From Myxococcaceae bacterium (GTDB taxonomy: Bacteria; Myxococcota; Myxococcia; Myxococcales; Myxococcaceae): a stretch of 43,053 nt of DNA. The DNA lies in contig JADGHL010000034.1 in the NCBI GenBank assembly GCA_019686135.1, forward strand, positions 1 to 43,053, given 5' to 3'. A program made the translations under genes and the position numbers. Positions 1 through 43,053 of the stretch are shown here, piece by piece. Within the stretch, counting starts at the first letter, position 1. Each line of letters starts with the position of its first letter. Below the pieces are notes generated by a model, which saw nothing but the letters and a program-made list of their open reading frames with translations, had not been told where the DNA came from and ran no database searches.

Positions 1-2091
<2,091 letters not shown>

Positions 2092-2238
2092 TCACAAGCG
2101 CGCACACGGCCGCACCGTGGTGGTGATGTGCGCTCCGGCGCTTTCCGGTGGCGGACGCCGGATGGACGCGGCGCGGGCAGGTTCGCGGAATGTCGCAGGA
2201 GGTCCTCCGTCGAAAGCACGTAGACTGCACCCGTCGAC

Positions 2239-3528
2239 ATGGGGATCCGCGGAAAGCTCGCGCTGTTGGTGCCGGGGCTGGTGGCGCTCACCGTGACCGG
2301 TGTGGCCCTCGGCGTCACCGAAGCGCAGCGCCGCGAACAGACCCGCGAGATGCGTCAGCGGCACGAGCAGCTGCTCGAGGCGGTGGGCGTGACCGCGGCG
2401 GCGTACGTCGCGCAGAACGACATGGCCGGGCTGGACGCGCTGGTGGCCAACGTCAGCCAGCAACGGCTCGATCCGGATCTGGTGGAGCTGGTGGTGGTGA
2501 ACCAGGACGGACGGATCATCGCCCACACCGATCCGACCCGGTTCAACGAACGCGTCGACGATGCCTTCACCCGCCGCGCGCTCACCTCCGTCGATCCGGT
2601 GTCGGAGCGGAGCGGGGATCAGCTCCGCATCGGCGTGCCCGCGAACGCCGGCGTGCGCTGGGCGACGGTCACCGCCACGTATTCGCTGCAGCGCCTCAAC
2701 GCGTCGATCGCCCGGAGCCGAGGGATCTGGCTCCTGGGCGCGGCGCTGTTGGGGCTGGTCATCTGCGCGCTCTTGTTCAGCGGGCTGTACCGGGTGGTGA
2801 TCCGCCCGGTGCGGACGCTGACCCGCGTGGCGCGGCGGATGGGCGAGGGCGTGCTCGACGAGCGCGTGCCGCCGCTCGGCGCCGGCGAGCTGGGAGAGCT
2901 GGGCGAGACCTTCAACAAGATGGCCGCGGCGCTGAAGGCGCAGCGCGAGAACCTCGAGCACGCCGTGGCCGAACGCACCCGCGAGCTGAGCGAGGCGAAC
3001 CAAAGGCTGGAGAAGCTGGCGGTCACCGACGGGCTGACCGGCGTGTTCAACCACCGGCGGTTCCAGGAGGCGCTGGCGCAGGAGGTGCTGCGCGCGTCGC
3101 GGACGCAGCGGCGCTTCAGCGTGATGATGGTGGATGTCGATCACTTCAAGCGCTTCAACGACACCTTCGGTCACCCTGCGGGCGACGAGCTGCTGCGCCG
3201 CCTGGCGCGGACGCTGGAGCAGGAGCTCCGGGCGACGGACCTCATCGCCCGTTACGGCGGCGAGGAGTTCGCGGTGGTGCTGCCGGACACCGACAAGGAC
3301 GTCGCGCTCGCGGCCGCCGAACGCCTGCGTGCCGCGGTGGAAGCCGACCTGAACGTGCCCGGCGCCGAGCATAAGGTGACGATCTCCGTGGGGCTGGCCA
3401 CGTACTCGGCGGACGGGGACACGCCGCAGGCGATCCTGATCGCCGCCGATCGCGCGCTCTACGCGGCGAAGCACTCCGGGCGGAATCGGGTGGTCACCGC
3501 CGCCTCGGCCCTGGAGCAGGTCGGATGA
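2239..3528 (+). CDS. Sensor diguanylate cyclase (periplasmic domain, HAMP, GGDEF)
   Basis: Second c-di-GMP synthase. It has a transmembrane segment at about residues 5-25, an extracytoplasmic sensor of about 130 residues (26-155), a second membrane helix (158-182), a HAMP linker with a coiled coil (183-255) and a GGDEF domain (260-425). GGEEF lies at 340-344, with the I-site RATD five residues before it, so catalysis and product feedback both look intact. The sensor has a CACHE-like length and feel, but I cannot assign a ligand. The last codons overlap the next gene by ATGA, which couples this cyclase tightly to a PhnD-type binding lipoprotein. No convincing Shine-Dalgarno precedes the ATG. 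A TAGACT hexamer at 2221-2226 could act as a -10 with a very short leader. Confidence 0.92.
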   Translation: MGIRGKLALLVPGLVALTVTGVALGVTEAQRREQTREMRQRHEQLLEAVGVTAAAYVAQNDMAGLDALVANVSQQRLDPDLVELVVVNQDGRIIAHTDPTRFNERVDDAFTRRALTSVDPVSERSGDQLRIGVPANAGVRWATVTATYSLQRLNASIARSRGIWLLGAALLGLVICALLFSGLYRVVIRPVRTLTRVARRMGEGVLDERVPPLGAGELGELGETFNKMAAALKAQRENLEHAVAERTRELSEANQRLEKLAVTDGLTGVFNHRRFQEALAQEVLRASRTQRRFSVMMVDVDHFKRFNDTFGHPAGDELLRRLARTLEQELRATDLIARYGGEEFAVVLPDTDKDVALAAAERLRAAVEADLNVPGAEHKVTISVGLATYSADGDTPQAILIAADRALYAAKHSGRNRVVTAASALEQVG

Positions 3529-4454
3529 AGCGACGCGCGTGGATCGCCCTAGCAGAAGCGTCCCTGGTGCTGGCGTGGGCGGGCTGCACTCAGCAGGACC
3601 TTGAGCCGCCGCCGCGGCAGGCCGAGCCCCCGCCCGATCCGGACTTCCGCCCGCCGGCGGGGTTCGAGAAGCTGACGCTCTCCACCACGCCGTATCTGGA
3701 TCCCGAGAAGCTCAACGAGTCGCTCCAGCCGCTGGCGAGCTACCTCTCGCGGTACCTTCACGTCCCGGTGGAGGTGGTGCGGGCCAACAGCTACGCGCAC
3801 GTGGGCACGCTGATGAAGGAGGGGCAGGTCGATCTCGGATCGTTCAGTCCGCTCTCCTACGTGCGCGCGAAGGAGAACGATCCCGGGCTGATCCCGCTGG
3901 TGAACTTCATCTCCGACGGGTCGGCGACTTCCGCCGGCTACATCGTGGTGAAGGAGTCGAGCCCCTTTCAGACGCTGGAGGACCTCAAGGGTCACTCCTT
4001 CGCGTTCGTCGATCCCGACTCCACCACCGGCTACCTCTACGCCGTGGCGCTGATGCGGTCGCGGAACATCGACGAGAAGACGTGGTTCTCGCGGACCGAG
4101 TTCACCGGCAACCACGAGGCCTCGCTGCAGGCGGTCTACGATGGGCGCGTCGACGCGGCGGCCATCTACCAGGGCGCGCTGCCGGCGCTGTACCGCAACA
4201 AGGGGATCGACCCGCTGTCGTTCCGGATCATCGCCAAGACGCGCCGCACGCCGAAGGATCTGTTCTGCGTGCGCAGCGGCCTGCCCAAAGAAGTGGTGAC
4301 GCAGATCCGCCGCGCGTTCCTGGCGCTCACCGTGCGCACCGAGGAGGGGCGCCGGGTGCTCTCGCCGCTCAACGTCAACGGCTTCACCCAGGTCGACGAG
4401 GAGGCCTACACCGAGGTGCGCGAGGTCAACGCGCAGTTCGCCGGGAAAAAGTGA
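3525..4454 (+). CDS. PhnD-like periplasmic binding lipoprotein, orphan
   Basis: Substrate-binding protein of the phosphate/phosphite/phosphonate (PhnD/TauA-like) family, 309 residues. The N-terminus has a basic start, a hydrophobic stretch and WAGC as a likely lipobox with Cys at about residue 20; Trp at -3 is atypical. The mature part shows family hallmarks: an early TPY-containing strand, a DLGSFSP segment, and D-P-D-S-T-T-G-Y followed by a helix, the usual ligand-loop region. No ABC permease or ATPase gene is nearby. The gene instead overlaps the upstream sensor cyclase (ATGA at 3525-3528) and the downstream methyltransferase (GTGA at 4451-4454). A role as ligand-binding partner of the cyclase's periplasmic domain is inferred from this context and not shown. 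Ligand unknown. Confidence 0.85.
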   Translation: MKRRAWIALAEASLVLAWAGCTQQDLEPPPRQAEPPPDPDFRPPAGFEKLTLSTTPYLDPEKLNESLQPLASYLSRYLHVPVEVVRANSYAHVGTLMKEGQVDLGSFSPLSYVRAKENDPGLIPLVNFISDGSATSAGYIVVKESSPFQTLEDLKGHSFAFVDPDSTTGYLYAVALMRSRNIDEKTWFSRTEFTGNHEASLQAVYDGRVDAAAIYQGALPALYRNKGIDPLSFRIIAKTRRTPKDLFCVRSGLPKEVVTQIRRAFLALTVRTEEGRRVLSPLNVNGFTQVDEEAYTEVREVNAQFAGKK

Positions 4455-5224
4455 CCGGGTCCGGTTTGGGAAAAGTGGCGATCACCACCGCCGGGTCGCC
4501 TGATGCCGCCCTCTGCCGGAAGGGGGAGGCCGTGGCGCACCGCTTCGGTGTCCCCTTCGTTCAACGGGGTGGGCGCTCGCTGGAGGCGCTCCGAGCGGCG
4601 ATCGCGGCGGACGTGCTCGTCGTCTTCGGCCGCGACGGCGTGCGCCTGTACGACGGGAATGCGCCGGTGGTCTGGAGCCCGGGGATGGCCGCGCTGCGGA
4701 TCGGCCGGATGGAGGCGGGAGGCGTCGACCCGCTGGTGGAGGTCGCGGGACTGCGGCGAGGAGATCAGGTCCTGGATGCGACGCTCGGGCTTGGACAGGA
4801 CACGCTCGTGGCGTCGCGTGCCGTCGGAGAATCCGGGCGGATCGTCGCGTTGGAGAAGAGCCTGCCGCTGGCGATCTTCACGGCCGCTGGGCTTGCGGGC
4901 GCGGAGCGGGGCGGCGCCATCGAGGTGCTGCACGGGGACGCCGCCCGCTACCTCTCGTCCCAGCCGGATCGCAGCGTCGACGTGGTGCTCTTCGATCCCA
5001 TGTTCGCGCGCCCGCGCAAGTCGCAGCCCGCGTTCGAGATGCTGCGGCGTCACGCCGACGCGGCACCGCTCACGCCCGAGGTCCTGGACGAGGCGAAGCG
5101 GGTCGCGCGCAGGAGCGTGGTGGTCAAGGGCGCGAAATATTCGGACGACCTGCGGAAGCTCGGGCTTCGGCCCCTTCCGCGTTCGCGTCACGCTGATGTG
5201 GTGTGGGCGCGCATCGACGTCTGA
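4451..5224 (+). CDS. RsmJ-like SAM-dependent methyltransferase
   Basis: Class I SAM-dependent methyltransferase of about 257 residues. The Rossmann motif I reads LDATLGLGQDT, with an acidic ALEKS at the end of strand 2. Motif IV reads DVVLFDPMF and is followed by a K-S element. The later R-S-V-V-V-K-G-A-K-Y segment resembles the V-V-V-K-R-P-x-Y of RsmJ, the 16S rRNA G1516 methyltransferase (DUF548). That family assignment is by motif resemblance; the substrate could differ. The GTG at 4451 overlaps the stop of the preceding gene. A second in-frame GTG at 4475 is an alternative start. The link to the upstream cyclase and binding protein is positional only. Confidence 0.75.
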   Translation: MTGSGLGKVAITTAGSPDAALCRKGEAVAHRFGVPFVQRGGRSLEALRAAIAADVLVVFGRDGVRLYDGNAPVVWSPGMAALRIGRMEAGGVDPLVEVAGLRRGDQVLDATLGLGQDTLVASRAVGESGRIVALEKSLPLAIFTAAGLAGAERGGAIEVLHGDAARYLSSQPDRSVDVVLFDPMFARPRKSQPAFEMLRRHADAAPLTPEVLDEAKRVARRSVVVKGAKYSDDLRKLGLRPLPRSRHADVVWARIDV

Positions 5225-5271
5225 AGTTCCGTCACGCCCCTCTGCCCACGGCGGAGGGAAGCGGCCGCGCA

Positions 5272-5305
5272 CCGCCTCGTGCCGCGCACAGCGGACACGA
5301 GGCGG
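5272..5305. terminator. Perfect 10 bp hairpin between convergent genes
   Basis: CCGCCTCGTG at 5272-5281 pairs perfectly with CACGAGGCGG at 5296-5305 across a 14-base loop. It lies between the end of the methyltransferase (5224, +) and the end of the last giant lipoprotein gene (5319, -), where a bidirectional terminator is expected. There is no T-run on either side, so if it terminates transcription it is not a classical intrinsic terminator. Confidence 0.5.
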
Positions 5306-5318
5306 CGACGACGGCCGG

Positions 5319-8300
5319 TCACTGCGCCACGAAGCGGTAGGCGGAGTTCGGGTCGATGCCCGGGCTGGTCGAGCTGTTGACGTTGACCTTCCAGGCCACC
5401 GAGCCGGTGGGATCCTCGAGCCAGGTCGTGGCGTAGAGGCCGCGCTCGTACGCGGTGGACACGGAGTCGGTCATCGTCCCGAAGTGGAACTCGATGTCCC
5501 CGTTGTCGAAGAACTTCACCTGGAAGTTGTAGTCGAACGTGTAGGACGAGAGATCGTACTTCACGTGCTCCCAGCTCACGATGGTGTACCCATCGTTGGG
5601 GGTGATGCCGGGTTCCCTGCGCTCCCACCAGATGCCGCCGCCCGGTACTGCGGCGAGCGAGTCCCAGAAGGGCGCCACCAGGCCGCTGTCCGCGTCGGTC
5701 GGTTTGGGCGTGGTCTTGTTCGTAGGGTAGCAGCTCGTGGGCGACGTGCAGGACAACGGCTTGAACGAGATGAACCCGTTGGTGCCCACCCAGATCCGGT
5801 CGAAGAGGAACCCGCCGACCCGGATCGGGACCGCGAGCTGGACCTCATCGATCGACTCGTCCGAATCCCCGGAGGGAACGATCTGCGTTCCGGTGGCGGA
5901 GATGGACTCGAAGTTCCCGGGGATGCTCTGGCCCGCGTAGCTGTACGCCGCGCAGGCGGGGTTGGGCTGGCCCGGCGTGCCGAGCTGTCCATTCGGGGAT
6001 CCGTAGGTGGCCGTCGACGGCGCGACGCAGGCGATGCGGGTGATCCCCGAGGCCTTGATCAACGCCGGATCGTTGGGGGGTGCGCCGAGCTGGATCGTCC
6101 GGCCCGGCACGACCGTACCGGGGATCCGGAAGGTCGAGTACACGCCGCCATTGATGGTGAGGCTGAGGTCGAAGGCCTGGGTCGAGGGCAGCTGGTAGCC
6201 GCTGCCCCAGACGTAGTCCACCGGCACGTTGTCCCCCGCGTTCGCGGACTGCCCGAGCACGACGGCCGAGTTCGGCTGCATCACGAGCGACGAGGTGATG
6301 GTGAATCCGCCCCCGTTGCCATCGTCGATCGACCAGCCATTGAGGTCGATCGGATCCGACGTGTTGTTCGTGATCTCCAGCCACTGTCCGTCGGTGACGC
6401 CCGAGGCAGGGACGAGGTTCACTTCCGTGATCTCGAACTGGCCGGGCGGGATGATCTCCGGCGCACCCGTGATTTCGACGGCGCCGCCGTTCCCGACCTC
6501 CTGGACCACGGTGTAGGACCGGCCGGTGGCCGCGAGCACCGGAGTGGGCGTGGGCACGACGCCGAAGAAGCTGAAGCTGTCACCGGGGGAGGGGAAGATC
6601 CCGTTGGCGAACTGGTCCGGGTAGACCTGCACCGCGCCGGACTCGTCGAAGTTCTTGACGCCGATGAGGCCCTTGTCGGTGCTGTCGTAGCCGATCACGT
6701 CCTTGAACACGACGTTGATCTGCCCGTCCTCGTAGATCTGCACCTGGAAGGTGAGCTTCTTCGTGGGCGTCTGGGTGTACGGATACTCGTAGATGTTGTT
6801 CCACTGCACGATGAGCCGCCGCTGCGAGCCGGCGCCGTCGATCTGCCAGAGGATCTGCGTGTCGTTGCCGGTCTCGAGATCGTCCGCGAAGGCCAGGATC
6901 TGAAGCGGCTCGCCGGTCGTGGAGGGCAGCGTGGTCGGGTAGCTGGTGCTCACCAGCGCATCGGAGAGCAGCAAGAAGCCGTCCGCCGACACGGTCACGC
7001 CGTGCGCGGTGACCGGGGTTCCCATGATCACCGTTGAGAAGGATGTCCCGAACGAGGCGAACAGCTCATTGGTGTCGAGGTCCGGGACCACTCCGGGAAC
7101 CGGCGTCCCGGAGTTGGTGATGTCGATGAAGGAGACGGCGGGGTCGTTTTTCACCGCGAAGTTCACCGCCCGCATCGGACCGCCACCCTGCAGGGTCGAC
7201 CCGGTCAGCTGGATGACGGTCCCCTCCGGGACCGGCGACGGCGTGAAGACCAGCTTCGCCGGCGTGGTCACGTCCACCGTGACGGTGAGCGGCGGCGAGA
7301 GCGCATCGCCCACCAGGTTCTCGGCGAACAGCGCGTAGGTGGTCTGCGCGTTGGGGTAGACGGTGTGCGTGCCGGTCTCGGCCGCCTCCCCGTTCACTTC
7401 CTCCAGCACCTTGCCGGTGGCGAACTCGTACAGCTCGACGTGGCGCGCGTTCTCCACGTTCCAGGACAGCTGGGCCGGCGTGCCGCCATTCGCGAGGACC
7501 GGGATGTCGACGGTGAACGTCGGGTTGAGAAGATCGCCGACCACGGAGACGGCTCCGCTCCGCGACGCCGAACCGCCCCGCGCATTGCGGGCGACGATGG
7601 TCACGTCGCCATCGGTCACCGGGCTACTGACCTGGGCCGTGCCATTGGCGACTTTTCCGGGCTCCTGCGTCGTGTAGACCTCGGCGCCGTTGACCAGGAT
7701 CTGCACCGAGCTCGCCTCCGCGGTCTTCCAGGAGACGGAGAAGGTGCCGCCCAGCTTGGCGTAGGTCGGCGTGGTGAACTCCGTGATGATCGGATCCGCG
7801 CCCGCGTAGACGATCAGATCCTGCGACACCTCGTCCGCGCCGTTGCGCGCGACCAGGCGGTAGGGCACCAGCCCGTTGAGATCCGAGACCAGCTCGGGCA
7901 CCGGTTCGGAGAAGGTCCCGTCGGCGATCTCCTCGGGGGTGGAGGCGGTGTGGATCACCCCGCGGCCCTCGCCCTCCAGTGTGACCTCGGTGGCGCCGCC
8001 GACCTTCCAGTTGAGCGTGATCGTCCCGTCCGGGTCCACCGACGGCGCCGCCGACGCGAACGCCAGGATCGCCGGTCCGACCTCGACGGCGATCGACGAC
8101 TCGTGGTCCCCCGCGGTGAGCGTGTACGTGGTGGAGAAGTTGGGCCGGCGGACCAGAGAACCAGTGTGGTTCGCACCGTCGTACACCACCTCGCCGCCGG
8201 CATCCTCGATGTGGACCGACTCTGCCGCCGGGATGTTCCAGACGATCGATACCTCTTCGCCCGCGGTCACCTTCTGCGGAAAGACCGCGAAGAAGAACTC

Positions 8301-8660
8301 ATCGTTCGGCTGTTGCACCGCCACCGGCGCCGACGCCGTGTCCGAACCGCCCGGGCCAAAGGCGGTGAGGATGTAGAGCGTGTTCTCCTGCGGCTTCACC
8401 ACCAGCGATCCCTTCGCCGCGTCCGCGGCGGAGATGGTGAACGCCTTGCCGGACTGGGTGGTGAGGCTCACCGACTTCGCGTCGGTCGTCTCCCAGCTCA
8501 ACGTGACCTCGCCGCCCGGCGCCACGGAGGAGGCGGAGGCGGTGAACGACTTCACCTGCGCCGAAGGCGGCACCTCGGGAGTGGGCGCCTCGGGGGTGGG
8601 GCAACCGGCGAGCAGCGAGAGCGCGGCCAGCCCGAACAGTGGGGAAAGGCTTCTGAACAT
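5319..8660 (-). CDS. Giant Ig-like / lamin-tail lipoprotein, third of three paralogs
   Basis: Lipoprotein of 1,113 residues. The signal peptide ends in a canonical LLAGC lipobox at the start of a Pro/Glu/Thr linker. Residues about 28-500 are a string of beta-rich Ig-like repeats of roughly 85-95 residues, each opening with an S-F-T-A-type strand and a G-x-x-V-x-L-x-W core. About 510-700 is a NIDO-like jelly-roll-type module (I-x-W-x-N-G-F / APFWDD-type motifs). About 740-850 looks like a lamin-tail domain (GQWLEITN, then N-G-W-S-I-D-D). About 905-1113 is a second NIDO-like module ending YRFVAQ. The ATG at 8660 is preferred over longer frames because GGAG sits five bases upstream and the signal peptide starts there. 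It lies 44 bp after the stop of its paralog. Function unknown; a surface adhesive or structural role is inference from domain types. Confidence 0.85.
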   Translation of the reverse strand: MFRSLSPLFGLAALSLLAGCPTPEAPTPEVPPSAQVKSFTASASSVAPGGEVTLSWETTDAKSVSLTTQSGKAFTISAADAAKGSLVVKPQENTLYILTAFGPGGSDTASAPVAVQQPNDEFFFAVFPQKVTAGEEVSIVWNIPAAESVHIEDAGGEVVYDGANHTGSLVRRPNFSTTYTLTAGDHESSIAVEVGPAILAFASAAPSVDPDGTITLNWKVGGATEVTLEGEGRGVIHTASTPEEIADGTFSEPVPELVSDLNGLVPYRLVARNGADEVSQDLIVYAGADPIITEFTTPTYAKLGGTFSVSWKTAEASSVQILVNGAEVYTTQEPGKVANGTAQVSSPVTDGDVTIVARNARGGSASRSGAVSVVGDLLNPTFTVDIPVLANGGTPAQLSWNVENARHVELYEFATGKVLEEVNGEAAETGTHTVYPNAQTTYALFAENLVGDALSPPLTVTVDVTTPAKLVFTPSPVPEGTVIQLTGSTLQGGGPMRAVNFAVKNDPAVSFIDITNSGTPVPGVVPDLDTNELFASFGTSFSTVIMGTPVTAHGVTVSADGFLLLSDALVSTSYPTTLPSTTGEPLQILAFADDLETGNDTQILWQIDGAGSQRRLIVQWNNIYEYPYTQTPTKKLTFQVQIYEDGQINVVFKDVIGYDSTDKGLIGVKNFDESGAVQVYPDQFANGIFPSPGDSFSFFGVVPTPTPVLAATGRSYTVVQEVGNGGAVEITGAPEIIPPGQFEITEVNLVPASGVTDGQWLEITNNTSDPIDLNGWSIDDGNGGGFTITSSLVMQPNSAVVLGQSANAGDNVPVDYVWGSGYQLPSTQAFDLSLTINGGVYSTFRIPGTVVPGRTIQLGAPPNDPALIKASGITRIACVAPSTATYGSPNGQLGTPGQPNPACAAYSYAGQSIPGNFESISATGTQIVPSGDSDESIDEVQLAVPIRVGGFLFDRIWVGTNGFISFKPLSCTSPTSCYPTNKTTPKPTDADSGLVAPFWDSLAAVPGGGIWWERREPGITPNDGYTIVSWEHVKYDLSSYTFDYNFQVKFFDNGDIEFHFGTMTDSVSTAYERGLYATTWLEDPTGSVAWKVNVNSSTSPGIDPNSAYRFVAQ

Positions 8661-8665
8661 GCGGG

Positions 8666-8669
8666 CTCC
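8666..8669 (-). promoter_or_regulatory. Ribosome binding site fixing the start at 8660
   Basis: GGAG on the minus strand, five bases before the ATG at 8660. It supports the lipoprotein start and rejects the longer reading frame, which would add about 50 residues ahead of the signal peptide. Confidence 0.7.
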
Positions 8670-8704
8670 AGAAAAATCAGCGGCCATAAATGTCGAGCTC
8701 CTCG

Positions 8705-11700
8705 TCACTGCGCCGTGAGGCGGAAGGCCCGGTTGGAGGCGATCCCCGGTGTGTCGGCCGAGTCGATGTTGAAGATGAATGCCGCGTCGCCGCTGGCGTG
8801 TTCGACCCACGTCACGGACCGGGTGCCGTCCTCGCCGTTGAACGTCCCGAAGTGGAACTCGATGTTCCCGTTGTCGAAGAACTTCACCTGGAAGCTCAGG
8901 TCGTCGGTGGGTTCATCGAAGCGGTGGACGTTCTCCCAGCTGACGACGGTGTAGCCGTCGTTGGGCGTGACGCCCGGCACCTTGCGCTCCCAGTACACGC
9001 CGCCGTGCGCGGTGGTGTCGATGTCCGCCCAGAACGGAGCGATCAAGCCGACCGGCGCCTTCGTCGGATCGAGCGCCTTCTTGGGCGTGGAGAAGCAGTA
9101 CTGGTCGCTGCAGGTGAAGGTCGGATCGAGCGAGATGTACCCGTTGGTGGAGACCACCAGCTGGTTGAACGCCACCCCGTCCAGGATCACCGGGGACGGC
9201 AGCGTGATGGTGGCGATGTCGTCGTCCGTGTTGTCGAACATGACTTTCGTGCCGGTCGCGGCGATCGACTCGAAGTTGGGGGCGATCGACCCGGTCATCG
9301 CGTAGCCCGGGCACTCCGGGTTCGCCGCGCCGGGTGTGCCGTGCTGGTTGTGCGTGCCGTAGGCGTTGGCTGCGCGGGCCGTGCAGCCCAGCTGGTCGAC
9401 GCCGGCCGACGTGGCCAGGTAGGGCAGATCACCCATCTGCCAGCTCGTGCCCTGCGGCAGCGAGACCTGCGGAAGGGTGATGCTGGTCACGGTGGTGGTG
9501 CCATTGCGCAGCGTCACCGTGCCGCCGGGCGGAATGGTGAAGGTGTTGCCGTAGACATAGTCCACCGCCACGCCGTCGCCCGCGGTGCTGGACTGCCCGA
9601 GGACGAACCACGCCTGCGGCGGGACGATGGTGCCCGTGGCGATGGTGTGGGTGTTGCCGTTGCCGAAGTCCAGCGTCATCCCGGACAAATCGAGCGGCTG
9701 GAGGCTGCGATTCTCGAGCTCGATCCACTGTCCGTCGGTTACGCCCGCGGGCGGGTTGGCGTTGACCTCCGAGAACTGCACGCGCTCGTACGGATACGGC
9801 TGCTGGATGTCGATCGTCTCCCCGTTGGCGAGGTGGACCTTGCCGTGGATCCCGGCTTTGGACGCGTAGACGGTGGCCGGCAGCTGCGCGGGGCCTGCGA
9901 ACAGGCTCACCGAGCTGTGCGGCTGCGGAATGCCGGGCACGACTTCGGCCACGGTCTCATCGCCATTGATCACGCCGCGCACGGGCGCCGTGCCGGTGTA
10001 GCCGGAGAAATTGTCGTAGGCGAAGACGACCTTCCCGTTCGAGAAGACCTGGGCCTCGAAGCTCAGCGACGAGCCGGACACCGGGTAGTACTGCACGTTC
10101 TTCCACTGGACGATCAGGCGCTGATCCGGGCCCAGCTGGTCCAGCTGGTAATAAATCTTGCCCGCCGAGGCCGAGTAGAAGTCGTCATAGAACGGGACGA
10201 TCGAGAACGGCTCGAGCTTGTCGGTGGGCAGCGTGAGCGGCGAGTCCCAGGTGACGCTCGAGGTCCCGAAGGTGAACCACCCGTTGATCGAGATGGCGAT
10301 CTTGTTGTTGCTGACCGTCTGACCGAAAAGGGTGGTGGTGAACGTCTGCGGCATGGTGACCACCTTGGTGGTCAGGGTGCACGACGAGCAGTAGGCGATG
10401 TCGGTCCCGGTGGAGCTGATGTCGATGAACTCGTCGAACCCGCTCACCCCGACCGCGGTGACCACGTTGTGGCCGGTCACCGTCACCGGGCTGCCGAGCG
10501 GCGCGATGGGCGGCGTCACGGTGAACGCGGCGGGGTTGGCCACGGTGATGTCCACGAAGGCGAGGTCGCTCGCGCCGATGCCGTTGTCGACGATCAGGCG
10601 GTACTGCGTGTCCCGCCCCGGGTAGACGACCACCATTCCCGTCTCGCTGGCCACGCCGGTGCCCTCGTAGACCGCCGAGGTGCTCCCCAGAGGCACGATG
10701 CGGACGCCGCGCGCGTTGGGCGCGGTCCAGGCCAGAGTGACCGGCTGCCCCGCGTACGTGATGGTGGAGGGCGTGGCGGTGAAGGTCGTGACGGTGGGCG
10801 CGCCGATCGGCTCCACCGTGACCGGGTCGCTCGCCGCCATCGTCTGGCGAGCGTCATAGGCGCGCAGAATGTACTCGGTCGTCTGGGGCGGCGAGGGGAG
10901 GACGGCGGTGCCGCTGGCGGCGGTGGCCGGAGACGGGTTCGAGTACACGCGCGTCGTGCCCGCGTAGATCTCCACCCGGTCCGCGCCGGAGGTGGTCCAC
11001 GAGACCTGGAAGGAGCCCCCCGCGGTCACGAGCGGCGGGGCGGTGAAGGACGTCACGCCCACCGTTCCGCCCACGTAGATCTGCAGCGGCTGAGACGAGG
11101 TGGAACCGTCCGCGCCGGTGGCGACCAGCTCGTAGGCGAGCACTGCACCCCGGTCGATCGACGCGGGGACCTCGATGTCGAAGCTGCCGTCCGCCGCCTT
11201 TGCGGGATCGGTCTCTTCATGCAGCGTGCCCTCCACCGCAGCGGTGAGGGTGACCGAGGCGGCGCCGGTGGTCTTCCAGCTCACGGTGAGGGTGTCACCG
11301 GGCTGCACCGGGTTGGGTGTGCCGACGAGCACGTCGATCGACGGCGCCACCGTCACCTGGGACGTGTAGACCGTCCCGTCCACCGTGAGCACGTACTCCG
11401 TGGTGGTGACCGGGGTCACCTGCACGGTGCCCGAGGTCAGCTGCCCTTTGAGGTCGATCGCCTCGCCCTCCGCGGTGGCGAGCGTGACCTCTTTCGCGCG
11501 CGGCGCGGACCACGCGAGGACAGCGCTCTCGCCCGCGCGGAGCTGCTTTGGCGAGGCGACGAAGAGGACCTTCCCCGCGCCGGTGTTCGCGGTGATCACG
11601 ACCGCCGCAGTGGCGCGCACCCCGCGCTCGTTCTTCGCGGTCAGCACGAAGAGCTGGTCGCCGTTGAGGGTAACCTCGAGCTCGCCGCTCGTCGCCGAAG

Positions 11701-11929
11701 GGTCGACGCCGGAGACCACGCCCTTCACCGAGTCACGCAGCTCGACGGTGGTGGCGTTCCGCGTCTCCCAGCTCAGGGTCACCTTCTCGCCGGGCAGCAC
11801 CGAAGCGGCGCTGGCCGTGAACGACACGATCTCCGGCGCCGGCGGCGGTGGCGGCGGGGGCTTCACCTTCGCGGGGCAGCCCGCGAGGAGGATCAGCGCT
11901 GGAACAAGCGTGAGGAGGGGGGTGCGCAT
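8705..11929 (-). CDS. Giant Ig-like / lamin-tail lipoprotein, second of three paralogs
   Basis: Lipoprotein of 1,074 residues with the same plan as its neighbours. It has a short signal peptide ending LLAGC, then a run of prolines, then Ig-like repeats to about residue 495, a first NIDO-like module (about 500-690), a lamin-tail-like domain (about 715-830, with GQWIELEN) and a second NIDO-like module (about 877-1074) ending FRLTAQ. The middle and C-terminal modules share phrases with the 5319-8660 protein, such as TPNDGYT followed by V-S-W-E and then VKFFDNG, so the two are clearly paralogs. GAGG seven bases upstream supports the ATG. The gap to the preceding gene is 43 bp, nearly the same as the next gap, which suggests tandem duplication of a gene plus its leader. 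Probably exported to the outer membrane surface; function unknown. Confidence 0.85.
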   Translation of the reverse strand: MRTPLLTLVPALILLAGCPAKVKPPPPPPPAPEIVSFTASAASVLPGEKVTLSWETRNATTVELRDSVKGVVSGVDPSATSGELEVTLNGDQLFVLTAKNERGVRATAAVVITANTGAGKVLFVASPKQLRAGESAVLAWSAPRAKEVTLATAEGEAIDLKGQLTSGTVQVTPVTTTEYVLTVDGTVYTSQVTVAPSIDVLVGTPNPVQPGDTLTVSWKTTGAASVTLTAAVEGTLHEETDPAKAADGSFDIEVPASIDRGAVLAYELVATGADGSTSSQPLQIYVGGTVGVTSFTAPPLVTAGGSFQVSWTTSGADRVEIYAGTTRVYSNPSPATAASGTAVLPSPPQTTEYILRAYDARQTMAASDPVTVEPIGAPTVTTFTATPSTITYAGQPVTLAWTAPNARGVRIVPLGSTSAVYEGTGVASETGMVVVYPGRDTQYRLIVDNGIGASDLAFVDITVANPAAFTVTPPIAPLGSPVTVTGHNVVTAVGVSGFDEFIDISSTGTDIAYCSSCTLTTKVVTMPQTFTTTLFGQTVSNNKIAISINGWFTFGTSSVTWDSPLTLPTDKLEPFSIVPFYDDFYSASAGKIYYQLDQLGPDQRLIVQWKNVQYYPVSGSSLSFEAQVFSNGKVVFAYDNFSGYTGTAPVRGVINGDETVAEVVPGIPQPHSSVSLFAGPAQLPATVYASKAGIHGKVHLANGETIDIQQPYPYERVQFSEVNANPPAGVTDGQWIELENRSLQPLDLSGMTLDFGNGNTHTIATGTIVPPQAWFVLGQSSTAGDGVAVDYVYGNTFTIPPGGTVTLRNGTTTVTSITLPQVSLPQGTSWQMGDLPYLATSAGVDQLGCTARAANAYGTHNQHGTPGAANPECPGYAMTGSIAPNFESIAATGTKVMFDNTDDDIATITLPSPVILDGVAFNQLVVSTNGYISLDPTFTCSDQYCFSTPKKALDPTKAPVGLIAPFWADIDTTAHGGVYWERKVPGVTPNDGYTVVSWENVHRFDEPTDDLSFQVKFFDNGNIEFHFGTFNGEDGTRSVTWVEHASGDAAFIFNIDSADTPGIASNRAFRLTAQ

Positions 11930-11972
11930 GGTGGAACCTCGAAGCTGGAACGGGGTGGACGGCGGGAGCCGC

Positions 11973-14900
11973 TCATGGAGTCATCGCATTCGGGTTCGGC
12001 GTGAAGCGGTACGCCGTATCCGGCTGGATGACGGGCTGATTGATGCCGATGGGGATCGCCAGATCGCCGGCCAGGTTTTCGATCCAGGCCGTGGCGGAGT
12101 TGCCGGTGGCATAGTTGCTCGAGGTCCCGCTGGTCATCGTCGCGTAGTGGAACTCGATGGCGCCGTCGTCGAAGAGCTTGATCTCGAAGTTCAGATCATC
12201 GCCGGCGAGGTAGTGCGTGAAGTGGTGCCACTGGATGATCCACCGCCCGGCGAGTCCGCCCGACGACCCGCGGTACTGGTAGTAGACGCCCGAGTCCGTC
12301 GAGTTCCCCTCTTCGAGGTCATCCCAGAAGGGCGCGACCGAGCCGCGTGGGTTCGAGGTGGACGGCTTGGTCTTGTTGGTGGTGTACGAGCTGGTGGCGG
12401 TGCCGAAGGCGATCAACCCGTTCGAGTCCACTTCGATCTTCGAAGGGGTCTGGCCGAAGTAGGTGAAGGGATGGGCGCTGAGATCCACCGACGCATGGAC
12501 GGTGTCCTGGTTCGATCCCGGCGTGAACACCGGCGTGCCGCTGCCCGAGATGTCCTCGAACGCCACGGTGATCGGCGTGAGCGCGTACGGGAAGCAATTC
12601 TCGTTGCGCGCGCCCGGCGTGCCGATGGCCCCGTTCATGCCGAAGGTGACCGTGCGCTGGCAGGTGAGCGAAGCGCCCGCGCTGTTGATGGCCTTGTCCG
12701 GCGGTTGGACCGACTCGCCCGCCGTCGCGTTCGTCCACGAGAGCGAAGCCAGCGTCGTGCCGGAGAGCTGGATGGACGCGGAGTCGCTGGCGCCGAGAGA
12801 CAGATCGCTCCACAGCTCGTTGACCGGTGCCCCTCCGTTCTCGTCGGGCACCAGGCTCTGGCCGTAGACGTAGTAGCCGTTGGCCGGGAGCATCGTCGGC
12901 GGCAGGACGTGCGGCTGCGTCGCGCCGGCGCTCGTGAGCTCCAGCCCGCCGATGTTCACCGGCATGGGCAGCGCGTTGTGGATCTCCACCCACTGCCCGG
13001 CGATCGCGCCCGTTGCCGGCAGCGGCATGGCCTCGGTGACCTCCAGCGAGCCGGGCCCGAAAACCCAGACCTGCCCGCCGTGGAACTGGTAGATGCCTCC
13101 CTGCTGTCGGGTGAAGAACCCGATGAAGGCCGGCCGGCTCAGCGCGTAGGTCACCTCTCCGGACACCGAGCCACTCCCGAACCAGGTGATCTGGCTGTTC
13201 TCCGCGACCAGCGCGCCGCCGAGATTGAAGCCGATCTGCGCGTTGAACAGGTCGTCGTGGGCGCTCAGGCCGATGGTGGCGTTCTCACCACCGGAGTCGG
13301 TCCCCGTAAGCTGCGAGTAGAGGAAGCGGAAGCGGCCGGTCTCTTCGAGCTGAACCTGGAAGGTGAGGGCGCCCATCGAATCCGACTTGGGATGGACGTT
13401 GAGCCACTCGATCACCAGCCGGCGGGGCGTGGTGGAGTCATCCACCACGTAGAGGACCTTGCCGGAGCCGAGCTCGAGATCGTCCCAGAAGGGGGCGATC
13501 ACCTCGGGCGCGCCAGCCTGCGTCAGGTCCTGGTTGTCCGGGAGCGCGCCGACGTTGCCGAAGGAGACGAACCCGTTCGTCGAGACCCAGAAGTGGTCAC
13601 GCACGCCGTCGACGTAGGGGAAATAGAACGGGTGGCTGAGCGGCAGCTCGGCGATGTCGTCGTCCTGCGACGAGAAGACGACCTCCCGGGCTTCCACGTG
13701 GCCGTCGAGCTCGAGCCATTCGGTGGCGCTGAAGTCCTGGATCGGAGTGGTGCTGGGGATGCCGATCACCTCCGCGGTGCTGTTCGGATCCACGGCCCAC
13801 GACAGGGTGATGGGCGAGCCGGCCACCGCAGGCGTCGGACTGACGGTCACCTGCGACGGCGTGAACACATGCACTTCCTGTTCCGCGGTGACCTTGTCGC
13901 CGGCGGCGTTGAACGCCTCGAGCACGAACGTGTTGTCGGCGGCCACCGGGTAGAGGTCCCGGGTACCGGCACCGACGTCGTCAACATCGGAGGTGTAGAA
14001 CAGCGCCGGCCCATCCTTCAGGCGGATGACGATCTCGGACGCATCCTGCGTCGACCAGTTGGTCTGCGCCGGATCGCCCGCGTTCGCGATGCTGGCCGGC
14101 ATCTCGAAGGTGAGGATCTTCGGCGCCTTCACCAGCGCCACCGTGTGGGCCTGTTCCGCGCGTCCGCCGGCCGCGTTCGTCGCCACCAGCTTCAGATCCA
14201 GATCCCGGCCGATCGGCGGCAGGTCGTAGCTGCCGGAGGTGACCCGGCCGGGATTGCTGGGAAGGGTCTCGAAGATCAGCTGCCCGTTCGAGAAGAGCTG
14301 CACCTTGCTGGCGTTGGCCGTTTTCCAGGTGACGGGGACCGGCTTGCCTTCGGTCACCGCATCCGGCGCGACGAACGCCTCGACCACCGGGTTGAGGCCC
14401 ACGTACGCCACGAGCGCGCGGGTGATCGTCCGCTCCGGCGTGTTCTGCTTCACGGTGAGCGTGAAGTGCAGCGGCAAGCCCTCGGTGACCGCCGCGCCGG
14501 ACGGAAGGGTCCCGGGGACCACGAAGTCGAAGCTGCCCTCGTCCACCTCGGCCAGCTCGGTGGGGGCGGTGACGCGCTTCTGCTCGCCGAAGAGAGCCTC
14601 ACTGAGGATCACCTCGTCCGCGCCGTGGGTCGTCCAGTGCAGGGTGATGGTCTCGCCGATCTGGGCGCCCAGCGGCGCGGCGGTGAAGTCGTCCACGGTG
14701 GCCTGCACCACCACGGCAGCGTCGGCGGTCAGCGACATCGTCGCATCGGCGCCGGTGGCGGTGAGCGTGAAGGTCTGCGACCGATCGGGCAGCACGGTGA
14801 CCACGCCGCTGCCCTCGCCGGGATCGATCGCGGGGACGGTGGCTCCGCCGGAGCTGGTGATCGCCGCGGTCCGGGCGTTCTGCGCCGACCACAGCAGATC

Positions 14901-15305
14901 CACCGGCCGGCCGGCCTTCACCTCCGCGGGCACCGCGGTGAGGAAGACCTCCTTGAGATCCTCACCGACCGCCACGCGGGTGAAGTCGGTGTCACGGCCG
15001 CCTTCGCCGGTGACCTTGAGCACGTAGACGTCCGTCTTCGTCGGCGTCACCGTCGCGGTGCCGCCGTTGGCATCGCCCTCGTAGGGGATCTCGGTGCCGG
15101 ACCCGTCGAGGATCACCGCCTCGGTGGCGTGCTCCGCCTGGAAGCTCAGCCTCACCGACTCGCCCAGCTCCACCCGTTCGCGGTCGGCGGTGAAGCTCTT
15201 GATGGAGGGTGGTGGCGGCAGCTGCTTCGGTTCAGGAGCCTTGGGGCAGCCCGCGAAAACCAGTGCTGTCAGGGCCAAAAGGCCCCCGGAAGAGAGACGC
15301 TTCAC
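11973..15305 (-). CDS. Giant Ig-like / lamin-tail lipoprotein, first gene of the operon
   Basis: Lipoprotein of 1,110 residues, promoter-proximal member of the three-gene array. The start is taken as GTG at 15305: GGAG stands six bases upstream and the product opens with a signal peptide ending VFAGC. The longer ATG frame from 15446 runs through the candidate promoter and is rejected. After a Pro-rich linker come about six Ig-like repeats (about 30-520), a NIDO-like module (about 529-735) with APFWDDLE, a lamin-tail-like domain (about 756-905) and a second NIDO-like module (about 911-1110), again with APFWDDLE. It is more diverged from the other two than they are from each other, judged by shared phrases. 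Ligands, partners and role unknown. Confidence 0.85.
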   Translation of the reverse strand: MKRLSSGGLLALTALVFAGCPKAPEPKQLPPPPSIKSFTADRERVELGESVRLSFQAEHATEAVILDGSGTEIPYEGDANGGTATVTPTKTDVYVLKVTGEGGRDTDFTRVAVGEDLKEVFLTAVPAEVKAGRPVDLLWSAQNARTAAITSSGGATVPAIDPGEGSGVVTVLPDRSQTFTLTATGADATMSLTADAAVVVQATVDDFTAAPLGAQIGETITLHWTTHGADEVILSEALFGEQKRVTAPTELAEVDEGSFDFVVPGTLPSGAAVTEGLPLHFTLTVKQNTPERTITRALVAYVGLNPVVEAFVAPDAVTEGKPVPVTWKTANASKVQLFSNGQLIFETLPSNPGRVTSGSYDLPPIGRDLDLKLVATNAAGGRAEQAHTVALVKAPKILTFEMPASIANAGDPAQTNWSTQDASEIVIRLKDGPALFYTSDVDDVGAGTRDLYPVAADNTFVLEAFNAAGDKVTAEQEVHVFTPSQVTVSPTPAVAGSPITLSWAVDPNSTAEVIGIPSTTPIQDFSATEWLELDGHVEAREVVFSSQDDDIAELPLSHPFYFPYVDGVRDHFWVSTNGFVSFGNVGALPDNQDLTQAGAPEVIAPFWDDLELGSGKVLYVVDDSTTPRRLVIEWLNVHPKSDSMGALTFQVQLEETGRFRFLYSQLTGTDSGGENATIGLSAHDDLFNAQIGFNLGGALVAENSQITWFGSGSVSGEVTYALSRPAFIGFFTRQQGGIYQFHGGQVWVFGPGSLEVTEAMPLPATGAIAGQWVEIHNALPMPVNIGGLELTSAGATQPHVLPPTMLPANGYYVYGQSLVPDENGGAPVNELWSDLSLGASDSASIQLSGTTLASLSWTNATAGESVQPPDKAINSAGASLTCQRTVTFGMNGAIGTPGARNENCFPYALTPITVAFEDISGSGTPVFTPGSNQDTVHASVDLSAHPFTYFGQTPSKIEVDSNGLIAFGTATSSYTTNKTKPSTSNPRGSVAPFWDDLEEGNSTDSGVYYQYRGSSGGLAGRWIIQWHHFTHYLAGDDLNFEIKLFDDGAIEFHYATMTSGTSSNYATGNSATAWIENLAGDLAIPIGINQPVIQPDTAYRFTPNPNAMTP

Positions 15306-15311
15306 GTGTAT

Positions 15312-15315
15312 CTCC
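15312..15315 (-). promoter_or_regulatory. Ribosome binding site fixing the GTG start at 15305
   Basis: Minus-strand GGAG, six bases before GTG at 15305. Together with the lipobox downstream it decides in favour of GTG over the in-frame ATG at 15446. Confidence 0.65.
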
Positions 15316-15368
15316 AGGGTTTCGATGAGGCCGCTCACACCTTCTCGGCCGGTGAAACGAGCGTGCGG

Positions 15369-15387
15369 ATTCTCGTCAGGTGAGAAT
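15369..15387. promoter_or_regulatory. Inverted repeat overlapping the -10 element, possible operator
   Basis: ATTCTC at 15369-15374 and GAGAAT at 15382-15387 form a perfect 6 bp inverted repeat with a seven-base centre. One arm is the candidate -10 box and the other lies in the promoter spacer, where a bound dimeric repressor would block RNA polymerase. No regulator gene lies next to it. Six-base arms can occur by chance, so this is tentative. Confidence 0.4.
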
Positions 15388-15398
15388 TGAGCTGTCAA
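15369..15398 (-). promoter_or_regulatory. Sigma70-type promoter of the giant lipoprotein operon
   Basis: On the minus strand a perfect TTGACA (15398-15393) is followed after 18 bases by GAGAAT (15374-15369), which matches the -10 consensus at four of six positions. The start of transcription would lie near 15362, leaving a leader of roughly 57 bases to the GTG at 15305. The surrounding 15306-15531 gap is visibly more AT-rich than the coding DNA. Confidence 0.6.
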
Positions 15399-15531
15399 GG
15401 CGCACGCGACCGAGATTCTCGCGTATCCACGCATACTTTTCCCCACGCGTGGATCTTGAGTGGCCAGATTGCGACCAATTCCAGAAAGGAAAACTTTGCT
15501 AACAGCGTGACAGTTTCAGCTAAAACAGTTT

Positions 15532-17160
15532 TCAGTCAGCTGTGTTCGCGGCGCGCGGCGGGCCTTCGCTCCCCACCGGCGAGAGCTTTCCGGAGAGGGC
15601 GCCGGCGCGCTCATGCGCCATGTTGTCGCGCGCCGAACGGAAGTAGTGCATGGGCGAGTACTGAAGGAAGTTCGAGACGCGGCTCGTGTACAGGCACGCG
15701 TACTGCTCCACCTGTTCGCCGAACTTCGAGTTCTCGTTCCCTTCCTTGAACATCAGGCCCCAGTAGGGATTGAAGCCGGCCTCGATGTCCTCCTCCAGGT
15801 CGCGGGCGATCTGCGTGGCCTCCCGGAACGCGCGCCGCGCGACGTCGAGGTCCGCTTTCAGCCGCCGGCGCTCCTCTTCGAGCGCGGCGCGATCGCCGTT
15901 GAGTCCCTCTTCGCGCTCCAGCCTCCGCTCCACCGCGTTGAGGTGGCCCTTGAGGTGCGCGACCTCGTCGTCCAGCCGCGCGAGCAGCTCTTCGATCTTC
16001 GAGAGCCGGGCGATCTCGTCGCGTCGCGAGTCGGTGTAGGCGATCTCGTCCTCGATCTCCTGGACGATCATGCACGTGCGCCACAGCGAGGACTTCTTCG
16101 ACTTCACGATGTCGCCGTAGATGTGGTCGCCCACGTAGAGCACGTGCTCGCCGCCAATCTTCGCCCACCGCTCGAAGTCGACGAGGTTGCCGCCCTGGTA
16201 CACCTTCCCGCGCTCGAGCGACGTGGCCTCGCCCAGGATCGCGCCCGCCTCGCTCGTGGTGTCGACCTCGAGGAACGGGCGGCCGGTCTCGGTGAAGAAG
16301 GCCGGCTTTCCGGCGCCGGTGATGATGAAGTCGAAGTAGTTCCGCCACGACGGGTACTCGGGCAGCACGCCGTCGAGGAGGTAGCGCATCACCGCGTTGG
16401 TGTAGTCCCAGAGCGAGTTGGTGAGGACGAACAGCTTCTTGCCCGCCGAGCGCAGTTTGTGCAGCGCCGGCCCCAGCTCCGGATCCTTGAAGATGTAGTG
16501 GCCGAGGTCCTTGCGGATCTCCCGCTTGAGGGAACCGTCGCGATGGACGGTGTCGATCGCCTCGCGGATGTCGTCGTACAGCTTCGCGTAGTCGATCGTC
16601 TGCCCGCGCCCTTCGAGCAGCTCGATCACGCCCGCGTACATGCATGCCTCGGGCAGCGCGAACAGCGTGTCGATCCACGCGTACTTCGGCTCGCGCTTCT
16701 TGATCTGCTGGTCGCGATAGAGCCGTTGCCAGCTTTCGCGGTCCAGCATCCGCCGGCCGTGGTACGCGCGCCCCACGTAGCCGTAGCGGTCCATCTTGAT
16801 CAGGTTGCCGTTGGCCTTGTCGACCAGGAGCCCGCGCATCCCGAACTCGTGGTCGTAGTGGATCTGGCCGATCTCCGGCGGGTAGCCGTAGTCGCTCACC
16901 AGGCGCGCCAGCGTCATGTCGAACGAGAGCTGTTCGATCCGGCGCATGTGGTAGATGGCGAGCGTGTAGTCCATGTCGAAGCCGACCAGCTCGACGTGGG
17001 CCATGCGGAGGTTCCGGTTCACGAACACCTGCCGCGCGCGCAGCTGTTCGGGGCGCGAGTGCGGATCATTCATCAGCCGCACCAGCGCGGGGTCCTTCAG
17101 CAGCTCGTCCGCGCGCCGCTCGGCCTCGAGCGCGCGCCGCCGATCGAGGTTGTTCCGCAC
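15532..17160 (-). CDS. HAD-superfamily 5'-nucleotidase (cN-II / HAD-IG type)
   Basis: Cytosolic nucleotidase-like HAD hydrolase of about 542 residues. Motif I reads GFDMDYTLA with the two catalytic aspartates at about residues 62 and 64 from the chosen GTG. Motif II is V-L-T-N-S, and the acidic motif IV is Y-V-G-D-H-I-Y-G-D-I, preceded by a G-G-N-L-V-D-F segment typical of purine 5'-nucleotidases. A coiled coil rich in Glu and Arg lies in the C-terminal third. Expected reaction: dephosphorylation of IMP/GMP-like nucleotides. The start is uncertain. The frame stays open to an ATG at 17331, only ten bases from the divergent gene, but family-like sequence begins near 17160, where there is a GTG without a strong Shine-Dalgarno. 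Confidence 0.85.
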   Translation of the reverse strand: MRNNLDRRRALEAERRADELLKDPALVRLMNDPHSRPEQLRARQVFVNRNLRMAHVELVGFDMDYTLAIYHMRRIEQLSFDMTLARLVSDYGYPPEIGQIHYDHEFGMRGLLVDKANGNLIKMDRYGYVGRAYHGRRMLDRESWQRLYRDQQIKKREPKYAWIDTLFALPEACMYAGVIELLEGRGQTIDYAKLYDDIREAIDTVHRDGSLKREIRKDLGHYIFKDPELGPALHKLRSAGKKLFVLTNSLWDYTNAVMRYLLDGVLPEYPSWRNYFDFIITGAGKPAFFTETGRPFLEVDTTSEAGAILGEATSLERGKVYQGGNLVDFERWAKIGGEHVLYVGDHIYGDIVKSKKSSLWRTCMIVQEIEDEIAYTDSRRDEIARLSKIEELLARLDDEVAHLKGHLNAVERRLEREEGLNGDRAALEEERRRLKADLDVARRAFREATQIARDLEEDIEAGFNPYWGLMFKEGNENSKFGEQVEQYACLYTSRVSNFLQYSPMHYFRSARDNMAHERAGALSGKLSPVGSEGPPRAANTAD

Positions 17161-17340
17161 GCCGCCGTGCAGCGGCGTGAGTCCGCCGGGGATCGGCGCG
17201 GCAGAAGGCAATGTCGGAGGCAAGGTGCGGATAAAGGTAACACGCTCGCGCCGGGCGCCCAGTGGTCCGCGCCCGCCCGCCGGGCAGGCGCCGGCCGCGA
17301 AACTAGAGCCGGGCGCCGCCCCGTGGCACATTGGCCGCCG

Positions 17341-17628
17341 ATGGCGCCGCGCAATCGCACGGGAGATCCAGATCGCTGGGCGCAGATGATCGCCCGCATC
17401 GCCGAGCTCGAGGACCGGGTCCGGATTCTCGAGGCCCGGGTGCGTTCGTTCTCGGTGCAGAGCCGCAAGGACGCCGCGAGCACCAAAGTAGCGCCCCGGG
17501 CGGCGCGCGCCCGTCCGCGGCCCCGGTGTCCCGGCTGCACGCTCGAGCTCCCCAAGGGGCGTCGCGGCGACAGCTGCGTGTGGTGCGGCTTCGTGTTCTC
17601 CGCCATCGGGGGCAGGGCGTTCCGGTGA
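17341..17628 (+). CDS. Small coiled-coil zinc-ribbon protein
   Basis: A 95-residue protein. Residues about 10-40 form a predicted coiled coil (I-A-E-L-E-D-R-V-R-I-L-E pattern). After a basic Ala/Arg/Pro linker comes a compact C-P-G-C ... C-V-W-C-G knuckle pair that should bind one zinc ion. Its TGA overlaps the GTG of the kinase-like gene (GTGA at 17625-17628), so the two are translationally coupled. I do not recognise a named family. An adaptor or scaffold role beside the pseudokinase is inference from position only. Confidence 0.7.
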   Translation: MAPRNRTGDPDRWAQMIARIAELEDRVRILEARVRSFSVQSRKDAASTKVAPRAARARPRPRCPGCTLELPKGRRGDSCVWCGFVFSAIGGRAFR

Positions 17629-19601
17629 CGCAGACCCGCTACCGGCTCACCGGGCGGATCGAGGCGGGGGAGCTGGCCGAGCTCTACCAGGCCGTCCGCG
17701 ACGACCGCGACGAGGTGGACATCAAGCTGTTCCACCCGCGCACGTCGGATGCGCGCTACGCCCGGGTGATCGCCGAAACGGTGAACCGGCTCTCCGGGCT
17801 GAAGGACGAATCCGTCGCCCGGGTGCTGGACATCGGCCTCGTCCGCGGGCGGCTGGCGATCGTCCGCGAGCGCGTGGAGGGCTACACCCTCGGCCAGGCG
17901 CTGCAGCGGCTGCTCACCAAAGAGGTGCTGATGCCTCCGGCGCTGGGGCTGTACGTGGTGATCCAGCTCCTCGAGGCGGTGCAGCGCGCACACGACGCCG
18001 GCGCGATCCACGGGGCGATCACCCCGGGCAACGTGCTTCTGGGCAAGGACGGGCGGGTGGCGGTAGCGGACTTCGGCGCGCTGGCGGCGCTGCAGGCGGT
18101 CCCCGAGCTGAAGGCGTTCGCCGGCCGCGGCCGCGGCGCCTACCGCGCTCAGGAGGTGACCGAGGGAGAGGCCCCCACCGTCCAGTCCGACGTCTATTCG
18201 CTCGGGGCGATCGCCTACGAGCTTCTGACGCTCAGAGAGGCGGTGCGCTCGGCGAAGTCGGTGAGCACGCGGCACCAGCCGCTGCCGCCGCCGTCGCGGC
18301 TGGACCGGCGGATCAATGGCCGGCTCGATCCGATCATCATGCGCGCAATCGAGCCTTCGCCGCAGCGGCGCTTCCGCAGCTGCGCCGAGTTCGCCGGCGC
18401 GCTCCGCAACTTCCTCTCCACCAGCGGAGGCATGCCCAGCCGCGCCGAGCTCACGCGGCTCGTGGCCGATCTGTTCCCCAACGAGGTGCAGCTTCAGCTG
18501 GGCCGCGAGGTGCCGTTCGCGGACGCGTTCACCCTCTCGGAAGTGACCGGCGCAGCGCTCGCCCCGGGCGTTCCCGTGAAGGCGCTGCTCACCGCGCGGC
18601 CGTCCTTCTCCGGCGGGGAATTGCCCGCGTACGACGACGATCGTTCGGGCGCGGAGACCATCGAGGGGCTGCCCGCCTTCGAGGAGTACGACGGCACGCA
18701 GCCAGGGAAGGCGGGGCCGCTCGAGCAGGGCTGGGAGGCTCCGCCCGGCGCGCCGCCGCCGAAGCGCAAATCGCCGGCGCTCGGGGCGGGCGGCCCGGCG
18801 CCTTCGGCGATCAGCCCCGCGCTCAAGAGCCGCTTCCGCGTAGTGGAGGACTTCTCGCGCGACCCGGACGAGGACGCTCCCCGTGAGGCGGAGGTAGAGA
18901 CGAGGCCGGAGCCGAAGCCGCCGCCGCGGCCGCCGGAGCCCGTGCCGAAGACGGAGCGGACCGACCTTTCGCCGCCGCCACAGAGCGAGGTGAACCCGAT
19001 CCCCTCCGACGAACGGATCCCGCTCGTCCGCGACACCAGCGGCAGGCAGCGGCGGATGATCACCGAGGAGGTGAACCTCTGGCGCAAGGCGGTGCAGCGC
19101 CGGCGCTTCGCCCTGGTGGCGCTGGGGTTCGCGCTGGTGGGGCTGGTCTGCTTGGGGCTGGTGCTGTGGCGATTCGGCCGGAAGGTGCCGGTAGACGGCG
19201 GCGATCGCCGGCGGCCGCGGGCCGCGGTGTCGGGCGACTCTGCTTCGGCCACGCCGGCGCAGCCGCCCGCCGCCGAGCGTGCGCTGCCCGTCCCGGTTGA
19301 GACGGACCCGCGGCCGGTGCGGATCGACCCCGAGCCGGAGCCGAAGGCCGCCGAGCGCGATACTCCGGAGCGCGCGTCGTTCGCGTACCTCACCATCCGC
19401 TCCAACCTGCCGGCGCGGGTGTACATCGACGGAAAGAAGTTGCCGCGCACGACCCCGCTGAAGCGATACAAGGTGGAGGCCGGGACCCGGACGATCGTGC
19501 TCGAAGCGGTGCGCACCGGCGAGCGCAAGACGTTCTCGGCGAAACTGGTGAAGCACAAGGAGTCGAAGTTCTACGAGCGGTTCGAGATCCCCCCGCGCTG
19601 A
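17625..19601 (+). CDS. Ser/Thr-kinase-like protein with PEGA domain, predicted pseudokinase
   Basis: 658 residues: kinase fold at about 1-270, a long Pro/Glu-rich disordered linker, one transmembrane helix near 500-520, and a C-terminal PEGA-type domain (about 585-650) beyond the membrane. The ATP-anchoring lysine is kept (VDIK, K34) and DFG is intact (149-151). However, the catalytic-loop HRD is replaced by HGA (129-131), so the base Asp is missing and the motif reads HGAITPGN. The glycine loop is also degenerate, with only one of three glycines. Phosphotransfer is therefore unlikely; nucleotide binding may remain. The GTG start overlaps the upstream zinc-ribbon gene, and a response regulator follows after three bases. 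A membrane-anchored regulatory scaffold is a reasonable inference. Confidence 0.85.
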   Translation: MTQTRYRLTGRIEAGELAELYQAVRDDRDEVDIKLFHPRTSDARYARVIAETVNRLSGLKDESVARVLDIGLVRGRLAIVRERVEGYTLGQALQRLLTKEVLMPPALGLYVVIQLLEAVQRAHDAGAIHGAITPGNVLLGKDGRVAVADFGALAALQAVPELKAFAGRGRGAYRAQEVTEGEAPTVQSDVYSLGAIAYELLTLREAVRSAKSVSTRHQPLPPPSRLDRRINGRLDPIIMRAIEPSPQRRFRSCAEFAGALRNFLSTSGGMPSRAELTRLVADLFPNEVQLQLGREVPFADAFTLSEVTGAALAPGVPVKALLTARPSFSGGELPAYDDDRSGAETIEGLPAFEEYDGTQPGKAGPLEQGWEAPPGAPPPKRKSPALGAGGPAPSAISPALKSRFRVVEDFSRDPDEDAPREAEVETRPEPKPPPRPPEPVPKTERTDLSPPPQSEVNPIPSDERIPLVRDTSGRQRRMITEEVNLWRKAVQRRRFALVALGFALVGLVCLGLVLWRFGRKVPVDGGDRRRPRAAVSGDSASATPAQPPAAERALPVPVETDPRPVRIDPEPEPKAAERDTPERASFAYLTIRSNLPARVYIDGKKLPRTTPLKRYKVEAGTRTIVLEAVRTGERKTFSAKLVKHKESKFYERFEIPPR

Positions 19602-19604
19602 GCC

Positions 19605-20267
19605 ATGGAACGCACCCGCGTCTTCATCGTCGAAGATCAGCCGCCGCTTTTGAAGAACCTGGTCAAGTCGCTCTCGCTCTTTCCGGAGCTGGAGATCGTC
19701 GGTACCAGCGGCGAGGGCGAGGATGCCGTGCGGCAGATCCTCGAGTTGCGGCCGCAGCTGGTGCTGCTGGATCTGGAGCTGCCGGGGATCGACGGGATCG
19801 AGGTCACACGGCGCGTCAAGCGCGCCGCCGCGGAAGTGGAGATCCTCATCCTCACCTCGTTCGACGACGAGACGAAGGTCTACGAGGCGATCCAGGCGGG
19901 CGCGTCGGGCTACCTGGTGAAGCGGGTGGGGCCGGAGAAAATCCGCAGCGGGATCCGGGAGGTGATGGAGGGCGGAACCGTTCTGGAGCCGATCATCGCC
20001 CGCCGCTTCTGGAACTACTTTCAGTCCGTGCGGACGCAACAGGCCGAGCCGAAGCAGCCGGAGAACCCGTGGGGCCTCACGCCGCTGGAGTTCGACGTGC
20101 TCAGGTTCGTGGCCAAGGGGCTGTCGAACGCCGAGGTCGGGCGGGTGATGTCGATCGAACGGCGCACCGTCCGCACGCACCTCGGCCACATCTACCGGAA
20201 GATGGGCGTGAACTCGCACGTGGAGGCGGTGGTGCTCGCCCTGCGCGCCGGCATCGTGGAGCTGTGA
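19605..20267 (+). CDS. NarL/FixJ-family response regulator
   Basis: 220 residues: a receiver domain at 1-125 with the acidic pair E10/D11, phospho-acceptor D56 and the conserved Thr/Lys region (LILTSFDD, then Y-L-V-K), joined to a LuxR-type helix-turn-helix at about 150-215 (LTPLEFDVLRFVAKGLSN, then R-T-V-R-T-H). It should be a phosphorylation-dependent DNA-binding transcription factor. No histidine kinase is adjacent. It lies three bases after the pseudokinase gene and overlaps the following hydrolase gene, so it belongs to one transcription unit with them. The receiver looks functional; the phosphodonor is unknown. Confidence 0.92.
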   Translation: MERTRVFIVEDQPPLLKNLVKSLSLFPELEIVGTSGEGEDAVRQILELRPQLVLLDLELPGIDGIEVTRRVKRAAAEVEILILTSFDDETKVYEAIQAGASGYLVKRVGPEKIRSGIREVMEGGTVLEPIIARRFWNYFQSVRTQQAEPKQPENPWGLTPLEFDVLRFVAKGLSNAEVGRVMSIERRTVRTHLGHIYRKMGVNSHVEAVVLALRAGIVEL

Positions 20268-21337
20268 GTCCTTTGAGGATGGCGCGCATCGCGGCGGTGA
20301 TCGCCTGCGGCTGGCTGTGCGCAGGTGGAGTCGCAGCCGCAGGACCCGGGCAACGCACCCTGGAGCCAGGCGGCGTGTTCCGCCGCCGGATCGTCACGTC
20401 CGACGGCGTCCCACTGGCGCTCTACCGCTACCAGCCGGCGGGCGGCGGACACTTCGCGCCGCCGGTGCTGTTGATTGCAGATGTCGGCTTCAACCGCGAA
20501 ATGTTCGACCTGCACGGCTTCGGCCTTGCGCCCTGGCTGAGAGCGCGCGGGCGGGACGTGTTCGTCCTCGAGCCGCGCGGGCACGGCGCATCCGGCGTGC
20601 CCGAGGGCTGGCACCTGGCGGACATCGCCCGGCGCGATCTGCCCGCAGCCGTGGCGGCGATCCACGCCGCGCGCGGGGCGGCGGACGAGCGCATCGACAT
20701 CGTCGCCCACGGCTTCTCGGGGGCTCTGGCGATCGCGGCGGCCGCAGGTCCGCTGGCCGGCGACGTCGGCCGGGTGGCGCTTCTGGCCACGCCCGCCGTG
20801 CCTGAGGTGCCCAATCGCTTCGCACAGGCGGTGCTCGAGGCGGGCGGGTCGTTCTCCACGCTGCCGCTGGATCCTGCGGGCGCGGCGATCTTCGAGCTGC
20901 TCTTCGCCCGGCACGGGAGGTTCTCGCACGGGCGCCTGGGCGAATTGCGGCGCACCGCGCTCGGCGATCTGTCCGCCACCGCGGCGCACGAGCTGTTGGA
21001 CTGGATGCGCACGGGCGATCTGCCGCTGGGCGGCGGCGACACGGTGCGGGGCAGGCTGGCTGTCTGAGCAGGGACCACCTTGAGCGTGCTGCCTTTGCGT
21101 GACAACTGGGTGCACCCCGAGCACGGCGCGCCGCTGCGCGAACTGGCGACGCACGCGAAGGTGCGCCTGGTGGTGATCTCCGAGGTGGACGCGTACGAGG
21201 AGGACTACACGCACCTCTCGGTGCTGCAGGGAGACGCCGCGCCACAGGAGGTGTTCCCACTCATCGCGACCTTCCTTTCGGGCCGCCCGGACGGGGACGC
21301 ACCTGCGCTCCGCACCGCGAAGGGAGCCGCGCCGTGA
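20264..21337 (+). pseudogene. Alpha/beta hydrolase interrupted by an in-frame TGA
   Basis: Exported alpha/beta hydrolase split by a single stop codon. The first part (20264-21067, about 267 residues) has a signal-peptide-like start, a cap region and a nucleophile elbow H-G-F-S-G-A. It stops at TGA 21065-21067, before the last strands. The same frame continues at once with A-G-T-T-L-S-V-L, then RDNWVHPEHG and E-D-Y-T-H-L, the expected acid strand and catalytic His, and ends at 21337. So Asp and His lie after the stop and the short product should be inactive. The TGA may be a real mutation, a sequencing error or (unlikely) a readthrough site. A separate gene from a TTG at 21080 would be an odd 85-residue fragment. 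GTG 20264 overlaps the regulator's stop; ATG 20279 is an alternative start. Confidence 0.75.
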
Positions 21338-22490
21338 TCCGTACGCGCGCATTCGTCCCTGCGCTGATGTGCGCCATGGCATTGGGTGCAACCGGGTGTG
21401 CCTCATGGTTCGCGCATCCGCTGCCGCCGGAGGCGAGGACCTTCCGAGCGAAGACGGACGACGGCTGGGAGCTGGGGCTGGTGCAGTACCTGCCCGAGGG
21501 GACGCCGACCGGCCGGCCGGTGCTCTTGTGCCACGGCATCTCCGCCAACGGGCGGCACATGGATCTGGACGAGGCGCACTCGCTGGCGCGGTACCTCGCA
21601 GCGCACGGGCGCGAGGCGTGGACGATGTCGATCCGCGGGACCGGCGCTTCCGATCGGGCGGATCCGGCGAAGGGTCGGCGCCAAAACTTCACGTTCGATG
21701 ACGTGTGGCGGCACGACACACGGACCGCGATCGCGTTCGTGCGTGGGCACGCCGAGACGCCCCGGTTGCTCCGTCGGCTCCAGCACGACGGCGTCGCGCT
21801 CAGCGCGGAACAGCGGGCGATCGCCGACGAGGAGTTCGTGGCGATCGACTACATCGGTCACAGCATGGGCGGGATGCTGGTCTACGCGTATCTCGCCGAG
21901 GGCGGCGAGGGTCTGCACGCGGTCGTGACCCTGGGCAGCCCGACGCGGATGGACTGGGGCGGGCGGCTGGATCCGGTGGTGGTGGGCGCCTCGCGCCTTC
22001 TGATGAAGGGGACGGGGCGATCCCGATGGAGAACGCTGCGCTGTTCTCCATGCTGTGGCAGGGCTACACGCACGGCGATCCGCTGGAGATCCTCCTCTAC
22101 AACCCGGAGAACACCACGCCGGAGGCCTGGCGGCGGCTGGTGGCGATCGGCACCGGGGACATCTCGGCGGCGCTGTGGCTGCAGCTTGCGAAGATGACGG
22201 AGAGCGGCCGCTTCGAGAGCGCGGACGGGGCGATCGACTACCGCCGGGACATGGCGAAGATCCGTGTCCCGGTCATGGTGGTGGCGGGCAAGGTGGACCG
22301 AATCGCCAACCCCGCGGCCGTGAAGGACGGGTACCGCGCGCTCGGTGGCGAGAAGGTGTGGCTCCTGGCGGCGGAGGAGAACGGCTTTCAGGCCGACTAC
22401 GGGCACATGGACTTCCTCATCGGCCAGCGGGCGGCGACGGAGGTGTGGCCGAAGGTCCTCGAGTTCCTGGATGGACGGCGCGCGAAGTAG
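21334..22490 (+). pseudogene. Alpha/beta hydrolase lipoprotein with a one-base frameshift
   Basis: Second hydrolase, about 385 residues if repaired. The GTG at 21334 overlaps the preceding stop. The N-terminus has a signal peptide with GATGC as lipobox, then an oxyanion region LLCHGISANG and the nucleophile elbow GHSMGG. Near 22010-22017, in the G-rich run around GGGGACGGGG, the frame is lost: the original frame turns into Arg/Ser-rich nonsense, while the -1 frame continues with G-A-I-P-M-E-N and carries the rest of the fold, including V-A-G-K-V-D (acid) and D-Y-G-H-M-D (His), to 22490. One missing G would explain it. It may be a true lesion or a homopolymer error. Confidence 0.8.
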
Positions 22491-22532
22491 GCCTGGCGTC
22501 TGCCCCGGCGGGTGTATGGTCCGCGCCCCTGC

Positions 22533-23834
22533 ATGGCGAAGCGAACACCTCCGAGAAAGAAGATGACGGCGCGCGCGCTGATCGAGGTGGAGGAGGCCAG
22601 GCTCTCCAACGGCCTCACCATCCGGCTCGTGCCGAACCACAGCGTCCCGACGGTGAGCTACTACACGTTCTTCCGGGTGGGATCGCGCAACGAACGTCCG
22701 GGGATCACCGGGATCAGCCACCTCTTCGAGCACATGATGTTCAACGGGGCGAAGAAGTACGGCCCCAAGGAGTTCGACCGCGTGCTCGAGTCCAGCGGCG
22801 GCTACTCCAACGCGTACACCTCGTGGGACATGACCGTGTACCACGAGGAGTTCGCCGCCGAGGCGCTGGAGACGGTGATCGACCTCGAGAGCGATCGGAT
22901 GCGCTCGCTCACCATCTCCGACCGCACGCTGCACAGCGAACGCGAGGTGGTGAAGGAGGAGCGCCGCGTCCGGGTGGACAACGAGATCGTCGGGCTGATG
23001 GACGAGGAGCTAAACACGCTCATCTACAAGGCGCACCCGTACCGCTGGCCGGTGATCGGCTGGATGAAGGACATCGAGAACATCACCCGCGCGGACTGCG
23101 AGGCCTACTTCCGCACTTACTACGCGCCGAACAACGCCACGCTCTACGTCGCCGGCGACATCGATCCGAAGAAGACGCTCCGGCTGATCCGGTCGTACTA
23201 CGGGGACATCCGCCCGGGGCCGAAGCCGCTGGAGGTGATCGACGCCGAGCCCGAACAGCGCGGCGAACGGCGCGCCACCTTGCGACAGCCGGCCCAGGCG
23301 CCGTCGTTGATGGTCGGCTTCCGCGGGCCGAAGGCGACGGACGAGGACACCTTCGCGCTCGATCTGGTCCAGTACGCGCTCAGCGTGGGCGAGGGGAGCC
23401 GGCTCACCCGCGAGCTGGTCTACACGCGGGAGCTCGCGGTGTCGGTGGGGCTGGACTGGAGCTGGCGCATCGATCCCGGCGCGCTGGTGTTCCACCTGGA
23501 GCTTAAGCCGGACTCGGATCCCGCGACGGTGGAGAAGGCGCTCTACGAGGAGCTGGCCCGGGTCGCCGAGAGCGGGCTCAGCGACCGTGAGCTGGAGAAG
23601 GCGAAGAACAACCTCGGCGCGCACCTTCTGCGGGAGCTGGCGACCAACAGCGGGCGTGCCAACGCGCTCGGGACGTACGAGCTTCTGCTCGGGCACTGGC
23701 GGAAGGGCCTCGAGCTCTCCGAACGCTACGAGGCGATCACCCGCGAACAGGTCCGCGCGGCGGCCGCGAAGTATTTCGATCCGTTGCGCCGGTCGGTCGT
23801 GACGCTTCTGCCCTCGGCGGAGGGCCAGCGATGA
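22533..23834 (+). CDS. M16 zinc metallopeptidase, catalytic subunit
   Basis: Insulinase/mitochondrial-processing-peptidase family, about 433 residues. The inverted zinc motif HLFEH is at residues 63-67, and the downstream glutamate region (E-R-E-V-V-K-E-E) supplies the third ligand. The C-terminal half is the second M16 homology domain. No signal peptide is seen, so it is probably cytoplasmic. The start could be ATG 22533 (chosen) or ATG 22563, which has the AG-rich stretch GAGAAAGAAG before it. A TATGGT hexamer just upstream of 22533 could be a -10. It overlaps the next gene by ATGA (23831-23834), so the two products are made together and probably pair. Confidence 0.92.
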   Translation: MAKRTPPRKKMTARALIEVEEARLSNGLTIRLVPNHSVPTVSYYTFFRVGSRNERPGITGISHLFEHMMFNGAKKYGPKEFDRVLESSGGYSNAYTSWDMTVYHEEFAAEALETVIDLESDRMRSLTISDRTLHSEREVVKEERRVRVDNEIVGLMDEELNTLIYKAHPYRWPVIGWMKDIENITRADCEAYFRTYYAPNNATLYVAGDIDPKKTLRLIRSYYGDIRPGPKPLEVIDAEPEQRGERRATLRQPAQAPSLMVGFRGPKATDEDTFALDLVQYALSVGEGSRLTRELVYTRELAVSVGLDWSWRIDPGALVFHLELKPDSDPATVEKALYEELARVAESGLSDRELEKAKNNLGAHLLRELATNSGRANALGTYELLLGHWRKGLELSERYEAITREQVRAAAAKYFDPLRRSVVTLLPSAEGQR

Positions 23835-25183
23835 GCGCGCGCGGACGGAAGAAGGAGACGACGCTCGCGGTGCAGCTGCCGCCGTTCGAGGAGTTCGACA
23901 CCTCGGGCGGGATGCGCGTGGTCTTGGCCCGCCGGGAGCCGATTCCGCTGGTCTCGGTGCGGCTGGTTGTGCGTGCCGGGTCGGCGGTCGATCCGGCCGG
24001 AAGGCACGGGCTGGCGAACTTCACCGCCCGGCTGCTCCGGCGCGGGACCCGCTCCATGAGCGCGGACGCGATCAACGACGCGGTGGAGTTCGTGGGCGCC
24101 TCGCTCGGCGCCGGCGCCACCGAGGACTACAGCGCGGTGAGCATGACGCTCCCGGCGCGGCATCTCGACGCGATGCTGGAGGTGATGGGGCAGCTCGTGC
24201 GAGAGCCGTCGTTCCCCGAGAGCGAGGTGGAGACGGCGCGCCGGCGAGTGCTCGCGCAGCTCGCCAACGACCTCGACGATCCCGGGCTGGTGGCGGATCG
24301 GGCGCTCACCCGCGTGCTGTGGGGCGATCATCCCTACGGCCACGACGTGAACGGCAGCCATCGCGACGTCTCGCGCTTCACCCGCGACGAGGTGATCGCC
24401 TTCTACCGCGCGCACTACGGCCCGAAGATCGCGCTGCTGGTGGTGGTGGGCGCGGTGGATCCGTCGGTGGCGCGGCGCGCGGTGGAGCGCGCGTTCGGGG
24501 ATTGGCGCGGCGGCCCTTCGGCGCCGGTAGAGCTGCCCGGTCTCCACCGCGCGGCCGGCGCCGGACGGGTGCTGTTGCTCGACAAGCCGGACCAGACCCA
24601 GTCGCAGGTGCGCATCGGGAGCATGGGGCTGAGGCGCGGTGCGCCCGGGTGGATCCCGGCCACGATCATGAACACCACGCTGGGCGGCGGGTTCACGTCC
24701 CGCCTGGTGAACGAGATCCGCGTCAACCGCGGGCTCTCCTACGGGGCCGGCAGCGGCTTCGACGGGATGCTCGCCGGCGGATCGTTCAGCGTCTCCACCT
24801 TCACCAAGACCGAATCCACCGGGGAGATCATCGAGGTCGCGCTCGGGGAGATCGCCCGCATGAAGGCGAAGGGACCCACCGCGCGCGAGCTCGAGACCGC
24901 GAAGACCTACGTCGCCGGGCTGTACCCGCTGCGGCTGGAGACCAACGAGAGCGTGGCGGCGGCGATCGCCGAGACACGCGTGTACGGCCTCGGCGACGAC
25001 TGGGTGACCCGCTACCGCGAGCGTGTCCGGGCGGTGACGCTGAAGGACGCGCGGGAGGCGGCCGCGCGGCTCCTCCCCGGCAACGATCCGGCGCTCGTGG
25101 TGGTGGGCAACGCGGCGAAGGTGAAAAAACAGGTGAAGCGGTTCGGCGTCGTGGACGTCCGGTCGCTCGCGGAGCTGGAGTGA
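23831..25183 (+). CDS. M16 peptidase-like protein lacking the zinc site, partner subunit
   Basis: 450 residues with two M16 homology domains, but where the zinc motif is expected it reads HGLAN instead of HxxEH, so the catalytic Glu and second His are lost. The C-terminal domain keeps G-G-G-F-T-S-R-L followed by R-G-L-S-Y-G, the Arg/Tyr substrate-binding segment typical of the non-catalytic partner in heterodimeric M16 enzymes. With the overlapping upstream gene this fits an active/inactive heterodimer of the processing-peptidase kind. Its own stop overlaps the GTG of a pseudouridine synthase gene. Confidence 0.9.
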   Translation: MSARGRKKETTLAVQLPPFEEFDTSGGMRVVLARREPIPLVSVRLVVRAGSAVDPAGRHGLANFTARLLRRGTRSMSADAINDAVEFVGASLGAGATEDYSAVSMTLPARHLDAMLEVMGQLVREPSFPESEVETARRRVLAQLANDLDDPGLVADRALTRVLWGDHPYGHDVNGSHRDVSRFTRDEVIAFYRAHYGPKIALLVVVGAVDPSVARRAVERAFGDWRGGPSAPVELPGLHRAAGAGRVLLLDKPDQTQSQVRIGSMGLRRGAPGWIPATIMNTTLGGGFTSRLVNEIRVNRGLSYGAGSGFDGMLAGGSFSVSTFTKTESTGEIIEVALGEIARMKAKGPTARELETAKTYVAGLYPLRLETNESVAAAIAETRVYGLGDDWVTRYRERVRAVTLKDAREAAARLLPGNDPALVVVGNAAKVKKQVKRFGVVDVRSLAELE

Positions 25184-25860
25184 ACGCTCCGGTCCTCTTC
25201 CGGGGCCGCGGGTTCATCGCCGTGGACAAGCCTGCCGGCGCGCTGGTGATCCCCGGGCGCGGCGAGACCCCGGCGCCGGCGCTGAAGGCGGCGCTCGAGG
25301 CGGCCCTGGGCGAGCGCCTGTGGGTGGTGCACCGGCTGGATCGCGACACCTCCGGCGTCCTGCTGTTCGCGCTGGATGCGCCGACGCATCGTGCCCTCAA
25401 CCTCGCCTTCGAGAGTGGGCGGGTGGAGAAGTCCTATCTGGCGATCGCCCGGGGTGCGCTGACGGAGCCGCGCGACGTCGAAGTGGCGCTCGTCCCCGCG
25501 CGCCGCGGGCGGATGCGGCCGGCGCGTCCGGGCGAGGCGGGGAAGCCGGCGCGGACGCTGTTCCGGCCGGTCGAATCCTTCGGCGAGCGCGCCACGCTCC
25601 TAGAGGCGCAGCCGCTCACCGGACGGACGCATCAGATCCGCGTGCACCTCGCGGCGATCGGCCATCCGCTCCTGGTCGATCACCAATACGGGGCGAAGGC
25701 GCCGTTCACCGTGGACGGCACGCCGGTCCTCACCCGGACTCCGCTCCACGCCGCGCGGCTTCGGCTGAGGCGGATCGAAGGCGTGGATGACGCGGAGATC
25801 GTCGCGCCGCTGCCCGACGACTTCGCCCGCACGCTGGAGGCGTTGCGGCAAGGGCGCTGA
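25180..25860 (+). CDS. RluA-family RNA pseudouridine synthase
   Basis: 226 residues. The catalytic motif HRLDRDTSG contains the nucleophilic Asp, and the C-terminal G-R-T-H-Q-I-R-V-H-L motif is diagnostic for RluA/RsuA enzymes. There is no S4 domain, so this is a short single-domain member. It isomerises uridine to pseudouridine in rRNA or tRNA; the target position cannot be told from sequence alone. The GTG at 25180 overlaps the preceding stop. The convergent lipoprotein gene ends 15 bp downstream. Confidence 0.9.
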   Translation: MNAPVLFRGRGFIAVDKPAGALVIPGRGETPAPALKAALEAALGERLWVVHRLDRDTSGVLLFALDAPTHRALNLAFESGRVEKSYLAIARGALTEPRDVEVALVPARRGRMRPARPGEAGKPARTLFRPVESFGERATLLEAQPLTGRTHQIRVHLAAIGHPLLVDHQYGAKAPFTVDGTPVLTRTPLHAARLRLRRIEGVDDAEIVAPLPDDFARTLEALRQGR

Positions 25861-25874
25861 AGCGGTTGCCGCGA

Positions 25875-26525
25875 TCAGTTGGTGAGGCGGAAGGTGTTCG
25901 ACGTCCCCTCGTGGCCTTCGGCGTCCCGCGCGGTGATCGTCACGTCGCCGGGGCCGTCGAAGATCGTCACCATCTGGGTGAGCTCGCCCGCGACGAACGG
26001 ATCGGATTGTTCCGGGGCGATCCGCCCGCGGCTCGAGTCGAGCTGCACCACGCCCTTGAACTGTGCGGCCTGTCCGCCCACGGCGTGAAGGGTGATGGTG
26101 AAGGGGCGGTTGCGGCGCTGATCCGCGATTGGATCGAACGAGAAGGACTCCGGAAACGCGCCGGGCTTGACCGTGAACCCGTGGGGCAACAGCGCGCTTC
26201 GCCCGTCGCCCAATTCGAGCGCCACGTCGTACGCGCCCGGCGGGAGCGAATACGGCACCTGCCCGGTGATCGCCCCGTCCGGCAAAAGGGCGGTCGCGGC
26301 GATCGGGAACCCGCCGATTCGGACGATCACCTCCGAATCGACCGAGGTCGCCTCGGCGCCGTAGTCCACCGAGAAGGGGAAGATGGCGTCCACCTCCAGC
26401 CGGACCAGCGGCGCGCTGCCGTGTTCGGTCTCCGCCGGCGTGATGGACCGAATCTGCGGCGGTGGCAGCTCATCTCCGCAGGCGGTGGCCAGCAGGAGCA
26501 GCAGGGCAGCGCAAAGGCACCTCAT
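25875..26525 (-). CDS. Lipoprotein of unknown function
   Basis: 216 residues. The start is ATG at 26525, which overlaps the stop of the upstream gene (ATGA on the minus strand) and gives a clean signal peptide with LATAC as lipobox. The mature part is beta-rich, with an IPT/TIG-like feel in residues 30-130 and an invasin-like or Ig-like C-terminal domain (P-F-T-I-T-L, then G-D-V-T-I-T-A-R-D). No catalytic motif. It is coupled to a probable outer-membrane barrel protein, so the pair probably acts in the outer membrane. Confidence 0.75.
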   Translation of the reverse strand: MRCLCAALLLLLATACGDELPPPQIRSITPAETEHGSAPLVRLEVDAIFPFSVDYGAEATSVDSEVIVRIGGFPIAATALLPDGAITGQVPYSLPPGAYDVALELGDGRSALLPHGFTVKPGAFPESFSFDPIADQRRNRPFTITLHAVGGQAAQFKGVVQLDSSRGRIAPEQSDPFVAGELTQMVTIFDGPGDVTITARDAEGHEGTSNTFRLTN

Positions 26526-27835
26526 CGCCCGACGTATCTTGCTCCCGCAGTCAGCAACAGGCCACCCGGGTGGGCCACCAGGTGTGCGGTCCGGGCCACG
26601 GTCCACGCGCCGCGCACATCCAGCGCCAGCTCCATCGGGCCGAGCCGGTAGAGCACCTCCGGGCCCGCCGCCGCTTCCAGTCCGACGCCCCCCTCCACCC
26701 AGGGCTGTTCGAACGCGGCGGTGAAGCTGTGCCGGAACGGAAGAGCGGCGAGGCCAGCGCGGAGATCGATCGCGAAGGGAGCTTTCGCGTACAGCCGTGC
26801 CCGAGCGAAGGGACCGATCGGAAACGCGAGCACCGACGAGTGCACGCTGCCGAGGCCGTTGAGGCTGGTGCGCAGGCTCGCGCTGCGCACGCCGACGTCG
26901 AGGCCGACGGAGAGCCAGGACGGCACCGCTGCGGGCCGCACCTCCGCGCCCACCTCTGCGGCGAAGCCCGTGTTCGCTCCGCCGGCGAAGAACCCGCCCA
27001 AGAGCGCGTGCGGGACGATCGGCACCTGACTCTCCGCGGGAGGGCTGTTCACCCGCTCGCCGACGGCGAGCGAGAGCACCCGTCGTTCTAGGCCCGGGCC
27101 GTCGATCGTCACTTCAATCGGCGAACCGGCCGAGCCGGTGGGCGTGAGTGTCCACGTCGCGCGGCGGTCGTCGCGGTCGAGCTCGGAGAGCCGCGCGCCC
27201 ACGGCCCTCGCCGTGAAGGTCCTCGCGGAGACCTCCCCGGTCGAGAGCACGGCGAGCCAGCCACCGCCGCCGGGCAACGGGTCGGGGCCGACCGCGACGA
27301 CGAACGGGGTGGTCCGGGGGACGTCCAGCGGCACCGTCCGCGAGGTCTGCTGGCCCTTCGCCACGGCGATCACCTTCGCGGTGCGCACGCCGGGCGGCAC
27401 CTCGATCGGCACGCGCACCCGGCCTTTCGCGTTCGCCTTCACCGGGCCGAAGGTCGATTCGCCCACCTGGACCCGGACGTCGGCGCCGGGCTCGGTGTCC
27501 ATGTCCAGCGTGGTCCGGCCCCACAACGGCAGGGTGAACACCGTCACGTCCGGCGTGGCGGCGTCGGACTCCCAGAAGGCCAACAGGGCGGTGGCGGGAA
27601 AGCGCAGCGGAGGCGGTGTCCACCTGAAGGTGTGCTGGTCCCCGCGCCTGGCCGCCTCGGCGATCGATCCGGAGCTGACCGAGGCGCTGAGCGTGCCGCC
27701 GGCGATCACCCGGAGGACGACGGCGTCGGTCTCGCCGAGCACCACGCGCGACGTGTCCGCAACGACCCTGGGCGCCGCCACGGCGGTCTGCGGGACGGCG
27801 CACAGGAGCAGGGCGGCGGCGGGAACAGAACGCAT
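26522..27835 (-). CDS. Exported protein with Ig-like N-terminus and probable outer-membrane barrel
   Basis: 437 residues with a Sec signal peptide ending AVAA. Residues about 25-250 are beta-rich Ig-like domains. Residues about 270-437 alternate polar and aromatic/hydrophobic residues in short strands rich in Gly, Leu and Arg, and the protein ends ARYVGR, consistent with (not proof of) an outer-membrane beta-barrel. I do not recognise a named family. It is the first gene of a two-gene minus-strand unit with the lipoprotein that overlaps its stop. Confidence 0.7.
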   Translation of the reverse strand: MRSVPAAALLLCAVPQTAVAAPRVVADTSRVVLGETDAVVLRVIAGGTLSASVSSGSIAEAARRGDQHTFRWTPPPLRFPATALLAFWESDAATPDVTVFTLPLWGRTTLDMDTEPGADVRVQVGESTFGPVKANAKGRVRVPIEVPPGVRTAKVIAVAKGQQTSRTVPLDVPRTTPFVVAVGPDPLPGGGGWLAVLSTGEVSARTFTARAVGARLSELDRDDRRATWTLTPTGSAGSPIEVTIDGPGLERRVLSLAVGERVNSPPAESQVPIVPHALLGGFFAGGANTGFAAEVGAEVRPAAVPSWLSVGLDVGVRSASLRTSLNGLGSVHSSVLAFPIGPFARARLYAKAPFAIDLRAGLAALPFRHSFTAAFEQPWVEGGVGLEAAAGPEVLYRLGPMELALDVRGAWTVARTAHLVAHPGGLLLTAGARYVGR

Positions 27836-27931
27836 ACCGATGCCCGCGTGATATCGCGGCCGGGGGACGGTGCAACGCGACAGGCGGAGCCTTCAGGTCC
27901 GGGGGCGACCTCGACGGCTCAGCGGGCGTGC

Positions 27932-28477
27932 TCAGATCGACGGGTTCTCCTCGCCGAGCCCGGGCGTTGCGTCCGCGGCTTCGTCCAGCGGCCGGTCCGC
28001 GGGCTCGGTCGCCGGAGCCTTCGGTGCCCCGAAGGCGGGCTTCGCCCCAGGCGCGCCGCCGCGGCCGTGGACGAGGACCTTCTCGTCCATCTTGAAGAGC
28101 ACCGTGACCTTGTCCGGCCGCGCGTCGAGCACGATGCCGTAGCCGAAGGTCGGGTGGTCGATCAGATCGTCCTTCGCGAAGGTCTCCTTGACGCTGTAGC
28201 GCTTCGCGGTGGAGGCGTCCCTCTGCGCCATCAGCTGGTCGAAGGTGACGGTGACCTTCGAAGCGCGGGGCTCGGCCGGGCTCCGGCCGGCCGAGGCGCG
28301 GGGCGCCTTCGGTGCCGGAGCGGCAGTGCCCCGGAAGGCGTGCTGGCTGCCGCAGGTGTTGCACTGCACGCGCGCCACCTTGTCACCGACCATCGCGATA
28401 ATCGTGTGCGCGAGCTCCATCTTGTCCTTGCCGCAGTACGCGTCGATCTCGCCGCCGACCCTGTATTTCGTCGCCAT
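27932..28477 (-). CDS. Zinc-ribbon / Tudor-like small protein
   Basis: 181 residues, starting at ATG 28477 with AGGA close upstream. The N-terminal domain has C15, H24, C39 and C42 in an arrangement able to bind zinc (QCNTCGSQH). After an Ala/Pro linker comes a short SH3/Tudor-like domain at about 115-155 (D-L-I-D-H-P-T-F-G-Y-G-I-V, then K-V-T-V-L-F), similar to the small C-terminal domain of UvrD/PcrA-type helicases. The tail is acidic and disordered. Probably cytoplasmic and nucleic-acid or polymerase associated, by analogy only. Divergent from alr. Confidence 0.7.
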   Translation of the reverse strand: MATKYRVGGEIDAYCGKDKMELAHTIIAMVGDKVARVQCNTCGSQHAFRGTAAPAPKAPRASAGRSPAEPRASKVTVTFDQLMAQRDASTAKRYSVKETFAKDDLIDHPTFGYGIVLDARPDKVTVLFKMDEKVLVHGRGGAPGAKPAFGAPKAPATEPADRPLDEAADATPGLGEENPSI

Positions 28478-28582
28478 CTTCCTGATTTCTCCGCGTCGCG
28501 CGGGCGGCACTGACAGGTGGCCCGGCGCGTGAATGAAAGGGCGCGCACACTACGTCCCGCGCCCCTCACGAGGAAGCACATC

Positions 28583-28611
28583 TTGACTCGCTCAGTGGAG
28601 AAAAGTACTCG
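28583..28611 (+). promoter_or_regulatory. Candidate promoter of alr
   Basis: TTGACT at 28583-28588 followed after 17 bases by TACTCG at 28606-28611. The -35 is good (five of six) and the -10 is weak. It lies 65 bases before the alr ATG, in the 198 bp gap between divergent genes. Confidence 0.35.
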
Positions 28612-28675
28612 GGCCGAACCCTCGCGGCAGTCTGGCAGCGGCGGCGGTGCCGCACCGCGGGCCATTGGCGACACC

Positions 28676-29827
28676 ATGGATCACTCCCGCATCCGTCCCA
28701 CCCGGGCGGAGATCGATCTCGCCGCGCTGCGCGCCAACCTCGCTGCCGTACGTGCGCTCGCTCCGAAAGCGGACGTACTGGCGGTGGTGAAGGCGAACGC
28801 CTACGGGCACGGCGCGGTCCAGGTGGCGCGCGCGCTCGAGACCACGGATGTGCGGATCCTCGGTGTGGCGCTGGTGGAGGAGGGGCTGGAGCTGCGGAGC
28901 GCCGGCGTGACGCGTCCGATTCTCGTGCTCGGCGGCGCGTACGAGGGCGGCTACGACGTGATGGTCCAGTACGATCTGTGGCCCACGGTGTTCCGCCCCG
29001 AGCACATCACCGGCTACGCCGCGGCGGCGCGGCGCGCGGGGCGCCGGCAGGTGATGGCCCACCTCAAGGTCGACACCGGGATGGGGCGCATCGGCGTGTT
29101 GCCCGACGAGATGGAAGGGTTCCTCGCGTTCGCTGCGAAGTACCCCGAGGTGAAGCTGGACGGGCTTTTGTCCCACTTCGCCAACGCGGATCTCGCCGAC
29201 GCCGATCTGACCTCCCGGCAGATCGCCCGCTTCAAGGAGGCGCTCGCGGTGATGCGGCGCCACGGCATCGACCCGTCGTTTCGGCACCTGTCCAATTCGG
29301 CAGGCGTGCTCGATCGCCCCGAGGTGCGCGACGGGCTGGAGCTCAACCTGGTGCGGCCCGGGATCATGCTCTACGGGTTGACGCCCGCCTCCTGGTTGAG
29401 CTCGCGCGCGCCGCTTCGGCCGGTCCTGTCATGGCGGACGGCGATCACCCACCTCAAGACCGTGCCCCGCGGCACGCCGATCTCCTACGGCAGCACCTGG
29501 ACCGCGCCGCGCGAGTCAGTGATCGCCACGCTGCCGGTGGGCTACGCGGATGGCTACGCCCGGTCGTTCTCCAACCGCGCCGATGTCCTTGTGCGCGGCC
29601 GCCGCGCGAAGATCGCCGGCCGCGTGTGCATGGACATGATGATGGTCGATGTCACCGACGTCCCCGGCGTTTCGATGGGCGACGAGGTGATCCTGATCGG
29701 CGCGCAGGGGAACGAGCGGATCACCGCGGACGAGCTGGCAGCGCTCTCCGGCACGATTCACTACGAGGTGCTGTGCGCCGTGGCCGCCCGGGTGCCGCGG
29801 GTCGTCTCCGACGTGGCGACGATCTAG
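28676..29827 (+). CDS. alr: Alanine racemase
   Basis: 383 residues, PLP-dependent, converting L-alanine to D-alanine for peptidoglycan. The PLP lysine is K39 in VVKANAYGHG. The second catalytic residue is the Tyr of P-I-S-Y-G-S in the C-terminal beta domain, and C-M-D-M-M-M-V-D is the usual carboxylated region. The reading frame extends upstream to 28517, but ATG 28676 is preferred because family sequence begins directly after it and the upstream part is low-quality Arg/Ser-rich sequence. It stands alone between a divergent gene and the repeat-bearing gap. Confidence 0.95.
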   Translation: MDHSRIRPTRAEIDLAALRANLAAVRALAPKADVLAVVKANAYGHGAVQVARALETTDVRILGVALVEEGLELRSAGVTRPILVLGGAYEGGYDVMVQYDLWPTVFRPEHITGYAAAARRAGRRQVMAHLKVDTGMGRIGVLPDEMEGFLAFAAKYPEVKLDGLLSHFANADLADADLTSRQIARFKEALAVMRRHGIDPSFRHLSNSAGVLDRPEVRDGLELNLVRPGIMLYGLTPASWLSSRAPLRPVLSWRTAITHLKTVPRGTPISYGSTWTAPRESVIATLPVGYADGYARSFSNRADVLVRGRRAKIAGRVCMDMMMVDVTDVPGVSMGDEVILIGAQGNERITADELAALSGTIHYEVLCAVAARVPRVVSDVATI

Positions 29828-29937
29828 CCGCGCTGGGCTTCGCCGCGGCAGTCGGGTGGCGTACGGCCATGATGACGGGCGATCTTGGGCGACAGCCGGC
29901 GGTCGTGGGTGAAGGCCGACGGCCGGGTGTTGAGGCG

Positions 29938-30170
29938 GCGCCCGTTGCGTGAGAGGGGGCGCCCGTTGCGTGAGAGGGGGCGCCCGTTGCGTGAGAGGGG
30001 GCGCCCGTTGCGTGAGAGGCCCGCGGTCGTGCGTGAGATGCGGCGCCCGTGCGTGAGATGCGGCGCCCGTGCGTGAGAGGCCCGCGGTCGTGCGCGAGAG
30101 GCCCGCGGTCGTGCGCGAGAGGCGGCGGTGCTGCGCGAGAGGCCTGCGGTCGTGCGCGGAGGCATGCCGC
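29938..30170. repeat. Tandem 20-21 bp GTGAG-type repeat in a 521 bp gene-free gap
   Basis: Starting at 29938 a 21 bp unit (GCGCCCGTTGCGTGAGAGGG plus G) is repeated three times exactly, with a fourth copy of 18 bases. About seven diverged 20-21 bp units follow, reading GCGTGAGATGCGGCGCCCGT and GCGCGAGAGGCCCGCGGTCG plus T, up to about 30170. More diverged copies may precede it from about 29898. The unit length lets long frames stay open on both strands, but these have no gene-like composition. The remainder of the 29828-30348 gap (29828-29897 and 30171-30310) shows nothing I can name. Confidence 0.85.
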
Positions 30171-30310
30171 CGTGAGTAACGGCCCGCAGTGTGGGGCGGT
30201 GGCGTCGTGGCTCGTAAGGGCAGCCGCGCGCCTCCTCCGTCAGCGCCCGTCGCCGTCTCGTGGACGAGCACCTTCAGCCCCGGCCCGGGTGTGCGGAAGG
30301 GAATGCAGCC

Positions 30311-30338
30311 GTGACATGGGCCCGCCACGGTCTAGAGT
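30311..30338 (+). promoter_or_regulatory. Candidate promoter of the mla operon
   Basis: GTGACA at 30311-30316 (five of six to the -35 consensus), a 16-base spacer, then TAGAGT at 30333-30338 (four of six to the -10). Initiation would fall near 30345, only a few bases before the mlaE ATG at 30349, so the transcript would be almost leaderless. Confidence 0.45.
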
Positions 30339-30348
30339 ACGGCCGCGG

Positions 30349-31173
30349 ATGGCGACCGACGCGGAGAAGTCACCAGAAGCTGCGCCCGACGAGCCGAACA
30401 CCTTCGTGGAAGGCGTGGAGAACGTCGGGCGCGGGGTGATCAACAGCATCTCGAGCTTCGGCGGGATGGCGACGCTGGCGTGGGAGATCCTCCGCTGGTC
30501 GGTGCGTCCGCCGTACCGGCTGCAGAACCTCTTCGCTCAGCTGGACTTCGTCGGCGTCGGGTCGATCTTCATCGTGTGCCTGACCGGCACGTTCACCGGG
30601 ATGGTGTTCGCGCAGCAGTCCTCGCGCGCCTTCGAGCTGTTCGGTGCAGAGTCGCTGGTCGGCCCCACTGTCGCGCTCACCATCACGCGGGAGCTGGCGC
30701 CGGTGTTCACCGCGCTGATGGTGACGATGCGCGCCGGTTCGGCGATGTGCACCGAGCTGGGAACGATGCGGGTCACCGAACAGGTGGACGCGCTGGAGAC
30801 GATGGCGGTGAGCCCGGTGCAGTACCTGCTGGTTCCGCGCGTGCTGGCCGGGCTGATCATGGTGCCCATGCTCACCATGCTGTTCGACACCTCGGGCATG
30901 GTGGGCGGGTTCTTTGTGTCCGTGACCCTGAAGGGGATGAGCGCCGGAACCTGGCTTGCCCGGACACAGACCTGGCTGGATCCGGAGGACATCTTCGAGG
31001 GGTTGATCAAGGCGGCGGTGTTCGGGTTCGCGGTCTCGCTGATCTCTTGCTACCGGGGGTTCAACGCCTCGGGCGGTGCCAAGGGCGTCGGCAAGGCGAC
31101 CACGGAGGCGATGGTGGGCAGCGCGCTGGCGATCTTCATCCTCGACTACTTCGTAGGCGTAATCCTCCACTGA
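30349..31173 (+). CDS. mlaE: MlaE-type lipid-transport ABC permease
   Basis: 274 residues. After a polar N-terminus of about 55 residues come an amphipathic interface helix and about five membrane helices. The family signature is clear: T-F-T-G-M-V-F-A-Q-Q, then TRELAPV, E-L-G-T-M-R-V-T-E-Q-V-D-A-L. It forms the inner-membrane core of an MCE/Mla phospholipid transporter together with MlaF and MlaD downstream. ATG 30349 is chosen because the frame upstream runs into the repeat array. The MlaF gene follows after 28 bp. Confidence 0.95.
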   Translation: MATDAEKSPEAAPDEPNTFVEGVENVGRGVINSISSFGGMATLAWEILRWSVRPPYRLQNLFAQLDFVGVGSIFIVCLTGTFTGMVFAQQSSRAFELFGAESLVGPTVALTITRELAPVFTALMVTMRAGSAMCTELGTMRVTEQVDALETMAVSPVQYLLVPRVLAGLIMVPMLTMLFDTSGMVGGFFVSVTLKGMSAGTWLARTQTWLDPEDIFEGLIKAAVFGFAVSLISCYRGFNASGGAKGVGKATTEAMVGSALAIFILDYFVGVILH

Positions 31174-31201
31174 GCACTGAGCCTTCGCCGGACCTACTCC
31201 G

Positions 31202-31945
31202 ATGCCGCCGATCATCCAGATCCAGGACCTGCACAAGTCGTTCGGCGACAACGCGGTGCTCAAGGGCATCAACCTCGACATCGAGGAGGGCACCACGTTG
31301 GTGGTGCTGGGCGGATCGGGCTCCGGCAAGACGGTGCTGATGAAGCACATGATCGGCCTGCTCAAGCCGGACCGCGGGCGGGTGCTGGTGGAGGGGCAGG
31401 ACATCGTGCCTCTGGACGGCGAGGAGCTGGCGCGGGTCCGCAAGAAGTTCGGGATGGTGTTCCAGGCCGCGGCGCTCTTCGACTCGATGACCGTCTACGA
31501 GAACGTGGCGTTCCCGCTGCGCGAGCACGCGAAGCTCAAGGAGTCCGAGATCCGGGAGAAGGTGAAGGAGAAGCTGGCGATCGTCGGACTTCGGAATGTG
31601 GAGTCGAAGTACCCGGCGGATCTCTCCGGCGGCATGCGCAAGCGGGTCGGCCTGGCGCGGGCGATCATCCTCGACCCGAAGATCGTGCTCTACGACGAGC
31701 CCACCACCGGGCTGGATCCCATCACGACCGACTACGTGGACGAGATGATCCTCGACGCCAAGCGCGAGCTGGGGGTCACCTCGGTGGTGATCAGCCACGA
31801 CATCGCGTCGGCGTTCAAGGTGGCGGACCGGATTGCGTTTTTGTCGCAGGGACACATCGTCGAACAGGGGCCGCCGGAGCAGCTGCGCCGAAGCGAGGAG
31901 CCCGCGGTGAAGGCGTTTCTGTCCACGTGGTTCGGGAAGCAATGA
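31202..31945 (+). CDS. mlaF: MlaF-type ABC transporter ATPase
   Basis: 247 residues of a complete ABC ATPase: Walker A GGSGSGKT, Q-loop V-F-Q, signature LSGGMRKRV and Walker B I-V-L-Y-D-E-P, with the switch His in V-I-S-H-D. The L-S-G-G-M-R-K-R form is typical of the Mla/Ttg2A group. It should energise lipid movement through MlaE and MlaD. No STAS-domain MlaB gene is present in the window. Confidence 0.96.
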   Translation: MPPIIQIQDLHKSFGDNAVLKGINLDIEEGTTLVVLGGSGSGKTVLMKHMIGLLKPDRGRVLVEGQDIVPLDGEELARVRKKFGMVFQAAALFDSMTVYENVAFPLREHAKLKESEIREKVKEKLAIVGLRNVESKYPADLSGGMRKRVGLARAIILDPKIVLYDEPTTGLDPITTDYVDEMILDAKRELGVTSVVISHDIASAFKVADRIAFLSQGHIVEQGPPEQLRRSEEPAVKAFLSTWFGKQ

Positions 31946-32019
31946 TTGTGGCGCGCGGTGATGGGGCCGGTAGAGTCACCCTTGCGCACGGGGACGATGG
32001 GCCGGTGACGGACCGTAAC

Positions 32020-32025
32020 GGGGAG
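32020..32025 (+). promoter_or_regulatory. Ribosome binding site for the TTG start of mlaD
   Basis: GGGGAG, five bases before TTG 32031. There is no suitable ATG or GTG before the membrane helix in this frame, so the Shine-Dalgarno decides for the rare TTG start. Confidence 0.7.
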
Positions 32026-32030
32026 AACGC

Positions 32031-33563
32031 TTGAAGACGCTCTTGACGCCCTTCCGCGTGGGCTTACTGGTCCTCACCGCGGTGGCGTTCTTGTTCGTCT
32101 TTCTAACCTTCGTGAAGAAGGGCGGGATGGACGAGGACGAGTCGGTCGACGTCTACGCGTACTTCAACGACGCGTCCGGCCTGGGGCGCCGCAGCCGCGT
32201 GCAGATCGCCGGCATCGGGGTGGGGGAGATCCGGGAGATCATCCTCGAGGGGAACAAGGCCAAGGTCTGGCTTCGGATCCGCAGCGACGTGCAGGTGCGC
32301 GAGGACGCCGCGCTGACCAAACGCTCGGAGTCGATCGCCCTGGGCGACTACATGCTGGACCTGTTCCCCGGCACGCAGGGCGCGCGGCTGCTCAAGGACG
32401 GAGACCAGATCACCCGCGTCTACGATGCCCCCGGCATGCAGCAGGTCTTCGACTCGCTGCAGAAGATCACCGGGGACATCCAGGAGGTGACCGCGTCATT
32501 GCGGCGCGTGCTCGGCGGGGACAAGGGGACCGAGTCGCTGCAGTCGATCGTCGCGAACCTGCAGAACCTGTCCACCTCGGTGGACAAGACGGTGCGCGAG
32601 TCCGGTGACAAGCTGAACGCGATCCTGGGGAACTTCCAGGAGTTCTCCGAGCAGGTGCGCGGGATCTCCCGGGGGCAGGAGGAGCAGATCCGGGCGATCA
32701 TCTCGAACATCAACAAGATCACCGTGCAGGTGCAGGAGACGCTGACGTCGGTGCAGAAGATCCTCGGTTCGGGCGAAGGGGATCTCCGGGAGTCGGTGGC
32801 CAGCATCAAGGAGAACCTGAACAGCCTGCAGCAGTCGCTCCACAACATCGAGGAGCTGACCGAACAGGTGAAGAACGGCGAGGGGATCGCCGGCAAGCTT
32901 CTGGCTGACGAGCGCCTGGGCCAGAAGGTCTCCGAGTCGGTGGAGGAGCTCTCGAGCTTCTCCGACCGGCTGACGCGGCTGCAGACCGAGGTGGGGATCA
33001 AGAGCGAGTACCTGGTCGAGCAGGGGACGGCGAAGAACACGCTCTCGCTGCGGCTGATCCCGCGGCCAGACAAGTACTACCTGATCGAGGTGGTGGACGA
33101 TCCGCGGGGCAGCGTGTCCGAGGAAATCGTCGTCACCAACCCGCCGGGCGTAGGCGATCCCGCGACGCAGCGGCGGCAGATCCGGACGGAGGCGCTCAAG
33201 TTCTCGGCACAGTTCGCCAAGCGCTACTACTGGCTGACGCTGCGCTTCGGGATCATCGAATCCACCGGCGGCGTCGGCATGGACGCGTCGTTCTTCGACG
33301 ACCTGCTGACGCTGAAGCTGGACGCCTTCAACTTCTCGGTGAAGGAGCTCACCTATCCGAGGCTGCGCACGAGCCTGAGGCTGCAAGCCTTCGGCCACCT
33401 CTTCGCCACGGCCGGCGTGGACGACGTGCTCAACCCGCAGACGCGCGACCTGACCACCAACCGTCTGATCGCGGGACGCGACTACTTCGTCGGCGGCGGC
33501 ATCTACTTCACCGACGACGATCTGAAGGCGATCATCACGACGACGGGAGTGCCAACTCCCTAG
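32031..33563 (+). CDS. mlaD: Long MlaD-type MCE protein with coiled coil and probable C-terminal barrel
   Basis: 510 residues, against about 180 for E. coli MlaD. One membrane anchor at about 8-28 is followed by a single MCE domain (about 35-115: D-A-S-G-L-G-R-R-S-R-V-Q-I-A-G-I-G-V-G). A long helical, coiled-coil stretch runs from about 125 to 320. The C-terminal part (about 325-510) consists of short amphipathic strands (YYWLTLRFGIIES, then F-V-G-G-G-I-Y-F) resembling an outer-membrane beta-barrel. TTG start with GGGGAG five bases before it. Genes for MlaA, MlaB and MlaC are not nearby. MlaD proteins of this long form are known to bridge the envelope in the diderm Firmicute Veillonella; that this one does so is inference. 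Confidence 0.88.
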   Translation: MKTLLTPFRVGLLVLTAVAFLFVFLTFVKKGGMDEDESVDVYAYFNDASGLGRRSRVQIAGIGVGEIREIILEGNKAKVWLRIRSDVQVREDAALTKRSESIALGDYMLDLFPGTQGARLLKDGDQITRVYDAPGMQQVFDSLQKITGDIQEVTASLRRVLGGDKGTESLQSIVANLQNLSTSVDKTVRESGDKLNAILGNFQEFSEQVRGISRGQEEQIRAIISNINKITVQVQETLTSVQKILGSGEGDLRESVASIKENLNSLQQSLHNIEELTEQVKNGEGIAGKLLADERLGQKVSESVEELSSFSDRLTRLQTEVGIKSEYLVEQGTAKNTLSLRLIPRPDKYYLIEVVDDPRGSVSEEIVVTNPPGVGDPATQRRQIRTEALKFSAQFAKRYYWLTLRFGIIESTGGVGMDASFFDDLLTLKLDAFNFSVKELTYPRLRTSLRLQAFGHLFATAGVDDVLNPQTRDLTTNRLIAGRDYFVGGGIYFTDDDLKAIITTTGVPTP

Positions 33564-33607
33564 CAGCTTCTGCGAACGCTCTGCCGGCCTGGAGTGTTCG
33601 TCGTGAC

Positions 33608-33690
33608 GGGTGAGCAGTGAGTCGAACACCTTCGCTCGCGGACCGAACGACGCACCCACGACTCACGAGTCACTACTCACTACCGACTCC
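33608..33690. repeat. Dispersed repeat copy with imperfect inverted arms
   Basis: In the 148 bp gap after mlaD the strand reads GTGAGCAGTGA (33610-33620) and later TCACTACTCAC (33670-33680), an 11 bp inverted repeat with one mismatch. The reverse complement of about 33661-33689 matches 42826-42853 at 25 of 28 positions by eye, so this gap and the one at the right end share a repeat family. No gene is seen in it. Confidence 0.65.
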
Positions 33691-33711
33691 GTTTGATACG
33701 AGCGCGGCGGC

Positions 33712-34641
33712 ATGAGTCTTCTTGTCGTTGGCAGCGTGGCGCTCGATTCGGTGGAAACCCCGTTCGGGAAGGAGGACGAGGTTCTTGGCGGCAGCGCCAC
33801 GTTCTTCTCCACCGCGGCGTCGTTTTTCACGCCCGTGCGGCTGGTGGCCGTGGTCGGAGAGGACTTCCCCGAGCGCCACATCGACTTCTTGAAGGCGCGT
33901 GGCGTGGACTTGAGCGGGCTGGTCCGCCGCGAAGGCAAGACCTTCCGCTGGAAGGGCCGCTACGGCTTCGAGCTCAACGAAGCGAAGACGCTCGACACCC
34001 AGCTCAACGTCTTCCAGCACTTCGTTCCCGAGCTTCCGCCGGCATTCCAAAGCTCGGAGTACGTGATGCTCGGCAACATCCACCCCGATCTTCAATCGAA
34101 GGTGGTGGATCAGGTCCAGAGCCCGAAGCTGGTGGCGATGGACACGATGAACTTCTGGATCACCGGCGAGAACGCCGCCCTGCGCAAAACGCTCCGCCGC
34201 GTGGACATGCTCTTCGTCAACGACGCCGAGGCGCGGCAGCTCGCCGGCGAGCACAACATCATCAAGGCCGCCCGCGCGATCCTCTCGATGGGGCCGAAGC
34301 GGCTGGTCATCAAGCGCGGCGAGTACGGCTCGTTGCTCTTCGATGGCGATCACATCTTCGGGCTGCCCGCGTTCCCGCTGACCGACGTGTTCGACCCCAC
34401 CGGGGCGGGGGACACTTTCGCCGGCGGGTTTCTGGGCTACGTCGCCCGCGCCGGGAAGATCGACCACCCGACGCTCCGGCAGGCGATGGTCGCCGGTACG
34501 GTGATGGCGTCCTTCACTGTGGAGAAGTTCTCGCTGGAGCGCCTGCGCACGCTGGAGAACCGGGAGATCAACGAGCGCCTCGCCACGGTGAAGCGGCTGA
34601 CCCACTTCGAGGACCTGGGCGACGCCACCCGCATCGTCTGA
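33712..34641 (+). CDS. PfkB-family carbohydrate/nucleoside kinase
   Basis: 309 residues of a ribokinase-fold kinase. The N-terminal G-G-S-A-T-F-F substrate motif and the C-terminal D-P-T-G-A-G-D-T-F-A-G-G anion-hole motif are intact, with the catalytic Asp at residue 234. The fold has V-N-D-A-E-A and K-R-G-E-Y-G, as in many PfkB members. The sugar or nucleoside cannot be deduced. The gene appears to be single; a candidate promoter for the next gene begins just after its stop. Confidence 0.92.
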   Translation: MSLLVVGSVALDSVETPFGKEDEVLGGSATFFSTAASFFTPVRLVAVVGEDFPERHIDFLKARGVDLSGLVRREGKTFRWKGRYGFELNEAKTLDTQLNVFQHFVPELPPAFQSSEYVMLGNIHPDLQSKVVDQVQSPKLVAMDTMNFWITGENAALRKTLRRVDMLFVNDAEARQLAGEHNIIKAARAILSMGPKRLVIKRGEYGSLLFDGDHIFGLPAFPLTDVFDPTGAGDTFAGGFLGYVARAGKIDHPTLRQAMVAGTVMASFTVEKFSLERLRTLENREINERLATVKRLTHFEDLGDATRIV

Positions 34642-34669
34642 TGGCCCGCCCGGCCGGCCGGTGGGGGAC

Positions 34670-34699
34670 TTGACGTGCCGGATCCCGGGTCCGTACGCT
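34670..34699 (+). promoter_or_regulatory. Candidate promoter of the PilZ-led gene group
   Basis: TTGACG at 34670-34675, an 18-base spacer, then TACGCT at 34694-34699. The -35 matches five of six, the -10 three of six. It precedes the PilZ start at 34785 by 85 bases. Confidence 0.4.
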
Positions 34700-34773
34700 T
34701 TCGCGCATCTTTTTCGGTTTCGCTGCACGAAGGGATGTTCGCCACCCGGGGGGAATGCGTCCTCGAACGCACC

Positions 34774-34778
34774 GGAGG
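34774..34778 (+). promoter_or_regulatory. Ribosome binding site selecting TTG 34785
   Basis: GGAGG, six bases before TTG 34785. The in-frame ATG at 34755 has only a G-run almost touching it, so the TTG is the better start. Confidence 0.7.
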
Positions 34779-34784
34779 GCCCAG

Positions 34785-35129
34785 TTGGCAGAAGAGAATC
34801 GGAAGTCCCAGCGTGTCGATGCCCGGCTCCGGTGCTGGTGCGAGGGTGAGAACGTCACCTTCTACGCCCGGATGGGGAACCTCAGCGAAGGCGGCCTGTT
34901 CGTCTGCACCCGCACGCCGCTCAAGCGGGGCACCGAAACCGTGGTGCGCTTCGAGACGCCCGACGCCGAGGTCCAGGCGCGCGCTCGCGTGGTGTGGACG
35001 CGCTCGGAGGGGAACGGGTTCCCGGCGGGGATGGGCCTGCACTTCGAGGAGATCGATGAGCAGGCGCTTGAAGTGATCCGCCGGATCATCGAGAACGAGC
35101 ATCGCACCACGGAGCAGACTGGGACATAG
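34785..35129 (+). CDS. PilZ-domain c-di-GMP receptor protein
   Basis: 114 residues, essentially one PilZ domain. Both c-di-GMP contact motifs are present: RKSQR (RxxxR) near residue 6 and NLSEGG (N-x-S-x-x-G) near residue 33. It should therefore bind c-di-GMP, and it is of the short stand-alone type common in Myxococcota. The TTG start rests on GGAGG at six bases; an in-frame ATG lies 30 bases upstream. A metallophosphoesterase gene follows after 16 bp. It is the only c-di-GMP receptor in the window, about 30 kb from the two cyclases. Confidence 0.9.
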   Translation: MAEENRKSQRVDARLRCWCEGENVTFYARMGNLSEGGLFVCTRTPLKRGTETVVRFETPDAEVQARARVVWTRSEGNGFPAGMGLHFEEIDEQALEVIRRIIENEHRTTEQTGT

Positions 35130-35145
35130 TCGTCCCGGGGGCGAG

Positions 35146-35877
35146 ATGCGGCTCGCGATCATTTCGGATATCCACTCCAACTTCGAAGCGCTCACCGAGG
35201 TGCTCCGCACCGCCGAGCAGTACAAGGTCGACCGGATCGTCTCGTTGGGCGACGTGGTGGGCTACGGGGCGTCCGCCAACGAGTGCTGCGAGCTCGTCCG
35301 GAGCGCCACCGAGGTCACGCTCCTGGGCAACCACGACGCCGCCGTCGCCGGGCGGATGGACTACTCGTTCTATTACGACGCCGCCCGCCACGCGCTCGAC
35401 TGGACGGCAAACGTGCTGACGGACGAAAACATCGCGTGGCTCCGGAGCCTGCCATACACGTACCGGATCGGCGAGACCGGCTTCTGCCACGGGTCGCCGA
35501 TCGACCCGAAGGCCTACGAGTACATCTTCGCCCTCGAGCAGGCGCGCGAGCTCATGCCGCACGTGCAGGATCTGCCGGAGGTGACCTTCATCGGCCACTC
35601 GCACCTGTGCAAGGCGTTCGCGATCGGCAACGGCGAGGTGAACGACGTGGTGGCGCAGAAGTTCGGCGTGCGCCGCGGGTACAAGTACATCATCTCCGTC
35701 GGCTCGGTCGGCCAGCCGCGCGACTACGACAACCGAGCCTGCTTCGTCGTCCATGACACCGACGCGCGCACGGTGGAGTACGTCCGCGTCGAGTACGACA
35801 TCGAGACGTCGGCGCAGAAGATCTTCGACGCCGATCTCGCCCTCAACTTCGGCAAGCGGCTCTTCCTCGGGGTCTGA
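35146..35877 (+). CDS. Calcineurin-like metallophosphoesterase
   Basis: 243 residues with the full metal-binding set: D8-x-H10 in ISDIHSN, S-L-G-D-V-V-G, L-L-G-N-H-D, the F-C-H-G-S segment and I-G-H-S-H. It hydrolyses a phosphate ester with a two-metal centre; the substrate is unknown (phosphodiester or protein phosphate are both known in this family). No signal peptide, so cytoplasmic. Purine-rich GGGGGCGAG directly precedes the ATG. It lies between the PilZ gene and a lipoprotein gene with short spacings, suggesting one unit. Confidence 0.92.
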   Translation: MRLAIISDIHSNFEALTEVLRTAEQYKVDRIVSLGDVVGYGASANECCELVRSATEVTLLGNHDAAVAGRMDYSFYYDAARHALDWTANVLTDENIAWLRSLPYTYRIGETGFCHGSPIDPKAYEYIFALEQARELMPHVQDLPEVTFIGHSHLCKAFAIGNGEVNDVVAQKFGVRRGYKYIISVGSVGQPRDYDNRACFVVHDTDARTVEYVRVEYDIETSAQKIFDADLALNFGKRLFLGV

Positions 35878-35893
35878 GCCCTCTGGAGACTCC

Positions 35894-36565
35894 ATGCGCG
35901 CGCTCCGCTGGTTGCTGCTTTGTGTGCTCCTCCTCGGGCCGATCGGCTGCCGGAAGGAGGGCGAGCACTCGAAGGCCTACGCGGAGGCCACCGAGGAGTT
36001 CAACGCGCTCTATGGCCGCCACGTCGAGGACGCCTACCTCATGCCGGAGATGGCGCCGATTGAGCAGAAGCTGGAGTCGGTGCCGGAGTCCTCGGCGGAC
36101 TACGCGCGCGCCCGGGAGCTGCTCAAGCGTATCCGCTCCGGCCGCGAACGAGTGGAGGCGGAGAAGGCCGCCCGGGAACACGCCATTCGGGACGCCTTGC
36201 AGCCGGCCGAGGGCGGTCGCTTCGTGGAGGAGCCGGCCCCGCCGCCCGCTCCCGCCGGCCCGCCCGACGCGGGAGCGCCGGAGCACCCGGCGGTGGGGAT
36301 GGACGCCGCGGAGATCCAGAAGCGCTGGGGCGACTGCTTCCGTCCCGGAACCCCGCTGGAGGTGGTGGGGCGCGGCGCGCGCGAGACGCTGGAGTTGCGC
36401 GACACGCTGTACTGCCGCCAACACCACCCCGGCTTCGACCAGCAGGTCGTGGTGATCGAGGGGGGAAAGGTGCTGGCGCTCGCGCCGCGTAAGGACATCA
36501 AGACCGAGCGGGTCGAAGAGCCCGGGCCCCCGCAACGGGGTGCGACGGCGCCCGCCGGGCGCTGA
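35894..36565 (+). CDS. Lipoprotein of unknown function
   Basis: 223 residues. ATG 35894 has GGAG five bases upstream and gives a signal peptide ending GPIGC. The mature protein has a helical N-terminal half rich in Glu, Arg and Ala (about 25-110), a Pro/Ala linker (about 112-140) and a small C-terminal domain with two Cys (G-D-C-F-R, then Y-C-R-Q) that could form a disulfide, ending in a beta-hairpin and a basic Pro-rich tail. No recognised family. Probably periplasmic, anchored to a membrane. Confidence 0.75.
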   Translation: MRALRWLLLCVLLLGPIGCRKEGEHSKAYAEATEEFNALYGRHVEDAYLMPEMAPIEQKLESVPESSADYARARELLKRIRSGRERVEAEKAAREHAIRDALQPAEGGRFVEEPAPPPAPAGPPDAGAPEHPAVGMDAAEIQKRWGDCFRPGTPLEVVGRGARETLELRDTLYCRQHHPGFDQQVVVIEGGKVLALAPRKDIKTERVEEPGPPQRGATAPAGR

Positions 36566-36611
36566 ACGATCCGGCTGAGACCTTCGCGGTTGTGCGTTAT
36601 GCACGCCAGCC

Positions 36612-37454
36612 ATGCGTGACGAAACGTTCATGACGCTGATGCGGCTGTTGCCGAAGTCGGCGCTCTCGTCGGCGGTCGGCGTGGCCACGCGGCTGCCCGC
36701 TCCCCGGCCGCTCCACCGCCTGGCGATCCGCAGCTTCGCGAAGCGCTTCAACGTCGACGTGGAGGAGGCGGAGCTCGAACTCGATAGCTATCCGACGTTC
36801 GCGCAGTTCTTCACGCGCCGGCTCAAGCCCGGCGCACGGCCGATCGACACCTCGCCGCATGCGGTGGTCTCGCCTGTCGACGGCGTCGTCTCCCAGCTCG
36901 GCTATTCGGAGAACGGTGAGTGCCTGCAGGCCAAGGGCATCTGCTACCCGGTGGACAGGCTGCTCGCGGACGCGGAGCTGGCAAAGCCGTTCCACGGCGG
37001 CGCGTACATGACGATCTACCTCTCGCCGCGCGACTACCACCGGATCCACGCACCGATCGAAGGCCGGGTGGAAGCGTACTCGTACATCCCCGGCGAGTTC
37101 TGGCCGGTGAACCCCGCGTCGGTGAAGCTGAAGGACCAGCTCTTCTGCGTCAACGAACGGCTCACGTCCTATCTGTCCACGCCGGCCGGACGCGTGGCGG
37201 TCGTGAAGGTGGGCGCCACCTGCGTGTCACGGATCCGCGCTGCCTACGACGACGTGGTGACGCACACCGGCGGTAGAGCGAAGACGCACCGGTACGCGCA
37301 GCCCATCGAGCTGGGCCGCGGGGACGAGCTGGGCGTGTTCGAGATGGGTTCCACGGTGATCCTGCTCTTCGAGCACGGCCGGGTCCGTTGGGACGAGGGA
37401 ATCGCCGAGGGGACGAAAGTGCGGATGGGTCAGCGGATCGGGGAGTGGCAGTGA
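36612..37454 (+). CDS. psd: Phosphatidylserine decarboxylase proenzyme
   Basis: 280 residues, the usual length of the bacterial enzyme that makes phosphatidylethanolamine. The self-cleavage site G-S-T lies in E-M-G-S-T-V with Ser at residue 247; cleavage there would create the pyruvoyl group on the alpha chain. The catalytic Asp is in S-P-V-D-G-V and the His in S-P-R-D-Y-H-R-I-H. Membrane-associated through the N-terminal helix. It overlaps hisS by GTGA. No phosphatidylserine synthase gene is nearby. Confidence 0.95.
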   Translation: MRDETFMTLMRLLPKSALSSAVGVATRLPAPRPLHRLAIRSFAKRFNVDVEEAELELDSYPTFAQFFTRRLKPGARPIDTSPHAVVSPVDGVVSQLGYSENGECLQAKGICYPVDRLLADAELAKPFHGGAYMTIYLSPRDYHRIHAPIEGRVEAYSYIPGEFWPVNPASVKLKDQLFCVNERLTSYLSTPAGRVAVVKVGATCVSRIRAAYDDVVTHTGGRAKTHRYAQPIELGRGDELGVFEMGSTVILLFEHGRVRWDEGIAEGTKVRMGQRIGEWQ

Positions 37455-38728
37455 GCCAGAAGATCACCGGCGTCAAGGGCATGAACGATCTCCTCCCCGG
37501 GGAGATCGAGATCTGGCACCACGTGGAGCGTCAGGCGCGCGAGACGTTCCGGCGCTTCGGCTACCAGGAGATCCGCACGCCGATCGTGGAGGACACCGCG
37601 CTGTTCGTGCGCAGCGTGGGCGAAGCGACCGACATGGTCGGCAAGGAGATGTACACCTTCCGGGACAAGGGCGACCGCTCGTTGACCCTGCGCCCCGAGG
37701 GGACTGCGCCGGCGGTGCGCGCGTACATCGAGCACGCGATCGCGCAGAAGGAACCGGTGACCCACTGGTTCTACATCGGCCCGATGTTCCGGTATGAGCG
37801 GATGAAGACGGGCCGCTACCGGCAGTTCTGGCAGATCGGCGCCGAGGCCATCGGCGTGAAGGAGCCGGCGCAGGAGGTGGAGCTGATCGACCTCGTGCGT
37901 CAGTTCCTCGAGTCGCTGCCGCTCTCCGGCGTGATGCTGAACCTCAACTCGCTCGGGGACGACCAGTGCCGTCCGAAGTACATCGAGGCGCTGGTGGGCT
38001 ACTTCCGCGCCCACGAGGCGGAGCTGTGCGCGGACTGCAGGGACCGCCTGAACCGGAACCCGCTGCGGATCCTCGACTGCAAGAACGAGCGCTGCCAGCA
38101 GCTGGCCGCCGCGTCGCCCTCGGTGCTCGACTCGCTGTGCGATCCGTGCCGGGCGCACTTCGACGAGGTGAAGCGCCAGCTGGAGCTTCTGGAGATTCGC
38201 TACGTGGTGAATCCGCGGATCGTGCGCGGGATCGACTACTACACGCGGACCGCCTTCGAGTTCGTGGCCGAACACCCCGCGCTGGGCACCGCGTCGACGG
38301 TGGGCGGCGGCGGACGCTACGACAAGCTGGTGAAGGAGCTGGGCGGCCCCGACGTGCCGGCGGTGGGCTTCGGCCTCGGGCTCGATCGGCTGGTGCTTTT
38401 GCTCAAGGAGAGCGGACGGAGCTTTGCCACTCATCCGCTGCTCTTCGTGGCGACGGCGGAAGAGGGCGCGCGTGATCATGCGCTGAAGCTCGTGTCGAAC
38501 CTCCGCCGCAAGGGGATCGCCGTCGAAACGGATCCGCGGGGCGGGTCGCTCAAGAGCCAGATGAAGCGCGCCGACAAGAGCGCCGCGACGTACACCCTGG
38601 TGCTCGGAGGGAACGAAGTGCAGACCGGCACCGCGAAGCTCAAGCCGATGGCGGGCGGCGAGCCCGTGACCGTGACGCTGGACGATACGCTCGCCGATCA
38701 GCTGAAGAAGCTGAGCCCGGACGCGTAG
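37451..38728 (+). CDS. hisS: Histidyl-tRNA synthetase
   Basis: 425 residues of a class II synthetase. It shows motif 1 region G-M-N-D-L-L-P-G, motif 2 F-R-Y-E-R with the G-R-Y-R-Q-F-W-Q loop, the histidine-specific R-G-I-D-Y-Y-T-R-T, motif 3 G-F-G-L-G-L-D-R-L, and a C-terminal anticodon-binding domain (about 330-425). A Cys-rich insertion (C-A-D-C, then C-D-P-C) in the middle may bind zinc, as in some bacterial HisRS. GTG start, overlapping the psd stop, with GGGGAG upstream. Confidence 0.97.
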   Translation: MSQKITGVKGMNDLLPGEIEIWHHVERQARETFRRFGYQEIRTPIVEDTALFVRSVGEATDMVGKEMYTFRDKGDRSLTLRPEGTAPAVRAYIEHAIAQKEPVTHWFYIGPMFRYERMKTGRYRQFWQIGAEAIGVKEPAQEVELIDLVRQFLESLPLSGVMLNLNSLGDDQCRPKYIEALVGYFRAHEAELCADCRDRLNRNPLRILDCKNERCQQLAAASPSVLDSLCDPCRAHFDEVKRQLELLEIRYVVNPRIVRGIDYYTRTAFEFVAEHPALGTASTVGGGGRYDKLVKELGGPDVPAVGFGLGLDRLVLLLKESGRSFATHPLLFVATAEEGARDHALKLVSNLRRKGIAVETDPRGGSLKSQMKRADKSAATYTLVLGGNEVQTGTAKLKPMAGGEPVTVTLDDTLADQLKKLSPDA

Positions 38729-38840
38729 CCGTGTCCGCCCGACCGCCACCCGGCCGGGCAGAGCCCACACCCACAGGCGCTTGATCCCCCGCCCGGATTC
38801 TCCAATTCTTCGCGCAACCTTCCTGGTGTCGGTTCTCCGA

Positions 38841-39284
38841 ATGCGCTCCCGCTGGCCCCTGCACTTGCTGTTCCTGTGGATGACCGGCTGCGGCGTTCCG
38901 CGGGCGGAGTACCTCGCGAAGGCCGCGCGCGTGCATGAGCTGGAGCGCGAGCGCGCGGCCCTGAAGGAGCAGCTCGAGCGCCTCGAGGCGGAACGGCTGG
39001 ATCTCCTGGTGACGATCGACGAGCTCACCGCCCGGCGCGAGCTGGTCGAGGCGCGCGCGAAGAACCTGGAGGACGCGCTCGCCGCGCAGAAGGAACAGGC
39101 CGCCGAGCTGGCGGCGATCAACGCCGCGCTCTCCGCCCGCCAGCAGGAGCTGCTCAAGCTCAGCGAGCAGATCTCGGACGTGTGGTTCAACTCAGCGCTG
39201 GAGCGCGCGCGCCGCGCCGCCCACGCAGACGGTGCGGAGGCGGGCACGCCGAGTCAGCCCGCGGACGTTCCGGTGGCGCAGTGA
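38841..39284 (+). CDS. Coiled-coil lipoprotein upstream of a histidine kinase
   Basis: 147 residues. ATG 38841 gives a short signal peptide ending WMTGC; the frame is open further upstream to 38781. The mature part is almost wholly alpha-helical, with strong heptads of Leu, Glu, Arg and Ala from about 25 to 115 (E-R-E-R-A-A-L-K-E-Q-L-E-R-L-E-A-E-R), then a short polar tail. No named family. Its stop overlaps the GTG of the histidine kinase, so it may be an envelope partner of that sensor; this is inferred from coupling only. Confidence 0.7.
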   Translation: MRSRWPLHLLFLWMTGCGVPRAEYLAKAARVHELERERAALKEQLERLEAERLDLLVTIDELTARRELVEARAKNLEDALAAQKEQAAELAAINAALSARQQELLKLSEQISDVWFNSALERARRAAHADGAEAGTPSQPADVPVAQ

Positions 39285-40737
39285 AGCCGGGGCCATCCAT
39301 CCCCTCCCGCGTGTGGGCGTGGAGCGCGGGGTTTCTGATCTCCATCGCTCTGGTCGCCAGCGCGGCGGGCTTCATTCTCTGGGCGGAGCTGCGCACCGAT
39401 GACCAGAACGGCCAGAGGGTCGCGGACACGCTCGCGCGTGCGGCGCTGATCTCCCGGATCCGGCTGGGCGCGGTCGGGCTGGAGTCCGCGCTGGAGGCGC
39501 ACATCCGGGCCGGATCGGACGCGCAGCGCCAGGAGTCCGCGGCGTTGATCGACCAGATCCTCGAGGAGCTGCGCAAGGCACGCGCCGCCTACGTCCAGCT
39601 TCTGCCGCGTTCGCGCGCAGACCAGGCGAAGACGTGGGAGCGGTTCGAACGCACCTCGATGGAGCTGGCCGCCCAGGTCCAGGAGGCGGCGCGCTTCTCC
39701 GCCGGAAAAGACGCGGAGGGCGCGCGGCAGCGGCTCGTGGAGCAGATCCAGCCGCGCCTGGCCGAGCTCGACGCGCTCGCCACCCAGCTGTCGCGCCACA
39801 ACACCGAGGACGCCGAACACCTCCAGTACCACCTCGAGCGGGACAAGCGGCGCAAGCTGATCTGGAGCGGCGGCGTGCTGGCGGTGGCGCTGTCCCTGGC
39901 GCTGGCGATCGGCCTGGTGATGAGCTCCATGCTGCGGCGCCAGCGGCGCGTCATCCGCGAGCAGCTCGCGCAGCTGGACGCGAAGAATCAGGAGCTGGAC
40001 GCCTTCGCCGGGCGGGTGGCGCACGATCTGGTGAGCCCGCTGGCGCCGCTGCAGGGGCATCTCGTCCGGGCGCGCCGTTCGCCGGCGGTCCGTGCGGACG
40101 CGGCGGTCACCGAACACCTGCAGAAGGCGGAGGCGGCGGCGGCGCGGATGGCGGGGCTGGTGGAGTCGCTGTTGCGCTTCTGCCGCGCCGGCCACCGCGG
40201 CGATCCGGCGCGCACGGCGCTGGATGCGGTCGTGACGGCGCAGCTGCTCGAGCTCGCGCAGAGCGCGGCCGCCAGCGGCGTGGAGCTGTCGCGCGACCTA
40301 GAACGCGGGACGTTCGTGGATTGTCCATCGCCGCTGTTGCAGTGCATCGTCCAGAACGTGCTCTCCAACGCGGTGAAGTACACCGCCGGCTCCGCGCGTG
40401 CGCAGGTGGCGATCCGCGTGCGCAGGGAGCCCGGGTGGGGCGTGATCGAGGTCGAGGACACCGGGCCGGGGATGGACGCCGCCACCCTTGCGCAGCTGTG
40501 CCGTCCGTTCTTCCGCGCGCCCTCGGTCCGGGAGCTGCCCGGCTTCGGGCTGGGGCTGGCCACCACGCGGCGGTTGGTGGATGCGCACGGCGGTCAGCTC
40601 CGGATCGACTCGACGCCGGGTGTGGGCACCCGGGTGGTGGTGCGGCTGCCCGCCGCTGCCGCGCCCGCGGTGGCGGATGAGGCTGCGGATCCCGCCGGCG
40701 CTCTGCGGACCGGCGGCTCTCCGAGGGCGACGCAGAC

Positions 40738-40741
<4 letters not shown>
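39281..40741 (+). CDS. Membrane sensor histidine kinase
   Basis: 486 residues: a first membrane helix (about 12-35), a periplasmic helical domain of about 150 residues like a four-helix bundle, a second helix (about 190-212), a short coiled coil, then HisKA with the phospho-acceptor H248 in R-V-A-H-D-L, and a HATPase domain with N-V-L-S-N-A-V-K-Y (N box), D-T-G-P-G-M (G1) and G-F-G-L-G-L (G2). There is no obvious HAMP domain. It overlaps the response-regulator gene (GTGA at 40738-40741), which is its likely partner, and the lipoprotein gene upstream. Confidence 0.93.
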
Positions 40742-42111
<1,370 letters not shown>

Positions 42112-42207
42112 GGACCGTGAGATCGAATACCCGGCGCGGCCCGCCGTCGGTCCCGCCGGGATCGGCTTCGGGGTATCTTTCAGATCGCACTTCCACCGAG
42201 AGGATTG

Positions 42208-42804
42208 ATGAACGCGCGCACGTGGGTCATCGCAGTGATGGTGTTGTCCAGCGTTCCGGCGCTCGCCGATGAGCTGGCCGAGACCGGAAAGCACGCGCCG
42301 ATGTTCCGGCTCCCCGTCTACAACGCGAAGGAAGTGGGCGCGACGGTGGTGGGGTTGGACCGGTATGTGGGGTCGGACGCGCAGGACAAACAGACCCGCG
42401 TGGTGCTGCTCACGTTCATGGCGTCGTTCTGCGCGCCCTGCAAGAAGGAGATGCCGTACCTGCAGTCGCTGTACGAGAAGTACTCGGCGAAGGGCCTGCG
42501 GATCGTCTCCGTGTCGATCGACACCGAACCCGAGGGGCAGAAGCAGATCGACGAGCTCATCGCGAAGAACCACGTCACCTATCCGGTACTCAAGGACCGG
42601 TTCAACCTCGTGGCGCGGCGCTGGCTGGGCACCAGGAGCCCGCTGCCGTCGGTGTTCCTGGTGAAGCCGGATGGAACGATCGCCAGCAGCCACCGCGGCT
42701 ACAGCAAAGACATCGCAGAACTCCTCGAGGGCGAAGTGCTGGCGGCGCTCGGAATCGGGGCGCCCGCGAAGCCGGCGAACACGGCGGCCACCACGCCTCC
42801 GTGA
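42208..42804 (+). CDS. TlpA/ResA-like exported thioredoxin-fold protein
   Basis: 198 residues. A signal peptide ends near A-L-A-D (about residue 20), followed by a thioredoxin fold with active site C-A-P-C in S-F-C-A-P-C-K-K-E and the cis-Pro region P-S-V-F-L. The redoxin type is AhpC/TSA-TlpA, so it is likely to reduce disulfides or serve cytochrome c maturation in the periplasm. ATG 42208 has AGAGG four bases upstream; the preceding 96 bp gap contains TATCTT as a possible -10. It is probably a separate transcript from the regulator. Confidence 0.9.
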   Translation: MNARTWVIAVMVLSSVPALADELAETGKHAPMFRLPVYNAKEVGATVVGLDRYVGSDAQDKQTRVVLLTFMASFCAPCKKEMPYLQSLYEKYSAKGLRIVSVSIDTEPEGQKQIDELIAKNHVTYPVLKDRFNLVARRWLGTRSPLPSVFLVKPDGTIASSHRGYSKDIAELLEGEVLAALGIGAPAKPANTAATTPP

Positions 42805-42846
42805 GCGGTGCCGCCACGCGCCGCCGTCGGTAGTCAGTAGTGCATC

Positions 42847-43004
42847 GTGAGTCAGTGAGTGGAGTCGTGGTGAGTCGACGAGTCGAGCCGTCGTGAGTCG
42901 ACGAGTCGAGCCGTCGTGAGTCGGCGCATCGGGTCGTCGTGAGTCGGTGCATTGGGTCGTCGTGAGTCGGCGCATCGGGTCGTCGTGAGTCGGCGCATAG
43001 AGTC
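42847..43004. repeat. Tandem 23 bp GTGAGTCG repeat at the contig end
   Basis: Six units start at 42870, 42893, 42916, 42939, 42962 and 42985 (the last cut at 20 bases), preceded by a diverged unit at 42847. The unit reads GTGAGTCGGCGCATCGGGTC plus GTC, with a variant GTGAGTCGACGAGTCGAGCC plus GTC in the first two. No spacers, so not CRISPR. The array runs straight into adapter sequence and its true length is unknown. It shares the GTGAG ... GGTCGT skeleton with the 29.9 kb array. Confidence 0.9.
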
Positions 43005-43053
43005 CTGTCTCTTATACACAAATCCGAGCCCACGAGACGGAGCTACATGGCGT
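43005..43053 (+). other. Nextera-type sequencing adapter, not genomic
   Basis: From 43005 the sequence reads CTGTCTCTTATACACA, the Tn5 mosaic end used in Nextera libraries, then a short garbled stretch, then CCGAGCCCACGAGAC, the Nextera read-2 adapter, then GGAGCTAC, which looks like an i7 index, and bases resembling the start of the flow-cell sequence. This is untrimmed adapter left by the assembly and should be removed. Confidence 0.95.

Follow-up and report, generated by a model that had tools for sequence, protein, structure and literature searches.

A conserved trio of large Ig-repeat lipoproteins with NIDO and lamin-tail modules in the Myxococcaceae

Described relatives of the component domains

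Lamin tail domains (LTD, PF00932) occur in bacterial and archaeal proteins, including extracellular nucleases and surface proteins, and most of those described in the papers we found are joined to a nuclease or hydrolase (PMC6085458, PMC4486849, PMC5118699). Three tandem lipoprotein genes in the 43,053-nucleotide stretch of myxobacterial DNA analysed here (the window) encode the same domain by sequence and predicted fold, but differ from described LTD proteins in lacking an enzyme domain and in carrying, on an Ig stalk, an LTD flanked by a NIDO module on either side. To our knowledge, bacterial lamin tail domains have no clear role outside nucleases, and the trio offers a conserved non-enzymatic setting for one, within a co-inherited set of giant lipoproteins from social, often predatory bacteria.

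Fibrillar adhesins (PMC8286594) resemble the trio in their tandem Ig-like stalk, distal head and membrane anchor. The trio departs from them in having no known adhesive Pfam domain, a predicted N-terminal lipid anchor, and three different subunits encoded together; neither NIDO nor LTD is mentioned in the main text of that study, and no other adhesive domain had a Pfam match in the three genes. The best Foldseek match (E 2.6e-15) was GhpA, the grappling hook protein of Aureispira (PDB 9flw, 9flp, 9flv), which likewise has long chains of Ig-like domains. However, the TM-score was 0.1–0.2 at 16% identity, the likeness was limited to the Ig repeats, the organism belongs to another phylum, and GhpA was absent from profile matches to PDB sequences; the modelled resemblance would thus reflect a shared domain type rather than a demonstrated family. 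For the LTD region, the closest solved match was the DUF4876 protein BT_1938 of Bacteroides (PDB 4q1z; Z 10.9, 2.4 Å over 140 residues), although identity was 10% and the Ig stalk and NIDO modules were left unmatched. While the parts are therefore known (Ig stalks, LTD, NIDO and lipoproteins), we found no description of the conserved trio, and no well-characterised protein of this exact layout, in Pfam, NCBIfam, PDB sequences or the open-access papers searched.

Gene set and domain architecture

The window corresponds to contig C120 in a draft genome of 5.5 Mb from the family Myxococcaceae. The three genes lie on the reverse strand, as do all features given below: gene 1 (array position 1; 11973..15305) encodes 1,110 residues, gene 2 (position 2; 8705..11929) 1,074 and gene 3 (position 3; 5319..8660) 1,113, with intergenic gaps of 43 bp (gene 1/gene 2) and 44 bp (gene 2/gene 3). 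The coordinates of the set, the lengths and the gaps given by an earlier sequence-only reading proved exact. Gene 1 starts with GTG at 15305, with GGAG upstream, while genes 2 and 3 start with ATG at 11929 and 8660, and a Shine-Dalgarno-like GAGG/GGAG precedes each gene separately. Upstream of gene 1, at a distance of 64 bp, is a sigma-70-like site (TTGACA-N18-GAGAAT, 15369..15398; a consensus match only); it is the single match in 10.6 kb, where 0.5 would be expected, and is suggestive of a promoter. The window copy is flanked by a 5'-nucleotidase gene and a methyltransferase gene.

All three products have a hydrophobic N-terminal leader and an AGCP lipobox followed by a Pro-rich linker, as had been proposed from the letters. 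The lipobox cysteines are Cys20 of gene 1 (FAGCP, 15246..15248), Cys18 of gene 2 (LAGCP, 11876..11878; Cys in 43 of 44 aligned relatives) and Cys20 of gene 3 (LAGCP, 8601..8603), and all relatives whose N-terminus is intact have a lipobox (59/59). Predicted masses are 112–117 kDa, with pI values of 4.2–4.5. Alignments of the proteins run from one end to the other (BLASTP E values from 1e-65 down to 0), with full-length pairwise identities of 26% (1 vs 2), 30% (1 vs 3) and 35% (2 vs 3), implying that their shared plan reflects common descent and not chance.

That plan consists of a GCP lipobox, the Pro-rich linker, five Ig-like domains, NIDO, LTD and a second NIDO. The order of Ig stack, NIDO, LTD and NIDO claimed at first sight was borne out by the end-to-end paralogy, Pfam, hhalign, and AlphaFold2 with PDB comparison (for the Ig and lamin-tail folds). 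The five Ig-like domains occupy 10532..11839 in gene 2 (aa 31–466, from AlphaFold2 strands, hhalign and PDB matches) and, by homology, approximately 13860..15209 in gene 1 (from gene 2) and 7263..8564 in gene 3; the five units are mutually homologous (hhalign P 96.6–99.3). The first NIDO module (NIDO1) was placed at 9926..10444 in gene 2 (aa 496–668; AlphaFold2, hhalign), at approximately 13170..13736 in gene 1 by paralogue alignment, and at approximately 6570..7124 in gene 3 by hhalign and a sub-threshold Pfam NIDO match (aa 613–647). NIDO2 lies at 8708..9304 in gene 2 (aa 876–1074; Pfam 39.6 bits, AlphaFold2), approximately 11994..12587 in gene 1 (Pfam 43.2 bits, aa 956–1013) and, by homology, approximately 5322..5942 in gene 3. 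The two modules are homologous to each other (hhalign P 99.9, E 9e-33).

Between them, the LTD spans 12732..13055 in gene 1, 9479..9796 in gene 2 (aa 712–817, or about 712–835 in the model) and 6201..6443 in gene 3. Against Pfam gathering cut-offs of 34.3 bits for LTD and 25 bits for NIDO (PF06119), the LTD exceeded its threshold in genes 2 and 3 (53.9 and 47.2 bits) and fell below it in gene 1 (27.4 bits, E 4.6e-6), while NIDO exceeded its threshold in genes 1 and 2 and fell below it in gene 3 (20.6 bits). When relatives were scanned at E ≤ 1e-3, LTD was detected in 44/44 and NIDO in 22/44. No enzymatic domain was found in any of the three genes by Pfam or NCBIfam. Apart from the lipobox Cys, the only conserved cysteines of gene 2 are C849 and C873 (9311..9385; Cys in 41/44 and 43/44 relatives, respectively), which lie between LTD and NIDO2 and probably form a disulfide there, as would fit an extracytoplasmic protein.

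A structure was modelled with AlphaFold2 for gene 2 alone, from a 44-sequence alignment (mean pLDDT 84.2, pTM 0.50). The model contains Ig-like domains at residues of about 33–114, 122–195, 197–286, 291–375 and 382–465, and this stack matches many Ig proteins among solved structures. A separate model of the LTD with NIDO2 (pLDDT 84.1, pTM 0.76) was used for the distal region. The best Foldseek matches of its LTD were lamin A/C, B1 and B2 (E ~1e-3), and superposition on the globular domains of these lamins gave Z scores of 8.6–9.3 over about 100 residues (2.6–4.2 Å), including Z 9.2 at 2.6 Å over 99 residues for the human lamin Ig domain 1ifr. As modelled, the LTD of gene 2 is thus confirmed as a true lamin-tail fold. 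Structure prediction for this protein therefore returned the expected Ig and lamin-tail folds, while NIDO2 matched only weak beta-sandwich chains in the PDB (Z ~5), with no strong match.

Conservation, phylogeny and origin of the window copy

A search of Myxococcota genomes for the same array found full-length homologues in about eight genera of the Myxococcaceae. Outside the family, no full-length homologue was detected in 195 genomes of the phylum at E ≤ 1e-30, where only partial or larger multi-domain relatives were found. Flanking sequence was available on either side of 15 arrays, of which 13 comprised exactly three genes, one six and one two. The six-gene array (genome G018) consists of two triplets separated by 252 bp, compared with spacers of 32–45 bp inside each triplet, a pattern that would suit transcription of each triplet as a single unit. 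The two-gene array (G001, L070) has kept positions 1 and 2, without position 3.

A tree built from 60 full-length proteins placed position 1 in one clade with full support (100; SH-aLRT for the clade that includes gene 1), represented in every array and in 16 genomes, and position labels required 9 changes on the tree versus 31 in shuffles. In a 30-row subset, position 1 once more came out as a strict clade, but a strict clade was rejected both for position 2 and for position 3 (AU p 0.003 and 0.0007, respectively), ruling out strict orthology for these two positions. Moreover, a tree of the NIDO/LTD region only paired gene 2 of the window with gene 3, and likewise the second and third genes of a further array (L058), at odds with the tree of full-length proteins. 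Read plainly, position 1 would have split early from the lineage of positions 2 and 3, between which sequence appears to have been exchanged later, or whose origin appears tangled. Paralogues were scarcely more alike within arrays than between them (28 vs 28%, 28 vs 28% and 34 vs 32% identity), indicating that no homogenisation of position 1 is under way. The three positions gave correlated distance matrices (r 0.97, 0.95 and 0.94), which is expected for any co-inherited genes and so supports a co-maintained set without being evidence of contact. By these comparisons, the trio is both old and conserved.

A second triplet is carried by the same genome on contig C200 (the L058 array), where it is 38–44% identical to that of the window. 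The two triplets were sisters at each position in the full-length tree (support 98, 97 and 98), implying that triplets duplicate as blocks. Gene 2 of the C200 triplet is without NIDO1. The C200 triplet and the group-I arrays occupy a site bounded by aspS and recJ (C200 stops short of recJ), and the window copy lies away from it; together with the sister relationship, this is most simply read as the window triplet being a block-duplicated copy that moved.

Larger relatives occur elsewhere in the phylum. A member of the same order (G161, one contig of 4,350,553 bp) has three tandem frames of 2,739, 2,732 and 2,697 residues with lipoboxes and a layout of about Ig10-NIDO-(Ig-NIDO)n-LTD-NIDO, and a member of the same class (G163) has three of 1,905, 1,941 and 2,024 residues, laid out as about Ig10-NIDO-Ig4-NIDO-Ig-LTD with an extra C-terminal NIDO in at least the third. 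Each set was monophyletic within its own genome (support 82 for G161 and 98 for G163), implying that these trios either arose separately or were homogenised. Single-gene relatives were also found, in G161 (at 1.9 Mb), G163 (contig C1) and G193. The trio is thus common but not universal, and not always needed.

Proposed function, alternatives and neighbouring genes

Conserved order and number, block duplication and the recurrence of trios argue that the three genes act as one unit. Because no enzyme domain was found, adhesion or structure is the likeliest role. We put at about even the chance that the three products are distinct, non-interchangeable subunits that work jointly, a heteromeric adhesin or fibre being the likeliest form. 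In the proposed mechanism, the genes would form an operon for an outer-membrane surface complex, with each protein exported, lipidated at its conserved Cys and then sorted to the outer membrane. The Pro-rich linker and five Ig-like domains would serve as a stalk holding the NIDO-LTD-NIDO head away from the membrane, and the complex may mediate contact with other cells, prey or matrix. For the heteromeric adhesin or fibre suggested in the sequence-only reading, conserved order, co-inheritance, block duplication and recurrence elsewhere favour the heteromeric part, while surface location, physical assembly, adhesion, a fibre and any ligand are what we infer.

Under Lol-type sorting, a lipoprotein reaches the outer membrane by default and is kept from it only by an avoidance signal. 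In Myxococcus xanthus, Lys at +2 marks inner-membrane lipoproteins and Ala at +7 those of the matrix (PMC3222651). The window proteins have Pro at +2 and at +7, so that, by this rule from a relative, the outer membrane is the default guess; they lack the +2 Lys inner-membrane signal, and Pro+7 in all three rules out the Ala+7 matrix-export signal for them. Ala+7 was found in 11 of 19 position-3 proteins.

Against the heteromeric reading stand the tangled history of positions 2 and 3, the array without position 3, the missing NIDO1 in gene 2 of the C200 triplet, and the single-gene relatives. Several of these would suit three surface adhesins that are co-regulated but act independently on different ligands, the operon serving joint expression and not assembly: the positions have diverged widely (26–35% identity), other Myxococcota have single-gene relatives whose domains are similar, and one array retains positions 1 and 2 only. 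We nevertheless consider independent adhesins rather unlikely, since a gene number and order that hold in nearly every array, together with duplication in blocks and correlated evolution, exceed what they would need, and recombining positions 2 and 3 would scramble their specificities.

Gram-negative lipoproteins face the periplasm by default, and the proteins could instead be periplasmic or envelope-spanning structural lipoproteins that tether envelope layers and are not surface exposed. The neighbours of the syntenic copies could be read the same way, as general envelope proteins: the C200 triplet and group-I arrays lie behind a zincin-motif lipoprotein (HExxH...DEGxADFHG; reading frames of 423–464 aa), which had no match in Pfam or NCBIfam, and a beta-barrel-like protein that is small (about 240 aa) and has a weak OMP_b-brl match. 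However, a five-Ig stalk with linker and NIDO/LTD head is typical of extracellular proteins, and some position-3 relatives, though not the window proteins, carry the Ala+7 matrix-export signal (PMC3222651), making a periplasmic tether improbable. Least credible of all, and very improbable, is a recent gene-plus-leader duplication that means little for function. The near-equal gaps of the window had been taken as a sign of duplication of gene and leader, but the spacers are unrelated (1969 of 2000 shuffles reach their alignment score), gaps within arrays of relatives range from 5 to 90 bp, the paralogues are far diverged, and the ancient position-1 clade common to 16 genomes places the duplications deep in the tree, which contradicts a recent event.

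Returning to three subunits acting together, a bolder form of this reading, which we hold only tentatively, is that they may represent a new surface organelle of the Myxococcota: a fibre with three obligate subunits, all of them Ig-stalk lipoproteins bearing NIDO-LTD-NIDO heads. Such a fibre would have been duplicated within genomes as one unit and reached more than once as a tandem trio (of about 1,100 aa in Myxococcaceae and of 1,900–2,740 aa in a further two lineages), and would serve to contact kin, prey or matrix. The conserved trio offers a way into how contact structures are built in myxobacteria and would extend the known range of multi-subunit lipoprotein assemblies.

The zincin lipoprotein and beta-barrel, which precede the syntenic triplets, were also considered as essential operon partners and rejected. 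The zincin lipoprotein is near-universal in the family (51/58 genomes), the pair occurs without a triplet at the aspS–recJ site of about ten further family genomes, and neither lies beside the window copy or the second array group. In that second group (G016, G039, G047 and G054), the next frame is 1,361–1,455 aa long with eight TIG domains, and in the one array from which it was taken in full (L066) it ends in what we take to be a MYXO-CTERM-like tail.

Gene neighbours of the group-I and group-II arrays

The group-I arrays are preceded by a conserved zincin lipoprotein with the motif HExxH...DEGxADFHG (alignment A2), located at L058:10759-12027 beside the second triplet of the window's own genome (G000:C200), and had no match in Pfam or NCBIfam. 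The zincin was present in 51 of the 58 family genomes and is adjoined by a small beta-barrel-like protein; most members of the family have the two flanked by aspS and recJ. A second, divergent zincin lipoprotein is encoded in the window's genome (G000:C84:5114-6316, locus L112) and gave a weak match to M36 fungalysin (E 0.04). In G023, where the triplet is missing, a gene judged by eye to be transposase-like (L105:11357-12733) fills the interval from the barrel gene to recJ.

Directly downstream of the group-II triplets, and on the same strand, is a TIG-repeat protein (L066:14784-18866, with relatives in G039, G047 and G054), which has eight TIG domains, the NCBIfam choice-of-anchor Z repeat and, at L066, a MYXO-CTERM-like tail. 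This protein is possibly a fourth component of the group-II sets.

Variation among triplet relatives and trios in other lineages

The position-2 protein of the C200 triplet (L058:3671-6445) lacks NIDO1, a module of about 200 residues. Ala+7 of the mature lipoprotein, a matrix-export signal in Myxococcus (PMC3222651), was found in 11/19 position-3 relatives (e.g., L065_3, L071_3 and L075_3) and in none of the window's three proteins. Tandem trios of Ig/NIDO/LTD lipoproteins also occur in two other Myxococcota lineages (G161:C1:1012134-1037169 and G163:C13:160848-178689; loci L131, L132, L126 and L127), encoding proteins of 1,905–2,739 aa.

Other genes of the window and its genome

Further LTD- or NIDO-like proteins in the window's genome include an 878-aa frame with four LTD matches (G000:C245:24705-26690) and a 2,107-aa frame, two stretches of which resemble the C-terminal part of the triplet proteins (G000:C40:46587-50342). 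Within the window, two GGDEF diguanylate cyclase genes (7-3528) lie close to the array on the opposite strand, and consecutive lipid-transport genes encode MlaE, an ABC ATPase and MlaD (30049-33563).
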